Shown one piece after another: positions 1 to 64,000 of a DNA stretch of 64,000 nt. The notes beneath the pieces were generated by a model, which saw only the letters and a program-made list of their open reading frames with translations, searched no databases and was not told the origin of the DNA. Each line of letters begins with the position of its first letter. Position 1 is the first letter of the stretch. The position numbers and the translations under genes are program-made. The DNA lies in contig NC_007498.2 of the NCBI RefSeq assembly GCF_000012885.1, positions 1 through 64,000 on the forward strand. Reading direction: 5' to 3'. The stretch comes from Syntrophotalea carbinolica DSM 2380. GTDB lineage: Bacteria; Desulfobacterota; Desulfuromonadia; Desulfuromonadales; Syntrophotaleaceae.

Positions 1-71
1 AACAATGTGGATTGTTTATTTTAATCGGCCTTCCTACACAATCTTTACATTTTCTCCTTTTAAAAAATTGA

Positions 72-1430
72 ATGTCCATGGAAAAAATCTGGCAAAAGAC
101 TCTGGATAGCCTTAAGCAATCCTTGACCCCGCAGCATTTTGCGACATGGATCAAGCCGATTCGCTTCATCGGCGTACATAACGATGTGGTGGAACTCGAA
201 GTACCGAACCGGTTTGTCCTCGACTGGTTAAAGAAACATTATTACGGAACTATTCAGGAATGTTGGTCGAATACGGCAGGGGCGGCCTATAAAATAAGCC
301 TTACCGTTGCCAGTAAAACCGCCAAAGAGCCTGTTCCCGCCGCTGAAACCAGTCCCCCCGCAACCCCGGCGCCAAAACCGAAACAGGAAAAAACACCACC
401 GCGAGCCAATGCCTACAACCTGAATTCGCGATATACCTTTGAAACCTTTGTTCTTGGTTCTTCCAACCAATTCGCCAGCGCGGCGGCCACAGCGGTAGCT
501 AATAATCCTGCCACGACCTACAACCCCTTATTTATTTACGGAGGGGTCGGTCTGGGAAAAACCCATCTTGTCAATGCCGTGGGAAATGCCATTCTGAAAA
601 AAAATCCGGAAATGAAGGTGTGTTACTACACTTCCGAAAAATTCATGAATGAGCTGATCAACTCACTCCGCTATGCAAAGATGGATGAGTTTCGCACCAA
701 ATTCAGATCTATGGACGTGTTACTGATTGACGACGTTCAATTTATTGCAGGAAAAGAACGTACTCAGGAAGAGTTCTTCCATACCTTTAACGCGTTATAC
801 GACTCCCATAAACAGATTGTTGTAACATCCGATAAATTTCCCAAAGAAATACCCGGCCTAGAAGAAAGACTGAGATCACGATTTGAATGGGGATTGATTG
901 CCGATATTCAAGCCCCGGACATGGAAACAAAACAAGCTATTCTTAAAATGAAAGCTGAACAGAACGGTATAGATCTACCCAAGGAAGTAGCTTTATTTTT
1001 GGCAAGCGCGGTAAGTAGCAACATTCGTGAACTCGAAGGTTACCTGGTACGTATTGGTGCTTACGCAAGTCTCACAGCTACTCCCATCACCTTAAGTATG
1101 GCCCAGGAAGTGCTTAAGGACATTCTGGTGGAAAAACGCCGAGAACTAACCGTTGAAGAGATTCAAAAACTGGTGGCTACTCACTACTCCATCAAAATAT
1201 CGGATCTTAAGTCAGCCAAGCGCATGAAAGCCTTGGTATTACCGCGCCAGATAGCCATGTATCTTTCCCGTCAGCTGACGTCCTGTTCCTATCCGGAAAT
1301 CGGAGAACGCTTCGGCGGAAAGGACCATTCCACAATCATTCATGCGATTAAAAAAATTGAAAAAGCCATGGATGAAGATTACCAGCTCCGTTCGGTTATC
1401 AACAATTTGAAAAAAGAGCTAAGCATCTAA
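72..1430 (+). CDS. dnaA: Chromosomal replication initiator DnaA
   Basis: Initiator ATPase that binds DnaA boxes and opens the origin. The 452-residue length is normal. The N-terminal domain I (about residues 1-80) begins MSMEKIWQ. A Pro/Lys-rich linker covers about 90-115. The AAA+ core carries Walker A GGVGLGKTH and Walker B LLIDDVQF. The C-terminal domain IV ends with the DnaA-box recognition signature GGKDHSTIIHAI. No clear Shine-Dalgarno site precedes the ATG at 72. A second in-frame ATG at 78 (MEKIW) is an equally plausible start. dnaN follows after a 249-bp gap that looks like an origin. Identity is certain; only the exact start is open. Confidence 0.98.
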   Translation: MSMEKIWQKTLDSLKQSLTPQHFATWIKPIRFIGVHNDVVELEVPNRFVLDWLKKHYYGTIQECWSNTAGAAYKISLTVASKTAKEPVPAAETSPPATPAPKPKQEKTPPRANAYNLNSRYTFETFVLGSSNQFASAAATAVANNPATTYNPLFIYGGVGLGKTHLVNAVGNAILKKNPEMKVCYYTSEKFMNELINSLRYAKMDEFRTKFRSMDVLLIDDVQFIAGKERTQEEFFHTFNALYDSHKQIVVTSDKFPKEIPGLEERLRSRFEWGLIADIQAPDMETKQAILKMKAEQNGIDLPKEVALFLASAVSSNIRELEGYLVRIGAYASLTATPITLSMAQEVLKDILVEKRRELTVEEIQKLVATHYSIKISDLKSAKRMKALVLPRQIAMYLSRQLTSCSYPEIGERFGGKDHSTIIHAIKKIEKAMDEDYQLRSVINNLKKELSI

Positions 1431-1679
1431 CAAGCGATTTACCGCAGCATAAAGTGTGGACATGAACCACAACAATCCGGTGATAAATCGGCCATTTCGC
1501 GGTTATACACAAAATCGGCCATTTCCACCGCATTTTACCCACTTTACCCTGAACAACATAAGGTCTTGATTTAATAGTAATTTTTTCAGTATTCCACATA
1601 TACACAGGCAACTACTACTACGACTATAAAATCTTTTAAAACCATAATAAAAACCGTTTCCTGTTGACGGGGGGGCAAC
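1431..1679. other. oriC: Candidate replication origin (oriC) between dnaA and dnaN
   Basis: A gene-free 249-bp stretch between dnaA and dnaN. It holds one perfect DnaA box, TTATACACA at 1503-1511. There is an 8/9 match (ATATACACA, 1598-1606) and weaker 7/9 matches at 1455-1463 (TGTGGACAT) and 1590-1598. A 14-bp direct repeat aaatcggccatttc lies at 1485-1498 and 1512-1525 and flanks the perfect box. An AT-rich run around 1565-1640 could be the unwinding element. The first 70 bases of the window (upstream of dnaA) are also AT-rich. They hold a small inverted repeat AACAAT-gtgg-ATTGTT (1-16) and might be a second part of a bipartite origin. Confidence 0.6.
1485..1525. repeat. 14-bp direct repeat flanking a perfect DnaA box
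   Basis: The 14-mer aaatcggccatttc occurs at 1485-1498 and again at 1512-1525, 27 bp apart, with TTATACACA (1503-1511) between the copies. A shorter echo, aatcggcc, lies at 23-30 upstream of dnaA. The spacing and position suggest protein-binding sites at the origin; the binder is unknown. Confidence 0.7.
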
Positions 1680-2798
1680 ATGAATTTTTCAATTGAAAAA
1701 GAAGTCTTTCTCAAAGGCCTGGCACGAGTACAGGGAATCGTCGAAAAGAAAAACACCATTCCTATCCTTGCCAACGTACTCATCGAGGCCGAAGATGACC
1801 ACATACGCCTCACTGCCACCGATCTCGAAGTCGGCATGAAGGCTTCCTACCCTGCCAGCGTCACATCGGCAGGTCGTATAACCGTATCCGCCAAAAAACT
1901 TTTTGAAATCATCAAGGAACTACCGGAAAAGGAAATATCTTTTACCGCCAAGGAAAATTGTTGGATAGAAATACGCTGCGGTAAATCGCTTTTCAATGTT
2001 GTTGGTCTATCAGCCGATGAGTTTCCCTATTTCCCCCAGATCGACAAGGAACAATTTTTCCAGATTCCGGGCGATATCCTTAAACGCCTGATTGAAAAAA
2101 CCGCTTTTTCCATGTCGACGGATGAGAGTAAATACAACCTTAATGGTATTTACCTTCGTGCAATGGAAGATGAGGGTCGCCAGATATTGCGATTTGTGGC
2201 CACGGACGGTCACCGTCTGGCCTTGATGCAAACCCCTCTCGATTGTTCCCATGTGGAACCATTGGCCAAGGGGGTTATTTTCCCTCGCAAGGGTGTGTTG
2301 GAATTACGAAAAATCGCCGAAGAGGGAAATGGTGAAGTACTGCTTGGTTTTATGGACAACAATGCGGTTATCAAAAAGTCCCAAACGGTAATCGTTATGC
2401 GTCTGGTCGATGGTGATTTTCCCGACTACAACAGAGTTATTCCACTCAATAACGATCTCAAGGCCAACATTCCTCGCGAAGAATTTCTACATGCCTTACG
2501 CCGTATGGCCATATTGTCGAGTGAAAAGTCAAAAGGTGTCAAAATCGATTTCCAGGAAAATCAGCTAACTTTATCTTCATCTAATCCGGAATTCGGCGAT
2601 GCCAGAGAAGATTTTGAAATAGAGTATGCCGAAGGTGATCTGTCGATAGGTTTTAATGCACGTTATCTTATTGATATTCTTGCAAATTTAGACTCCGAAA
2701 AGGTCTGTTTGTCCCTTCGGGACCAACTGTCTCCGGGACTGATTACGCCTCTCGATGATAACGACTACCTTGCGGTCATCATGCCAATGAGGCTATAG
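1680..2798 (+). CDS. dnaN: DNA polymerase III beta subunit (sliding clamp)
   Basis: Ring-shaped processivity clamp for DNA polymerase III. The protein is 372 residues, the usual length. It begins MNFSIEKEVFLKGLARVQGIVEKKNTIPILANV in the family pattern and ends with the conserved clamp tail (PMRL). Three repeated clamp folds are expected from family knowledge. A G-rich stretch (gacggggggg) just before the ATG serves as ribosome site. The gene sits between the candidate oriC and recF, the usual order. Confidence 0.98.
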   Translation: MNFSIEKEVFLKGLARVQGIVEKKNTIPILANVLIEAEDDHIRLTATDLEVGMKASYPASVTSAGRITVSAKKLFEIIKELPEKEISFTAKENCWIEIRCGKSLFNVVGLSADEFPYFPQIDKEQFFQIPGDILKRLIEKTAFSMSTDESKYNLNGIYLRAMEDEGRQILRFVATDGHRLALMQTPLDCSHVEPLAKGVIFPRKGVLELRKIAEEGNGEVLLGFMDNNAVIKKSQTVIVMRLVDGDFPDYNRVIPLNNDLKANIPREEFLHALRRMAILSSEKSKGVKIDFQENQLTLSSSNPEFGDAREDFEIEYAEGDLSIGFNARYLIDILANLDSEKVCLSLRDQLSPGLITPLDDNDYLAVIMPMRL

Positions 2799-2855
2799 TA
2801 CGTCGCGCATTGTGTGGGCTGGTACGGTTTCCCCGCGCAAAGCAAGGCGATTTTC

Positions 2856-6351
<3,496 letters not shown>

Positions 6352-6364
6352 TAAAAGACCGATG

Positions 6365-6397
6365 CCGGATGTTGCGCCAGCCAGTCGCACCATCCGG
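6365..6397 (+). repeat. Hairpin between gyrB and gyrA
   Basis: CCGGATG (6365-6371) pairs with CATCCGG (6391-6397), with an inner GCG/CGC pairing, in the 67-bp gap between the two gyrase genes. No T-run follows, so it is not a normal terminator. It may modulate readthrough or mRNA stability between gyrB and gyrA. Confidence 0.45.
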
Positions 6398-6418
6398 GTT
6401 TCCCGCGGAGGATAAGGC

Positions 6419-8926
6419 ATGCTAACGGAACAAAACAAAAAAACCGTCAACATAGAGGACGAGCTGCGCAAATCCTATATGGATTACGCCATGAGCGTCA
6501 TTATAGGCCGGGCTCTGCCGGATGTGCGGGACGGTCTGAAACCGGTTCATCGACGCGTGTTGTATGCCATGCACGAACTGGGCAATGCTTACAACAAGCC
6601 TTATAAGAAATCGGCGCGTGTTGTCGGCGATGTAATCGGTAAGTATCATCCCCATGGCGATTCGGCTGTCTACGATACCATCGTACGTTTGGCACAGGAT
6701 TTTGCCATGCGTTATCCGCTGGTCGATGGCCAGGGTAACTTCGGCTCGCTTGACGGCGACAGTGCTGCGGCCATGCGTTATACCGAAGTGCGTATGGACA
6801 AGCTGGCCCATGAGTTGTTGGCCGATCTGGAAAAAGAAACGGTCGACTTTGGCCCCAACTATGACGATTCGTTGCAGGAACCGCTGGTTTTACCCTGTAA
6901 ATTTCCTAATTTGCTGGTCAACGGTTCCGAAGGTATCGCTGTCGGCATGGCGACCAAGATTCCGCCGCACAATCTGGGAGAGGTCATCGATGGGCTGGTT
7001 GCCATTATCGATGATCCGACGCTCGACGACGAGGATCTGTTCCGCTTGATTCCCGGTCCGGATTTTCCTACGGCCGGTTTTATCCTCGGTCGCGAAGGCA
7101 TCCGCAAGGCTTATGAAACCGGCCGCGGGATTGTACAGATGCGGGCGCGGGCGTTGGTGGAAAAGGACCGTCGCACCAGTCGGGAGAAAATCGTTGTCAC
7201 TGAAATTCCCTATCAGGTCAACAAGGCGCGGCTCATAGAAAAAATCGCCGAGTTGGTCAAGTCCCGTAAAATCGAGGGCATATCGGACTTGCGCGATGAA
7301 TCCGATCGCGAGGGTATCCGCGTTGTCGTCGAGCTGAAGAAGGATGTTATACCGGAAGTCATCCTCAATCAGCTTTACAAGATGACCGCCATGCAGTCGT
7401 CTTTTGGCATCATCATGCTGGCGATCGTCAACGGTCAGCCGCGGGTTCTGAGCCTGCGGGCGGTGTTGGAGCATTTCATCGAACACCGCAAAGAGATTGT
7501 CACACGGCGCTGTATTTTCGAATTGCGTAAAGCCGAGGAAAAAGCCCATATCCTCGAGGGATTTAAAATCGCCCTGGAAAATCTCGATGAGGTGATTGCA
7601 ATTATCAAGCAATCGGCCAATCCTCGGGAAGCCAAACAACGTCTGATGGAGCGCTTTGCCCTATCGGAAATCCAGGCCCAGGCGATTCTCGATATGCGTT
7701 TGCATCGCCTGACCGGGATGGAACGGGATAAGATCATGGCCGAATACAGGGAAATACTGGCCTTGATCAACCGCCTCAAGGAGATACTGGCCAGCGAAGT
7801 GGAAATCCTTAAAATAATCAAGTCGGAATTGTCGGAAATTCGGGAAAAATTCGCTGATCCCCGCCGTACGGAAATAGTGGATCATCGCGGTGATCTTTCC
7901 CTCGAAGACCTGATTGTCGACGAGGATATGGTCGTTACCGTATCCCATTCCGGATATATCAAGCGTAATGCCGTGTCGCTGTATCGTTCCCAGCGCCGCG
8001 GTGGTAAAGGCGTGACCGGCATGCGGCCCAAGGAAGAGGATTTTGTCGAACAGTTATTCATCGCTTCGACCCATTCGTTCGTGCTGGTGTTTACCGATGC
8101 CGGCAAGGTGTATTGGCTCAAAGTGCATGAAATTCCGCAGGGCGGACGGGCGTCGCGCGGCAAGGCTATCGTCAATCTGTTGCAGTTGCAAAGTGGCGAA
8201 AACGTGACCAGCATTCTGCCGGTCAGGGAATTCACCGAAGGCCGCTACATTATCTTTGCCACCCAAAACGGCATCGTCAAAAAGACCGACCTCATGGCCT
8301 ATGCCAACCCCCGGTCCGGCGGTATCATCGCTCTTACCATTGATGAAGGCGATCGCCTGGTTTCGACCAGACTGTCCGATGGCGAGATGGATGTGCTGTT
8401 GGCCAGCCAGAACGGCAAAGCCATTCGTTTCCCCGAAAAAGACGCGCGCGCCATGGGCCGTACGTCGCGCGGGGTGCGCGGTATGGCGTTGGAAGGGGAC
8501 GATCAGGTTATCGGAATGGAGGTTGTTTCCGATACCACGGCCGCTACCCTGGTGACCGTGACGGAACATGGCTACGGCAAGCGCACCAATCTGGATGAAT
8601 ATCGCCAACAAGGCCGCGGTGGCAAGGGAATTATCACCATCAAAACTTCCGAGCGTAACGGTAAGGTTGTCGATATCAAGCTCATAAATGACGACTTCGA
8701 TCTGATGTTTATCACCGATGGCGGTAAAGTCCTGCGAACCCGCGTGGCCGATCTGTCGGTTATCGGGCGCAATACGCAAGGGGTCCGGCTGATGGTTCTG
8801 GAACCGGGAGAGCGTATTGTCGCCGTTGCCAAACTTGCCGAAAAAGAAGAGGATAATGGAACTGCAGAGGCTGAAGAAGCAGCTCTTGAAGGAGGAACGG
8901 GCGAGGGCGCGCAAGACGTCGAATAA
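6419..8926 (+). CDS. gyrA: DNA gyrase subunit A
   Basis: Breakage-reunion subunit of gyrase, 835 residues. The N-terminal part has the usual [30 protein letters not shown] stretch (split here into its DYAMSVI and [16 protein letters not shown] motifs). The catalytic tyrosine is in [10 protein letters not shown]. The C-terminal beta-pinwheel carries the GyrA box QRRGGKG, which marks gyrase rather than topoisomerase IV. The end is an acidic tail rich in Glu/Gly. A good ribosome site (cggaggataaggc) precedes the ATG. The 3' end overlaps the next gene by 71 nt. Confidence 0.98.
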
Positions 8927-9737
8927 AAGACGTTATTTGTCGCTGGCCGGGGCCGGGCTGCTGCTGGCGGTGCTCATAGGTTGGTACGCTATGGCGGTCA
9001 ACCGGGGCGATATGGCGCAAAAGCTCTACCGGCGTGCCGAAAAGCACATCGAAAAAGGCGCCTATCGCACGGCGGTAAGTCAGCTACGCAGTCTGCATGA
9101 TCATTATCCGGCAACGGAAACCGGTGCCCGGGCGCTGCTGCTGGCCGGGGATATCCTGCTTCTGCATCTACGCCAGGATCAGGAAGCTCTGCTGTCTTTT
9201 CTGCTGGTCGAGCGCGACTACCCCGATACCGCCTGGAGCCAGAGAGCGCGGCGCCAGGTGGCCGATATTTACAAATATCGACTGCAGGATTACGGTAGAG
9301 CACTGGTCGCCTATCAAAAGATTCTGGATGGTCCGTCAACGCAGAGAGAGATCGTTCAGTACGAGATAGCCGACACGTATTTTCGCATGAATAATTTTGA
9401 GCAGACGCGCATCGAATTCGAAAGTCTGATCAATGAATATCCAGAGAGCTCTCTCCTTCCCGAGGCACTGTACCGTATTGGATGTGCCTTTATGCTGGAG
9501 GGCAATCTCTCCGATGCGGTACAGGTGTTACAAAGGCTTTGTCGTGACTATCCCGAGCATTCATTTGCTTTGGAGGGATATTTTACCCTTGCCGAAATCC
9601 ATGAGGAGCGTGGCGAACTGCGCAAAGCTCTGCAGGTACTTGCAGGGCTTGAAGGTCGGTATGCCAGAGAGCCCATTCTGGCACAACGCATTACTCAGGT
9701 TCAAAATCGGATAAGGAAAAAAAAGAAGGCCATCTGA
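8856..9737 (+). CDS. Membrane-anchored tetratricopeptide (TPR) protein
   Basis: A 293-residue protein of unknown specific role. The N-terminus is strongly basic (about residues 1-27). One transmembrane helix follows ([20 protein letters not shown]). The rest looks like tandem TPR helices of the BamD/YbgF type ([61 protein letters not shown]). It is probably anchored in the inner membrane with the TPR part in the periplasm. The ATG at 8856 has an AGAGG ribosome site and lies inside the gyrA 3' end (71-nt overlap). A partner cannot be named from sequence. Confidence 0.75.
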
Positions 9738-9749
9738 CAGGAGGCATCT

Positions 9750-10751
9750 ATGAATATCGGAGTTATAGGAGCGGGCAGTTGGGGAACGACTCTGGCGGAT
9801 CTGCTGTCAAAAAACGGCCATGCCGTTACCCTCTGGGCCTACGAGCAGGATCTGGTCGAGCGCATGCGCAAAAGCGCTAAAAACGATCTCTATCTGCCCG
9901 ATTTCACTCTGCATGAAAAGCTTGCTTATTCCTCGGACCTCGGTGAAGTCGCGGCCGGTAAGGATATGGTGGTGCTGGTGGCTCCCTCGCAGGTGTTGCG
10001 CGCGGTGGTACGCCAGGCTGAACCCCATCTGGCGAAAGATACCATTTTAGTGTCGGCCGCCAAGGGGATCGAGAACGATACCCTCATGCCCATGTCCGAG
10101 GTGTTAAAGGAGGTTTTACCCGAGGAGCGCCTGCAACGTGCGGCCTATCTTTCCGGTCCTACCTTCGCGCGCGAAGTGGCGGCCGAAATACCGACCGCAC
10201 TTACCGTCGCTTCCGAGGATGAAAATATTGCCCGGACGGTGCAGAAAATTTTCAGTTGCGAATATTTTCGCGTCTACCGCAGCAGCGATATTGTCGGTGT
10301 AGAGCTGGGTGGGGCCCTGAAAAATGTCATTGCCCTGGCCGCCGGTATTTCCGATGGTCTCGGGTACGGCTACAATGCTCGCGCCGCCCTTATTACCCGG
10401 GGACTAGCCGAGATGACCAGGATTGGCGTCGCCATGGTGGCCAGGGAACGCACCTTTATGGGGCTTTCGGGGATGGGAGATCTGGTGCTGACGTGTACCG
10501 GCGATCTCTCCCGTAACCGCAGTGTGGGGCTGGAGCTTGGCCGCGGTCGCAAGCTGGAGGATATCCTCTCCGGGATGCGGATGGTGGCAGAAGGGGTGAA
10601 AACAACCCTTTCCGCCTACCAGCTGGCCAAACGACTCGGAGTGGAAACGCCGATTATCGAGCAGATGTACCTTATTCTGTTCGAAAATAAAGATCCTCGG
10701 GATGCGGTGGCCGACCTTATGCAGCGTTCGCTCAAGGCTGAAATGGATTAA
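9750..10751 (+). CDS. gpsA: Glycerol-3-phosphate dehydrogenase [NAD(P)+]
   Basis: Reduces dihydroxyacetone phosphate to sn-glycerol-3-phosphate for phospholipid synthesis. The 333-residue length is typical. The Rossmann motif GAGSWGTTLA is at the N-terminus. The family signatures LSGPTFAREVA, ELGGALKNVIALAAGI and LSGMGDLVLTCTGDLSRNR are all visible. A ribosome site (caggaggc) lies 12 bp after the preceding TPR gene stop, which suggests co-transcription. Confidence 0.97.
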   Translation: MNIGVIGAGSWGTTLADLLSKNGHAVTLWAYEQDLVERMRKSAKNDLYLPDFTLHEKLAYSSDLGEVAAGKDMVVLVAPSQVLRAVVRQAEPHLAKDTILVSAAKGIENDTLMPMSEVLKEVLPEERLQRAAYLSGPTFAREVAAEIPTALTVASEDENIARTVQKIFSCEYFRVYRSSDIVGVELGGALKNVIALAAGISDGLGYGYNARAALITRGLAEMTRIGVAMVARERTFMGLSGMGDLVLTCTGDLSRNRSVGLELGRGRKLEDILSGMRMVAEGVKTTLSAYQLAKRLGVETPIIEQMYLILFENKDPRDAVADLMQRSLKAEMD

Positions 10752-10780
10752 AAACAAAAAAACGCACTGTCGAGGGCAGC

Positions 10781-11515
10781 ATGTATACCATCCGGATTAT
10801 GACCTACAACATCCACGGTTGCCGGGGAACGGACGGTCGTACGGACCCTGCCCGTATTCTGGAGGTTATAAGCCGCGCCGGGCCGGATATGGTGGCGCTG
10901 CAGGAGGTGGCAGGCTCGCTGGATAACGATCAGGCGGCCTGGCTGGGGCAACGTCTGGCCATGAATTACTACGGTCCCGACAGTCCTGGCGGCAATGCTT
11001 TTCTGTCGTACTATCCCATGCGCGCCATGCGTTATCTCGATCTCGAAGGTGGCAGCTGCCTGTGCGCCGATATTAATATTGCCGGCCGTTGTCTGCATAT
11101 TTTCAATATCCGTTTACATGAACATTTTCGTCAGCGCCGTCGCCAATGGGTACGGCTGTTCGATCCGCAGGACGGCGTTGGGTCGCATTCCACAGGATGC
11201 CCTGTAATGCTGCTGGGGGATTTCGGCGACGGACCCTGGTCCCTCAGGCACGGCTCGATAGCGCCGGCTTTGCGTTTGGCAAAAAGCCCCTTCTGGTCCT
11301 CCACGTTTCCTTCCTGGCTGCCGTTGTGCAGCAGGGATCGGGCTTATCTGGGGGGGCAATTGCGCATCGTCGACTCGCGTATTTACAGGTACGCCACGGC
11401 TCGACGGGCTTCTACTCATCTTCCGTTGCTGTTTACGGTGAGAGTCGCCGATCCGCGCAACTATTTGCAGGCGAAGGGGGTCAAGCATGGTCGCATGGAA
11501 ATTGCCCCGGGTTAA
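10781..11515 (+). CDS. Endonuclease/exonuclease/phosphatase (EEP) family protein
   Basis: A 244-residue protein with the EEP (DNase I/sphingomyelinase-like) fold. Visible motifs are MTYNIHGC at the N-terminus, the metal-binding Glu in VALQEV, LLGDFGDGPWS in place of the usual GDFN, and a C-terminal segment ending in STHLPLLFTVRV (the catalytic SxHxP-like motif, here THLPL). Substrate is unknown; relatives act on lipids, phosphoesters or DNA. It follows gpsA by 29 bp and may share its transcript. Confidence 0.8.
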   Translation: MYTIRIMTYNIHGCRGTDGRTDPARILEVISRAGPDMVALQEVAGSLDNDQAAWLGQRLAMNYYGPDSPGGNAFLSYYPMRAMRYLDLEGGSCLCADINIAGRCLHIFNIRLHEHFRQRRRQWVRLFDPQDGVGSHSTGCPVMLLGDFGDGPWSLRHGSIAPALRLAKSPFWSSTFPSWLPLCSRDRAYLGGQLRIVDSRIYRYATARRASTHLPLLFTVRVADPRNYLQAKGVKHGRMEIAPG

Positions 11516-11522
11516 TACCACC

Positions 11523-11531
11523 TGTGGATAA
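11523..11531 (-). promoter_or_regulatory. Isolated perfect DnaA box (TTATCCACA)
   Basis: TGTGGATAA on the + strand is the exact complement of the strongest DnaA box TTATCCACA. It lies 8 bp after the EEP gene stop, about 10 kb from dnaA, in a short gap that also holds two hairpins. It could titrate DnaA or regulate nearby transcription; no test is possible from sequence alone. Confidence 0.5.
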
Positions 11532-11552
11532 GTCTGTTGACGGGGTTGATAA

Positions 11553-11612
11553 CCCGGCAAAACCGGGATAAGAGGGTTTGTGGGCCGTTGGACAGATACT
11601 GTCGAACGGCCC
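11553..11612 (+). terminator. Double hairpin, probable terminator before nth
   Basis: Two hairpins follow the EEP gene. The first is CCCGG-caaaa-CCGGG (11553-11567). The second is long: GGGCCGTT (11582-11589) with AACGGCCC (11605-11612), and an inner GACAG/CTGTC stem with an ATA loop. A weak T-rich tail (gtattattt) follows. The strength of the second hairpin argues for termination of the gpsA transcript, although the T-tract is imperfect. Confidence 0.5.
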
Positions 11613-11640
11613 GTATTATTTGAAGCATTGGAGCTAAAAT

Positions 11641-12291
11641 ATGGCGCAAAAAAAACAGCTGGCAGAAATGCAGGAAGTCATCCGTATTCTCGAGCAGCTC
11701 TATCCGGAGGCTCATTGCGCCCTGAATTTTGAAAATCCCTGGCAGTTGCTGGTGGCGACCATTTTATCGGCACAGTGTACGGATCGGCAGGTAAACATCG
11801 TGACGCGCGAACTGTTTGCGCGCTTTACGGATGCGCAAAGCCTGGCTACAGCCCGACCCGAAACGATCGAAGATATCATTCGCAGTACCGGCTTTTTCCG
11901 CAATAAGGCCAAAAATCTCATCGGCTGCGCGGCCGCCGTGGTCGACCGGCATGGCGGCCAGGTTCCGCAAACCATAGAGGATCTGGTTGCTCTGCCCGGA
12001 GTGGGGCGCAAAACCGCCAATGTGGTGCTGGGCAATGCCTTTGACATTCCCGGGCTGCCTGTCGACACCCATGTCAAAAGGTTGGTGCGACGTCTGGGCT
12101 GGAGCCAGGAGCGCGATCCGGTACGTATCGAACGGGAGCTGTGTCAGCTGTTGCCGCCACCCAGCTGGACCCAGACCAGTCATTTACTCATCCATCATGG
12201 TCGTTCCCTGTGTAAAGCCCAGCGTCCATTATGCAGTCGATGTCCGGTACAGCCTGTTTGCCCCCGCATCGACGTTAAAAACAGTCTCTGA
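11641..12291 (+). CDS. nth: Endonuclease III (DNA glycosylase/AP lyase)
   Basis: Removes oxidised pyrimidines and nicks abasic sites in base excision repair. The 216-residue length matches. The helix-hairpin-helix motif is LPGVGRKTANVVL with catalytic Lys124. Catalytic Asp142 is in VDTHVKR. The C-terminal [4Fe-4S] motif is complete: C191-x6-C198-x2-C201-x5-C207. The gene ends 6 bp from the convergent PBP gene stop, with a short palindrome (CTGATCAAGATCAG, 12288-12301) spanning the junction. Confidence 0.97.
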   Translation: MAQKKQLAEMQEVIRILEQLYPEAHCALNFENPWQLLVATILSAQCTDRQVNIVTRELFARFTDAQSLATARPETIEDIIRSTGFFRNKAKNLIGCAAAVVDRHGGQVPQTIEDLVALPGVGRKTANVVLGNAFDIPGLPVDTHVKRLVRRLGWSQERDPVRIERELCQLLPPPSWTQTSHLLIHHGRSLCKAQRPLCSRCPVQPVCPRIDVKNSL

Positions 12292-12297
12292 TCAAGA

Positions 12298-14691
12298 TCA
12301 GTTGTTTTCCATGTCCAATTGGAAAAAATCGATGGCCTGGGGCTGTTGCGTTTCCAGGGTATAGCGCGTAGGCGCTGTTCCCGACGCAAAGGCTTCAATG
12401 GTTACATTGGGGCTGTCTTCGGGAATCAGCAGACCGGTGGCCGGATCGATGGGGCGGAATTCGATACCGTCGGGTACCGGAAATTCGTGGCGTGGTCGAT
12501 CCTTGAGAACCGTTTGCATAAAATCGACCCAGGCCGGCGCGGCAGCCCTCGAACCGGTTTCACGTGGTCCCAGGGAACGTTCCTTATCGTAGCCAACCCA
12601 GGAGACCGCCAGCAGCTTCGGACTGTAGCCGACAAACCAGGCATCCTTCTGGTCGTTGGTGGTACCGGTCTTACCCGCGATGGCACGTTGCAGCGCCCGT
12701 GCCCGGAATCCGGTTCCTTCCTGGACTACGCTTTCGAGAAGATTGGTGACCAGATAGGCGGTTTCAGGAGAGATGACCCGTTGCGGCGATTGCTTGATCA
12801 GTTTTTGATCGGCAGCAGGGCCTGCGGGAAAATCGGCCGGATCCGTCGATTCCAGGACTCTACCGTTGCGATCGACAATGCGGGTGATGTAAACCGGTTT
12901 GATGCGAACTCCGCCGTTGGCAAAGACGCAATAGGCGGTGGCCAGTTCCATGGGGGATACGGCGGAAGATCCCAGCGCCAAGGTAAGATCCCGGTTCAGA
13001 GGGGACTCGATGCCGAGTTTTTTAGCATAATTGATGGCATAGCCTACCCCGATGTCCTGCAGCATTTTCACCGTAACCACATTGTAGGAATGGGCCAGAG
13101 CCTGACGCAGCGTCGTGACACCGGTGAAGCTTTCGGCATAGTTTTTCGGCTTCCATTCCTTTTCTGTTCCGTCTTCATCCTGTTCGCGGTAAATGATCGG
13201 CGTATCGAGCATAATGGTGGCGGGAGTATAGCCTTTATCCAGTGCGGCGGCGTAGATAAGAGGCTTGAAGGCGGAACCCGGCAGCCGGTGGGCCTGGATA
13301 GCCCGGTTGAACTGACTCTGGGTGAAATCATATCCACCTACAAGAGCCTTGACTCCACCCGAGTGGGGATCAAGGACAATGAAGGCACCCTGGGCGGCTG
13401 GTTCCTGGTACAGCGACAGCAGCAAATTTTTATCGGAGCTTTGTTCTATTTTTACCTGTAACACCGACCCTGCAGGAACGCTGATAACGCGTTCCTTGAC
13501 CTTTTTAACCGATGTGCCACGTCGTGTCACGCGCAGCTTGTTGGCCAGACCCTTGTTGAGTGGCAGAGTGCCGGTCAAGCTACCGATGCGTACGATGGCG
13601 TTATGGCCGCGCGTTCCGACCAACACCCCTTCAACAAGGCTCCCCTTCTCCGGCGGTTGCGGAAATTGGGTTTCCTGTTCGGCCAGAAAAGCCACTTCCT
13701 GCTCGGTATCGAGGATGCGTAGTGGGCCCCGGTAGCCACGGCGAAGGTCATGCCGTAGAAGATTGGCCTGCACCGCCAACTGAGCGGCTTGCTGCATGCC
13801 GACGTCCATGGTGGTGTAGACTTTTAATCCGGCGGTATTGAGGGTTTCCGATCCGTATGTTTCCTCCAGATAACGGCGCACCTGTTCGGTGAAATAGGCC
13901 GCTCCGGGTATCTGTCGATTGTTGCGCGGGTGGATAGCCACATTATCCGCCGTGGCGACCTCCATTTGTTCCCGGGTTATGTAACCGTCTTCCAACATGC
14001 GGCTGAGAACATAAGCCTGGCGTCTTTTTGCCCGGTCGAAATGCCGGTAGGGAGAATAGCGGCTGGGTGCCTGCGGCAGGCCGGCCAACATGGCGCATTC
14101 CGCCAGCGACAGTTGTTCGACGTTTTTACCGAAATAGTTTTCAGCTGCGGCCTGGACACCATAGGCGCCGTGGCCCAGGTAGATCTGATTGAGATACAGA
14201 AACAGAATATCGTCTTTGGATAATTTCTGTTCCATGCGCCAGGCCAGGATGGCTTCCTTGAATTTACGCGAAAACTTCTTTTCGGGCGTCAACAGCAGAC
14301 TTTTGGCCACCTGTTGGGTGATGGTGCTGCCGCCCTGGCGAATACCGCCGGCCATGACATTTTTAATGGCGGCCCGCAGAATGGACATCAGGTCGATGCC
14401 GCGATGCTGAAAGAAATGGGAATCTTCAGCAGCCACAAAAGCATGTATCAGTTGACGGGGAATGCGTACGATGGGGACCAGGATGCGACGTTCTTTGGAA
14501 AATTCGCTGATAACGGTGCCATCGTCGCTATGGATGGTGGTAATGATGGGCGGACGGTAATCGGCCAGGGTATCGACCTTGGGCAACGAAGCCGATACCA
14601 GTCCGTAGGCGGTTGCCAGAGCGAGACATCCGGCCAAAAAAAGGCCGAGGCACGACCAGAGGATGATTTTAATAGAGCGTTTTATGTTCAT
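12298..14691 (-). CDS. mrcA: Penicillin-binding protein 1A (bifunctional transglycosylase/transpeptidase)
   Basis: Builds and cross-links peptidoglycan at the inner membrane. I start it at MNIKRSIKII (14691), giving 797 residues; an AAGGAG lies 13 nt upstream, slightly far. One N-terminal membrane helix is followed by the GT51 domain (EDSHFFQHRGID, GGSTITQQVAK, LNQIYLGHGAYGV). An OB-like insertion comes next, then the transpeptidase domain with SxxK (GSAFKPL), SYN (AHSYNVV) and KTGT (AGKTGTTND). The gene is alone on this strand, convergent with nth. Confidence 0.95.
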   Translation of the reverse strand: MNIKRSIKIILWSCLGLFLAGCLALATAYGLVSASLPKVDTLADYRPPIITTIHSDDGTVISEFSKERRILVPIVRIPRQLIHAFVAAEDSHFFQHRGIDLMSILRAAIKNVMAGGIRQGGSTITQQVAKSLLLTPEKKFSRKFKEAILAWRMEQKLSKDDILFLYLNQIYLGHGAYGVQAAAENYFGKNVEQLSLAECAMLAGLPQAPSRYSPYRHFDRAKRRQAYVLSRMLEDGYITREQMEVATADNVAIHPRNNRQIPGAAYFTEQVRRYLEETYGSETLNTAGLKVYTTMDVGMQQAAQLAVQANLLRHDLRRGYRGPLRILDTEQEVAFLAEQETQFPQPPEKGSLVEGVLVGTRGHNAIVRIGSLTGTLPLNKGLANKLRVTRRGTSVKKVKERVISVPAGSVLQVKIEQSSDKNLLLSLYQEPAAQGAFIVLDPHSGGVKALVGGYDFTQSQFNRAIQAHRLPGSAFKPLIYAAALDKGYTPATIMLDTPIIYREQDEDGTEKEWKPKNYAESFTGVTTLRQALAHSYNVVTVKMLQDIGVGYAINYAKKLGIESPLNRDLTLALGSSAVSPMELATAYCVFANGGVRIKPVYITRIVDRNGRVLESTDPADFPAGPAADQKLIKQSPQRVISPETAYLVTNLLESVVQEGTGFRARALQRAIAGKTGTTNDQKDAWFVGYSPKLLAVSWVGYDKERSLGPRETGSRAAAPAWVDFMQTVLKDRPRHEFPVPDGIEFRPIDPATGLLIPEDSPNVTIEAFASGTAPTRYTLETQQPQAIDFFQLDMENN

Positions 14692-15050
14692 AGGGGTATG
14701 GTCTCTCCTTAAGAAATAAGCCCTCTTTATACCATAAATCACCCACTTGAACCAACCGCTTTGCCCCGTATCAGGGCTGCGGAGCTGGTTGCTTCCAATC
14801 GATGGCAGGATGGTTTTCCTGATCTGACATTTCGAATATTCGGACAGGAAAAAACCTGGTGGTCATGCTGCGGATGATGCGACCGAAACAAGAAGACTCC
14901 TAGATGGCCATAAAGGTTTGCCTGCCGTTGTCCGTTTGTCCGTAAACTTCAGTGTCAGCAGAGGATTAACAACCTTCATGCAGACGCTGCGAGGGATTGA
15001 CTTTCGATGGTAGCTGTGCTAACCAACCATAGAGTAAAAGGAGAAGACAC
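14692..15050. other. Gene-free region upstream of the PBP gene
   Basis: This stretch is the divergent upstream region of the PBP gene and of the small gene at 15051. No convincing protein, tRNA or named riboswitch was recognised in it. A -35-like TTGACT at 14997-15002 with an extended -10-like TGcTAACCA at 15017-15025 is the only promoter-like feature seen. Confidence 0.5.
14997..15025 (+). promoter_or_regulatory. Weak candidate promoter for the small gene at 15051
   Basis: TTGACT (14997-15002) is 5/6 to the sigma-70 -35 box. It is 17 bp from TAACCA (15020-15025), a poor -10 box but preceded by TG as in extended -10 promoters. A transcript from here would begin near 15032 and reach the terminator at 15216, about 185 nt. 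Confidence 0.3.
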
Positions 15051-15152
15051 ATGGCTCACCATCGGAACCGAGTACTGGTCGAAACAACGATAGCACGAGC
15101 GATGGGCTCTGCGGCTGAAGGTCGCAGAATGGCTCGTTGTCTTGCTATGTAA
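15051..15152 (+). CDS. Possible 33-residue small protein, unknown
   Basis: An open frame of 33 codons (starts MAHHRNRVLVETTIARAMG, ends MARCLAM) that I do not recognise. Support comes from a near-ideal ribosome site (AAAAGGAG, 7 nt before the ATG), a candidate promoter upstream and a strong intrinsic terminator 33 bp after the stop. That makes a self-contained unit of about 185 nt. The peptide is basic and Arg/Ala/Met-rich, with no membrane helix. It could be a real small protein, a leader peptide or a chance frame in a small RNA. Confidence 0.4.
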   Translation: MAHHRNRVLVETTIARAMGSAAEGRRMARCLAM

Positions 15153-15184
15153 AATCCCGGTGAGTCGGAGAATCTTTGCAGGTA

Positions 15185-15216
15185 AGCCATGGGCATTGGA
15201 AGCTCATGGCTTTTTA
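15185..15216 (+). terminator. Strong intrinsic terminator after the small gene
   Basis: AGCCATGGGC (15185-15194) pairs with GCTCATGGCT (15202-15211), ten pairs including one G-U, with a 7-nt loop and a run of Ts (15211-15215). It lies before the aminotransferase gene, so it ends an upstream short transcript rather than that gene. Confidence 0.75.
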
Positions 15217-15278
15217 CGTTATAGTGCATGTGAAATCGATGTGAACCGAGGCTTTTTGAAGGGATTTCAGATAAATCT

Positions 15279-16583
15279 ATGAGAAACGATATCGTACATA
15301 TCGGCGCAGGCGAATTGACCTATGAGATTCGGGCCATTGTGGAGATTGCCGAGACGCTTCAGCGTATGGGCATCAAAACCAACATGGAAAATATCGGCGA
15401 TCCGGTGGCCAAGGGCGAAAAAATACCCAAGTGGATGAAAAAGCTGGTGGCTGAACTGGTTATGGAGGATTGTTCCTACGGCTACTGCCCCACCAAGGGG
15501 GTGCTGGAGACGCGTGAGTTTTTGGCGGAGCGCACCAATCGGCGCGGCAAGGCCCAAATCACTGCCGAAGATATCATGTTCTTCAATGGCCTGGGGGATG
15601 CGATCCAGAAGGTATACGGCTTTCTTCGGCGCGAGGCACGTGTCATCGGCCCTTCGCCGACCTATTCCACCCATTCCTCGGCCGAAGCCGCCCATGCCGG
15701 ACAACGGCCTATTTCCTATCGTCTGGATCCCGACAACAACTGGTATCCGGACCTGGACGACTTGCGGCTATCGGTGAAATACAACCCGGCGGTTTCCGGG
15801 ATTCTGATCATCAATCCCGACAACCCGACGGGCTCGGTCTATCCGGAGCGGATTCTGCGCGAGATGATCGCCATCGCCAGGGAATACGATTTGTTCGTAA
15901 TTTGCGATGAGGTCTACCTGAATATCGTCTATAACGGCCAATCGACCAAGCCCCTGTCGGATCTCATCGGCGACGTACCCGGCATGGCATTACGCGGTAT
16001 CAGCAAGGATGTGCCGTGGCCCGGCGCCCGTTGCGGTTGGATCGAAACCTACAATGCCGAGCGCGACCCGGTTTTCAAGCGCTACATGCAGAGCATTCTC
16101 AATGCCAAGATGGTTGAAGTCTGTTCCACTACCTTACCCCAGAAGGCGATACCGCGCATTCTGGATCATCCCGAATATCCGTCCTATCTCGATGAGCGGC
16201 GGGCCCGATACGAAAACTGTTCCAATATTGCCTACGAGATTTTAAAGGATGTACCCGGCACCAAGGTCAATCGGACGAATGGCGCATTTTACATGAGTGT
16301 CGTGATCAAGTCTGAAGCTTTGACCCATAAACAGACGCTGCCTATTGAAAATGCCGAGGTACGGAGCCTGGTGGAGCGTCTGGTCAGCCCGCCGGGGGTT
16401 TCTCTCGATAAGCGTTTCGTGTACTATCTGCTTGCGTCGACCGGTATATGCGTGGTTCCCCTTTCGTCTTTCTGTACCCGGGAAATGGGCTTTCGCATTA
16501 CCTTGCTGGAACGCGACGAAAAGGAGTTCACGCGTATTTTCCAGACCATCGCCGATAGCATCACGGCGTACCTGAACTCCTGA
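15279..16583 (+). CDS. Pyridoxal-phosphate aminotransferase (class I/II)
   Basis: A 434-residue fold-type I aminotransferase. Visible are the substrate-side motif NPDNPTGSVYP, the PLP-binding Asp in VICDEVYLNIVY, the Schiff-base Lys in GISKDVPWPGARCGW and the C-terminal Arg region GFRITLLERD. The N-terminal motif IGDPVAKGEKIP is in the family style. The amino acid substrate cannot be read from sequence; alanine- or aspartate-type aminotransferases are the closest guess. It stands alone, followed by an HD-GYP gene 42 bp downstream. Confidence 0.85.
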   Translation: MRNDIVHIGAGELTYEIRAIVEIAETLQRMGIKTNMENIGDPVAKGEKIPKWMKKLVAELVMEDCSYGYCPTKGVLETREFLAERTNRRGKAQITAEDIMFFNGLGDAIQKVYGFLRREARVIGPSPTYSTHSSAEAAHAGQRPISYRLDPDNNWYPDLDDLRLSVKYNPAVSGILIINPDNPTGSVYPERILREMIAIAREYDLFVICDEVYLNIVYNGQSTKPLSDLIGDVPGMALRGISKDVPWPGARCGWIETYNAERDPVFKRYMQSILNAKMVEVCSTTLPQKAIPRILDHPEYPSYLDERRARYENCSNIAYEILKDVPGTKVNRTNGAFYMSVVIKSEALTHKQTLPIENAEVRSLVERLVSPPGVSLDKRFVYYLLASTGICVVPLSSFCTREMGFRITLLERDEKEFTRIFQTIADSITAYLNS

Positions 16584-16625
16584 TCGCTGATAGGGGCATG
16601 AATTGTTGCAGGATGCTGCATACTG

Positions 16626-17624
16626 ATGGGAAATAAACTATCTGCTTCAGAGGCAAGCATGGAACTGGCCGAAACTATTCCCACGGAGGAATTCTTCGCC
16701 GTAAGTGCGGACTTTCTCGATTTTATCGAAAAAGCGCCCTGTGACCTGTTTCGGCGTAACCGCAGCGGCGAATATGTTCTTCTGGCTGCCCGGCATAGCG
16801 CATTGAGCCGTCAGGCTGTCATGGGTCTGGAGCACTACGGTACCGATCAAATCTATGCCCGGACCGACGATTCGGCATATTACAGCCGCATGTTGCGTGC
16901 CCGTTTGGACGACCTGGTCGCCAATCCGAATATTGAGGCATCCGTTAAAGCCAGGGCGGTACAGGCCACCTGCCGCGATGCCATGCGTCGTGCTTTCGAT
17001 GACCCCCGCGGCCCTTTCATAAGACAGGCTTGCGATATCATCGTGCCGACGGTCGATCTGATTGTAAGTGACGATCAGGCCACCAAACATCTGGTACGGT
17101 TGACGGCCTTCGATCAGGCCACTTACATACATTCAACCAATGTCGGTATTTTCGGTGTGGCCCTGGCCAGGTTGTTTTTTGGCCTGGATCGGTCCCACGA
17201 TATGCATAAGCTTGGCACCGGATTTTTTTTGCATGACCTTGGCAAGTGCCGAATTCCCATCGATATCCTCAATAAGCCTGGGGCTTTGACGCCGGAAGAA
17301 CGGCTGGTCGTTAACGGTCATGTGGAAGAAGGTTATACCATTTTAAGCGAACATGGCATCGTTACCGATGAAGCACGTACGATTACCTTGCAGCACCATG
17401 AAAAGGATAACGGCCAGGGCTATCCCCGTGGCAGGGTGGGCTCGGATATTCACCCCTATGCGCGCATTTGCCGCATTGCCGATATTTATGAGGCGCTGAC
17501 TGCAGAGCGTCCCTATCACAAGAGGCGTTCCACTTTCGAAGCGCTCAAAATCATGAAGGAATACGAAGTGGCAGATGTGGACCAGGGGCTTTTCGCCGAG
17601 TTTATCCGGCTTTTTACCGCATAA
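16626..17624 (+). CDS. HD-GYP domain protein (predicted c-di-GMP phosphodiesterase)
   Basis: A 332-residue cytosolic protein. The C-terminal half (from about residue 150) is an HD-GYP domain: IHSTNVG, HDLGKCRIP, NGHVEEGY, QHHEKDNGQGYP, and the GYP-region aspartate in RIADIYEALTAERPY. All metal ligands expected for the family appear present, so it is probably active in hydrolysing cyclic di-GMP. The first about 150 residues are an unassigned regulatory domain with no receiver signature. The context (many PilZ, MCP and YajQ proteins nearby) fits c-di-GMP signalling. Confidence 0.88.
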   Translation: MGNKLSASEASMELAETIPTEEFFAVSADFLDFIEKAPCDLFRRNRSGEYVLLAARHSALSRQAVMGLEHYGTDQIYARTDDSAYYSRMLRARLDDLVANPNIEASVKARAVQATCRDAMRRAFDDPRGPFIRQACDIIVPTVDLIVSDDQATKHLVRLTAFDQATYIHSTNVGIFGVALARLFFGLDRSHDMHKLGTGFFLHDLGKCRIPIDILNKPGALTPEERLVVNGHVEEGYTILSEHGIVTDEARTITLQHHEKDNGQGYPRGRVGSDIHPYARICRIADIYEALTAERPYHKRRSTFEALKIMKEYEVADVDQGLFAEFIRLFTA

Positions 17625-17699
17625 CGGCGATGCTTGAGTCGGGGGAAAACTTTTGACTTCCTCATGCCACCTGTGTTAGCTAGTTGCCTTTGAGCAGGT

Positions 17700-17705
17700 T
17701 ATAAT
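17700..17705 (+). promoter_or_regulatory. Candidate promoter (-10) for the ATP synthase Fo genes
   Basis: A perfect TATAAT at 17700-17705 lies 69 bp before atpZ. The expected -35 position (TTAGCT, 18-bp spacing) is weak. It is the only consensus -10 in the 150-bp gap. Confidence 0.4.
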
Positions 17706-17774
17706 CGTAGGTAATTTCGCCAGCGGCACGGCGATTTACGACGGCTCTTTGCGGCGTCCCGGATATAGACGGAT

Positions 17775-18023
17775 ATGGCGGAAAACCGACAACAGCTGAT
17801 CAAGTCCATAGGGTTTCTCTCCGGAGTCGGAATTTCTATGGTGGCGTCGACCCTGATCGGGTTGTTTATGGGGTATTATCTCGACCGCTGGCTGGATACC
17901 GGTCCCTGGTTGACGCTGCTGTTTCTTGGGTTCGGAATAGCCGCCGGTTTCCGCAATATTTTTATCCTTACCCGTCGAGAGTTGCGCCGGCAGCAGGAGG
18001 ATGAAAGTGACAACCGGCAGTGA
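17775..18023 (+). CDS. AtpZ/AtpI-like ATP synthase accessory protein
   Basis: An 82-residue membrane protein with two predicted transmembrane helices (SIGFLSGVGISMVASTLIGLF; LTLLFLGFGIAAGFRNIFIL) and a charged tail. This is the AtpZ pattern: a small protein encoded at the head of Fo operons and thought to help c-ring assembly or Mg2+ supply. It overlaps the following AtpI-like gene and is the first of four genes of the Fo block. Confidence 0.75.
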   Translation: MAENRQQLIKSIGFLSGVGISMVASTLIGLFMGYYLDRWLDTGPWLTLLFLGFGIAAGFRNIFILTRRELRRQQEDESDNRQ

Positions 18024-18375
18024 TACGATCATACGGGATCTGTCCCGGCGCAACTGGTTGATCCTTGGCGCCATGGTTCTGGGCAGTCTGCTGTGGCAGT
18101 CACGGGCGGTCACGGTGGGGGTGCTGGGTGGCGGTTTGACCGTTATTGGCGGTTTTCAGACTTTGCACCGTTCCCTTTCCCGGTTACTATCGGTTCCTGG
18201 ACAGCGCTCGGGCTTAGGTTTTCAATGCGGGTCTTTCATCAGGCTGGCATGTCTGGCCGGGGCTATTTTTGTGTTGATCGGCCCGCTCAAGGCTCACCCC
18301 CTGGCACTGAGTATCGGCCTTTCGGTGGTGGTTGCCAATCTGCTATGGACGACGTTGCTTTTGGGCCTGGCATGA
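18007..18375 (+). CDS. atpI: ATP synthase protein I (AtpI-like)
   Basis: A small hydrophobic protein of about 122 residues with four predicted helices, in the position of AtpI between atpZ and atpB. An ATG at 18001 sits directly against the GGAGG ribosome site (17996-18000). The GTG at 18007 has 6-nt spacing and is the better start. The 3' end runs to 18375, 16 bp before atpB. The sequence itself is poorly conserved; context carries much of the call. Confidence 0.65.
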
Positions 18376-18391
18376 CAACAAGAGAGTATTC

Positions 18392-19096
18392 ATGACGCAT
18401 CCTTTTTTGTTTCTCAAGTGGCTGGTTGAACATTTTACCCAAGGCACAAGCCTGGAAAACCTGGAGCACTACGGTTTTTTGGTGCATGTCACCCATGCCT
18501 GGTTGATCATGTTGTTGCTGACGGGGGTAGCGCTGCTGCTGAAGCGCCGGCTGTCAGAGGTTCCCGGCGGGTTGCAGAATCTGGTTGAAATCGTTCTGGT
18601 GGAGCTGGGACGCCTGGCCGATGAAACCATGGGTCCCAAGGGCCGTCGCTATTTTCCCCTGATTGCCACGTTGGCACTGTTTATCCTGTTTTCCAATCTT
18701 ATTGCCCTGATACCGGGGTTTGCTCCCCCGACGGCCAATCTCAATACCAATGCCGCACTGGCGCTGGCGGTTTTTGGCATGACCCATGTCGTGGGAGTCC
18801 GAGAGCACGGGCTAAAATATTTTAAACATTTTGTGGGGCCCGTATGGTGGTTGGCACCGTTGATTCTGCCGATTGAAATCATCGGGCATCTGGCGCGTCC
18901 CCTGTCGTTGGCGCTGCGTCTTTTCGGTAATATGTACGGGCATGAAATCGTACTGGTTATTTTCTTTACCCTGGTACCGCTGCTGTTACCTATTCCCATG
19001 ATGCTGATGGGGATTTTGGTGGCGTTTATCCAGACGTTTGTGTTTACCCTGCTGGCCATGATTTATATCGCCGGGGCTCTGGAGGAAGCACACTGA
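18392..19096 (+). CDS. atpB: ATP synthase Fo subunit a
   Basis: Forms the ion half-channels beside the c-ring. I start at [15 protein letters not shown] (18392), after agagag; this gives 234 residues with about six membrane helices. The essential arginine is in [16 protein letters not shown]. The motif [14 protein letters not shown] and the C-terminal [19 protein letters not shown] fit subunit a. F1 genes are not in this window, so the ATP synthase genes are split, as in Geobacter relatives. Confidence 0.95.
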
Positions 19097-19197
19097 TGTA
19101 TGCGTGTCCCGCTGTTGGCGACAGTTCCATAGGCGGATTGCATATAGGTTATTAGGTCTGAAGACTCAGAAATCAAGCAAATCAAAGGAGATTTACA

Positions 19198-19464
19198 ATG
19201 GATTTTTTCACCTGGGTTATCATAACCGCCGGGTTCGGTATGGCTTTCGGCTCCTTGGGAACGGCTATCGGACAAGGGCTGGCCGTCAAGAGCGCTCTTG
19301 AGGGTGTGGCCCGTAATCCCGGCGCCAGCGGCAAGATACTGACTACCATGATGATCGGCCTGGCGATGGTCGAATCGCTGGCCATCTATGTATTCGTCGT
19401 GTCCATGATCATTTTGTTCGCCAACCCTTTCAAGGATGTCGTGCTGGAGCTTGTGGCCGGCTAA
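19198..19464 (+). CDS. atpE: ATP synthase Fo subunit c
   Basis: An 88-residue proteolipid with two membrane helices that forms the rotor ring. The ion-binding Glu59 is in MVESLAIY, and the loop motif is ARNPGASGK. Gln26, Ser60 and Tyr64 sit at the spacing of the sodium-binding ligands of Ilyobacter-type c subunits (Q32, S66, Y70), but the Thr67 position is Leu61. A strong ribosome site (aaaggag) precedes the ATG. A strong terminator follows. Confidence 0.95.
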   Translation: MDFFTWVIITAGFGMAFGSLGTAIGQGLAVKSALEGVARNPGASGKILTTMMIGLAMVESLAIYVFVVSMIILFANPFKDVVLELVAG

Positions 19465-19493
19465 AAACTGCGTTAGGGATAGATAAAGCCATA

Positions 19494-19529
19494 GGGATGA
19501 AACGGCACAGGGCCGTTTCATCCCTTTTT
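19494..19529 (+). terminator. Intrinsic terminator of the atp Fo genes
   Basis: GGGATGAAACGGC (19494-19506) pairs perfectly over 13 bp with GCCGTTTCATCCC (19512-19524), loop ACAGG, followed by five Ts. It closes the atpZ-atpI-atpB-atpE block. Confidence 0.9.
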
Positions 19530-19794
19530 CTTATGAGCCATGCCGATGCTCGCTGCTGCGCCGTGTTGTGTGTATCGGTATATGTATAGTCCCTCCTTTC
19601 AGAATGTGTCTCGTTTAATATCTCCGGTACGCTTCCCTTGCCGACAGCCTGTTCCGCGCCCCTTGCGATAAGCGGTATAGAGCTATGGTTTTTCAGCCTT
19701 ATATCTCGATCAGGCTCTCGTCCCACAACCCTTTTCGTAGTGTTATACTAAAAGCGTAGAGGGTCTCTAAAATCCACGGGAAAGGGGTTCATCT
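19530..19794. other. Gap after the atp terminator
   Basis: Apart from a -10-like TATACT at 19744-19749 without a good -35, I see no gene, RNA or repeat in this stretch. It is the likely promoter region for the Zn-ribbon/archease/rtcB genes, whose first ribosome site (aaagggg) lies at its end. Confidence 0.5.
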
Positions 19795-20313
19795 ATGCAA
19801 AAAGAAAGCGAAAAATTCGGTATCAGTGATAAACGGGGACGGTGCAAGACCAGTAACGATCCTTATCTTCCCGGCCAAGGGTTGCCGGAACCTGTGATCT
19901 GTCCTGAGTGTCAGGCCGTTTATCGCAACAAGCGTTGGTATATCGATGCGACGGCTTATGAAAAATTAGCCGCCGATACGAAGGTGGTCAGGCATCTGTG
20001 TCCGGGCTGTCACAAAATCAAGGATGGCTACGCCGAGGGCTACGTTACCCTGCGGGGCTCTTACCTGTGGGCGCACGAAACGGAAATTCGCAATATCCTC
20101 AAAAACGAGGAGCGTAAAGCCATGGCCAAAAATCCACTGGTGCGTATCATGCGCATGGAGCGTGAAGGGGAAGAACTTCTGATTGAAACCACCGAGGAGA
20201 AACTTGCCGAGCACCTGGGGCGGGCACTGAATAAGGCGCATCAGGGCGAGCTCAAAGTGGTGTGGACGGATGATCATGCCATCTGCCGCGTCACCTGGCA
20301 TCGTGAAGGCTGA
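19795..20313 (+). CDS. Zinc-ribbon protein, NMD3/BCAM0308-like
   Basis: A 172-residue protein. The N-terminal half has two CxxC pairs (VICPECQAVY and HLCPGCHKIK) forming a likely zinc ribbon, preceded by a basic segment. The C-terminal half has a small alpha/beta pattern (EEELLIETTEEKLAEHLGRAL). It resembles bacterial proteins of the BCAM0308 type; function is unknown, though the zinc ribbon resembles that of NMD3-related RNA-associated proteins. It sits directly upstream of archease and rtcB, so a role with RNA repair is an inference from context. Confidence 0.6.
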   Translation: MQKESEKFGISDKRGRCKTSNDPYLPGQGLPEPVICPECQAVYRNKRWYIDATAYEKLAADTKVVRHLCPGCHKIKDGYAEGYVTLRGSYLWAHETEIRNILKNEERKAMAKNPLVRIMRMEREGEELLIETTEEKLAEHLGRALNKAHQGELKVVWTDDHAICRVTWHREG

Positions 20314-20317
20314 CAAC

Positions 20318-20797
20318 ATGGGGGGGAAGCAGAAGGTTCGGTCGTTGGCGTCCGCCACATCCGAGCCGGCTAAAAGGAAAGGCGGCAATGCCGCCTTTCG
20401 GCTTTTGGAACATACGGCCGACATGGGTATCGAGGCCCGGGCGTCCAGTTGCGAAGAGCTTTTTGTGCAGGCGGCCAGGGGTATGCTGGCGGTGTTGGCG
20501 GGCCAAGCCGATTCCACAGCCCCACCGAAAAAAATAACCCTCGAAGTGCGTGCCGGGGATGTGGAGGAACTGCTGGTGGTCTGGCTCAATGAGCTGCTTT
20601 ACCTGATTCAGTCCAAGGGATTGTGGCCCCGGGATATCGTTTTAAGCGGAATGCAACCGGATCTTCTCGAAGCCAGATTGACAGTGGCACCGCTGGCCGG
20701 CGTTCCGCAGCGGGAGATCAAGGCCGTCACCTACCACCATCTACTGGTGAGCTGTTTTCACGGGCTCTGGCGGGGGCGCGTCTATCTCGATTTATAA
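20318..20797 (+). CDS. Archease (RtcB activator)
   Basis: A protein of about 159 residues with the SHS2 archease fold. The motif FRLLEHTADMGIEA and the C-terminal EIKAVTYHHLLV are diagnostic. The ATG at 20318 lies 4 bp after the previous stop; an earlier in-frame start at 20270 overlaps that gene and is less likely. Archease helps RtcB ligase turn over by promoting guanylylation. The next gene is rtcB, a common pairing. Confidence 0.9.
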   Translation: MGGKQKVRSLASATSEPAKRKGGNAAFRLLEHTADMGIEARASSCEELFVQAARGMLAVLAGQADSTAPPKKITLEVRAGDVEELLVVWLNELLYLIQSKGLWPRDIVLSGMQPDLLEARLTVAPLAGVPQREIKAVTYHHLLVSCFHGLWRGRVYLDL

Positions 20798-20828
20798 ACA
20801 GCTCCGCCCTCCATAAAAGGGGTGAATT

Positions 20829-22271
20829 ATGGTCGTCAAGGTTCAACAAATAGATGCATGTCGCTGGCGTATTCCACGGGAAGGCGACATGCGTACCGAT
20901 GGCTTGGTGTTCGCCAATCGCGCCATGATGGACGCGTTGAAAAAAGAGCATGCCCTGGAACAGGTGCGCAATGTCGCCACCTTGCCCGGTATAGTCGGGC
21001 CGTCATTGGCGATGCCGGATATTCACTGGGGGTATGGGTTTCCCATCGGCGGCGTGGCGGCCTTCGATGACCAGCAGGGCGTGGTATCGCCGGGCGGGGT
21101 CGGCTACGATATCAACTGCGGGGTGCGTCTGTTGCGTTCCGATCTGGAGGTGCAGCAGGTCAGGCCGCATTTACAGAAGCTGGCCGATGCCCTGTTCCGC
21201 AATGTCCCTTCCGGCATCGGTTCTCATCGCCGGGATCTGAAATTGACCGTGGCTCAAGAGCGCAAGGTCCTGCAGCAGGGGGCCCGATGGGTGGTCAAGC
21301 AGGGTATGGGCAGCGAGCGGGATCTGCGGCATATCGAGGAAGGCGGGTGCATCGAAGGGGCGGATCCTGATTTGCTGTCGGACCGGGCCCTGGAGCGGGG
21401 CCTCGATCAGTTGGGGACGTTGGGTTCCGGCAACCACTTCCTGGAAGTGCAGATGGTCGAGGAGATCCGGGAGCCGCAACTGGCGCAGGTACTGGGTCTG
21501 TTTCCGGGACAGGTGACGGTGACGATCCATACCGGTAGCCGAGGTCTCGGTTATCAGGTGTGCGACGATTATCTGCGTATCATGCTGCGGGCGGCGGCTA
21601 AATACGGCATCAAACTGGCTGACCGGCAACTGTGCTGCGCACCGCTGAACAGTCCGGCAGGTCGTCAGTATCTGGCTGCCATGGCCTGTGCGGCAAACTT
21701 TGCTTTTGCCAACCGGCAGCTGATTACCGCCTGGGTGCGGGAATCCTTCGAGCAGGTGCTGGGGCAAAGCGCCGAGGCCTTGCGTCTGTCGGTGATTTAC
21801 GATGTTTGCCACAACATAGCCAAATACGAGCAGCATGTGGTGGACGGGGTGCGGCGCCGGCTGTGCGTGCATCGCAAGGGCGCCACCCGTGCTTTTCCAC
21901 CCGGTCATCCCGATGTTCCGGAATGCTACCGCGGCATCGGTCAGCCGGTTCTGATTCCCGGTGACATGGGGCGTTATTCCTATGTACTGGTGGGGACCGA
22001 GGCCGGTTTCGGGGAGACCTTCGGTTCCACCTGCCATGGCGCGGGGCGGGTCTTGTCGCGGCATGCCGCCAAAAAAGTGGCTCGGGGTCGGCGTATCGAG
22101 GAGGAACTCGCCGCGCGCGGTATCGTTTTGCGGGCCGCCGGTCGCGGTACGGTGGCCGAAGAAATTTCCGAGGCCTACAAGGATGTCATGGAGGTGGTGG
22201 AGGTCGTACAAAAGGCCGGCATCGGTCGCATTGTGGCGCGGTTGCGGCCCCTGGCGGTGGTCAAGGGATAG
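20829..22271 (+). CDS. rtcB: RNA-splicing ligase RtcB
   Basis: Joins RNA 3'-phosphate (or 2',3'-cyclic phosphate) ends to 5'-OH ends using GTP and Mn2+. The protein is 480 residues, normal for the family. Conserved blocks include MPDIHWGYGFPIGGVAAF, SPGGVGYDINCGVR (metal Cys), GTLGSGNHFLEV, TIHTGSRGLGYQV and FGSTCHGAGRVLSR, which holds the guanylylated His. A ribosome site (aaaagggg) precedes the ATG. It follows archease by 31 bp and likely shares its transcript. Confidence 0.97.
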   Translation: MVVKVQQIDACRWRIPREGDMRTDGLVFANRAMMDALKKEHALEQVRNVATLPGIVGPSLAMPDIHWGYGFPIGGVAAFDDQQGVVSPGGVGYDINCGVRLLRSDLEVQQVRPHLQKLADALFRNVPSGIGSHRRDLKLTVAQERKVLQQGARWVVKQGMGSERDLRHIEEGGCIEGADPDLLSDRALERGLDQLGTLGSGNHFLEVQMVEEIREPQLAQVLGLFPGQVTVTIHTGSRGLGYQVCDDYLRIMLRAAAKYGIKLADRQLCCAPLNSPAGRQYLAAMACAANFAFANRQLITAWVRESFEQVLGQSAEALRLSVIYDVCHNIAKYEQHVVDGVRRRLCVHRKGATRAFPPGHPDVPECYRGIGQPVLIPGDMGRYSYVLVGTEAGFGETFGSTCHGAGRVLSRHAAKKVARGRRIEEELAARGIVLRAAGRGTVAEEISEAYKDVMEVVEVVQKAGIGRIVARLRPLAVVKG

Positions 22272-22284
22272 CTGCGGAGGTGGC

Positions 22285-23178
22285 ATGCGGGTTTTCGTAA
22301 CGGGGGCAACCGGGTTTGTCGGTCATGAGGTTATCCGGCAGTTGCTGGCTGCCGGACATCGGCCGGTTTGCCTGGTGCGGCCCGGCTCGGAGGGGAAATT
22401 ACCGCCGGCGGTCGACGAGATCCGTGAGGGCGACGTCACGCGGCCGGAAAGCTTACGGGGGGCACTGGCGGGATGTGAGGCCGTGGTGCATCTGGTGGGC
22501 ATTATTCGCGAATATCCCCGGCAGAAGGTAACCTTCGATCGTTTGCATCGCCAGGCAACGGCGCATATGCTGAGCGCCGCCAAAGCGCAGAAAGTCCAAC
22601 GTTTCGTACTGATGAGCAGCAACGGCGCCGAAGCGGAGGGCAGTACCGCATATTATCGCAGCAAGTGGAAGGCCGAACAGCTGCTTAAGGCCTCGTCCCT
22701 GGATTGGACCATTTTCCGGCCTTCGGTCATGTACGGTGCGGAGGACAATTTCTGTACCCTGCTGGCAAGCATGGTGCGCATTCTGCCGGTGGTACCGGTG
22801 TTCGGTGACGGTTGCTATCGTATCGCGCCGGTAGCGGTGCAAGATGTCGCCGCCACTATCGTTGCCAGTCTTGCGCGGCCCGATGCCTGTGGCAGGAGTT
22901 TTGCCTGTTGCGGCGATCAGATGGTGACGTTCGATGAACTGCTGGATATTATCGGTGGCGTTTTGCGGCGGCGCAACGTGGTCAAGGTGCACCAGCCGCT
23001 GTGGCTTGTCAAACCGCTGCTGGCGCGACTGCAGTCCTTGCCGGGCTGTCCGCTGACCGTTGAACAGTTGCAGATGCTACTGCACGGCAATGTCTGTGAT
23101 CCTCAGCCCTGGAAAACCTTTTTCGGTCTCAGCAATCGCTCTCTGGCGGATGGTTTGAAGCGCGCCCTCGGGCGCTGA
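22285..23178 (+). CDS. NAD(P)-binding SDR protein, complex I NDUFA9-like
   Basis: An atypical short-chain dehydrogenase of 297 residues. The Rossmann motif TGATGFVG is at the N-terminus, followed by the conserved core (VVHLVGII, FVLMSSNGAEAEG, YYRSKWKAEQLLKAS, TIFRPSVMYG). This matches the NDUFA9/YwnB-like group, which binds NAD(P) without clear dehydrogenase activity. The ATG at 22285 has a GGAGG ribosome site (22276-22280) 14 bp after rtcB. The 3' end overlaps the convergent IscU-like gene by 50 bp. Confidence 0.82.
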   Translation: MRVFVTGATGFVGHEVIRQLLAAGHRPVCLVRPGSEGKLPPAVDEIREGDVTRPESLRGALAGCEAVVHLVGIIREYPRQKVTFDRLHRQATAHMLSAAKAQKVQRFVLMSSNGAEAEGSTAYYRSKWKAEQLLKASSLDWTIFRPSVMYGAEDNFCTLLASMVRILPVVPVFGDGCYRIAPVAVQDVAATIVASLARPDACGRSFACCGDQMVTFDELLDIIGGVLRRRNVVKVHQPLWLVKPLLARLQSLPGCPLTVEQLQMLLHGNVCDPQPWKTFFGLSNRSLADGLKRALGR

Positions 23179-23560
23179 CAACGGCATCGGGGGGATTGTC
23201 TCCGGCCAGGTAGACGCGCAGGGCGGCTTTGAGAGCCCCCACCGCCAGATTGGAACAGTGCATCTTCTGCGGCGGCAGTCCGCCCAGGGCCACAGCCACC
23301 TCTTTTTCGGTCAATTCCATGGCTTGCTCAAGGGTACGGCCGATGGCCATTTCGCTGGTGATGGATGCGGTGGCGATGGCCGCGGCACAGCCGAGTACCT
23401 TGTATTTCATATCCCGAATGACGTCTTCCTCAATCAGCAGAAAAACCAACAGGCAATCGCCGCAGGTCGGGTCGCCGTACTGTATCGCCACGCTGGGGTT
23501 GTCGATATAGCCGACGTTGCGTGGCCGGGTGAAATGCTCCATAACCTGTTTGCTGTACAT
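23129..23560 (-). CDS. IscU-like iron-sulfur cluster scaffold protein
   Basis: A 143-residue scaffold in the IscU/NifU N-domain family. It begins MYSKQVMEHFTRPRNVGY. The three cluster cysteines are present (GDPTCGDC, VLGCAAAIATAS, KMHCSNL) with the conserved Asp next to the first, and the GLPPQK motif recognised by HscA-type chaperones. The first Cys region reads CGDC, with an extra Cys. The last about 20 residues are nonconserved and overlap the opposite gene. A second scaffold (NifU) is encoded at 60.8 kb, so this is a separate paralogue. Confidence 0.88.
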   Translation of the reverse strand: MYSKQVMEHFTRPRNVGYIDNPSVAIQYGDPTCGDCLLVFLLIEEDVIRDMKYKVLGCAAAIATASITSEMAIGRTLEQAMELTEKEVAVALGGLPPQKMHCSNLAVGALKAALRVYLAGDNPPDAVVSARGRASNHPPESDC

Positions 23561-23650
23561 ATAGGATTCCTTGTAAAACAGTAAAAGCCCTGGCCGAATG
23601 CCGATCTTAGGATTGCGGGGAGGCGTAAGTCAAGGGATCATCAAACATGA

Positions 23651-23687
23651 CAAAGCCCCGCAACCTTTTCCGGATTGCGGGGCTTTG
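23651..23687 (-). terminator. Terminator after the DoxX gene
   Basis: CAAAGCCCCGCAA (23651-23663) and TTGCGGGGCTTTG (23675-23687) form a perfect 13-bp stem with an 11-nt loop. The stem ends in CTTTG, and T-rich sequence follows on the - strand. It sits 17 bp beyond the DoxX stop. Confidence 0.8.
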
Positions 23688-23704
23688 TGTCGGGATGCTT
23701 ACGA

Positions 23705-24145
23705 TCAGCGACTTAAAACGCGGTCAAAAGAAGCGCGGCCGCCGCCACGGATCATCAGGGCCAGAGCCATGCCCAAAACAAGCAGGTGATATTCGATACC
23801 TTCGCCTTGTTGACTGCCCGTCCAGTTCATAAAAAACCCGTTTTGCCAGTGGACCAGGTAGATGGCGCCTGCCATGACGGCAAATATGCCGAAAGCGGCA
23901 AACCGGGTCAGCAACCCTAAAACCAGGGCGATGGCGCCGAGAAATTCGGCCGCGATGACCAAATAGGCCAGCGCAGCAGGTACGCCGAAAGCCTGATCGA
24001 AAAAGGCTACCGTCGGGGCCATGCCGTGGCCGCCGAACCATGCCAGGGCTTTTTGGGCCCCGTGAGGGAAAAACACGCCACCCAGAATTACCCGCAAAAC
24101 CAGGCTGCCAAGGTCGTTGTCCGTTGTGCATAAGGTTCTAAGCAT
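23705..24145 (-). CDS. DoxX family membrane protein
   Basis: A 146-residue integral membrane protein with four predicted helices. It has the DoxX pattern near the N-terminus (LVLRVILGGVFFPHGAQKAL) and AAEFLGAIALVLGLLTRFAAFGI in the middle. DoxX relatives are linked to thiosulfate or quinone-related redox and oxidative stress, but the role here is unknown. The ribosome site GAGGAG lies just before the ATG. It is monocistronic, ending in a strong terminator. Confidence 0.85.
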   Translation of the reverse strand: MLRTLCTTDNDLGSLVLRVILGGVFFPHGAQKALAWFGGHGMAPTVAFFDQAFGVPAALAYLVIAAEFLGAIALVLGLLTRFAAFGIFAVMAGAIYLVHWQNGFFMNWTGSQQGEGIEYHLLVLGMALALMIRGGGRASFDRVLSR

Positions 24146-24295
24146 TATTTTCTCCTCTTATTAGGGCGGTGACATACACATTTCTCATAAAAAAGCCATA
24201 GGAGCAATGTATCATCTCGCATAGAGCTGTCAATCGGCACGGTTTCGCCTCTCCCTCATTTTGCCGGCGGTCTTTCTTTTTATGCCGTGCTTCCC

Positions 24296-24301
24296 TATAA
24301 T
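24296..24301 (+). promoter_or_regulatory. Candidate -10 box for the helicase gene
   Basis: A perfect TATAAT at 24296-24301 lies 30 bp before the start codon of the DinG-like gene. The -35 position (TTTCTT, 17-bp spacing) is weak. Support is moderate. Confidence 0.4.
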
Positions 24302-24331
24302 GGCGTGTTTACAAATTTCAGGGAGCAGGGG

Positions 24332-26887
24332 ATGGAAAAGACTTTCACATCACAGGTCATCGAGGTCATGCGGCAGGCCATAGCTGCGGCCGATGGTCGG
24401 GAGGTCTTTTTTCAAGGGCGCACCGACGCTGACTTGCGGGTTGTGCAGGTGCAGGTACTGGCGCGTGGTAACGGCAGTGCCGTGCCGGCCATTGTGCAGG
24501 AGTGCCGTTACGGGGATGTCGTCATTCATAACCACCCCTCGGCCTGTCTGGAACCATCCATGGCCGACCTGGAGATCGCTTCGCGTCTCGGATCCCAGGG
24601 GGTCGGATTTCTGATTGTTGATAACCCTGTGGAAAATGTTTATAAGGTGGTGGAACCCTTTGCTCCACGGGAGCCTCGACACCTGCCGCCGGAAAAAATC
24701 GACGCCCTGCTCGGTCCCAACGGCGTGGTGGCCAAGACGCTGTCCGGCTACGAAGAACGCCCCGAACAGCTGCGTATGGCTTTTGCCGTGGGAGAGGCTT
24801 TCAATCGCGGCCAGCTGGCGGTTATCGAAGCCAGTACCGGCACCGGCAAAAGTCTTGCGTATCTGGTGCCGGCTCTGCTTTGGGCGTTGGCCAACGAGGA
24901 GCGGGTGGTGGTATCGACCAACACCATCAATCTGCAGGAACAGTTGATTCGTAAGGATTTGCCGTTTTTACAGCGGGCTGCCGGCCTCGATTTTCGGGCG
25001 GTACTGGTCAAGGGGCGCAACAACTATCTGTGTCGGCGACGGGCGGAAACGGCGCGGCTGGAGCCGGGATTGTTCGATGCTGAGCTCAGCGGTGAGCTCA
25101 CCGCCATTCTGGAATGGGCGGCCGCCAGTCATGAAGGGTCGCGCGAGGAATTGACCTTTCTGCCCCGCTCCGAGGTGTGGGAAGAGGTGCGTTGCGAAGC
25201 CGACCAGTGTGCGCGGGTAAAGTGCCATCATTACGGCGCCTGTTTTTTCCACAAGGCTCGCCGCCAGGCCGCTCAGGCCGATTTACTGGTCGTCAACCAC
25301 GCTTTGCTGCTGTCGGACTTGGCGTTGCGCCACCAGACCGATAATTACAGCACGGCCGCCGTATTGCCGCCCTTCGATCGTATTGTTCTGGACGAAGCCC
25401 ACCACCTCGAGGATGTGGCGACCCGCTATTTCGCCTCCCAGGTTACACGCTATGCTTTTGCCAGGGTGTTGGGCAAGCTGCGCCATTTGCGCAAACCGGA
25501 CAAGGGGGTGCTGCCGCGTTTCATCAATGCCCTGGCGCGGGAACTGCCGGATACGGAGGATGTTATGTACCGGCGGTTTTACGAAGCTGTCGAGGCGTTG
25601 TCGGGTAGCAGCCATGCTCTCTATGAAAAGGCCCTGCAGACCCTTGAGGGTATAGGGCTGGATCTGGCGACGGCCCATGGTACCCGTGTCGGGGCCGAGG
25701 AACTGCGGCGCCGGGTGATCCCGGAAATGAGGGAAAGCGCATTCTGGTCCTCGGCGGTGGAGCGTATCCGCGAGTTGGCCGGGGCCAGCGAGGAGATGGC
25801 TCAGGCGCTGGAAGCGTTGCTCAAAGACAGCGAAACTCTGCCGGAGGCGGTTGCGGACAAGCTGGTTTCACCGCTGACCGATCTGCGAGGCATTGCCGAT
25901 CGCCTGGAGGCTATTGCCGCCGACCTGCGATTCTTCATCGCCCGGGATGACAGTACCTGTGCCTGGTTCGAGGTGGTCGAGGGTCGCATCGGACGTGGCC
26001 GCGGAGTGATCACCCGCCTTTGCACGGCCCCCCTGGACGTTGCCGGTCAACTCAAGGAAGGGCTTTACGACCGCTTCCGCAGTGTGGTGTTGACCAGCGC
26101 CACCCTGGCGGTGGGGGAATCGTTCCAGTATTTGAAAAGCCGGGTGGGGCTCGACCGGGTTGAAACCGGCCGGGTGCGGGAATTACTGCTCCACTCGCCC
26201 TTCGATTTTTCCAGCCAGGCGTTGGTGGTGGTGCCGACCGATGTGCCCGAACCGGGGCGTTCGGGCTATCCGGCCATGGTTCGCGATTTGACGGAACGTG
26301 CCGTGGTGGCGGCTGACGGTCGCACCTTTGCGCTGTTTACGGCGTACGGTTTGTTGCGCCAGGTCTACGGGGAACTGGCGCCGGTGCTGCAGGCGCGCGG
26401 GTATCGCTGCCTGCGCCAGGGGGAGGCGAATCGCCATCGTTTGCTGAAAAGCTTCGCCGAGGATGAAACCAGCGTGCTGTTTGCCACCGATTCCTTCTGG
26501 GAGGGAGTCGATGTGCCGGGGCGTTCTCTGGAGCAGGTGATCATTACCCGGCTGCCTTTCAAAGTTCCCACCGAACCGGTGCTGGAAGCTCGCGCCGAGG
26601 CGATCAGCGCTGCCGGTGGCGATCCGTTTATGCAATACACCGTGCCCCAGGCGGTCATCAAGTTCAAGCAGGGCTTCGGGCGATTGATCCGCCATCGCGA
26701 GGATCGGGGCGTGGTCCTGATTCTTGACAGCCGGGTGGTAAAAAAGGGTTACGGGCGGATTTTTTTGCGCTCCCTTCCCGATGTGCCGGTGGCCAAAGGT
26801 GGTACCGAAGAGGTCATGGGCGCGTTGGCCGATTTTTTGCGGCCGACCACACAAGCCGAGCGACAGCCGCTACCCGAGGCCCCGTAA
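24332..26887 (+). CDS. DinG/XPD-type helicase with N-terminal JAMM (RadC-like) domain
   Basis: An 851-residue protein. I start it at MEKTFTSQV (24332), with GGGAG 6 nt upstream. Residues about 1-110 hold a full JAMM metalloprotease-like motif: H66-N-H68-x7-S76-x2-D79, with Glu24 as a possible catalytic acid. The rest is a superfamily 2 helicase of the DinG/XPD kind: Walker [13 protein letters not shown] box [25 protein letters not shown] and [11 protein letters not shown]. The Fe-S cysteine set is visible (NNYLC, then [17 protein letters not shown]). Such helicases unwind DNA with 5'-3' polarity and resolve R-loops. The JAMM fusion is unusual; its role is unknown. Confidence 0.88.
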
Positions 26888-26989
26888 GGGGCGGCTTTGT
26901 GCTTGCGCCCGTGCAGTTGGCGTGCTAGAAGACCAGAAGTCCGGTCGGTTTGTTACCGATCGCATGCAACGGACAAGGAGACATTATTC

Positions 26990-27937
26990 ATGCTTATTGT
27001 TACCGGCGGAGCCGGTTTTATTGGCAGCAATATCGTACAGGCCCTCAATGCGCGCGGGCGAGAAGATATCCTGGTCGTCGACGATTTGACCGACGGTACC
27101 AAATTCGCGAATATCGCCGATGCGCGAATCTGCGATTATCTCGATAAGGATGAATTTCTCCGGCGCATCGCTTCCGGCGACAGCTTCGGTGACCGGATTG
27201 AAGCCATCATTCATCAGGGCGCCTGTTCGACGACCACCGAGTGGGACGGACGTTACATGATGGAGAACAATTACGCCTACTCCAAGACCTTGCTGCATTA
27301 CTGTCTGGAGCGGCGCATTCCTTTTCTGTATGCGTCCAGCGCGGCGACTTACGGCGGTGGCCAGGTGTTTTGCGAGGAGCCGCAGTACGAGCGGCCTCTC
27401 AACGTCTACGGCTATTCCAAGGCGCTGTTCGATCAGTACGTGCGGCGTGTGCTGCCCACCGCCGACAGCCAGGTAGCGGGTTTTCGCTATTTCAATGTCT
27501 ATGGGCCGCGGGAGCAGCACAAAGGGAGCATGGCCAGTGTCGCCTTCCATTTGCGCAACCAGTTGCTCAAGGACGGCAGCGTCAATCTGTTTGAAGGGTG
27601 CGACGGATACGGCGACGGCGAGCAGCGGCGTGATTTTATCTATGTCGGCGATGTGGTCGACGTCAATCTGTGGTTTCTTGACCACCCTGAGGTATCGGGT
27701 ATTTACAATGTCGGTACCGGACGCAGCCAGACCTTTAACGATGTCGCCCACGCGGTGCTGAAGGCTCACGAGGGGGGCGAATTGCAGTACGTGCCGTTCC
27801 CCGAGCATCTCAAGGGTCGCTATCAGAGTTTTACCGAAGCGGATCTGACCCGTTTGCGCGGTGCCGGTTTTGACGGCAGCTTCCTGACCGTCGAGGAGGG
27901 CGTGGCGCGTTACATGGAATGGCTGCAGCAGAACTGA
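26990..27937 (+). CDS. hldD: ADP-L-glycero-D-manno-heptose 6-epimerase
   Basis: Makes ADP-L,D-heptose for the lipopolysaccharide inner core. The true start is [14 protein letters not shown] at 26990 with ribosome site caaggag; 315 residues fit the family. Conserved blocks are [29 protein letters not shown] and [16 protein letters not shown] (the Y-x3-K catalytic pair), and [17 protein letters not shown]. The presence of this gene supports a Gram-negative LPS-bearing cell. Confidence 0.94.
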
Positions 27938-28036
27938 TTTTTTGCAGCGGCCTGCGTTGTCCGGCGTGTGTATGGGCTGAATATGTGCTTTCAAACCCAT
28001 AAGAGCGTTTAACCCGCGTTTCCGCGCACAGAGAGC

Positions 28037-28621
28037 ATGCATTCCATGGCCGACGATTGGAATAAAATCTGGCAGGAAAGGGCGAACACGGATCTGCACC
28101 CCGATCCGTGGCTGCGCAAAGTGCTGCCTCTGCTGCCACCGGCCGGCCGGGTTCTCGATCTGGCCTGTGGTCGGGGTCGCAATGCCTTGTTTCTGGCCGA
28201 AGGCGGTTATGCGGTGACAGCGGTGGATGCTTCCGGCGAAGCGTTGGGCCAACTGGCCTCTGAAGCGCAGCGCCGCGGACTTCGCATCGATCGGCTGCAG
28301 CAGGATTTGGAAACCGATCCGCGGCTGGTGCTGGATCCCTTCGATGTAGTGATCCAGTTTTTTTACCTGCAGCGATCCCTGATTCCCGAAATGCAGCGAC
28401 TGGTTAAGCCCGGCGGCATAGCGGTGATGCGAACCTTCAGCCGCGCCGGAAATTTTCCCGGCGGGCCGGGCAACCCCGCTTTTTCCCTGGATCCCGGTGA
28501 GTTGCAGGCCTTGTTTGCCGGTTGGCAGGTGCTGCTGCATGAAGAGGGGCTTGACGAAGCCCATCGCGGTGGCGGTCTGGCCGGTATCGTCGCCCGCCGG
28601 CCGATGGAAAGGCAGGATTGA
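28037..28621 (+). CDS. Class I SAM-dependent methyltransferase
   Basis: A 194-residue protein with the Rossmann SAM-binding motif I VLDLACGRGRNALFLAEGG, an acidic loop AVDAS, and motif-IV-like FDVVIQFFYLQRSLIPEM. It resembles small TehB-like methyltransferases that act on small molecules; the substrate is unknown. Its TGA overlaps the start region of the next gene, so the two are probably translated together. Confidence 0.8.
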   Translation: MHSMADDWNKIWQERANTDLHPDPWLRKVLPLLPPAGRVLDLACGRGRNALFLAEGGYAVTAVDASGEALGQLASEAQRRGLRIDRLQQDLETDPRLVLDPFDVVIQFFYLQRSLIPEMQRLVKPGGIAVMRTFSRAGNFPGGPGNPAFSLDPGELQALFAGWQVLLHEEGLDEAHRGGGLAGIVARRPMERQD

Positions 28622-28623
28622 CG

Positions 28624-29388
28624 GTGTGTCTGATTGTGCTGGCGCATCGCATGCATCCCGACTACCCATTGGTGGTGGCCGCCAATCGCGACGAATATTT
28701 CCATCGGCCAACGGCCGTCGCAGCTTTCTGGAGCGATGCGCCCCAGGTTCTGGCCGGTCGTGATCTGCGGGGCGGGGGAACCTGGCTGGGCGTGACGAGG
28801 CAGGGACGCTGGGCGGCTTTGACCAATGTGCGGGAACCGGTTGAGGGGGCGGCGGCACGATCTCGTGGCCTGCTGGTAAGCGGGTTTTTGCGTAGCCAGG
28901 ATGATCCGCAACACTATCTGGCTCGCCTTGCCCGGTGGGGATATCGGTTTACCGGGTTCAACCTGCTGGCCGGCGATAGCCGTGCATTGGCCAGCTATTC
29001 CAATCGCGATGTCGGCGTGAGGGTTTTGCCCCCCGGTTGTTACGGTCTCAGCAACCATCTGCTGGACACCCCCTGGCCCAAGGTCGAACAGGCAAAAGGG
29101 CGCATGCATGCGTTGCTGGCGCGGCGCGATTTTGTTCCGGACCAGCTTTGGGATGTGTTGGCCGACCGGCAACTTCCGGATGTCGCCACTCTGCCGGAAA
29201 CCGGTATCGACCGCGATCTGGAACAAGCTCTTGGGGCAATTTTCGTCCAGTTACCCGATTACGGCACCCGCTGTTCGACGTTGCTGTCGATCAGTCGCGA
29301 GGGCCATGTCCGGTTCTCGGAACGTCGCTTCGATTCCCACGGTAAGATGCAGGGCGAGAGCCGTTTCAGTTTTACCTTGGTTCGCTGA
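28624..29388 (+). CDS. NRDE family protein (TANGO2-like)
   Basis: A 254-residue protein with the NRDE motif in VVAANRDEYFHRPT, which names the family, and GGTWLGVTRQGRWAALTNVREP. I favour the GTG at 28624 (MCLIVLAH, the usual family N-terminus) over the TTG at 28618, because the ribosome site GGCAGG is 7 nt from the GTG. Family function is uncertain; TANGO2 relatives are implicated in heme or lipid handling. It directly follows the methyltransferase. Confidence 0.85.
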   Translation: MCLIVLAHRMHPDYPLVVAANRDEYFHRPTAVAAFWSDAPQVLAGRDLRGGGTWLGVTRQGRWAALTNVREPVEGAAARSRGLLVSGFLRSQDDPQHYLARLARWGYRFTGFNLLAGDSRALASYSNRDVGVRVLPPGCYGLSNHLLDTPWPKVEQAKGRMHALLARRDFVPDQLWDVLADRQLPDVATLPETGIDRDLEQALGAIFVQLPDYGTRCSTLLSISREGHVRFSERRFDSHGKMQGESRFSFTLVR

Positions 29389-29511
29389 CGGGGTACGGAT
29401 TTCATCCCCCACGATAAAAGACCCATGACAATGGATTTATAAAGGTACCGTTGCACCCTGCTGCGGTTGCAGCCGGTTATGTGCAATCGGCATCACCACA
29501 AGGAGAAAATC

Positions 29512-31854
29512 TTGCAGCCATCCGTCCGAGATTTTGAACTCCCCGAAGCTCTGCCTTTGTTGCCGGTGCGGGACGCGGTGATCTTTCCGCACATGATCCT
29601 GCCTTTGTACATCGGTCGCAGTCAGTCTCTGGCTGCGGTGGAACAAGCCTTGGCGGGCGATCGACTGATCATGCTGGCGTGTCAGAAAGAGCTGGGCCAG
29701 GAAACTCCGACCGCAGAGGATATCTACGCTTTTGGCTGTGTCGGGATGATCATGCGTTCCGTCAAATTACCTGATGGCCGCAGCAAGATCCTGGTACAGG
29801 GACTGGGCAAAGCGCATGTTGTGCACTACCTTTCCAGCGTGCCGTATTTTGCCGTCACCACCGAAGCCGTCGAGGATCTGGTCGTCGAATCATCCATGCA
29901 AACAGAGGCATTGATGCGTTCGGTACGCGAGCAATTAACCGAATTGCACGGCATGGGACGCTCGTTTTCCAACGAAGTACTGGTCGCCATGGAAAATATC
30001 GAGGATCCCGGTCATCTGGCGGATGTTGTGGCCAGCAATCTCGGACTGAAAGTCGCGGTTGTTCAGCCGTTGCTGGAAGAAAACGATCCTATCCGACGCT
30101 TGCACAAAGTCCAGGAGTTGTTGCTCCGGGAAACCGAACTGATCAACGTGCAGCAGCGCATACAGACCCAGGCTCGTGAGGAGATGGGAAGCTCACAGCG
30201 CGAATATTTTCTGCGGGAGCAGTTGCGCGCCATCCAGTCGGAACTGGGCGAAGCCGATGCCAAAGCGGAAGATCTTCTGGAACTGCGGGCCCAGATCGAC
30301 AAGGCCAAACTGCCGGCCGATGTCGGCAAGGAGGCGCACAAGCAACTGCGGCGTCTGGAGACCATGCCTGTAGAGGCGGCGGAATACGCCATGCTGCGTA
30401 CCTATCTGGAATGGTTGGCGGATCTGCCCTGGCAGAAGAGCACCCGCGACAGTATCGATCTGGCCGCGGCGCGGGCCATTCTGGACGAAGATCATTACGA
30501 TCTGGATAAGGTCAAAGAACGCATTCTGGAATTTCTTGCGGTATGCAAACTGAAAAAAAAGCTTAACGGGCCGGTGCTGTGTTTTGTCGGTCCGCCGGGG
30601 GTCGGTAAGACCAGTCTCGGCAAGTCGATTGCGCGCGCATTGGGGCGCAAATTCGTTCGTGTGTCGTTGGGCGGTTTGCGCGACGAGGCGGAAATCCGCG
30701 GTCACCGCCGCACCTATGTCGGAGCCTTGCCGGGACGGATTCTGCAGAGCATGAAACAGGCCGGCAGCAACAACCCGGTTTTCATGCTCGACGAACTGGA
30801 CAAGGTCGGGGGGGCCGATTTCCGCGGCGACCCTTCGGCGGCCCTGCTGGAATTGCTCGACCCCGAGCAGAATCACGCCTTTTCCGATCATTACATCAAT
30901 CTGCCGTTCGATCTCTCCAAGGTCATGTTCGTTGCCACGGCCAACGTTCTGGATAGCGTGCCGTCGGCTTTGCGGGATCGCCTCGAGGTGATCCGGCTGG
31001 CCGGTTACAGTACCGAGCAGAAGCTCGCGATTGCCCGGCGTTACCTCATCCCCCGGCAACTTGAGGCCAACGGTTTGCAGGAATCCGACCTCGCCATTTC
31101 CCGCAATGCCTTGTTGAAAGTCATCGGCGAATATACGGCCGAGGCCGGTTTGCGCAACCTGGAGCGCGAACTCGGCGGCATCTGCCGCAAGGTGGCGCGT
31201 CGCCGGGCGGAAAATGATCTGCGCCCCGTGCGGGTTACCAGCGGCACCCTGGCCTCTTATCTGGGACCATCCCGTTACCTCGACGAGGACAAGCTGGAGG
31301 AACACGAGGTCGGTGTGGTGACCGGCCTGGCCTGGACCGAGGTCGGCGGGCAGATTCTGCATGTCGAAGCCAGTATCATGCCTGGCAGCGGACAGTTGCA
31401 CCTAACCGGACAATTGGGGGACGTCATGAAGGAAAGTGCCCAGGCAGCCCTGAGTTACGCCCGGGCCCATGCCGGCCAGTGGGGTATCGATCCGGATTTT
31501 TACAAGTCTCTGGACATTCATATCCACGTGCCGGCCGGCGCCATCCCCAAGGATGGTCCGAGTGCCGGGGTCACCATCATGACTGCGCTGGTTTCGATAC
31601 TGTCGCAACGACCGGTCAATCGCGAGGTTGCCATGACCGGCGAAATCACCCTGCGTGGCCAGGTTTTGCCCATCGGTGGGGTCAAGGAAAAGCTTTTGGC
31701 AGCGGTTCGGGCCGGCATGCAAACCGTGGTGCTGCCCCGCCGTAACCAAAAGGATCTGGCCGATGTACCGGCGGGGTTGCGTCGCCGTTTGGCGTTGGTA
31801 TTTGCCGACCGGGTGGAAGATGTTCTGGCGGTGGCGTTGGAGGGAAAAGCGTGA
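29512..31854 (+). CDS. lon: ATP-dependent Lon protease
   Basis: Degrades damaged and regulatory proteins in the cytosol. The likely start is a TTG at 29512 with AAGGAG 6 nt upstream; an ATG at 29467 adds 15 nonconserved residues. The 780-residue protein has the N-terminal LON domain (LPLLPVRDAVIFPHM), AAA+ motifs (GPPGVGKTS; FMLDELDKVGGADFRGDPSAALLE) and the Ser-Lys dyad Ser684 (PKDGPSAGVTI) and Lys725 (GGVKEKLLAA). The next gene, thiL, overlaps its stop by 4 nt. Confidence 0.97.
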   Translation: MQPSVRDFELPEALPLLPVRDAVIFPHMILPLYIGRSQSLAAVEQALAGDRLIMLACQKELGQETPTAEDIYAFGCVGMIMRSVKLPDGRSKILVQGLGKAHVVHYLSSVPYFAVTTEAVEDLVVESSMQTEALMRSVREQLTELHGMGRSFSNEVLVAMENIEDPGHLADVVASNLGLKVAVVQPLLEENDPIRRLHKVQELLLRETELINVQQRIQTQAREEMGSSQREYFLREQLRAIQSELGEADAKAEDLLELRAQIDKAKLPADVGKEAHKQLRRLETMPVEAAEYAMLRTYLEWLADLPWQKSTRDSIDLAAARAILDEDHYDLDKVKERILEFLAVCKLKKKLNGPVLCFVGPPGVGKTSLGKSIARALGRKFVRVSLGGLRDEAEIRGHRRTYVGALPGRILQSMKQAGSNNPVFMLDELDKVGGADFRGDPSAALLELLDPEQNHAFSDHYINLPFDLSKVMFVATANVLDSVPSALRDRLEVIRLAGYSTEQKLAIARRYLIPRQLEANGLQESDLAISRNALLKVIGEYTAEAGLRNLERELGGICRKVARRRAENDLRPVRVTSGTLASYLGPSRYLDEDKLEEHEVGVVTGLAWTEVGGQILHVEASIMPGSGQLHLTGQLGDVMKESAQAALSYARAHAGQWGIDPDFYKSLDIHIHVPAGAIPKDGPSAGVTIMTALVSILSQRPVNREVAMTGEITLRGQVLPIGGVKEKLLAAVRAGMQTVVLPRRNQKDLADVPAGLRRRLALVFADRVEDVLAVALEGKA

Positions 31855-32840
31855 AACTGGCGGAGTTGGGAGAATTCGGTTTTATCAAGCGCATTCGCGC
31901 GGCGGCAGCATCCGGCGAGGGGGTTTGCCACAGCATCGGGGACGATTGCGCGGTCCTCGAATTGCCGCCGGGCCAGCGTCTGCTGACCACCAAGGATCTG
32001 CTTATCGAAGGGGTTCATTTTCAGCGGGCCTGGACCGACAGCCGCAGTTTGGGGCGTAAAAGTGTGTCGGTCAATGTCAGTGATATCGCGGCCATGGGTG
32101 GCCGTCCGCGCCACCTTTACCTGGGGCTTGGCGTGCCCGCTGATTTCAGCGTCGAAGAGCTCCAGCTTTTCATGGATGGCTTTCTCGAAGCGGTCACGGC
32201 CTATGGTGCTTGCCTGGTCGGCGGTGATACCTGTCGTTCGCCGGGGCCGCTGCTGATCAGCGTGACCGCCGAAGGTTCCGTAGCAGCGGGTCGCGAAGTG
32301 CGCCGCGCCGGGGCGGGTATCGGGCAGATCATCTATGTTTCCGGAACCCTGGGCGACAGCGCCCTGGCGTTGCAGCAGCTGGGTAAAGGCGAAGTTCCCG
32401 ATTCGTTTTTAGCCTCCCGGCACCACGATCCCACCGCCCGCGTGGCTCTCGGGCAGGCTCTGGCGCAAGCCGGACTGGCAACTGCGATGATCGATATATC
32501 CGACGGTGTGCTGGCGGACTTGGGTCATATTCTGAAGGCCTCCTCCGTGGGCGCCCTGCTGGAGGAATCGCTGTTGCCCTTATCCGGGGCCTTTCGGGCG
32601 GTTCTGCAGCATGCTCCACATCTGCTGCAGCTGGCTTTAAGTGGTGGAGAGGATTACGAATTGTTATTCACTGTAGCGCCGGAGCGCGAAGCGGAAGTGG
32701 ATGCCCTGGCCCGCACCCTGGCACTGCCTCTGACGCGTATCGGTGTCATAACCTCTGCCGATGAAGGATTGCGACTGCGCGCCGCCGACGGTAGTCTGCG
32801 TCCCGCCGAGGGCAAGGGCTTCAATCATTTCGCGCAGTAG
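31851..32840 (+). CDS. thiL: Thiamine-monophosphate kinase
   Basis: Phosphorylates thiamine phosphate to thiamine diphosphate, the last step of cofactor synthesis. The protein is 329 residues. Motifs include IGDDCAVLE near residue 25, SVNVSDIAAMGGRP, GGDTCRSPGPL and SGGEDYELLFTV near the C-terminus, all typical of ThiL (AIR synthase fold). The GTG start (31851) overlaps the lon stop as GTGA and has a GGAGG 7 nt upstream. Translation is likely coupled to lon. Confidence 0.95.
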   Translation: MKLAELGEFGFIKRIRAAAASGEGVCHSIGDDCAVLELPPGQRLLTTKDLLIEGVHFQRAWTDSRSLGRKSVSVNVSDIAAMGGRPRHLYLGLGVPADFSVEELQLFMDGFLEAVTAYGACLVGGDTCRSPGPLLISVTAEGSVAAGREVRRAGAGIGQIIYVSGTLGDSALALQQLGKGEVPDSFLASRHHDPTARVALGQALAQAGLATAMIDISDGVLADLGHILKASSVGALLEESLLPLSGAFRAVLQHAPHLLQLALSGGEDYELLFTVAPEREAEVDALARTLALPLTRIGVITSADEGLRLRAADGSLRPAEGKGFNHFAQ

Positions 32841-32956
32841 GTGTTTTTGGCCAACAGATCTAAACCAAAAGGGAACCCATCCGTCTGATTCCAAGCTGTC
32901 CGTGGGCTGGCTGCATGTGGAACGATCCTTGCTGTTATCAGGTATAAATTGAAAAC

Positions 32957-32985
32957 CGGCGGCGCGCCTGCCGCTGTCTTTTTAT
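32957..32985 (+). terminator. Probable terminator after thiL
   Basis: A GC-rich hairpin, CGGCGGC (32957-32963) with GCCGCTG (32970-32976), followed by TCTTTTTATA. It would end the lon-thiL transcript before the chemotaxis genes. Confidence 0.5.
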
Positions 32986-33012
32986 ATCGTCCCGCCCATC
33001 AAAGGAGCCGTC

Positions 33013-34290
33013 ATGAGAGTTGAGATCACCTACAAGTTTGTCATGGGGTTTATCATCGTGGTCGCCTCGATCGTGGCGCTGAACTACCTGGTTCCCGCTA
33101 CGGGGCTGGTGCCCGATTATCTAGAACAGACCTTGTCGACGACCTGTGCCTTGCTGGTCGGTCTTTTGCTCGGCTGGTTCTTTTCCAAAGCGTTTACCGC
33201 CAATATTCTGGTTTTGAAAAACGCTGCCGAGCGCATCAGCGACGGTGACCTGTCCGAGACCATTTATCTGCCCAACAACCTGTTTCCCGATGAGACCGCG
33301 GAGTTGGCCGATTCCCTTAACCAGGTAACGACCAGCCTGCGGGAACTGGTCGGCTATATCCGCACCTCTTCCTCCAAAGTTGCCGAAGAATCGCAGGGGT
33401 TATCCACCATGTCCCAGGAGGTAACCGCTTCGGCTCACGAAGTGACCGGCGCGGTGGAAATGATCAGCCACGGCGCGGAAACCCAGGCGGCCATGGTAGA
33501 GAAAGCCTCCGAGCACTTTCGACAGATGGCCCGGTCGGTGGACCAGGTGGCCGAGGCTGCCAGGGCTGTCGCCGGGGCGGCGGGGGAAACGGTACAGACA
33601 GCGGAGCGGGGAGGACAGGTGGTCACTCTGGCCATGACCAAGCTCGGTCAGGTCCTCGATGGGGTGGAGCAGCACGGCCAGCAGATGATGACGTTCAGTT
33701 CCCGGGTGCAGAAAATCGGCAAGGTGGCCGATTTTATCACTGTCCTTTCGCAAAAGACCAATCTCCTGGCACTCAATGCTTCTATCGAGGCGGCGCGTGC
33801 CGGCGAGCAAGGCCGTGGTTTTACCGTCGTGGCTGAAGAAATCTGTAAATTGGCCGATTCCTCGGAACGCGCCATGGCGGAAATTACCGAAATGATCAAC
33901 ACCCTGCAAGAGGAGAGTGCCCAGGTGCAGGAGGTGTTGAAGGAAAACGTTCTGGAGATGAGTTCCGGACGTTCGGCGGTGCTCCGCACCGGACAAACTT
34001 TTGAGGAAATCGTCACCACGGCCAAGGTCGCCGGAGAACGGGCCGAGGGCATAAGTGTCCTGTCGAGAAAACAGGTGGACGAGGTCGAGAAGATGGCCGA
34101 TGCCGTTGATGAAATTGCTCGTGTGGTCACGGAGAATGCCGCGGCCAGCGAAGAATCCTCTGCCGCCAGCGAACAACAGTCGGCCGCCATGGAGCGTATG
34201 GCTCTTTCCGCCCAGGGTCTCAATGCCCTGGCTGAAGAACTGCAGGAGCGGGTCAGTCGGTTTCACCTTGGAACCCTGCGGAACCCCTGA
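33013..34290 (+). CDS. Methyl-accepting chemotaxis protein
   Basis: A 425-residue receptor with two transmembrane helices close together (residues about 8-26 and 43-60), so there is almost no periplasmic sensor. A HAMP-like segment (SKAFTANILVLKNAAERISDGDLSETI) follows, then a coiled coil with the signalling tip ([33 protein letters not shown]). The lack of an outer domain suggests it senses something in the membrane or cytoplasm. It heads a cheW-cheA unit; cheW starts on its TGATG stop. Confidence 0.92.
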   Translation: MRVEITYKFVMGFIIVVASIVALNYLVPATGLVPDYLEQTLSTTCALLVGLLLGWFFSKAFTANILVLKNAAERISDGDLSETIYLPNNLFPDETAELADSLNQVTTSLRELVGYIRTSSSKVAEESQGLSTMSQEVTASAHEVTGAVEMISHGAETQAAMVEKASEHFRQMARSVDQVAEAARAVAGAAGETVQTAERGGQVVTLAMTKLGQVLDGVEQHGQQMMTFSSRVQKIGKVADFITVLSQKTNLLALNASIEAARAGEQGRGFTVVAEEICKLADSSERAMAEITEMINTLQEESAQVQEVLKENVLEMSSGRSAVLRTGQTFEEIVTTAKVAGERAEGISVLSRKQVDEVEKMADAVDEIARVVTENAAASEESSAASEQQSAAMERMALSAQGLNALAEELQERVSRFHLGTLRNP

Positions 34291-34730
34291 TGGCGCGTAC
34301 TTTGTTGCTGGCTTCGGGCCGGTCGTTGTTCGGACTTGATATCCGGGATGTTCGCGAGGTTCTCAAGGGCGAGCCTGTGCATCAGGTGCCGTTGGCACCG
34401 GCCGGTCTGCTGGGGGCCATCAATGTGCACGATACGGTGGTGCCGGTCATTGATTTTGGCCGTCTGCTCGGTAGGGACCATGCGCCGGTGGATCAGGTTG
34501 TGGTCCTGGAATCTCACCCGTTAGCGCTGGCGGTAACCGCGGTGCATGGTCTGTGTACCCCTGTGTTATGTCTGCCCGGTGGGATTGTGCATCCTTGGGT
34601 TCACGAGGTGTTCATCAGTAGCCGCGGCATCGCCGGTTTGATCGATGCCGTCGTTTTGCAGCAGACGCTGCAGCGGTGGCTGACACCGGCTGGATGTATG
34701 ACATCAGCCTCTCGGCCGGATCGGATCTGA
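34290..34730 (+). CDS. cheW: CheW-like coupling protein
   Basis: A 146-residue scaffold that links receptors to CheA. The CheW fold pattern is visible: FGLDIRDVREVLKGEPVHQVPLAPAGLLGAINVHDTVVPVIDFGRLLG (shown in its family blocks DIRDVREVL and LGAINVHDTVVPVID). The ATG overlaps the MCP stop by one base (TGATG). cheA follows within 2 nt when its GTG start is used. Confidence 0.88.
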   Translation: MARTLLLASGRSLFGLDIRDVREVLKGEPVHQVPLAPAGLLGAINVHDTVVPVIDFGRLLGRDHAPVDQVVVLESHPLALAVTAVHGLCTPVLCLPGGIVHPWVHEVFISSRGIAGLIDAVVLQQTLQRWLTPAGCMTSASRPDRI

Positions 34731-34732
34731 GG

Positions 34733-36517
34733 GTGAATCAACACCAGTATCTGCAAATTTTTCTGGACGAATCCCGCGAGCATCTCCTCGGCATGCAGCA
34801 CTGGCTGGAGGTGTTGGCCGAACAACCGCAGAACCGCCAGGGTCTGGATGCCTTGTTCCGGTCGGTGCATTCCATCAAGGGCATGGCTGCCAGCATGGGA
34901 TTTCGCCGTTTGGCGGCCATGGCCCATGCCATGGAAGACGGGCTGGACAGATTACGGCGTAGCGGCCGACTGCCGGCTGAAGCGGTGACACAGTTACAAC
35001 AGGGCGTTGACGACCTGGAACAGAGGCTTGCCGATGTGGTGGCGGGGCGGCCGGAAAGGGACGATACCGATCAGGTTGTCCCCTCTCAAGAATGTCTGCA
35101 GCATCTGTGTATCCGCATGCCGGAGGCGGCGGTTTCGCGCTGGCTGTTACTGATAAACGAATTGATGCGACTCGGAACCCTGCAAAATTGCAGGCCCGAA
35201 CCGGACACGATTGCCGAAGGCACATTGCCGGAGGTACTGGAGCTCGATCTGCTTTGCAGTTGCACGGTCGAGGAGATCGCCCAGCGTTGCCGACAGGTTT
35301 CTCCTGGGATCGATGTGCAGGGGATATGCGCATCCGGCCCGGCTCCGGATATGCCGGTGCACCACGGTGTCGGTCAGGCCACGGTGCGGGTTTCCACCCG
35401 TTTGCTGGATCGTTTTGTCGGGTTGACCGGGGAACTGTTGACGGCACGCCATCGGTTGCAGGAATCTCTGCAGAAAGGCCAAGCGCAGGAGATTGAAGAC
35501 AGCGCTCTGCTCCTTGATCGGTTGCTTGCCGATCTGCGTCACCAGGTCCTTGATGCCCGTATGGTGCCTTTGGAGGCGGTCACAGCCACATTGCCGAGGC
35601 TGGTCAGGGAGTTGTGCCGAAAAACAGGCAAAGATATCCAGTTGAAGTTGGATGGAACCGAAGTTCACCTCGATCGCGCCATACTCGAGGCCTTGTCCGA
35701 CCCTTTGCAGCACATGGTGCGCAATGCCGTGGATCACGGAATCGAAGATCGCGGGACCATTACCATTTCAGCTCAGCGCGATCGCGATCGGGTGACTCTC
35801 GATGTTCGTGACGACGGTCGGGGGCTGGATCGCGAGCGGCTCGCAGCCCGCGCGCGGGATATGGGGTTTTGCGAAGCAGGGCAGGCTGCCGGCATGAGCG
35901 ATGCCGCGTTACTGCAGCTTATCTGCCAGCCCGGTTTTACCACCGCTTCGCGCCTGACGGAGATTTCCGGTCGGGGCATCGGTATGGATGTGGTGCGGCA
36001 TACGATCGACAAGCTTGGCGGTTCGCTGCAACTTGTTTCGGAACCGGACCAGGGCGTCTGTTTTCGATTCATCCTGCCCCTGACGGTATCCATTGTTCCG
36101 GTGTTGCTGGTAGAAGCCGGCGGGCAGACGGTCGCTTTGCCTGTCATGTGGATCGAGCAGACCCTGGACATTCCGGCGCGGCAATTGGTCGCGGCCGGCG
36201 GTGATCATGTCGCCGAACTTGAAGATCGCAGGCTGCCGGTATATTTTTTATCCAACCTGCTGGGGCGGCCTACAGCCGGCCAGGGGACGGGCTCCAGCAT
36301 CGTCTGCGAGCTGCGTGGCGGAGAAGCCGGCCTGGTGGTGGACGCGGTTGCCGGGCAGCAGGACGTATTCGTCAAACCCCTGTCTTTTCCATTGAACCAT
36401 ATCCAAGGCTTGAGCGGTGCCACCATCCTCGGCGATGGCCGAATCATCTTTCTGCTCGATCCTTGTGCGCTGCTGTTGAGCTATCGGTCGCAAGCGACCA
36501 AAGGAGATATGCTGTGA
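34733..36517 (+). CDS. cheA: Chemotaxis histidine kinase CheA
   Basis: A 594-residue kinase. I prefer the GTG at 34733 (MNQHQYLQIFLDESREH), 3 nt after the cheW stop, over a GTG at 34676 inside cheW. The HPt domain has phospho-acceptor His46 (RSVHSIKGMAASMGF). A middle domain of about residues 115-195 replaces a standard P2. The dimerisation, ATPase (MVRNAVDHGIE; SGRGIGMDVV) and CheW-like regulatory domains follow in order. No CheY, CheB or CheR gene is adjacent. The output is therefore encoded elsewhere. Confidence 0.93.
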   Translation: MNQHQYLQIFLDESREHLLGMQHWLEVLAEQPQNRQGLDALFRSVHSIKGMAASMGFRRLAAMAHAMEDGLDRLRRSGRLPAEAVTQLQQGVDDLEQRLADVVAGRPERDDTDQVVPSQECLQHLCIRMPEAAVSRWLLLINELMRLGTLQNCRPEPDTIAEGTLPEVLELDLLCSCTVEEIAQRCRQVSPGIDVQGICASGPAPDMPVHHGVGQATVRVSTRLLDRFVGLTGELLTARHRLQESLQKGQAQEIEDSALLLDRLLADLRHQVLDARMVPLEAVTATLPRLVRELCRKTGKDIQLKLDGTEVHLDRAILEALSDPLQHMVRNAVDHGIEDRGTITISAQRDRDRVTLDVRDDGRGLDRERLAARARDMGFCEAGQAAGMSDAALLQLICQPGFTTASRLTEISGRGIGMDVVRHTIDKLGGSLQLVSEPDQGVCFRFILPLTVSIVPVLLVEAGGQTVALPVMWIEQTLDIPARQLVAAGGDHVAELEDRRLPVYFLSNLLGRPTAGQGTGSSIVCELRGGEAGLVVDAVAGQQDVFVKPLSFPLNHIQGLSGATILGDGRIIFLLDPCALLLSYRSQATKGDML

Positions 36518-37260
36518 CAAAACCCGCAATGCTGCACGTTTTTTGTCTGCTGCTGCTGGCGGCCTGGGTGTGCCCGGCCGTTCATGCTGAATCGGCTCGT
36601 CTGGAGACGGTAACGGCGGCTCTGCAGGCACCTTTTCAAAATCAGACAAAGCACAATCGGATACGGGATTTTCAGGCCGATTTCACTCAGGAAGCTTATC
36701 TGGGTTCTTTGGACCAGGTCCAGACCGCCAGTGGTCGGGTCATCGTGCGCTTGGCTCCGTGTCAAGGCTCCTCCGCCTGGTTTCGTTGGGAATACCTGCT
36801 CCCCGATCCCCAGTTGATCGTGTCGGACGGTAGCACGGTGTGGGTCTATATGCCGGAAAACCGCCAGGTGATGGAATCGCCCATGCCTGCCGAGGGTAAG
36901 GCCGGCACGGACAACCCCCTGGCCTTCCTTACCGACCTTGGCAATCTTAACCGGCAGTTTGCCGTTACCTGGGGGGAGCCCCGCCAGAGTCCCGAGGGGC
37001 ATTACCGCCTGCTGCTGCGACCGCTGCAGCCTTCCGCCTATCTTGAGCAACTGCTGCTCGAGGTGGACAAGGCGGTGGTGGACGGCCAGACCGGCTATCC
37101 GTTGCGCGCGGCCACTCTTTTCGGAAGCGGCGGCAACCGTACGACCATACGTTTCAGCACGCCGCTTCTCAATCAGAACCCGGAGCGCGCTCTGTTTCAT
37201 TTCACGCCGCCGGCCGGCACCGAAGTTCTGCGTCCCGAACAGGGGGCTTTCGGGCAGTGA
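36514..37260 (+). CDS. lolA: Outer-membrane lipoprotein carrier protein LolA
   Basis: Periplasmic chaperone that ferries lipoproteins to the outer membrane. I start at the GTG 36514 (AAGGAG 7 nt upstream), whose product opens with a signal peptide (MLHVFCLLLLAAWVCPAVHA, cut after VHA). The body shows the LolA pattern: IRDFQADFTQEAY, SGRVIVRLAP, WFRWEYLLPDPQLIVSDGSTVWVYMPENRQVM. About 248 residues. Its GTGA overlaps the cheA stop, so the two are translationally coupled, an unusual partner for a chemotaxis operon. Confidence 0.88.
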   Translation: MTKPAMLHVFCLLLLAAWVCPAVHAESARLETVTAALQAPFQNQTKHNRIRDFQADFTQEAYLGSLDQVQTASGRVIVRLAPCQGSSAWFRWEYLLPDPQLIVSDGSTVWVYMPENRQVMESPMPAEGKAGTDNPLAFLTDLGNLNRQFAVTWGEPRQSPEGHYRLLLRPLQPSAYLEQLLLEVDKAVVDGQTGYPLRAATLFGSGGNRTTIRFSTPLLNQNPERALFHFTPPAGTEVLRPEQGAFGQ

Positions 37261-37411
37261 GTCTGGGCTAACGAGCGGCCCTCAACGGCGGCCGACGGTT
37301 GCCAGGGTGGGGGGCAATCTCCGGGTCGGGCAGGAAAAGCATTCCCTGTTTGCCTGCCCTATGGTATAAGCCATTGATCAATCTGGAAAATTTTGCTGGA
37401 AGGGGTATGCT

Positions 37412-37897
37412 ATGCCAAGTTTCGATATTGTGTCCAAAGTCGACATGCAGGAAATCGACAATGCCGTCAATCAGGCCTTGAAGGAGATTCTCCAGCGTTA
37501 CGATTTCAAGGGGACGCACAACGAGATCAAGCTGGAAAACGAGGCCATCGTTTTGCTCGGGGCCGACGATTACAAGTTGGATGCCGTGATTGACGTGCTT
37601 AAAGGGAAGCTGGCCAAACGCAATGTTTCTCCTAAATGTCTCGATTTCGGCAAAAAAGAACCCGCTTCCGGCACCGCGGTACGCCAGAGGGTGGCGATCG
37701 TGCAGGGGATTTCCAAGGAAAAGGGCAAGGAAATCTGCAAGCTCATAAAGAACAGTAAACTCAAGGTCCAGGCCCAGATCATGGACGACCAGGTTCGCGT
37801 TTCGGGCAAAAAAATCGATGACCTGCAGAGCGTTATACAGCTTCTCAAGGGTCAGGACGTAGGTATCGAACTGCAGTTTATCAACATGCGCTCCTGA
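37412..37897 (+). CDS. YajQ family protein (nucleotide-binding, c-di-GMP-linked)
   Basis: A 161-residue cytosolic protein. [21 protein letters not shown] at the start, YDFKGT and the C-terminal [17 protein letters not shown] are the YajQ signature. Some YajQ proteins bind cyclic di-GMP and act in gene regulation, while others are described as nucleic-acid-binding; the ligand here is not known. A good ribosome site (ggaagggg) precedes the ATG. The gap before it has a GGGCAGG/CCTGCCC inverted repeat (37328-37359). Confidence 0.92.
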
Positions 37898-37936
37898 TAC
37901 CGGGTGACCGTACAGGACGTGAAGGAATCAGACTCC

Positions 37937-39286
37937 GTGGAAAAACGCAAAGTCAGTATGATCAGCCTGGGCTGCGCCAAAAATCTGGTGGATGCCGAGG
38001 TGATGTTGGGGTATCTGCCCCAGGATCGGTTTGAAATTACCACCGATGAGGCTCAGGCGGATATCATTATCGTCAATACCTGTGGTTTCATCAGCGACGC
38101 CAAAGAGGAATCGGTGGAAACCCTTCTCGAGGCCATCGAATATAAAAAATCCGGCAACTGTACCTTGCTGGTGGTGACTGGTTGCCTGTCCCAGCGTTAT
38201 GCGGAAGATATGGCCAAGGAACTGCCGGAGGTCGATATTCTGCTCGGCACCGGTGATGTGCCGCGCATCCTGGAACTCATTGAAGCCCACGACCGTGGCG
38301 AAGATGTTCGCCAGTCGGTGGGCTTGCCGCAGTATCTTTACGATCACACCACTCCGCGAGTCGCTTCTTCGCCGTTTTATTCGACCTATGTGAAAATCGC
38401 CGAGGGCTGCAACAATCTCTGCTCCTACTGTATCATTCCGCAGCTGCGCGGGCCGCTGCGCTCCCGTTCCATCGCATCGGTGGTGGCCGAAGTGGAACGC
38501 CTGGTGGCGGCAGGGGCGCAGGAAGTCAATCTTATCGCTCAGGACATCACGGCTTTCGGTGCCGACCGCCACGACGGGGCCAGCCTGGAGGGGCTGCTAC
38601 GCGAGCTGGTCAAGATTTCCGAGCTGCGCTGGCTGCGCCTGCTGTACGCCTATCCCGACGGTATCAGCGATGAACTGATCGAGCTGGTGGCGACCGAGGA
38701 AAAGATCTGCAGTTATTTCGATGTGCCCCTGCAGCATATCGATGATCGGGTGCTGGCGCGCATGAATCGGCGGGTCGGGGAAGATACCATTCGTGATCTT
38801 ATCCATCGCATGCGTCAGCGGATTCCCGATTTGACGCTGCGGACTTCGTTTATCGTCGGTTTTCCCGGCGAAACGGATGCGGAATTCGCCAAGTTGCTGG
38901 CGTTTGTCGAGGAGGGCCATTTCGACCGGGTTGGCGTGTTCCGCTACTCCCGCGAAGAAGATACGCCGGCGGCAAGCTTGCCCGACCAAGTGCCCGAAGG
39001 GGTCAAAAAAAGCCGCTACAACAAACTGATGAAGGCCCAGCAGCGGGTTTCTTTCCGCCGCAACCGGGCCCTGATCGGACGTGTTGAGCCGGTGCTGGTC
39101 GAAGGCTACAGCGAAGAGACCGAGCTGCTTCTCAGCGGGCGCAGTATTCGCCAGGCCCCCGATGTCGACGGGCAGGTTTACATCACCGCCGGTCAGGCCG
39201 ATGTCGGACAGATCGTACCGTTGCGTATTACCGATTCGTCGGAATACGATCTTATCGGTGAAATCGTCGACGAGTCCGACGAGTAA
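37937..39286 (+). CDS. rimO: Ribosomal protein S12 methylthiotransferase RimO
   Basis: Radical SAM enzyme that methylthiolates the conserved Asp of ribosomal protein S12. The N-terminal MTTase domain has SLGCAKN, VNTCGF and TGCLSQRY; the radical SAM Cys triad is CNNLCSYC; a TRAM domain ends the protein. Three GTG codons are possible starts (37904, 37919, 37937); the last has AAGGA 10 nt upstream and gives [13 protein letters not shown], the typical N-terminus. That makes about 449 residues. Confidence 0.94.
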
Positions 39287-39330
39287 CCCCCTTCCCATAA
39301 CCCTGTTTCCTCTGTTGCGGAGGTGGTTCC

Positions 39331-40326
39331 GTGTCTCGCTATCGTCTGCTGGCCATCGTTCTGTTGTGGTTCGGCGTCGCTGCAGCCTTCTGGCATGTGT
39401 TGCAGGACCGGGAGCAACCTTTGATCCGCACCCGGCTGTTGCTCGGCACCGTGGTGGAAATCACCGTTTACGACCCGCATCCGCAACGCTACATTGAAGA
39501 TGTGGAGGCGGCTTTTGCCGAAATGGCCAGTTTGCAGGCACTGACCGATGGTTCCCGCCGCGACAGCGATGTGGCTCATTTGTCAGAGTCTGTGGGGGCT
39601 GTCAAGGTGGCGCCTGAAACGCTGGATATTCTTGCCGAAGGGGTGCAGGTGGGCCAAGCCAGCGGCGGTGCTTTCGACATGACGCTGGGACGTCTCAAGG
39701 CCCTCTGGGGGTTCGGATCGGCGCATCCCCGGCGGCCGTCTGCGGAGGAAATCCGTGCGGCACTGGTCGGTACCGGTCCCGGCATGCTGGTGGTGGACAA
39801 AGGCGAGGTGGTCAAACGGTCCGATGCCCGGATCGATTTAGGCGGCATAGCCAAAGGTTATATCATCGATCGTGCCGTTGCCGTGCTGGAGCAGGCCGGG
39901 GTTCAATGCGCCGCGGTCAACGCCGGCGGCGATCTGCGCCTCATCGGCCGGCGTGCCGGCCCCTGGCGGATTGGCATTCGTCATCCCCGCCAGGCCGATG
40001 CCCTGCTGGCCACCCTGGTTCTGCCCGAACCGATGGCGATCGTTACTTCCGGCGATTACGAGCGGTTTTTCGAGCAAAACGGCAAGCGCTACCATCATCT
40101 TTTCGACCCGGACACCGGTCTGCCTGCAGAACGTTGCCAGAGTGTTACCGTGGTGTCTGCCCGGGCCGGTTTAGCCGATGCGCTGGCCACCGCGGTGTTC
40201 GTGCTGGGGCCCAAGGCAGGACTGGCGCTGCTGGAACGTTACCCGCGAACCTGGGGGCTGGTGGTTGCCGCGGACGGCAGCACGCTGATCAGTCCCGGCT
40301 TGCGGGAACGGGTTGCCTGGCCATGA
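39331..40326 (+). CDS. apbE: FAD:protein FMN transferase ApbE
   Basis: Attaches FMN covalently to Thr/Ser of partner flavoproteins, such as Rnf/Nqr subunits. The 331-residue protein starts with a GTG (39331) after ggaggtggttcc and has an N-terminal membrane anchor (LLAIVLLWFGVAAAFW). ApbE motifs: RLLLGTVVEIT, GAFDMTLGRLKALWGF, DLGGIAKGYIIDRA, VNAGGDLRLIG, YHHLFDPDTGLPA and ADALATAVFVLGP. It sits upstream of a NusG-II-domain gene and a Gx transporter gene. Confidence 0.93.
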   Translation: MSRYRLLAIVLLWFGVAAAFWHVLQDREQPLIRTRLLLGTVVEITVYDPHPQRYIEDVEAAFAEMASLQALTDGSRRDSDVAHLSESVGAVKVAPETLDILAEGVQVGQASGGAFDMTLGRLKALWGFGSAHPRRPSAEEIRAALVGTGPGMLVVDKGEVVKRSDARIDLGGIAKGYIIDRAVAVLEQAGVQCAAVNAGGDLRLIGRRAGPWRIGIRHPRQADALLATLVLPEPMAIVTSGDYERFFEQNGKRYHHLFDPDTGLPAERCQSVTVVSARAGLADALATAVFVLGPKAGLALLERYPRTWGLVVAADGSTLISPGLRERVAWP

Positions 40327-40703
40327 CCCTGCCGACGCGGTTGACGATCTGGGATGGCGGTCTTATGGGCATATTGCTCCTCGCTGCCCTGGTTGCCTGG
40401 CCGCTGATGCGCGGTCCCGAAGGTGCCAGGGTGATCGTGGAACGTGACGGACGGGTGCTTTTCTCCGCCCCGCTCGATACCCACCGACGGGTGTCCCTGG
40501 ATGGCCCTTACGGTCCCACGGTGGTGCTGGTGGAGCAAGGACAGGTCCGGATCGAGTCATCCTCCTGTCCCCGTCACCTGTGCCAACGGCAGGGTTCCAT
40601 TCAAAGACAGGGGCAGATGCTCGTCTGCCTGCCTAACAGGTTGCTGGTTCGTATCTGCGGTCCGGCAACGGATGCAAACGACTATGACTTTCTCAGCCGC
40701 TGA
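40323..40703 (+). CDS. NusG domain II protein (membrane-anchored)
   Basis: A 126-residue protein: one N-terminal transmembrane helix (GGLMGILLLAALVAWPLM) followed by a small beta domain of the NusG-II type (GARVIVERDGRVLF, GPTVVLVEQGQVRIESSSCPRHLC, LVCLPNRLLVRI). This is a widespread partner of ApbE and the Gx transporter in anaerobes; the exact job is unknown. Its ATG overlaps the apbE stop (ATGA), and it overlaps the next start by 20 bp, so all three are one operon. Confidence 0.78.
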   Translation: MTLPTRLTIWDGGLMGILLLAALVAWPLMRGPEGARVIVERDGRVLFSAPLDTHRRVSLDGPYGPTVVLVEQGQVRIESSSCPRHLCQRQGSIQRQGQMLVCLPNRLLVRICGPATDANDYDFLSR

Positions 40704-41274
40704 GCGCCATCAAACCCGCCGCGAGGTTCAGCTGGCCCTGTTCAGCGCGCTGGCCATCGGGGTGCATACCCTGGAAGTGCTGCTGCCATCACCGTTGCCC
40801 TGGTTGCGTTTGGGCCTTGCCAACATCCTGACCCTTTGCGCCCTGTTCCTGTACGGCGGTCGCGCCGCCTGGCTGGTAACTTTTACACGCATCGGCATCG
40901 GCAGTCTGCTGCTCGGCACGCTCTTTTCTCCGACCTTTTTTCTGGCTCTGGCCGGTGGTACGATCGCTACAGCCCTGATGACGACCGCCCATGTTTTGGC
41001 CGGTTGTCGTCTCAGCCCCGTCGGTGTGTCGCTGCTGGGGGCGGTGGGGCACTTGTTCGGGCAACTGCTGGTGGCCGGCTGGCTGCTGCAGCACGACGGA
41101 TTGTGGCGGTTGTTGCCGCTGTTACTCGTGCTGGGCCTGGTTACCGGAACCATAAACGGCCTGGCTGCCAATCTTCTGCTGCAGCGGCTGCGGTCGCACT
41201 TTACACACGAGGAGGCAGCCGGGCTTCGGAATGAATCACCGGCTAAATCGGTAAATCGATCCGTATTTCCGTGA
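40684..41274 (+). CDS. Gx transporter family membrane protein (HepPP component I-like)
   Basis: About 196 residues with at least five predicted membrane helices (VQLALFSALAIGVHTLEVLLP, LGLANILTLCALFLYGG and others). The LGLANILTL block is the hallmark of the Gx/ECF-S-like family sometimes named heptaprenyl diphosphate synthase component I. In this three-gene set it is assumed to import a flavin-related or other cofactor precursor, a guess. The start ATG at 40684 lies within the 3' end of the NusG-II gene. Confidence 0.75.
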   Translation: MTFSAAERHQTRREVQLALFSALAIGVHTLEVLLPSPLPWLRLGLANILTLCALFLYGGRAAWLVTFTRIGIGSLLLGTLFSPTFFLALAGGTIATALMTTAHVLAGCRLSPVGVSLLGAVGHLFGQLLVAGWLLQHDGLWRLLPLLLVLGLVTGTINGLAANLLLQRLRSHFTHEEAAGLRNESPAKSVNRSVFP

Positions 41275-41412
41275 ATTTCTGAGCGACAAAGGCACTGTTC
41301 GCCTGCGAATTTACGACAATCTGTTCGCGATTTTCATTTTCCGCTTCGGCCTCCACGTCCACCTGTTTCCGAATCGATCTCACTGACCTTCCTTGTTCGA
41401 CAAGAGGCTCGT

Positions 41413-43143
41413 ATGCGCCGATTGCGCTTTTTACTGCCTTATTTCAAACCGTACCGGTCGATTCTTCTGGCCGGATTGCTGTGGCTGCTGGTGACCGATG
41501 TGTTGGGCCTTTTGGGGCCCTGGCTGCTTAAGGTCGGGATCGATGCCGTACAGCAGCACCGTGCGCAGACTCTGTACGGTGCCGGACTGCTGCTGGCGGT
41601 CATGGCGTTGCTGCGCTATGCCACCCGCAGTCGATCCCGCCATTGTTTTCTGCACACCGCCTGCCGCCTGGAAAACGATTTGCGTCAGCATCTACTGGCT
41701 CGCCTGCTCCAGCAGGGCGGGTCTTTTTTCGACCGTTATCGCACCGGGGATTTGTTGTCCCGGTTCACCAACGATATAGGCAATCTGCGTACTCTGGCCG
41801 GTTTCGGGCTGATGATCTTTGTCAATACGTTGATGGTGTATGGCATGACCCTGGTTGTTTTACTGGGCATGTCGCCGGTTCTGACCCTGGTTGCGTTGTT
41901 GCCCTATCCCCTGCTGTTTTTGCTGACCCGCTATCTGTCCAGTCGCCTGCTGGCAGCTTCAGCCAAGGTTCAACGAGGCCTGGGCCAGGTCAGCGAGACG
42001 CTGGAGGAGGGCATCGGCGGTCACGCCGTGATTCGCAGTTATGGCCTGCGGAGCTTGCGCGGCGCATATTTCGACACCCTCAACGAACGTTATCTGCACG
42101 CCAGCCTGGTTTTGGCCCGGTTGCGCAATGCCATCGGTCCCAGCATGGCGCTTATCGCACCGCTGGGCACTTTGTTGGTCTTGTACTTCGGCGGCCGCAG
42201 GGTCATCGATCAACAGCTGTCCCTGGGAGAACTGGTGGCGTTTAATGCCTATCTGGTGCAACTGACCATGCCGACGCTGATGCTCGGCTGGATACTGGGG
42301 TTGGTCCAGCGCGGTGCCGCCAGCGCCGAGCGTCTGGCGGATATTCTGCAGTTGCAGCAGCCGCCCAAAGGGCTGCCTATTGCGCAGCGGCAAGGTCCGC
42401 CAGCGGTGTGCTTTCGCAACCTGACCTTCGGTTATGTCGACAAGCCGGTATTACGGGATTTGCAGCTGGAGGTGGCGCCCGGCAGTCTGATCGGTGTGGC
42501 CGGCCCGACAGGTTCCGGTAAAAGTACCCTGCTGCGATTGCTGGCCGGGCTCTATGTTCCTGAGCCGGAACAGTTGTTCATAGATGGTCGGGATCTGACC
42601 CAACTGGATGGCGGGGCATACCGGCAGCGGGTCGCCATGGTGCCCCAGGAGGGTCGATTGTTCTCCGGCTCGCTGCGGGATAATTTGCTGTACGCCGTGC
42701 CCGATGCCGATGACAATCTGTTGCAAAAGGTGGTCGAGGCCGTCTGCCTGCAGGATGACATCGCGGGTTTTGCGCAAGGATTTGACACCCGTGTCGGGGA
42801 AGGCGGCCAGGCACTGTCCGGGGGGCAGCGCCAGCGGGTTTGCCTCGGCCGGGCTCTGGCCAGGGATGCCGGTCTGTGGTTGCTGGATGATCCTTTCAGC
42901 CATCTTGATGCCGCCACGGCGCAATCCGTATGGCGGCAGCTTCGGCGATGGCTGGTCGGGAAAACCGTTTTTCTGGCCTCGGGACAGGCCTCTTTGCTGG
43001 CGGGGGCGGATCGCATCGTGGTGCTGGATGCCGGACGATTGGTGGAATCCGGGACCTATGATGCCTTGCGTGCGCAAAAAGGGGTGTACGCCCGGTTGTT
43101 GGAAAAAGAACGACTACAGCGTGAACTGGAGGGCTTGTCGTGA
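41413..43143 (+). CDS. ABC exporter subunit 1 (degenerate ATP site)
   Basis: A 576-residue half-transporter: six membrane helices (about 1-320) and a C-terminal nucleotide-binding domain. Walker A is GPTGSGKST and the signature is LSGGQRQR. Walker B is LWLLDDPFSHLDA, with Asp where the catalytic Glu should be, so its ATP site is likely degenerate. Together with the next gene it makes a heterodimeric exporter of the MdlAB/TM287-288 kind; substrate unknown. The next gene starts on its stop (GTGA). Confidence 0.92.
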   Translation: MRRLRFLLPYFKPYRSILLAGLLWLLVTDVLGLLGPWLLKVGIDAVQQHRAQTLYGAGLLLAVMALLRYATRSRSRHCFLHTACRLENDLRQHLLARLLQQGGSFFDRYRTGDLLSRFTNDIGNLRTLAGFGLMIFVNTLMVYGMTLVVLLGMSPVLTLVALLPYPLLFLLTRYLSSRLLAASAKVQRGLGQVSETLEEGIGGHAVIRSYGLRSLRGAYFDTLNERYLHASLVLARLRNAIGPSMALIAPLGTLLVLYFGGRRVIDQQLSLGELVAFNAYLVQLTMPTLMLGWILGLVQRGAASAERLADILQLQQPPKGLPIAQRQGPPAVCFRNLTFGYVDKPVLRDLQLEVAPGSLIGVAGPTGSGKSTLLRLLAGLYVPEPEQLFIDGRDLTQLDGGAYRQRVAMVPQEGRLFSGSLRDNLLYAVPDADDNLLQKVVEAVCLQDDIAGFAQGFDTRVGEGGQALSGGQRQRVCLGRALARDAGLWLLDDPFSHLDAATAQSVWRQLRRWLVGKTVFLASGQASLLAGADRIVVLDAGRLVESGTYDALRAQKGVYARLLEKERLQRELEGLS

Positions 43144-44918
43144 GGCGCGGAATGTTCGATATGGACGAAGTCACCGGACGTCATCTCGATTGGAGCCTGT
43201 TCCGGCGGTTTGTGCGTCTGATACGCCCCTATCGCGTTGCCGCCGTGCTGGCCATGGTTCTGTTGCCGATGGCCACGGCGGCGCGTCTGGTACAGCCTTT
43301 TTTGGTAAAGATCGCCATCGACAACCATATCGTGCCCGGCCGACTGGCCGGTCTGGCACAGGTCGCGGCACTGTTTCTGGCGGCAGCGTGTGTCGAGAGT
43401 CTGCTCGGTTTCTGGCAGGGCTATCTGGCGCAGGGCGTGGGGCAGAAGATTACCGCGGATTTGCGTAGCCGGGGGTTCCGGCACCTGTTGCGTTTGCCGG
43501 TAGAGTATTTTGACCATCATCCGTCCGGCCGCCTGGTGACACGTCTTACCAGCGATGTTGAGAATGTGGGCGAACTGTTCGGTTCGGGGGTCGCGGCCGC
43601 CTTCGGGGAAGTCTTTTCCCTGGTGTTCGTGGTGGCAGCCATGCTGTGGCTGAGTCCGACTCTGACCCTGGTGGCATTTGCCCTGTTGCCGCTGCTGGGG
43701 ATGGTGCTGTTGCTGTTCCGGCGCCGCATGCGCCAGGCCATGCGCCAGGTGCGGGCGCGCCTGGCCGAGCTTAACGGCTATCTGGCGGAACGTATCGCCG
43801 GGGTCGGCACGGTGCGCCTGTTCGGACAGGAACAGCGGACCCTGACCGAATTCGCGGACCTGCAGGAGGATTATCGAAGCTGTTCTTTTGCCGCCATTCG
43901 CTGGGACGTATTCCTGTTCAGCGCCTTGGAAACCATTGCCGCACTGGCTATCGCCGGAGTGCTTTGGCGCGGCGGGTTGTCGGCAATGGAAGGGGTCGCC
44001 ACTTTCGGTACCCTGGTCGCCTTTCTCGAGTATGTCCAGCGGTTTTTTGCTCCGCTGCGCAAGCTGAGCGGCCAATATTCCCTGTTGCAGGCCAGCAACG
44101 CGTCTTTGGAGCGTATCTTCGGGTTGCTCGATCAGCAGGTCGAAGCCGGCGGCGTCAAACTTCGCGGACAGGGACGCGGCGCCTTGCATTTCGACCGGGT
44201 GTGCTTCAGTTATGACGGTCGCGATGCGGTGCTTACCGATCTGGAACTGGACGTCGCACCGGGGGAGATGATCGGCATTGTGGGGGATACGGGCAGCGGC
44301 AAAACGACCCTCGGCCGTCTGTTGTTGAAATTTTACACCCCGACCCGGGGACAAATTCTGCTTGACGGCCAGCAGCTTGACGCACTCGATCCGACCGAGG
44401 TGCGTCGTCGCATCGGTTGGGTTTCCCAGGAGCCCTTTTTGTTCGCCGGAACGGTGCGGGACAACCTTGATCCCATGGGGCGTCTTTCCGATGCGCAGTT
44501 GCGGGAATTACTGGAACGCTGCGGCGCCTGGGCGGTGGTGGAGGGGCTCGGGGGATTGCAGGGGGAGTTGATGGAGCGCGGACGCAACCTTTCGGCGGGA
44601 GAACGCCAGTTGTTATGCCTGGTGCGCGCCCTGGCCGCCGACCCTGCCATTTTACTTTTCGACGAGGCGACCAGCCGCCTGGATGCGGCTACCGAAGCTG
44701 TTGTGCAGCAGCAGATGGAACGCTCCCGGCATGGTCGTACGGTGCTGGTTATCGCCCATCGATTGCGTTCGGTACAACGGGCTGATCGCATCGTGCTGCT
44801 GCATCGGGGTCGGATTCGTGAAATCGGGACGCATTCCGAACTGCTGGCACGGCAGGGGCTGTACGCGCGGCTATGGCGCTTGCAGCGTCTTGACCTTAAC
44901 GCCGCACCGGTGCGGTAA
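43140..44918 (+). CDS. ABC exporter subunit 2
   Basis: A 592-residue half-transporter, membrane domain then nucleotide-binding domain. Walker A GDTGSGKTT and Walker B ILLFDEATSRLDA are canonical. The signature reads LSAGERQ instead of LSGGQ. Paired with subunit 1 this gives one normal and one degenerate ATP site, the usual asymmetric heterodimer. Start is GTG 43140 overlapping the previous stop, or ATG 43152 which has a GAGG 6 nt upstream. The substrate could be lipid, drug or peptide; no adjacent gene decides this. Confidence 0.92.
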   Translation: MRRGMFDMDEVTGRHLDWSLFRRFVRLIRPYRVAAVLAMVLLPMATAARLVQPFLVKIAIDNHIVPGRLAGLAQVAALFLAAACVESLLGFWQGYLAQGVGQKITADLRSRGFRHLLRLPVEYFDHHPSGRLVTRLTSDVENVGELFGSGVAAAFGEVFSLVFVVAAMLWLSPTLTLVAFALLPLLGMVLLLFRRRMRQAMRQVRARLAELNGYLAERIAGVGTVRLFGQEQRTLTEFADLQEDYRSCSFAAIRWDVFLFSALETIAALAIAGVLWRGGLSAMEGVATFGTLVAFLEYVQRFFAPLRKLSGQYSLLQASNASLERIFGLLDQQVEAGGVKLRGQGRGALHFDRVCFSYDGRDAVLTDLELDVAPGEMIGIVGDTGSGKTTLGRLLLKFYTPTRGQILLDGQQLDALDPTEVRRRIGWVSQEPFLFAGTVRDNLDPMGRLSDAQLRELLERCGAWAVVEGLGGLQGELMERGRNLSAGERQLLCLVRALAADPAILLFDEATSRLDAATEAVVQQQMERSRHGRTVLVIAHRLRSVQRADRIVLLHRGRIREIGTHSELLARQGLYARLWRLQRLDLNAAPVR

Positions 44919-44972
44919 CGCGGGTTTGCAGGTATATCCGGCTCTTTCGGAAGGTCGGATGCAAGCCAGGCA

Positions 44973-45692
44973 TCAGCCCTCGGGCGCAATGCTGCGCCGG
45001 CGGATATAACGGCAGATGGCGAGTAGCTCCGTCAGGTTGAGGGAGAGAAACTGCAGACCCATGCCGGCCGGCAGGTTTTTGTTGACGGGGTTCTGGGCGT
45101 CGTTTACCCAGGCTACGCTGGCCTGGCAGGCGATATGCCTGGTGGTGCCGGGCAGAACGAATTCGAGGTGCAATCGTTGCTCGACGGGCAACGGCCGTAC
45201 GGTTTCGATAAACATACCCCCGCTACACAGGTTGACGCACGCGCCGGTCTGCCTTTCGCCGGGCGCATCGCCATAGGATACTTCCAGGCACATGGGAATG
45301 CGCGGAAAGGTACGGTAGGTCAACCCCAGGATGCGGCGTGCCGCAGCCATCAGCAGATGTTTGCTCAACGGTTTGAACAGAATATCCGCGCAGCGCGCCT
45401 TGAGACACCGGTTGAGCTCCTTGGGTTCCTGGCTTTCCACCATCAGCACCACCGGAATATGCCGCAATTGCCGTTCCTTGTTAAGGCGGCGGCAGAATTC
45501 GTCTCCCGGCATGCCTGCGGCGTTAAGATCCATCATCACCAGGTTAGGCCAGGCCTGATCCAGTTCCTTCCATGCCGCGGCGCCATCTTCGACCACCTGC
45601 AGGGAAAATCCTTCCTGTCGGGCAAAATCCCTGTCCGATTCGAAATATGGCAACAAATCGCGGGTGATCAGTACTTTGAGGATATCGGGCAT
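44973..45692 (-). CDS. Receiver-PilZ protein (c-di-GMP effector)
   Basis: A 239-residue two-domain protein. The N-terminal receiver has a likely phospho-Asp55 (LVMMDLNAAGMPGDEF) and Lys in LFKPLSK, but the first acidic pair is weak (RD). The C-terminal PilZ domain has RxxxR (RTFPR) and the N-x-x-S-G-G block (NLCSGGMFIE), consistent with c-di-GMP binding. Start: ATG 45692 with GGAGG 5 nt upstream (GTG 45698 is less likely). It stands alone, downstream of the ABC exporter on the opposite strand. Confidence 0.86.
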   Translation of the reverse strand: MPDILKVLITRDLLPYFESDRDFARQEGFSLQVVEDGAAAWKELDQAWPNLVMMDLNAAGMPGDEFCRRLNKERQLRHIPVVLMVESQEPKELNRCLKARCADILFKPLSKHLLMAAARRILGLTYRTFPRIPMCLEVSYGDAPGERQTGACVNLCSGGMFIETVRPLPVEQRLHLEFVLPGTTRHIACQASVAWVNDAQNPVNKNLPAGMGLQFLSLNLTELLAICRYIRRRSIAPEG

Positions 45693-45844
45693 GTGCACCT
45701 CCGGTTTGAAACCGCTCCATCATTGTTACATACTTAAGTATAAATATTCTGGCGGGTTAGCCAAGTCTTGGGCGGCATTTTTCCGTTCTGCGATGGTTTC
45801 GCAAGAATGTCGAAGGAAGCTTCAGCCTTGGTTTTTGCATAATA

Positions 45845-45880
45845 AAGCCCTCTGAATCAAAGCGACGACTCAGAGGGCTT
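45845..45880 (-). terminator. Terminator of the symporter gene
   Basis: AAGCCCTCTGA (45845-45855) and TCAGAGGGCTT (45870-45880) form an 11-bp stem; on the - strand the stem ends in a short T-rich run (TTTATT). It lies 30 bp past the symporter stop. Confidence 0.8.
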
Positions 45881-45909
45881 CGGGATGCTTCTTTTTTAGA
45901 AAAACGCTG

Positions 45910-47316
45910 TCAGGCAACCCCTTCCGGAACCGTCGCCGGTTGCCGGCACAAGCGCGCCGTGACGCAGAATACCAGCAGGTTGGCGAACACGCCGACCAGC
46001 AGACCGTCAAAGCCTCCAGGCGTTCCAAGCACCTGGTTCCAGATGAAGACACCGCCCAAACCGGCCGCCGCACCGGCACAGAAGGCTGCGGTTCCGGCGC
46101 GTACGCCCAGCAGGGTGGCGGCCAGGGGCACCAGAATAATGGGCGACCAGAAGTTGTAGGCGTAAATCAGAATATCGATCAGGCTTTTGATGCGGATGGC
46201 GAACACCACGGAGATGGAGCCGGTAAGAAGGGTGGCCAGCCGTGCGAACAGCAGTCCGCGCTTGGGCGTCAGGGGGTGTCGACGCAAGGGATTGACGATA
46301 TCGTTGACGAAAGCCACCGAAGCGCTGTTGAGGAACGAATCGGCGGAGGACATGACCACGGCGATGATGCCGGCCACAACCAGTCCGCGCAGCCCGATGG
46401 GCAGGACGGTTTCGACCACATAGGGCAAGGCGAGATTGGGATTAAGCTCCGGATTGAGTCCCAGCGCCAGCAGGCCGATACCGCCGGCGATGGCGAAAAA
46501 CGGAATGGAAAATAAGCCGCTCCACAGGGTGCCGCGGCAGATGGCGCGGGTCTTACGGCTGATGAACAGGCGTCGTACGTACGGCGGTACCAGCGTTTCT
46601 CCCAGCAGAAAGGTCAGAAACAGCGACAGGATCTGCACCGGAGTAAGATGCGCGGTCAGGTTGAAATGGTCCATCGGCACCCGCGCGGCCAGGGCTTCCA
46701 GGCCGCCGACCTGGCGTATGCCCAGGATCAGGGCCAGAGGAATACCCAGGGCCAGTACGCAGAACTGCAGCACATCGGTAGCCACCACCGACCGCATGCC
46801 GCCGAGGGTATCGTAAAGGATGACGATGCTCATCCCCAGTAGAATACCTGTCGGTACCGACAGCCCCAGAAAGAGGTTGAAAAGGTACCCCATGCCGCCG
46901 ACCTGGGCACCGAGGATTCCGGCGCACAGCAGTACGGAAAAGACGCCGGTGATGACCTTGCCGATCTTGCCGTAATTGACCTCCATGACGTCGCCCACGG
47001 AAATGGCATTGGGAAAATGCCCCATGCGCGGGCCGATGAAGCCGGCCACCAGGATCTCTTTGAGACTGAAGCCCCAGAGGACCAGAATATTGATAATGCC
47101 GAGGGTAAAAACCTTCTCGGCGTTGCCCATGGTGAAGCCGCCGCCGATAAACGAGGCGGAAAGGGTCATGGCGATGACCAGGGCGCTGTAGCCGCGGTCG
47201 CCGACCGCGTAATCCTCCAGGTCCCTGACCCGGCGTCCGGACCACAGTCCCAAGCCGAGGACAAAGGTCAGATAAACAAGAATGATGATCTGGTCGGTCA
47301 GGTGCAAGTCGGTCAT
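45910..47316 (-). CDS. Sodium:solute symporter (SSS family)
   Basis: A 468-residue inner-membrane protein with about 13 helices. It begins LTDQIIILVYLTFVLGLGLW and has the core block AMTLSASFIGGGFTMGNAEK, and GIIAVVMSSADSFLNSASVAFVNDI, typical of solute:sodium symporters (LeuT-fold). Substrate (proline, pantothenate, sugar, acetate and others) cannot be assigned. A strong ribosome site (GGAGGAG) precedes the ATG and may be masked by an upstream complementary sequence. Terminator downstream. Confidence 0.88.
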   Translation of the reverse strand: MTDLHLTDQIIILVYLTFVLGLGLWSGRRVRDLEDYAVGDRGYSALVIAMTLSASFIGGGFTMGNAEKVFTLGIINILVLWGFSLKEILVAGFIGPRMGHFPNAISVGDVMEVNYGKIGKVITGVFSVLLCAGILGAQVGGMGYLFNLFLGLSVPTGILLGMSIVILYDTLGGMRSVVATDVLQFCVLALGIPLALILGIRQVGGLEALAARVPMDHFNLTAHLTPVQILSLFLTFLLGETLVPPYVRRLFISRKTRAICRGTLWSGLFSIPFFAIAGGIGLLALGLNPELNPNLALPYVVETVLPIGLRGLVVAGIIAVVMSSADSFLNSASVAFVNDIVNPLRRHPLTPKRGLLFARLATLLTGSISVVFAIRIKSLIDILIYAYNFWSPIILVPLAATLLGVRAGTAAFCAGAAAGLGGVFIWNQVLGTPGGFDGLLVGVFANLLVFCVTARLCRQPATVPEGVA

Positions 47317-47324
47317 AAAGGCTT

Positions 47325-47400
47325 CTCCTCCAGAATGAAATTAAACAGGCAACACATTGTAATGACAGGCATTTTAGCTTATCGGCAATGGCTGGAGGAG
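47325..47400 (-). promoter_or_regulatory. Possible ribosome-site sequestering hairpin in the symporter leader
   Basis: On the - strand the ribosome site is CTGGAGGAG (47333-47325). A perfect complement CTCCTCCAG lies 58 nt upstream (47400-47392). If transcribed, the two could pair over 9 bp and hide the ribosome site. TTGACT (47404-47399) overlaps the upstream copy and could instead be a -35 box, so the transcript may not include it. Confidence 0.35.
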
Positions 47401-47594
47401 TCAAGGCATATTTGCTCGGAGATCGTCCCGGTGAGGCGGCCTACGAGGCCTGCGGGCTGCGCATGCCAAGGGTTTCCCTTGTCTGTTTTGGCGGTTTTAT
47501 GGAATACTTGGCGGCATTTGAAAAAACGAGATAAGCGACTTGAAGCCGTTATCTTCGCAGGGGCGATTTTAGCGCATTTCAGGGGAAGGACAGC

Positions 47595-49217
47595 ATGGTA
47601 CATCAATCTCAAAGAGACCTGTTTGCCGAACTGGCCATGAGCTATGTGCCCCATCTCGCGGGGCTGGTCGATCGCAATCCCTACAGCCGTACTTACGGTT
47701 GCTTTGATCGGGAATACTGGCATTATCGCACCCGGGACTTTGCCTGCGGCATGAGCCAGGAATTCGTGCTGCCCTTTGCCTTGTTGTATGCCCAAAAATG
47801 CCCTGGAAATCGCTGGTTTGGCCTGGAGCGCATGCGCGAATTGGCGGTAGCCGGCATGCATTTCGCCCGCCGCGCGTCGCACGACGACGGCACATGCGAT
47901 GACTATTTTCCCTGGGAACGGGCCATGGGGGCCTTGGCTTTTTCGACTTATGCCGCCACCGAGGCTTATCAGATCCTGGGGCTTGACGACAAGCAGTTGC
48001 TGGAGTTTTTCTGCCGTCGCGGAGAACATCTGTTACGGCATAACGAGTCGGGTCGACTGAGCAATCATCAGGCCCTGGCCGCCCTGACCCTGTACAGTAT
48101 CTATCTGCTCAGCGGCGATGAGCGTTTCCGTCGCGGTGCGCAACAGCGGGTAGAGCTGGTATTGAGCTGGCAGCACCCGCAGGAAGGCTGGTTTCAGGAG
48201 TACGAAGGTGCCGATCCCGGCTACCAGACGTGCAGCATAGATTTCCTGGCCAAATACTGGCGCAAAAGCGGTGACGATGCGCTGCTCGGATCGCTGCGCA
48301 AGGCGGTGGAATTCTGCGCCCTGTTCATGCATCCGGACGGTTCGTACGGCGGCGAATACGGCAGTCGCAACACCTATCATTACTATCCCCACGGATTCGA
48401 GCTGCTGGCGCCGCACATCCCTCTGGCGGCACAACTCAACGACGCCTGGCTGGCCGGCGCGGGCAGAGGCAAGCGCTATCATAACGATGACGATCGCATG
48501 CTCGGCCACCTGGCCTACAACTGGCTGCAGGCCTGGCAGGACTACTGCCCCCGGCGGCCGGCGGCATCGTTGCATGCCCGCAGCGATTTCGTGCAGTGGC
48601 TGCCCGATGCCGGATTGGCGGTGGTCAAAGAGCATGGTCACTATCTGGTGGCCGGCATGAAAAAGGGCGGCGTGTTCAAGTATTACGATGAAAAGGGCTG
48701 TCTGGCCAGCGACACCGGCTTGATCGGCGAATTGCCCGACGGGCGGGTGGTGGTGTCGCATCTGCAGGATGAACACCATGCCGTCGAAGCGCAGCCGGCG
48801 CAGGGGGTCTTTCGCGTCAAGGGGGTGCTGGCGGTACGCTCCCAGAAGCTGGCCAGTCCCTTCAAACAGATTCTGTTCCGCATGCTCAACATGAGCCTGG
48901 GGCGGTTTTTCCCCAACCTGTTGCGCGGCTTGCTGCAAAAGCTGCTGATTACCGGCAAACAACGCACCGATGTGGTTTTCGAACGGGTACTGGAATGTGC
49001 CGACGGCCGATTGCGGGTAACGGATCGGCTGCCTGCAGCGACCGGTTTTCGCCGGCTTTCTGCCGGTTCTGATGCCACCTCCATCTATGTGGCCGCCAGC
49101 AATGTCTACCAGGAATCGACCTTGGCGTGCCCCTGGATGGACGCACCGGACCGGATGCGGCTGCAGGGCGGCGAATGGGTGCGTGAATTCAGCCGGAAGG
49201 AAGAGGCCCATGACTAA
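47595..49217 (+). CDS. Unknown, two-domain protein resembling heparinase II/III-like enzymes
   Basis: A 540-residue soluble protein without an obvious signal peptide. Residues about 1-330 look like an (alpha/alpha) toroid (ACGMSQEFVLPFALL, GALAFSTYAATEAYQILG, SWQHPQEGWFQEYEGADPGYQTCS). Residues about 340-540 look like a beta-sandwich (DFVQWLPDAGLAVVKEHGHYLVAG). This layout is reminiscent of heparinase II/III-type lyases, but I cannot identify catalytic residues with confidence. It precedes a flippase-like protein and glycosyltransferases, so a role in a surface polysaccharide is inferred. Ribosome site: gggaagga. Confidence 0.6.
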   Translation: MVHQSQRDLFAELAMSYVPHLAGLVDRNPYSRTYGCFDREYWHYRTRDFACGMSQEFVLPFALLYAQKCPGNRWFGLERMRELAVAGMHFARRASHDDGTCDDYFPWERAMGALAFSTYAATEAYQILGLDDKQLLEFFCRRGEHLLRHNESGRLSNHQALAALTLYSIYLLSGDERFRRGAQQRVELVLSWQHPQEGWFQEYEGADPGYQTCSIDFLAKYWRKSGDDALLGSLRKAVEFCALFMHPDGSYGGEYGSRNTYHYYPHGFELLAPHIPLAAQLNDAWLAGAGRGKRYHNDDDRMLGHLAYNWLQAWQDYCPRRPAASLHARSDFVQWLPDAGLAVVKEHGHYLVAGMKKGGVFKYYDEKGCLASDTGLIGELPDGRVVVSHLQDEHHAVEAQPAQGVFRVKGVLAVRSQKLASPFKQILFRMLNMSLGRFFPNLLRGLLQKLLITGKQRTDVVFERVLECADGRLRVTDRLPAATGFRRLSAGSDATSIYVAASNVYQESTLACPWMDAPDRMRLQGGEWVREFSRKEEAHD

Positions 49218-50154
49218 GAAACGCTTGGCGGGCATCGTGAGTGTGCTGGTATCGGCGAGCCTGGTGGTCTGGCTGGTGTCCCGGGTGGACGGTGCGCAGG
49301 TGGTTTCGCTCTGGCGGCAAAGCGTCAAAGGGTATCTGTGGTTGGCCTTGGGACTGACCGGTCTGGCACCGGTACTGGGAACTTTGCGCTGGCAGGGGGT
49401 GCTGCGCGCCCAGGGCGTGCGTCTGCCCTATGCCACGGCCCTGCGCGCGGTACTGATGGCCAACGTTCTCAACAGTTTTTTGCCGTCCAAAGGGGGGGAA
49501 GTGGTCAAGGCCACCTATTTGCGGGAGCATGGCGGATTGACCCTGGGCGTCGGCAGCGTGGTGCTGGAACGTCTGGTTGACCTGCTGGTACTGGGTCTGC
49601 TGGGGCTGGCAGGTTTTGCGATCAGCGGGATCGGTTGGGGATTGCTGGCGGGAGGATTGCTGGTCGGTGCGGTTGGCAGCGCCTTTGTGCTGGCCCTGTA
49701 CGTGCCCCTGGACAGGTTCCCCCTGCCGTCTGCGGTACGTAACAAACTGGGCGAACTGGCGCGGGTTTTTCGGCTCTGGGTACGTTGTCCGGGGGCGGTT
49801 CTTCAGACCGTAGGCAGTTCTCTGGCGGTCTGGTCGGCGGCGGCCCTGACCGTATGTTGCCTGGTCAGCGCTTTTGGTCTGCCGTTGCGCTGGTCGGTGG
49901 CGTATGCGCTCTTTCCCCTGTGTGTGTTGGCCGGCCTGGTACCGGTGACCGTCAGCGGCGTGGGCACCCGCGACGCCGCATTCGTCCAGTTGATGATGCT
50001 CAACGGCGTGAGTCTCGAAGGCGCTACAATGGTTGCTTTGGGCTACACGGCGTTTGCGTATTGGATCCTGTCGCTTTTGTGTCTGCCGGCAGTGGGCTGG
50101 CAACTCGCTGCGTGGCGTCGCAGGGCGGTTTCGACGCAGCACCGTCCAGACTGA
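49210..50154 (+). CDS. UPF0104/AglD-type membrane protein (lysylphosphatidylglycerol synthase TM region-like)
   Basis: A 314-residue integral membrane protein with about eight helices. The family block VLMANVLNSFLPSKGGEVVKATYLRE and the later GVGTRDAAFVQLM fit the UPF0104 group, proposed to move or flip lipid-linked intermediates. The ATG at 49210 overlaps the previous stop by 8 nt, with ggaagagg before it. The 3' end overlaps the convergent glycosyltransferase gene by 131 bp, an unusually long convergent overlap. Confidence 0.82.
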   Translation: MTKKRLAGIVSVLVSASLVVWLVSRVDGAQVVSLWRQSVKGYLWLALGLTGLAPVLGTLRWQGVLRAQGVRLPYATALRAVLMANVLNSFLPSKGGEVVKATYLREHGGLTLGVGSVVLERLVDLLVLGLLGLAGFAISGIGWGLLAGGLLVGAVGSAFVLALYVPLDRFPLPSAVRNKLGELARVFRLWVRCPGAVLQTVGSSLAVWSAAALTVCCLVSAFGLPLRWSVAYALFPLCVLAGLVPVTVSGVGTRDAAFVQLMMLNGVSLEGATMVALGYTAFAYWILSLLCLPAVGWQLAAWRRRAVSTQHRPD

Positions 50155-51082
50155 GTTCGATCAGGCGGCGTCGCACATCTTCCAGCAGTTTGCGATTGAC
50201 GGCCAGCAAATCGGCCAGGATCCCGACAATAGCCAGCAGCAGCGCCGCCCCCATCCCCGCCAGTCCGAGCACCACCGAGGGCACATGGCTGTCCTCGGCG
50301 CCTTGCAGGAAGAACCATCCGAAACGTCCCATGAAAAATACGCCGGCCAGTCCGGCCAGCACGGCAAGGGCGGCAAAAAACCGTCCGGGCGAATAGATCA
50401 CGGAAATGCGCAGAATGGTCTGCAGGGAGCGCTGTACGTAGGAGCGGATACTTTTCACCAGCCGCGAGGGACGCAGGTCTTCGTTGGTGCGGATCGGTAC
50501 CGAGGCGATGGCCATTCCCTGGCGACCTGCCTGGATAATGGTTTCCAGCGTGTAGGTGTAACGGTTAAAGACCACCAGACGGGTGGCGGCGGTGCGGCTG
50601 ATGGCACGAAAGCCGCTCGGCGCATCGTCCACCGCGGTGCCGCTGGCCTGGCGTACCACCCAGCTGCCGAATTTCTGCAGCAGTTTTTTGATCGGGGAAA
50701 AATGCTCGGTGGTGGATATGGGCCGTGCTCCGATCACCAGTTCGGCACGCTGCTGCAGGATCGGTTCGAGGAGTTTGGGAATATCGGACGCTTCGTACTG
50801 GTTGTCGGCATCGGTGTTGACAATGATATCGGCGCCGGCTTTCAGCGCGGCCTCCAGGCCGGTCATGAAAGCCCGGGCCAGACCGAGGTTGCGGGGGTGG
50901 CTTACGATATGATCGACACCGCAGGCGCGCGCCACCTCAACGGTGCGATCCGTCGACCCATCGTCGATGATCAGCCACTCCACGCAGTCAATGCCCGGCA
51001 GACTGCGGGGCAATTGCCGCAGGGCGATTTCCAGGGTTTGTTCTTCGTTATAGCAGGGAATCTGAATGATCAACTTGGTCAT
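50024..51082 (-). CDS. Family 2 glycosyltransferase (dolichyl-phosphate mannose synthase-like)
   Basis: About 352 residues from MTKLIIQIPCYNEE (51082). The GT2 domain shows PCYNEEQTL, the DXD region VNTDADNQYE, and DDAPSGFRAISR. Two membrane helices come after it (FFAALAVLAGLAGVFF; VVLGLAGMGAALLLAIVGI). This layout fits polyprenyl-phosphate sugar synthases that supply GT-C enzymes, and a GT-C candidate lies just upstream on the same strand. The last about 45 residues overlap the opposite-strand gene. Confidence 0.88.
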   Translation of the reverse strand: MTKLIIQIPCYNEEQTLEIALRQLPRSLPGIDCVEWLIIDDGSTDRTVEVARACGVDHIVSHPRNLGLARAFMTGLEAALKAGADIIVNTDADNQYEASDIPKLLEPILQQRAELVIGARPISTTEHFSPIKKLLQKFGSWVVRQASGTAVDDAPSGFRAISRTAATRLVVFNRYTYTLETIIQAGRQGMAIASVPIRTNEDLRPSRLVKSIRSYVQRSLQTILRISVIYSPGRFFAALAVLAGLAGVFFMGRFGWFFLQGAEDSHVPSVVLGLAGMGAALLLAIVGILADLLAVNRKLLEDVRRRLIELSLDGAASKPPCDATQRVASPLPADTKATGSNTQTPCSPKQPL

Positions 51083-51110
51083 GAGCGGAGCCTTGATTGT
51101 CGGGGTTGGT

Positions 51111-52847
51111 TTAGGGCCGGGGCAGCGGTCCGGTTTTCCAGGCGGTAACGGCATCGCGGGCCGCCCAGTAGCGGGGCGGGGCGATACTTAGAACAACGGC
51201 GTGGTCGCCGGTCCAGGCAAAGGTGTGGGGACCGTCGGTCAGATCAACGACGTCGCCCACCGGCAGTCCGTCGACCCGCAGGTCGCCGGGCGGGGCGCCG
51301 GTTTCCAGGAAATAGCGTCCGGCGATGCAGACCTTCCAGCGGATTTTGCCTTCGCTTGTCGCCGGCAGAACCGTACCGGCCGCCAGCAGCCCTCCGTCAC
51401 GCAGGGGCAGGAAGTTGTTCTGCAAAAAAGCCCGTATGTCGTCGCCCATTTTCGCTACCCGTTTGTCCCAGGCGGCGTAGCCGACATCGTTGCGATCCAG
51501 TTCATGAACCGGGTCGATGTCCAGTTGTCCCTCGCGGATGCGTTGGCACAGGGTGTTGACGAAGGCCTTGTAGATAAAAGGTCTTGGCTGAAACAGAGGC
51601 AGCCCCACACCTTCAAATAGCAGCGCCTCATCAGGCAGCAGTTCCGTGCGTATCCGGGCAATGCGCAGGTCCTCATCGCTGTCATGCCGGAACCAGGCGT
51701 GGTCAAAACAGCTGGCGATGGCCAGCAGCAGCAATACGCTGTGCAGGGGCAGCTGCCAGCGTGTCTTTCTTGCCAGCAGCAACCATTGACCGATAGCCCA
51801 GGCAATGATCACCGCCGCGGCCGGCAAAATCGGCAGCAGACTCTGTTCATAGTGGGTGGGGAGCCGCAGAAACAGAAGCAGCAGGGTGCCCGAAACGGCC
51901 AACAGAGCGATTATCCCTTCCGGCAGGGATGTCTTTTTCAGGCGCCGCACGGCATACAAGGCCGCCGCTGTCAGCGTCAACAGCAGCAACTCCTCTGCCT
52001 GCCAGGCTTTTTTGAGTCCCAGCAGCCACGATTCGGCGATGCGATCGAAGTTCTGCCCCAGATAACTGTCCAGAAAAGCCGGCAGGGAGCCTGCCTGGCG
52101 CAGCCACAGCAACATGGTCACGGGAGCAGGGAGCACCCCCAGGCCAAAAGTGAGCAGCCACAGGGGATACAGTCGCCGGCGCCGGATCACCACCACCAGT
52201 AGGGCTACGCCGCACGCCGCTCCCAACAGCAGGGTTTTGAGACTGAAGGCAAAACCGACCCCCAGCACCGTACCGGCCAGCAAAAAGTCGAGGTTGCGGT
52301 TATGGTCGAAGCCGCGCTGCAGCAGCCACAAACTTGTGGTCCAGGCCAGCAATAGTGGCACATCCGGACGTATTTCCAGGCCTTTTCCGAAAAACACCTG
52401 ACTGCAGAGCAGCACCGCCATGGCCAGAGGAGCGGCAAGGGGGCTGTCGGGCCAGGCGCGCCGTGCCAGTCGGCCGGTCAGCCACAGGATCACGACCAGC
52501 ATAGCCAGCATCAGCAGGCGCCCGCCAAACATCAGCAGCATGTGATCCTGCGTGTCGAGCCATTTGATCAGACCACCCAGGACAACCGTCAACAAGGGGC
52601 CGTGATTGTCCCAGATATCGGTGTAGAGGGTGCTGCCATCGGCAACGCCGGCCGCCGCTACCATGGTTTGCCACTCGTCCCGATCGAAGCCTTGGGTGAA
52701 GACCCCGGCCAGATAAAAGGTCAGCAGTGCGCCAACGATCAGCAGTACTCGCCGCGTTGTGCCGCGGGAAAATTCCGTCGGTAAAGGGTGCTCGTGATCA
52801 GGGTGAAGGGGACTCAACCGTTTCTCTTTCTTCGGGCGGCAAGGCAC
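51111..52847 (-). CDS. GT-C family glycosyltransferase (ArnT/PMT-like)
   Basis: A 578-residue protein with at least ten membrane helices. It has the acidic loop FDRDEWQ after the first helix, the place of the catalytic Asp in GT39/GT83-type enzymes, and KGLEIRPDVPLL later. Such enzymes use polyprenyl-phosphate sugars made by the DPM-like gene next door to glycosylate lipids or proteins. Start is given as GTG 52847, with little ribosome-site support; a TTG 11 codons later is possible. Acceptor unknown. Confidence 0.75.
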   Translation of the reverse strand: MPCRPKKEKRLSPLHPDHEHPLPTEFSRGTTRRVLLIVGALLTFYLAGVFTQGFDRDEWQTMVAAAGVADGSTLYTDIWDNHGPLLTVVLGGLIKWLDTQDHMLLMFGGRLLMLAMLVVILWLTGRLARRAWPDSPLAAPLAMAVLLCSQVFFGKGLEIRPDVPLLLAWTTSLWLLQRGFDHNRNLDFLLAGTVLGVGFAFSLKTLLLGAACGVALLVVVIRRRRLYPLWLLTFGLGVLPAPVTMLLWLRQAGSLPAFLDSYLGQNFDRIAESWLLGLKKAWQAEELLLLTLTAAALYAVRRLKKTSLPEGIIALLAVSGTLLLLFLRLPTHYEQSLLPILPAAAVIIAWAIGQWLLLARKTRWQLPLHSVLLLLAIASCFDHAWFRHDSDEDLRIARIRTELLPDEALLFEGVGLPLFQPRPFIYKAFVNTLCQRIREGQLDIDPVHELDRNDVGYAAWDKRVAKMGDDIRAFLQNNFLPLRDGGLLAAGTVLPATSEGKIRWKVCIAGRYFLETGAPPGDLRVDGLPVGDVVDLTDGPHTFAWTGDHAVVLSIAPPRYWAARDAVTAWKTGPLPRP

Positions 52848-52990
52848 AGGTCAAAAAAGCAACCATGTCGCTATTTTTTTTGTCTGATCTAAATTCAATG
52901 GGAGCCATCTTAGAGAGAAATGTGTAGATCGGCAAATAGTTTTTTGCCGCTGGCTGACGGGAAGAGGGGCCAGCGAACTGGAGCGGTGCC

Positions 52991-53020
52991 GCCGTCGAGG
53001 CCGACAAGGGCCTCGACGGC
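52991..53020 (-). terminator. Hairpin after the autotransporter gene
   Basis: GCCGTCGAGGCC (52991-53002) and GGCCTCGACGGC (53009-53020) pair perfectly over 12 bp with a 6-nt loop, just after the stop at 53028. It lacks a T-tract, so termination would be weak or it may protect the mRNA end. Confidence 0.5.
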
Positions 53021-53027
53021 AGCGGGA

Positions 53028-56000
53028 TCAGAACATCACTGCCAGGTGCAGACGCAGGGCGTGACCTGCGGCGCCGTGGCTCTGCAGGTCGCAGGTGTAG
53101 TCCAGCATTCCGAAGACGTTGTCGGACATCCGGGCCCGCAGCGAGGCGCCGAGCAGCAGGCCGTCGCCGGCCAGGTCGCGGCCCGGTGTGATAAACGTGT
53201 CGCCGCCGGCCAGGCGGGCCTGCAGCGCTTCGGTCTTGCGATTGAATTCGTGCTGCCATTCGATACGCAGTTCCGGTTGCAGGGTCAGGGTGTCGAGCCG
53301 CAACGGATGGCTTAAACGCACACCCAGCTGGCTTTGCAGGGAATCGTTGTCGCGCGCCGCGATCTTCAGGTCGGCGCTGTTGGCGCCGGATTCGCGAAAG
53401 CTCTCTTCGCGCAGATGCACGAAGCTCAGCCCGGCGCCGGGATCGATGATCCATCCGTTAACGTCTAGCGTATAGCCGCCGTTGAAGGTGGCGCCGATCA
53501 GGCTGCCGTCATGCTCGCTGTGGGGTCTGCGGCCGGCGAACGGGATGGAGCGATCGGTGTCCAGCTGACAGAGACCACCGCCCACAACGGCCTCCATATG
53601 CATGCCGTCGGCGCGGCGCGGCTCGCGCCAGGCCGCGTAAAGGTATCCCTGCTGGCTTTTGATTTCGCTGTCGTCGTTGCCGTCCCGGCCGTCCAGGCGG
53701 CTTTCCGACACGGCGGCCGCCACGCCCAGGGTCAGGCCACCGGAGGTTGATCGGTGCATCCCCAGCAGCAGTCCGTAAAGTTCTTCCCGTGCGCCGAAAT
53801 ACCCGCCATCGCTGCCGTAGCGGTTGTCTTCACCGAGGATCTCGAACCAGGCGGAGGGCTTTCCTTCCGGCTGCATGTCCGGATCGACGCGCTGCAGGCG
53901 GCGGCGCAGATCGCCCAGGCGGGTTTGCGCATCGTTCAGGATCACGGTGCTGGCCAGACCGTGGATGCGCGGGGTCAGAGAGGCGAGGGCGTCGTTGAGC
54001 GCCGACTGACTCAGGGCCAGATCGAGGCTGTCGAGCAAGGAACCGAAATCGCCGTCGGCGGTGGACCGCAGACCGTCCAGGGTGCTGGCCAGACCCCGGT
54101 TGTGCGGCGAGGACAGTGCTGTGTAGCTGTTGCGCGTCACATCGAGGCTCAGGCTGCCGGGGGTGGCATCGTCCAGGGTGACAGAGAGCACCGCGGCGCT
54201 GGTCAGTGTTTCGAAGGCGCCGGCGATGGTTCCCGCCTCCAGGAAGGTATAGCTGCCGCCGGTGGCGTAGCCGTCGGGCAGTATCAGCAGGGTGCCGGCC
54301 AGATCGGCGGTGCCGGTGACGGTAAGCAGGTCGGCGATGCCGTCGCCGATTTCGATCTCCAGGGTGCCATCGGCGGTCTGCGCGTAGTCGCCGACAACGG
54401 TGAGATGGCCGACGGAATGGCCCGGCGCGACCGTGCCGCCGTTGGCGACCGTGCCGGTTACCGAACCGTTGCCGCCGAGGATGCCCTCTGCCAGGACCGA
54501 TGTCTCACCCGCCAATGCGCCGTCCACCCCCAGCCGCCCCAGGGCGACCTCGATGCTGCCGAAGGCTGAGGCGCCGCTCAGGGACCAGTCGTCGCCGGCC
54601 ATCAGCAGGGTTTCCACACCGTAAAAGGACGTATCTTCACTGCCGCTGCCGTTTAGCCAAACGACATCGCTGTTTCCTTTGAGATAGGCCGTTCCGATCA
54701 GATCGGATCCGGTTTCCAGCACGAGTAAGGTGTCGTCCTCGGATTTTATGGAGGCATAAGCGCCGCTGATGGTGCCGCTGTTGAGAATCGTTGTTTTCTT
54801 GGTAGCCAGCAGGCCGATACTGGTGCCGGATAATATGTCCGGATCTTCCAGGGACGCTGCCGCCAGGATGGTGCCGCTGTTGTTCAGTACAGCAGGACCT
54901 CCGCTCAACAGCACACCGACAGCGTAAGTGTCGGCAAAGGCGAAGATACTGCCGCTGTTGGTGACTTCGGTCAGGTAGCGACTGTCGGCCCAGATGCCGT
55001 AGCCGGCATTGGTGCCGCTGTTTTGAGCCCATGCCAGCACCAGTCCGTTGTTGCGGATTTCCAGGGGATTGCCACCGTTGGCCGCCCATACGCCGAAGGC
55101 CAGTGCCTGGTCGGCATGGCTTGTGGCCAGGGCGAGCAGTTGGCCGCTATTATCCACAAGACCGCCCTGCAGGCAGATGGCATAGGCGCTGGCCTGGTTG
55201 TTGTCGCTGGAGGCCAAAGCTCCTATAAGCTTCTCGTTAATCACCTGGCCTTCGGGTCCACCCCACAGATAGACGCCGCGCGCCGTGGCCAGTTCGGTTT
55301 CAGCGTATGCTTCGGCCAGGATGGTTCCCCGGTTGGTTACGCTACTGGCGGCGCCGCCCCACAGGTCCAAGCCGTGAGCGTTAAGTGTACCGCCGGCACT
55401 CCAGGGAGTAGCCGACAGGTCTTCTTGATTTTCCAGGACGACATTCGCACCGCTCCAGGGTTCCAACATCATATAGGCGCTGTGCAGCGCCACTTTGGCG
55501 GTGGTATAGCGGATGTTTACATAGCCGTTATCCCCCCAGTTTTCAGACCAGCTGTTACGTAAAATCCAATAGCCTAGACCGTCGTCCCCGGGTTCATCGT
55601 TCCAGCCCACCAGGGCAACAAGGTGGTTGGCGGAGGATTCGTAAGGCAAGGGATTGTTGATGGCGGTGTTTTGGTTGGTCAAGATGCCGCCGGAGTAGGC
55701 GTAAAAGTCATCTTCGACCAGTACGCCGGCGGTAACCGCTCCAATGTGGTAGAGAATGCGGCGCGTGGTTTCGATGTCGCTGGGGGGAATGCGGTACCAG
55801 TCCAGAAAACTATAGCGCGTTGCATCCCAGTGCAGATCGCTGCCTGGATCTGTCATGGTGTAGGGAAAGTCCGATTCAAGTGGTACGCCATACTCGATCA
55901 GTGCCGTGTTTTGCTGGAGATCCAGACTGCCGCCATCGCACCCATGCAGGCCATCGTACAGAGGACTCAGGCTCCAGGTCAAAAAGGCTTCGGAAAAGTC

Positions 56001-56228
56001 GATGGCCTGGTCGTCATACAGGCCATGGACCCGGTTCCAGGTGCTTTCGGCGGCGGCCAGGGTGCCGAAGGACCAGCAACTGCCACACTTTTTCTGGTTG
56101 CGCACCGGCCCAATATAGCTGCGTCCGTCGATGTTGCGCAGGTCAAAGGAGGAGGGCAGGTCCGCGCCACCGGCGTAATTGCAGAACACAAAAGCTAGAA
56201 GAAGGCAGAGCAGGGGAATGAAACGCAT
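53028..56228 (-). CDS. Autotransporter with an N-terminal papain-family cysteine protease
   Basis: A 1066-residue secreted protein. Start ATG 56228 (GGAGAG before it) gives a signal peptide of about 22 residues. Residues 24-260 are a C1A protease: Gln45, Cys51 in CGSCWSF, GCDGG, His202 in NHLVALVGW, Asn225 in LRNSW. The mature domain follows the signal directly, with no propeptide. Residues about 265-620 hold weak repeats of the N-x-GTI type. A PATR-like segment (NGGTVAPGHSVGHLTV) precedes a C-terminal beta-barrel (about 790-1066) ending in Phe. It is likely a type V secreted surface protease; the target is unknown. Confidence 0.88.
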   Translation of the reverse strand: MRFIPLLCLLLAFVFCNYAGGADLPSSFDLRNIDGRSYIGPVRNQKKCGSCWSFGTLAAAESTWNRVHGLYDDQAIDFSEAFLTWSLSPLYDGLHGCDGGSLDLQQNTALIEYGVPLESDFPYTMTDPGSDLHWDATRYSFLDWYRIPPSDIETTRRILYHIGAVTAGVLVEDDFYAYSGGILTNQNTAINNPLPYESSANHLVALVGWNDEPGDDGLGYWILRNSWSENWGDNGYVNIRYTTAKVALHSAYMMLEPWSGANVVLENQEDLSATPWSAGGTLNAHGLDLWGGAASSVTNRGTILAEAYAETELATARGVYLWGGPEGQVINEKLIGALASSDNNQASAYAICLQGGLVDNSGQLLALATSHADQALAFGVWAANGGNPLEIRNNGLVLAWAQNSGTNAGYGIWADSRYLTEVTNSGSIFAFADTYAVGVLLSGGPAVLNNSGTILAAASLEDPDILSGTSIGLLATKKTTILNSGTISGAYASIKSEDDTLLVLETGSDLIGTAYLKGNSDVVWLNGSGSEDTSFYGVETLLMAGDDWSLSGASAFGSIEVALGRLGVDGALAGETSVLAEGILGGNGSVTGTVANGGTVAPGHSVGHLTVVGDYAQTADGTLEIEIGDGIADLLTVTGTADLAGTLLILPDGYATGGSYTFLEAGTIAGAFETLTSAAVLSVTLDDATPGSLSLDVTRNSYTALSSPHNRGLASTLDGLRSTADGDFGSLLDSLDLALSQSALNDALASLTPRIHGLASTVILNDAQTRLGDLRRRLQRVDPDMQPEGKPSAWFEILGEDNRYGSDGGYFGAREELYGLLLGMHRSTSGGLTLGVAAAVSESRLDGRDGNDDSEIKSQQGYLYAAWREPRRADGMHMEAVVGGGLCQLDTDRSIPFAGRRPHSEHDGSLIGATFNGGYTLDVNGWIIDPGAGLSFVHLREESFRESGANSADLKIAARDNDSLQSQLGVRLSHPLRLDTLTLQPELRIEWQHEFNRKTEALQARLAGGDTFITPGRDLAGDGLLLGASLRARMSDNVFGMLDYTCDLQSHGAAGHALRLHLAVMF

Positions 56229-56450
56229 GATTCTCTCCACGGCTAAAACTCGGGTAGTGTTTGATGAAATCGAATACTTCATTGAAGCAAATAAACATAC
56301 ACGCGGCAGGCATAGAAAATCCAATTAGAAAATTTCCACAAACAATAAGAAAGGGAAAGGCTGTTCTAATGGGCCTATCCAGAGGGCCCTATGGCTTGAT
56401 TTTTTCGATCTTATTCTGCACAAAAAACATGCGTTCAGAAAAATCTTGCT
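56229..56450. other. AT-rich gap between the autotransporter and arsR
   Basis: About 220 bp of AT-rich DNA serving as promoter region for the divergent autotransporter and arsR genes. No gene or named RNA seen. A short GGGCC/GGCCC repeat at about 56380-56400 is the only structure noticed. Confidence 0.5.
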
Positions 56451-56470
56451 ATATCCGGAAAAACGGATTA
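56451..56470 (+). promoter_or_regulatory. Candidate ArsR operator at the arsR start
   Basis: ATATCCG-gaaaaa-CGGATTA at 56451-56470, an inverted repeat with 6-bp spacer, ends 11 bp before the arsR ATG and overlaps its likely promoter/leader. The same half-sites and spacing recur at 56838-56857 before the next gene, which suggests one shared regulator. Confidence 0.6.
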
Positions 56471-56481
56471 ACTTTTAAGGC

Positions 56482-56820
56482 ATGAAAAAAACGACGGACC
56501 TTTTTAAAGCCTTGGCCCACGAGACACGGTTGCATATTCTCTGCCTGCTGCTCGACGGGGAGGTGTGTGTCTGCAAGATCATGGAGATTCTGGATCTGCC
56601 TCAATCGACCGCTTCCCGCCATCTGGCTATTTTGAAGAACGCCGGGCTGGTTGAGGATCGCCGCGACGGCACCTGGGTGCACTACTCTCTTGCCCATGGC
56701 CACGACGCCCTGGCGGACCGATTGTTGGCTGTTCTGGGGGCGCATCTGCCGCAGACCAAAGAGGGAGCCAGGAATCGCCAGAGGCTCCTGGAGGCATTGC
56801 ACCGGAAAAATTGCGCCTGA
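56482..56820 (+). CDS. ArsR-family transcriptional repressor
   Basis: A 112-residue winged-helix repressor. ALAHETRLHILCLLL is the family pattern, and the recognition helix region is STASRHLAILKNAGLVEDRRDG. Cys29 and Cys31 in GEVCVCKI match the CVC metal-sensing site of arsenite-type ArsR proteins. The metal released could be As(III)/Sb(III) or a soft metal. It precedes an Fe-S protein and a permease, and a matching operator lies on both sides of it, supporting control of the unit and of itself. Confidence 0.9.
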   Translation: MKKTTDLFKALAHETRLHILCLLLDGEVCVCKIMEILDLPQSTASRHLAILKNAGLVEDRRDGTWVHYSLAHGHDALADRLLAVLGAHLPQTKEGARNRQRLLEALHRKNCA

Positions 56821-56828
56821 TTTTTTTT

Positions 56829-56866
56829 CCGGGCGATATATCCGGATTTTCGGATATATCGCCCGG
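56829..56866 (+). promoter_or_regulatory. 16-bp inverted repeat, second candidate ArsR operator
   Basis: CCGGGCGATATATCCG (56829-56844) and CGGATATATCGCCCGG (56851-56866) are a perfect 16-bp inverted repeat with a 6-bp spacer. Its inner part ATATCCG-N6-CGGATAT repeats the operator before arsR. It starts 9 bp after the arsR stop and lacks a T-tract on either strand, so an operator is likelier than a terminator. Confidence 0.65.
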
Positions 56867-56903
56867 ATTCAGGGATGGTGCCAGCGTAAAGGAAGGTGAA
56901 ACG

Positions 56904-58310
56904 ATGGATCGAAAAGTGGATAAAAAACAAAAGACGCCGCAGGAAGTTCTCCGTGACGTTATGCGATTATGCGCTGACTGTGACACCTGCCGCACCATGA
57001 TGGAGGAGGATTGCGCATTTTTCATCGAACTCTACCGGCTTGTTGATCAGGAGCAGGAAGAAGGAATCCCCATTACCGAATCGCAACTGCGTTACCTGGC
57101 CGAACTCTGTACTCTGTGCGGCTTGTGTCCCTGTCCGAAAGTCCCCATGGATGTGATGGAGGCCAAGACCCGCTATGTTGAACGGGAGGGCCTTCCCCTG
57201 GCAACGCGCCTGCTCAATGATGTCCCACGCATGGCCCGACTGTGCGGTACTTTTCCCCGCCTGGTTAAAGCCATGCAGGAGAATAAGATCCTCGGTCCTT
57301 TGTTGCGCAAAGCGACCCGCATCCACCCTGACCGGCAATGGCCCTCCTTTCCTCAACAGAATTTTTTCAAGTGGGCGGCAGCCAAGGGGCTGGACAAGCC
57401 GCAAAACGGCGATCACCAAGTCGCCTACTTTGTTGGTTGTACCGCAGGGTATCTGTTCCCCCAGATTGGTCGTAGCGTGGTGGAGATCCTGCAACACAAT
57501 GGTGCTAACGTCTATGTGCCGCCACAGCAATGTTGCGGTATGCCCTTCCTGGTGGAGGGGGACCGCAATCGTACCCTGCAGTTGGCCCGAACCAATATGG
57601 AGAAGCTGCTTGAATCGGTGCGCGGCGGCGATGACCTCATTTACTCCTGCCCTACCTGCGGCTTTTTCCTGAAAAGACTGCTCAAGGACAGGGCATATTA
57701 TTCCGATGTGTTCCAGAAGTCGGTCAACGCGGTTGAGGGCGAATTGAAGGTTCCCGCTCCCGAAAAAGGCGAGAACCAGTTCTGGCACCTGAAAAAATCC
57801 ATGTATCACGACATCCTGAAGGACGATGGGTATTTTTCTTCCATCGACCCCATGGATCGTATTCAACTTGCCGATCATCTCTTCGATTTCGGCATTTACC
57901 TGGCGCGCCTTCATGCCGAAGGGAAGCTCGCCACCGACTTCGCACCCCTGCCTGAGCGCATGGCTTATTTTGCACCGTGTCATTTGCGGGAGCAAAAAAT
58001 GGGGCGGCCTTACCTCGATCTGCTGAAGATGGTTCCCGGACTGGACATCGAAGAGGTCGGCAGCGATTACGACTGCTGCGGCATGGGAGGCATTTTCGGC
58101 TTCAAGGAACATTTTCACCAGAAGTCCCTGGATCTGGGAGCACCGCTGATGAAAAAGATCCGAGCGCATGATCCGCAGGCCATCGTCACCGACTGCATGA
58201 GTTGCCGATTGCAGTTCAGTCACTGCCTGCCCTATCCCGTATATCACCCGGTTGAAGTGCTGGCCAGGGCCTATCGCAGCGAGGGGTCGCAAGTCAACCG
58301 GCAGGAATAA
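56904..58310 (+). CDS. CCG-domain Fe-S protein (GlpC/heterodisulfide reductase-like)
   Basis: About 468 residues from ATG 56904 (ribosome site ggaaggtg; a longer frame from 56811 runs through the operator). The N-terminal half has two clustered Cys groups for [4Fe-4S] centres (CADCDTC; CTLCGLCPCPK). Two CCG domains follow (QQCCGMPF and DYDCCGMGGIFG, with CPTCGFFL and CHLREQKMG). Such proteins move electrons from a flavin or thiol partner to membrane carriers. Its place in an ArsR unit hints at thiol or metalloid redox, an inference. Confidence 0.82.
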   Translation: MDRKVDKKQKTPQEVLRDVMRLCADCDTCRTMMEEDCAFFIELYRLVDQEQEEGIPITESQLRYLAELCTLCGLCPCPKVPMDVMEAKTRYVEREGLPLATRLLNDVPRMARLCGTFPRLVKAMQENKILGPLLRKATRIHPDRQWPSFPQQNFFKWAAAKGLDKPQNGDHQVAYFVGCTAGYLFPQIGRSVVEILQHNGANVYVPPQQCCGMPFLVEGDRNRTLQLARTNMEKLLESVRGGDDLIYSCPTCGFFLKRLLKDRAYYSDVFQKSVNAVEGELKVPAPEKGENQFWHLKKSMYHDILKDDGYFSSIDPMDRIQLADHLFDFGIYLARLHAEGKLATDFAPLPERMAYFAPCHLREQKMGRPYLDLLKMVPGLDIEEVGSDYDCCGMGGIFGFKEHFHQKSLDLGAPLMKKIRAHDPQAIVTDCMSCRLQFSHCLPYPVYHPVEVLARAYRSEGSQVNRQE

Positions 58311-58369
58311 AATCGTAACCGGGCCTGACCGTACAGGGCCCGGCGTAACCTTCAGAAGGAGCTTCACCC

Positions 58370-59431
58370 ATGGAAAATCAAGCCAGCGCGGCCTCGGAAT
58401 CGCAAAATACACCCCGGAAAAGTTTTATCGGTGTCAAAATCGGCCTGTTCCTCATCGCCTGGTTTATGATCTACCATCAGCTTTTGCCTCTGTCGCGGTT
58501 TCTCACCTATGATCTGCTCGGGTTGCAGGCGGGAGGGCACCTCGGCTCGGCGGTGGAGTTTTTCCTCTACGACACCCCAAAGGTATTGATGTTGCTGGTG
58601 CTGGTGGTGTTCGGTGTCGGCATTTTGCGCAGCTTTATTACGCCGGAGCTGACCCGGAAAATCCTGGCCGGCCGGCGGGAATCCACCGGCAATGTATTGG
58701 CCGCTCTGCTCGGCGTGGTGACGCCCTTTTGTTCCTGTTCGGCGGTGCCGCTGTTTATCGGATTCGTCACCGCCGGCATCCCTCTGGGGATAACCTTCTC
58801 CTTCCTGATCTCGGCTCCTATGGTCAACGAGATCGCCCTGGTGTTGCTGTTCGGCTTGTTGGGCTGGAAGGTCGCCGCTCTGTACTTTATTACCGGGATA
58901 GTGATTGCCACGGTGGCCGGTTGGATCATCGGACGTTTGAAACTTGAGAATCATGTGGAAGACTGGGTGCGGGAGATGCAGGTCAATCAGGCGGCCATGC
59001 CCGACGAGGTCCTGTCGTGGGAAGAACGGATCAGCTTCGGCATCGACGCGGTAAGGGATATTGTCGGCAGAGTCTGGCCGTACGTGGTGATCGGCATTCT
59101 GGCCGGAGCCGCCATCCACGGATTCGTGCCGGAGAATTTCATGGCCGGCATCATGGGCAAGAGCGCCTGGTGGTCGGTCCCCGTATCGGTATTGATCGGG
59201 GTTCCCATGTACACCAACGCCGCCGGCATGATTCCGGTGGTCGAGGCGCTGCTCGGCAAGGGCGCCGCCCTGGGTACCGTCCTGGCCTTCATGATGAGCG
59301 TCATCGCTCTTTCGTTTCCGGAAATGGTCATCCTTCGCAAAGTGCTCAAGCCGCGACTGATCGGAACCTTTATCGGAGTGGTCGGAGTGGGAATTCTGCT
59401 GGTCGGTTACCTGTTCAATCTTGTCATTTGA
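58370..59431 (+). CDS. UPF0718 permease (ArsP/DUF318-like efflux protein)
   Basis: A 353-residue membrane protein with about eight to ten helices. The block VVTPFCSCSAVPLFIGF (CSCS motif) and the second-half counterpart GVPMYTNAAGMIPVVEALL mark the UPF0718 permeases. Known relatives export trivalent methylated arsenicals (ArsP) or other metals. Combined with the upstream ArsR, efflux of a metal or metalloid is likely. Ribosome site aaggag 8 nt before the ATG. Confidence 0.88.
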   Translation: MENQASAASESQNTPRKSFIGVKIGLFLIAWFMIYHQLLPLSRFLTYDLLGLQAGGHLGSAVEFFLYDTPKVLMLLVLVVFGVGILRSFITPELTRKILAGRRESTGNVLAALLGVVTPFCSCSAVPLFIGFVTAGIPLGITFSFLISAPMVNEIALVLLFGLLGWKVAALYFITGIVIATVAGWIIGRLKLENHVEDWVREMQVNQAAMPDEVLSWEERISFGIDAVRDIVGRVWPYVVIGILAGAAIHGFVPENFMAGIMGKSAWWSVPVSVLIGVPMYTNAAGMIPVVEALLGKGAALGTVLAFMMSVIALSFPEMVILRKVLKPRLIGTFIGVVGVGILLVGYLFNLVI

Positions 59432-59454
59432 CGCCCGACAGACTCCCAGTGAGA

Positions 59455-59488
59455 TGAAAAAATCCCCTTCACTTTGGGTGAAGGGGAT
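59455..59488 (-). terminator. Terminator of the nifU-nifS genes
   Basis: ATCCCCTTCAC (59462-59472) and GTGAAGGGGAT (59478-59488) form an 11-bp stem with loop TTTGG. On the - strand a T-run follows (59461-59456), so it terminates nifS; it also lies just after the permease stop from the other side. Confidence 0.75.
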
Positions 59489-59567
59489 GAAAAAAGTTTC
59501 GACAGCCTGGAAAAGGCAAGGCTGGCATACGGGCAGGCATCCTGAAGGGATAAGGATGCCTTAAGGG

Positions 59568-60791
59568 CTATCCGTGAACGTGATGCTCGATATCGCCGCC
59601 GGTCAAAAAAGAACTCATCGGCTTGCCCTCCACGTAATCCTTCCAGAAAGGCGAAATATCGCGCAGTCTTTGGATAATGGGCGGCAGGGTGGCGATGACG
59701 TGGTCGATATCCTCCTGGTTGTTGTAGACGCTGAGGCTGAAACGTACAGAACCGTGGGCGGCGGTAAACGGTACCCCGAGGGCACGCAGCACATGAGAGG
59801 GTTGCAGCGAGCCGCTGGTGCAGGCCGAACCGGACGAGGCGCAGATGCCTTCGTCGCTGAGCAGCATCAGAATCGATTCCCCTTCAATATACTCAAAGCT
59901 CAGATTACAGGTGTTGGGCAGGCGGTTTTTGACATCGCCGTTGACCATGGTGTTGGGGATACTTTTCAGCAATTCCGCTTCCAAACGATCACGCAAAGCC
60001 TTGACGCGTGTGTTCTCCTCCTGCAGATGATCCATGGCGAACTGGGCCGCACGTCCCAGACCGATGATGTAAGGGACGTTTTCCGTGCCGCCGCGTCGGC
60101 CGGCTTCCTGGTGGCCGCCGACCACGAAGGGGGCAAAACGCGTGCCCTTGCGGATGTAGAGGGCGCCGACGCCTTTGGGGGCGTGCAACTTGTGGCCGGA
60201 CAGCGACAGCATGTCGATGGGGCTTTTGGCCATATCCATGGGAATCTTGCCGATGGACTGCACGGCGTCGGTGTGGAAGGGGATGCCGCGTTCGTGCACG
60301 ATAGCGGCGATTTCGTCGATGGGGAACAGCACGCCGGTTTCGTTGTTGGCGGACATGATGCTGACCAGGGCCGTGTCGTCGGTCAGCACCGTACGCAGCT
60401 CGTCAAGGTCAAGCTGGCCCTCGCGATCGACCCCCAGTTCGGTAATCCGGTAGCCGCGGGCCTGCAATTGGTGGGCGACGTTGAGAACCGCCGGGTGCTC
60501 GACCCGCGAGATGACGATATGTTTTTTCTCCGGGTAGGAGTAGAGGGTCCCCATGATGGCGGCGTTGTCGCTTTCGGTGCCGCAGCTGGTGAAGACGATT
60601 TCGTCCGGATGGGCGCCGATCAGGGCCGCCACCTGCTCCCGCGCCTGCTTGACGTGGCGTCCGACCTGGCCGCCGAAAAAGTGCATGCTTGAGGGGTTGC
60701 CGTACAGATCGCTGAAAAAGGGCAGCATCGCCTCAACCACTTCCGGCGCGGTGCGGGTGGTGGCGTTGTTGTCGAGATAGACGGTCCTCAT
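59568..60791 (-). CDS. nifS: Cysteine desulfurase NifS/IscS
   Basis: Supplies sulfur from cysteine for Fe-S cluster assembly. It has 407 residues. The Schiff-base Lys is in SLSGHKLHAPKG, and the active-site Cys loop is ICASSGSACTSGSLQPSHVL. Other PLP contacts are in SCGTESDNAA and HTDAVQS. The tail ends GDIEHHVHG. It begins on the nifU stop (ATGA overlap), so the two form an operon on the - strand. No nitrogenase genes are nearby, so a housekeeping role is inferred. Confidence 0.95.
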   Translation of the reverse strand: MRTVYLDNNATTRTAPEVVEAMLPFFSDLYGNPSSMHFFGGQVGRHVKQAREQVAALIGAHPDEIVFTSCGTESDNAAIMGTLYSYPEKKHIVISRVEHPAVLNVAHQLQARGYRITELGVDREGQLDLDELRTVLTDDTALVSIMSANNETGVLFPIDEIAAIVHERGIPFHTDAVQSIGKIPMDMAKSPIDMLSLSGHKLHAPKGVGALYIRKGTRFAPFVVGGHQEAGRRGGTENVPYIIGLGRAAQFAMDHLQEENTRVKALRDRLEAELLKSIPNTMVNGDVKNRLPNTCNLSFEYIEGESILMLLSDEGICASSGSACTSGSLQPSHVLRALGVPFTAAHGSVRFSLSVYNNQEDIDHVIATLPPIIQRLRDISPFWKDYVEGKPMSSFLTGGDIEHHVHG

Positions 60792-61633
60792 GGTTTCACC
60801 TCCTCCACCTCGATTTCGGGGCTGACGAATTCACGCAGTTTGGCTTCCACAAAATGCTTGAGGGTAAAGCTCGATTGCGGACAGAAGGAGCAGGTGCCGC
60901 GCAGCGCCACCAGAACCTTGCTGCCGTCGATGTCGATCAATTCCAGGTCGCCGCCATCGGAGCGGATCGGCGGCAGGATCTCCCGCTCCAGGATTTCCTC
61001 GATGAGGCGGATTTTCTGCAGGTTGGACAGCTTTTTGCCTTTCGGCAGGCGTACTTCCACCGGTTCGGCCGGTTTGCTGCCCCATAGTTGTTTCAGTATA
61101 TTTTCGATCTTTGGATGGCAGGCCTGGCAGCCGCCGCCGGCCTTGGTGAAATCCGTGATCTGCTCGACCGTGGTGAGACTGTTCTCCCTGGCTACCCGCT
61201 CGATTTCTTTATCGGTGACGCCAAAGCATTTGCAGACGATGTCGTATTCTTCCTTGACGGCCGCTTCGCCACGGTAATTGGCAATGGCGGCTTCCAAAGC
61301 TTCCTTGCCCATGACGGAGCAGTGCATTTTCTCTTCCGGCAGGCCGCCAAGAAATTCGGCGAGGTCCTGGTTGTTGACCTTTTCCGCTTCCTCCAGGGTC
61401 ATGCCTTTGATGATTTCGGTCAGGGCTGAGGACGATGCGATAGCGCTGGCGCAACCGAAGGTTTTGAATTTGACCTCCTTGATGCGGCCCTGTTCGTCCA
61501 GCTTGAAGGTCAGCCGCAACGCGTCGCCACACGCCAGCGAGCCGACTTCGCCGATACCGTCCGGATCTTCGACTTCACCAACATTGCGAGGATTGAGAAA
61601 GTGATCTTTGACTTTATCGCTATAATCCCACAT
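60788..61633 (-). CDS. nifU: Fe-S cluster scaffold NifU
   Basis: A 281-residue three-domain scaffold, started at MWDYSDKVKDHF (61633; GGAGG 5 nt upstream). The N-terminal IscU-like domain has SLACGDALRL, KTFGCASAIASSS and KMHCSVMG. The middle [2Fe-2S] BFD domain has VCKCFGVTD and GGGCQACHPK. The C-terminal Nfu domain has RGTCSFCPQS (CxxC). All expected cysteines are present. It is co-transcribed with nifS. Confidence 0.95.
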   Translation of the reverse strand: MWDYSDKVKDHFLNPRNVGEVEDPDGIGEVGSLACGDALRLTFKLDEQGRIKEVKFKTFGCASAIASSSALTEIIKGMTLEEAEKVNNQDLAEFLGGLPEEKMHCSVMGKEALEAAIANYRGEAAVKEEYDIVCKCFGVTDKEIERVARENSLTTVEQITDFTKAGGGCQACHPKIENILKQLWGSKPAEPVEVRLPKGKKLSNLQKIRLIEEILEREILPPIRSDGGDLELIDIDGSKVLVALRGTCSFCPQSSFTLKHFVEAKLREFVSPEIEVEEVKP

Positions 61634-61906
61634 AGATGCCTCCGGTTTTGGGGCTCTTGGCAACTGTCGGTTGTGGTTGAAGTGCCATCGGCCATAAGCG
61701 TTTATAGAAGTTTAAAAGCCCTGGCGCCATTGTCAAAAAACGCGTAGTTACCGGGTGGGGCGACAGGGGCAGTGCGTCCCTGGCCAGATGGGTATTACCG
61801 TGTATCTAATTACTAGTTTGCAGGAGCTGCGACATGAATGCAACCCTGCGCCGCATCGCAGTGACGACGATTTTATAGGGACTTGCGACCGTGCCGGGCA
61901 GCACTC

Positions 61907-63457
61907 TTATCCCTTAAGCAATGCCGCAACGTCGATATCCGCACCCAGGATACCTGTAATACGGCCACCGTCATCACGAATCGGTCCCGCCACCGTAAAG
62001 CAGAAGCGGTGGGTGGCTGCGGACCGGTAAAATGGAGTGACCGTGCAGCGGCCCTGACTCTGCGCCTCCTTGAACCAGCGGCGCTGCGACCAGTCCATGT
62101 CGTAACCGTCGCTGCCGTAGGATGCCTCGACCGCGTTGTGGCCGAAAACGTTGCTGGTGACCTGTCTGCCCCGGCCATCGGTCACGTACAGCAGTTCCAG
62201 GTAATCATGGCGTGTTGCCAGGCGGCGTAAGGCGCCTTCCATATCCCGGCGGCCGGCCGATTTAAGCGCCGCATGGTTGCAGGCTTCTTCGATAACCTGC
62301 CGCGCGCGTTCGTGGGCGCTCAGGTGGAAGCCGCCCAACATCGGCAACAGTTCGTCGCTGATACCGGTCAGCATGCGTGCCTCTTCATGGACCCCGCGTG
62401 CGGTTGCATCCATATCCCCAGCCAGTTCCGCCACCTGTTCGATACTTGAAGTTAAATCCTGGATGGCATCCTGCTGCTCCTGCACCGCTTGCGATATTTC
62501 GTCTACCTGCGCATGGGCGCTGGCAAAGCTGTCGACCATGCTGTTCATGGCTTTGCCCACCCGTGCCAGACCCTCGGCGCTGGTGCGGACTTGCGAAAGC
62601 GTGTCCCCGGTGGCCTGAACAGTGGTGGCGGTTTCCTGCTGAAAACGCTGGATGCGGCCCTCGATGTCATCCGTCGCTTCGAGGGTATGGGCTGCGAGAT
62701 TTTTCACTTCGTTGGCTACCACGGCAAATCCCCGTCCGTGCACACCGGCTCTGGCCGCTTCAATGCCCGCATTCAAGGCAAGCAGATTGGTCTGGCTGGC
62801 AACGCTGCGAATCATGGTCACGATACCGGTGATTTCGGTCAAGCGTTCCCCCAGCCCCTGAATGGATTTCCCCAGGTCTTCCGTCTGGTGCAAAACCGTG
62901 AGGGCGGCTTGTTCCGCTTCGACAGCCTCCTGTTGCTCGAGACGCGCACTTTCCATGGCTGCCGAGGTTCCGGAAGAGACCGCTTCGGCGGTGGCGGCGA
63001 TCTGTCGCACAGCCACCGAGACCTGTTCCGCGGCGCTGCTGATCTGGTGGGTCTGGTTCGCCTGATCGGAAGCGTTATTGGCGGCCTGCTCCGCGCAGGC
63101 TCCGAGGGTGCTGCCAGCCAGGCAGACCTGGTTGGCAGCCAGAACGAATCCGGCGATGTTTTTGTCGAGGTTACGGCCCAGCCCCGTCATCTGTGCCGCT
63201 ATGTGCTGCAAGCCGCCCTGGGTTGGCGGTTCGGCGGTCAGTTCGCCGGTGCCGAGACGATCCGTCCAGGCGGCAAGGGCGGCCAGCATTTTTTGTTGAG
63301 GTTTCCAGTATAGAACGCCGAACAGCAGGGGCAGGATGGCCAGGCCCGGCAAGAGCGCCAAGGCTCGGGGCAAGGGAAGCAAGGGGAGCAGACAACCGCT
63401 CAAAAAAGACAACAGCGACAGTATAACCACTCGGGGCAAGGTCTGAATGCGGTGCAT
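61907..63457 (-). CDS. Methyl-accepting protein with C-terminal Cache-like sensor
   Basis: About 516 residues from ATG 63457 (GTG 63463 with AAGGAG 5 nt upstream is an alternative). Two N-terminal helices ([37 protein letters not shown]) form a short hairpin. The MCP signalling coiled coil follows, with tip [26 protein letters not shown]. The last about 120 residues resemble a PDC/Cache sensor ([45 protein letters not shown]). The sensor is thus cytoplasmic and downstream of the signalling part, the reverse of the usual order. Confidence 0.85.
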
Positions 63458-63463
63458 GGGCAC

Positions 63464-63871
63464 ATAGACTCCTTTGTATGTAGGTAGGGAGCGACATCGG
63501 TCCCGTTTTCTCAACGGTTCTAACTTAGCAGCTACTGTGCCATGCGCACTGCCGGTGCCTGAGGCGGGTTTTCCATTGAGGTCTTTTCAGATCGTATCCG
63601 GGTCGCCTGACTTGATTCAATGCTCGGTCGCCCCCGTATTTCGAGGGCCGAGCCGGCATCGGAAAAGCCGATCAGGGATGGCAGGCGCGGATGCGAACAG
63701 GCATTGAAGCCGTCGGCCTCGCCGTTGGAATACAGCGACGTCTGGGGCGGGAGGATTCAGCCGTTGCTTAATATATGTGCAGCTGGCGGCGATGGTGGGT
63801 AAAATTAAGGCGATCCCCACGGACGTGCGAAAAGCGTTTTTGAAGATTTCGGCGGTGTGTAGCTGTTGTCC
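63464..63871. other. Gap between the MCP and the histidine kinase fragment
   Basis: About 400 bp without a convincing gene. Short open frames on both strands lack ribosome sites and family features. A GCTCGG/CCGAGC inverted repeat at about 63623-63653 has no T-run. The region probably holds the MCP promoter. Confidence 0.5.
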
Positions 63872-64000
63872 CTATGCCGTCGGGGAAGGGTGGCTTTCCA
63901 GGTTGTCGGTGTACGGCAGGGTGAAGGTCACCGTGGTTCCGCGGTTCGGCTTGCTGGTAACCCAGATCCGGCCGTTGTGGGCTTCAACGATGCTCTTGAC
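63872..64000 (-). CDS. Sensor histidine kinase, C-terminal fragment
   Basis: Only the last 42 residues lie in the window. They read VKSIVEAHNGRIWVTSKPNRG, then TTVTFTLP, which is the G2-box end of a HATPase_c domain. The stop is at 63872-63874. The gene continues beyond the window edge, so the sensor part and partner regulator are not visible. Confidence 0.85.
   Translation of the reverse strand, partial: VKSIVEAHNGRIWVTSKPNRGTTVTFTLPYTDNLESHPSPTA

Follow-up and report, generated by a model that had tools for sequence, protein, structure and literature searches.

Cells usually produce papain-like enzymes in zymogen form and so protect the compartment in which synthesis takes place. The minus-strand gene at positions 53028-56228 of the window (the whole 64,000-nucleotide stretch of DNA analysed) raises the question of how such an enzyme might be controlled when it is carried, with no propeptide, by an autotransporter. 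The gene is an open frame of 1066 aa plus a stop codon, with no internal stops and with an ATG start at 56228 downstream of GGAGAG (56238-56233). It encodes, in one chain, a putative signal peptide, a papain-family (C1A) domain, a beta-helix stalk, a junction, a helical linker, a 12-strand barrel and a terminal Phe (Table 1).

From its neighbours we infer that this is Pcar_0046 of Pelobacter carbinolicus, an anaerobic mud bacterium, since the adjoining genes of Pcar_0046, i.e. those of an ArsR protein (Pcar_0047), a CCG-domain oxidoreductase (Pcar_0048) and a DUF318 permease (Pcar_0049), match the window. According to the 2012 genome paper (PMC3543383), the passenger of Pcar_0046 holds a predicted cysteine peptidase; the passages of that paper dealing with the gene are silent on the peptidase family, a propeptide, relatives and origin. 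The same paper counts four autotransporters, and our PF03797 search of the genome gave three (Pcar_0046 and two more). A cysteine-protease autotransporter of Fusobacterium nucleatum is called the first of its kind in a 2026 review (PMC12940168), which cites a 2005 paper for it; by the wording of that review it too joins a cysteine protease to a type V autotransporter, and its host is an anaerobe as well. The bare fusion is thus not new, and the earlier note overstated the novelty of a gene for which a cysteine-peptidase passenger was already published in 2012. What is added here is (i) a set of 16 proteins, (ii) their single protease clade and (iii) the missing pro-segment, as compared with barrel-free relatives.

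The identity of the head was examined by several approaches. Scanning the protein against Pfam with an E limit of 0.1 detected Peptidase_C1 (PF00112; residues 24-244, E 9e-36, 124.4 bits against a cut-off of 20.7), PF03797, one weak C1-like model and nothing more; thus, no S6 or S8 peptidase domain was found in the passenger at this threshold. Comparison with PDB sequences yielded a match to cathepsin C (E 2.3e-30). Gln45, Cys51, His202 and Asn225, which had been pointed out from the sequence, indeed stand in papain order, placing the domain in C1A. They are invariant among five aligned full-length proteins, the set is present in 13/13 barrel-fused proteins in a C1A alignment of 49, and it was also read by eye in three further fusions (L131, L132, L145). 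Cys48 and Cys97 occur together in eight of the 13 fusions and are both missing from the other five, never one alone; this predicted disulfide is presumably the counterpart of papain Cys22-Cys63. In the full-length AlphaFold2 model the pLDDT of the head is below 50 over much of residues 4-259, so the papain fold expected of it rests on Pfam, the PDB sequence matches and the model of a barrel-free relative, L087 (pLDDT 88.7, papain fold), whose C1A domain is 47% identical to the head.

The structure of the remainder was predicted mostly with good confidence. Strands begin at residue 264, helices span 702-780 and 12 long strands occupy 791-1065. The repeat-rich middle of the earlier description proved to be a predicted beta-helix stalk, with pLDDT blocks mostly of 80-97 (62-79 at its start). 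The barrel matches Autotransporter (PF03797) over residues 793-1045 (E 6.5e-55, 187.1 bits against a cut-off of 26) and ends, as had been noted, in Phe1066, the aromatic C-terminus of a type Va barrel. Foldseek placed the model nearest to known autotransporters, with hits to EstA, AaaA, NalP and EspP. By PF03797 and the predicted same-chain 12-strand barrel, the protein is a type Va (classical) autotransporter, in whose pore the last linker helix (754-780) probably lies, judging from type Va structures. The union of a C1A protease and such a barrel in one gene, as originally proposed, is therefore borne out by two Pfam matches far above their cut-offs; of the structural expectations, the 12-strand barrel was seen in the protein's own model and the papain fold only in that of its relative. 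A PATR-like segment, also proposed, found no support: with E values up to 10 allowed, neither Pfam nor NCBIfam gave a PATR model for residues 500-789, although the filters of HMMER can suppress weak matches, and this region is similar instead to the junction of EprS, a subtilisin autotransporter (junction search, residues 549-783, E 2.1e-16, far below the equivalog cut-off).

Table 1. Features of the fusion gene and its product (coordinates of the window).
Feature	Coordinates	Strand	Basis
Whole gene (Pcar_0046), 1066 aa plus stop	53028..56228	(-)	Open frame
Likely ribosome-binding site GGAGAG	56233..56238	(-)	4 nt before ATG, read from sequence
Putative Sec signal peptide, residues 1-22	56163..56228	(-)	Sequence and alignment inspection by eye
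C1A papain-family catalytic head, residues 24-258	55455..56159	(-)	PF00112, PDB sequence matches, lowest dN/dS
Gln45, oxyanion hole	56094..56096	(-)	49/49 in C1A alignment
Cys48, predicted disulfide partner of Cys97	56085..56087	(-)	Co-occurrence in fusions
Cys51, nucleophile	56076..56078	(-)	13/13 fusions, 48/49 overall
Cys97, predicted disulfide partner of Cys48	55938..55940	(-)	Co-occurrence in fusions
His202	55623..55625	(-)	49/49 in C1A alignment
Asn225	55554..55556	(-)	49/49 in C1A alignment
Repeat-rich beta-helix stalk, residues 264-537	54618..55439	(-)	AlphaFold2 strands
Junction, residues 538-701, autochaperone-like (EprS-like), not PATR	54126..54617	(-)	EprS model match, AlphaFold2
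Helical linker, residues 702-780	53889..54125	(-)	AlphaFold2
12-strand translocator barrel, residues 791-1066, C-terminal Phe	53031..53858	(-)	PF03797, AlphaFold2, Foldseek

Close parallels in architecture are subtilisin-like (S8) autotransporters such as EprS, NalP, SphB1 and Ssp, which likewise combine an N-terminal protease head, a beta-helical part and a 12-strand barrel. Residues 549-1052 of Pcar_0046 match the EprS model (E 5.2e-37; score 127 bits, cut-off 1700), but the head of the S8 proteins is a serine peptidase of unrelated fold. That autotransporter proteases are described mostly as serine enzymes, as the earlier note held, agrees with what a review says of them. Secreted bacterial C1A proteins with a short pro-segment, such as L087, L053 and L061, share the catalytic residues of the head; unlike it, they carry a procathepsin-like segment and other or no C-terminal parts, with no barrel detected by the barrel profile.

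Altogether, 16 C1A-autotransporter fusions including Pcar_0046 were identified, mainly in Desulfobacterota and Verrucomicrobiota. Two of them end at contig edges and three (L041, L043, L044, all in draft assemblies) are broken across frames, which reflects errors or decay. These broken relatives are what might suggest that a sequencing or assembly error had fused two genes, an explanation that the earlier note had named as fatal to its claim. It can be practically ruled out, as can chance: both halves lie in one frame in ten other proteins, at 54-74% identity in L038, L039, L040, L042 and L018 and more distantly in L045, L046, L050, L131 and L132, and the one-frame fusion thus recurs across many genomes. 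L042, labelled Planctomycetota, may be misbinned, since it groups with Desulfuromonadales and lies on a 5-kb contig.

The fusion was found at 11 of the 80 named loci, in 6/14 genomes of the window's family and 7/136 of its order, and in no fewer than 4 of the 223 genomes scanned from a Verrucomicrobiota order (E up to 1e-25, at most three candidate stretches scored per genome). Two further genome scans used E up to 1e-40 and at most two candidate stretches each per genome; because the stretches were limited in number, the counts of all three scans are lower bounds. The gene is patchily distributed, being missing from two genomes of the same genus, one of them 99% complete. Searches of mobile elements returned only weak C1 matches (three phage records at 26-29% identity and eight plasmid records at 25-31%), and a mobile origin was set aside. 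No barrel was detected with the barrel profile in other long C1A proteins (L171-L176, n=6; L188-L192, n=5).

The phylogeny called for in the earlier note was then available for both ends of the protein. In a tree of 49 of the 82 C1A loci considered (33 with a C1A E above 1e-50 were left out), a branch supported at 100/100 sets the 13 fusion domains apart from the barrel-free C1A proteins around them. In the barrel tree, whose 28 other rows are autotransporters resembling the search profile, the nearest barrels are those of L008 and L184 (both in genome G052) and L009 (G012), from the window's order, which group with the C1A fusions in a single clade (100/99). These three share the barrel and differ in the head, which has no C1A domain; it bears an HExxH motif and gives a weak, below-cut-off match to the metalloprotease model NF038122. 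The fragment L044 sits among these metalloprotease-like proteins, and L050 on a long branch.

The fusions also differ from their relatives at the N-terminus. The signal peptide is, by eye, typical in look and position, the C1A domain starts at residue 24, and a pro-segment profile is silent on the window protein, in line with the original observation that no propeptide is present. A segment of approximately 70 residues precedes the domain in 30 of the 36 nearest barrel-free relatives, although matches among these 36 are partly by construction, since 28 of them went into building the profile. The zeros are not: the profile matched 0/13 fusions and 0/3 further ones (0/16 in total), and revealed no match, i.e. 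no stand-alone copy, in the Pelobacter carbinolicus genome, whereas both control genomes gave matches. The best match of the L087 model is procathepsin K (Z 30.7, 270 residues aligned from residue 32), while most mature enzymes align over 210-217 residues from residue 90-95; since the procathepsin match runs across the N-terminal segment too, this segment appears procathepsin-like. Pfam did not call Inhibitor_I29 on the pro-segment of the two relatives scanned (L087 and L053), so its link to the cathepsin propeptide rests on the structural match. With 30/36 barrel-free relatives carrying the segment against none of the 16 fusions, its absence looks like a loss within the barrel-fused clade, the propeptide apparently having been lost where the barrel was gained. 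Because the fusions form one clade, this is one coincidence and not a repeated correlation. Moreover, the profile found no segment in 6/36 of the nearest barrel-free relatives, L159 and L161 (2/19) of a set collected later, any of the 33 more distant C1A loci left out of the tree, and L171-L176, and absence therefore does not need a barrel; the 36-set and 19-set counts are not independent, as the loci of the two genome collections overlap (e.g. L087 with L147).

We consider it probable that Pcar_0046 is a type Va autotransporter with an N-terminal C1A head, in which secretion topology replaces the propeptide and which yields a surface-tethered or released thiol protease. The chain would be exported by Sec with the passenger unfolded, and BAM would insert the barrel into the outer membrane. 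The passenger would then thread outward C-terminus first, the junction and beta-helix folding outside, and the N-terminal head, emerging last, would fold and become active only at the cell surface. Removal of the signal peptide near residue 22 would give the mature C1A N-terminus directly, so that no zymogen step would be needed; outward secretion and late folding would stand in for zymogen control, and the resulting protease would act in an anoxic, reducing habitat.

Other roles for the head have to be weighed against this reading. It might mainly cleave its own stalk or other proteins on the surface of its own cell rather than outside substrates, a role played by NalP and SphB1 among subtilisin autotransporters. 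The closest named protease-autotransporter model is that of subtilisin-type EprS, a review describes EprS, NalP and SphB1 as processing surface proteins, and the genome has two additional PF03797 proteins; however, that review ties this role to N-terminal lipidation and a lipobox is absent by eye, and the neighbourhood of the fusion holds no gene for a surface protein consistently across the family loci, which makes such a maturation role rather unlikely. Pelobacter carbinolicus is described as a fermenter of alcohols and diols (PMC3543383), which argues against nutrient scavenging, i.e. the release of peptides or amino acids at the surface for uptake by a co-located transporter. Within the window's family the fusion gene keeps its genomic place, and a sodium:solute-symporter-like gene lies near it in 5/6 loci (window, L017, L018, L020, L021), in the window at 45913-47340, 5.7 kb away, with counterparts 73-91% identical. 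Yet this gene scores below the cut-off of its own family model, its side and distance vary, a cytosine deaminase intervenes in L020 and no such gene was seen in the examined stretch of L019, and we regard scavenging as unlikely.

Restraint by a separate periplasmic inhibitor, instead of topology, seems less likely still. Chagasins or cystatins keep certain C1A enzymes in check, but a search for chagasin (Inhibitor_I42) found none in the genome and matched in the Methanosarcina control, and the genome has no stand-alone pro-segment that could serve instead; the Inhibitor_I29 search was empty in the genome, but equally in every control. Many autotransporter passengers are adhesins, and the head might accordingly be a catalytically inactive adhesin or structural cap. 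This is very improbable given the catalytic set retained in all the fusions mentioned above and the selection acting on the head: its dN/dS is 0.09-0.15 in three of four comparisons (the fourth is saturated), as against 0.21-0.28 in the stalk, 0.29-0.38 in the junction and linker and 0.31-0.37 in the barrel, and it is the lowest of the four parts in all three calculable comparisons; dS is high or saturated.

Having a barrel but not the inhibitor-like segment of its nearest relatives, the fusion clade makes it possible to ask directly whether folding outward from C to N is enough by itself to stop a potent protease from doing damage within the cell. More tentatively, and at somewhat less than even chances, the fusions may constitute an autotransporter enzyme class of single origin, in which a zymogen propeptide was traded for secretion-coupled folding, and whose chassis lineage swaps peptidase heads (cysteine here, HExxH metalloprotease-like in the nearest relatives) and has crossed from one phylum to another. 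The autotransporter enzymes covered by a 2022 classification fall into chymotrypsin-like, subtilisin-like and GDSL-lipase divisions, beside which the fusion clade would place a cysteine-protease class.

Pcar_0046 is a real, well-conserved cysteine-protease autotransporter, as predicted from its sequence. Its neighbours, encoding an ArsR regulator, a CCG-domain protein and an ArsP_1 permease, agree with Pcar_0047-0049 in the available text of the 2012 genome paper (PMC3543383), and the gene was therefore identified as Pcar_0046. The Pfam matches to both Peptidase_C1 and the Autotransporter domain lie far above cut-off, which bears out the earlier note's claim that a C1A protease and an autotransporter barrel share one protein. 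The genome is a single contig of 3,665,893 bases, in which this gene is the sole place matching PF00112 (E up to 0.001).

Coordinates of the fusion gene, its surroundings and features of related loci
Feature	Location	Remarks
Pcar_0046 frame	window 56228-53028 (-)	1066 aa; ATG start; good Shine-Dalgarno match
Peptidase_C1	Pcar_0046 residues 24-244	Pfam
Autotransporter	Pcar_0046 residues 793-1045	Pfam
Sodium:solute-symporter-like gene	window 45913-47340	5.7 kb from fusion, past glycosyltransferase-type genes
ArsR, CCG-domain, ArsP_1 permease genes	window 56482-59431	other strand than fusion; between fusion and nifS
NifU and NifS genes	window 61711-59571	beyond ArsR-CCG-permease genes
NifU and NifS genes	L019, L021	adjoin fusion
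Autotransporters with HExxH head	L184:3593-6670, L008:163-3189, L009:1-3015	same order
Barrel fragments	L145 (G774:C52), L046:8066-8434	same strand as fusion
Leu-Leu-Leu tail carriers	L087, L052, L061, L063, L066, L147, L148, L152, L153, L155, L156, L158

The proposed catalytic set (Gln45, Cys51, His202 and Asn225) is kept in all 13 aligned fusions. Cys48 and Cys97, which we take to be papain's disulfide pair, are both present in eight of them and both missing from five, and never occur singly. In comparisons of Pcar_0046 with four relatives, dN/dS of the head was 0.09-0.15 in three (the fourth was saturated); values outside the head were 0.21-0.28 (stalk), 0.29-0.38 (junction and linker) and 0.31-0.37 (barrel). 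In the barrel-free L073, a Ser is aligned where the catalytic Cys is expected, reflecting either an inactive homologue or local misalignment.

AlphaFold2 gave good models of the stalk, the junction, helices 702-780 and the 12 strands of the barrel and a poor one of the head, for which a shallow alignment (16 rows) is the probable cause. Foldseek matched the model to EstA, AaaA, NalP, EspP and pertactin, in line with the C-terminal autotransporter barrel claimed previously. The segment described as PATR-like did not hold up as such: this junction resembles that of EprS. Beta-helical passengers typically have autochaperone junctions, according to the available text of PMC5767081. The nearest relatives of this chassis, autotransporters of the same order, bear a metalloprotease-like HExxH head (L184, L008 and L009).

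Fusions of this type are rare. The scan of named genomes yielded 11 among 80 loci, in Pelobacter sp. UBA6812, Desulfuromonas sp. CSMB_57, Desulfuromonadales and Desulfobacteraceae bins, one bin labelled Planctomycetota and four Verrucomicrobiota bins. Seven are single-frame, one (L051) meets the contig end inside its barrel, and three are frame-broken (L041, L043 and L044, all from draft assemblies), through either errors or gene decay. Together with L018, L131, L132 and L145, which stops at a contig edge ahead of its barrel, and the window's own, the total is 16. The fusion occurs in 6/14 genomes of the window's family; in its order, PF00112 matched 8/136 genomes, seven of which hold a protein of the fusion type. 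Within one Verrucomicrobiota order, at least 4 of the 223 genomes have it. Judged by which query parts matched, so do at least 2 of 395 genomes sampled from the window's phylum (its own and that of L145) and at least 1 of 387 from the other phylum. Five doubtful candidates lacked the barrel when their sequences were searched with a barrel profile. L145 and L046 each have a barrel fragment from another autotransporter, upstream of the fusion in one case and downstream in the other, which suggests tandem copies.

In a tree of 49 C1A domains, 13 fusions form one side of a branch (100/100), on a long stem among barrel-free proteins, and fall into two groups: (i) Verrucomicrobiota, and (ii) Desulfobacterota with the bin labelled Planctomycetota. 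In a tree of 45 barrels, 14 C1A-bearing and three metalloprotease-like ones formed a common group (100/99) that excluded the 28 other autotransporters, which came from related and Verrucomicrobial genomes. With midpoint rooting, these sequence trees suggest a single fusion event and transfer between phyla.

The surroundings of the gene are kept within the window's family. A symporter-like gene is found beside or near the fusion in L017, L018, L020 and L021 (in 5/6 family loci overall, with side and distance varying), and nearby glycosyltransferase-type genes are common to the window and L019. In L019 and L021 the fusion comes directly after nifS; the ArsR, CCG-domain and ArsP_1 genes therefore look inserted in the window. 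Thus, the family copies are likely orthologues, the window's locus having probably gained its insertions afterwards. The gene is missing from two genomes of the window's genus.

In the fusions, the C1A domain starts about 20-40 residues past the likely start (picked by eye), directly behind the putative signal peptide; in its nearest barrel-free relatives the domain is preceded by some 70 further residues, which contain a conserved motif. A profile of this pro-segment matched 30 of the 36 nearest barrel-free relatives and 17/19 further barrel-free C1A proteins (overlapping in species with the first set); it matched 0/13 fusions and none of L131, L132 and L145. The absence of an inhibitory propeptide, previously claimed for Pcar_0046, is thus common to these fusions, and on this comparison the propeptide appears to have been lost in the barrel-fused clade. 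A simple reading of this loss is countered by the different N-terminal extension of six of the 36 relatives and by the silence of the profile in L171-L176 and in all 33 of the scan's C1A loci that are more distantly related. In those six (L069, L071, L072, L074, L075 and L076; Bacteroidota and one Desulfobacteraceae) the extension replaces the pro-segment, with C1A at frame residues 152-194. No stand-alone pro-segment was found elsewhere in the window's genome; two control genomes gave matches.

The model of barrel-free L087, pro-segment included (pLDDT 88.7), had proenzymes as its top structural matches, the best being procathepsin K (Z 30.7, rmsd 2.7), whose alignment starts at residue 32 and covers 270 residues. 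For most mature papain-type enzymes the alignment starts at about residue 90-95 and spans 210-217 residues, and each of the first 18 Foldseek rows has the length of a pro-form (304-363 residues). These matches indicate that the pro-segment very probably takes the place of the cathepsin propeptide; it would presumably inhibit the protease. Barrel-free relatives often share a hydrophobic tail in which a Leu-Leu-Leu run precedes the last one to three residues (12 of 56 frames uncut by contig or locus end, near-duplicates between collections included). NCBIfam sorting-signal models matched none of the seven proteins scanned; the tail is possibly an anchor or sorting signal.

The composition of Pcar_0046 has been a published prediction since 2012: the available text of the genome paper lists four autotransporters in Pelobacter carbinolicus and predicts part of this passenger to be a cysteine peptidase (PMC3543383). 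A 2026 review, in its accessible part, calls a Fusobacterium cysteine-protease autotransporter, from a 2005 paper, the first of its kind (PMC12940168). The 2022 classification of autotransporter enzymes distinguishes chymotrypsin-like, subtilisin-like and GDSL-lipase types, and the words "cysteine" and "papain" are absent from its main text as available (PMC9289746), as is "cysteine protease" from a 2019 overview (PMC6555100). Prokaryotic multidomain C1A proteins are numerous and were left unanalysed, according to the available part of a 2023 paper on papain-family origins (PMC10380794). No study of a C1A autotransporter was among the matches listed for the open-access literature, subscription journals lying mostly outside the scope. 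This analysis adds a single-origin clade, found widely but sparsely, and its apparent loss of the propeptide.

Known type Va biology and the anatomy of Pcar_0046 lead us to propose the following route. Sec would export the protein and BAM would insert its barrel; the passenger would thread out C-to-N, the junction and stalk folding outside the cell and the protease head emerging last. Removal of the signal peptide by itself would give the mature N-terminus. A head unable to fold before it is outside would need no propeptide, and we infer that outward folding may provide propeptide-free control. It is the conserved absence of the propeptide that makes this idea worth testing.
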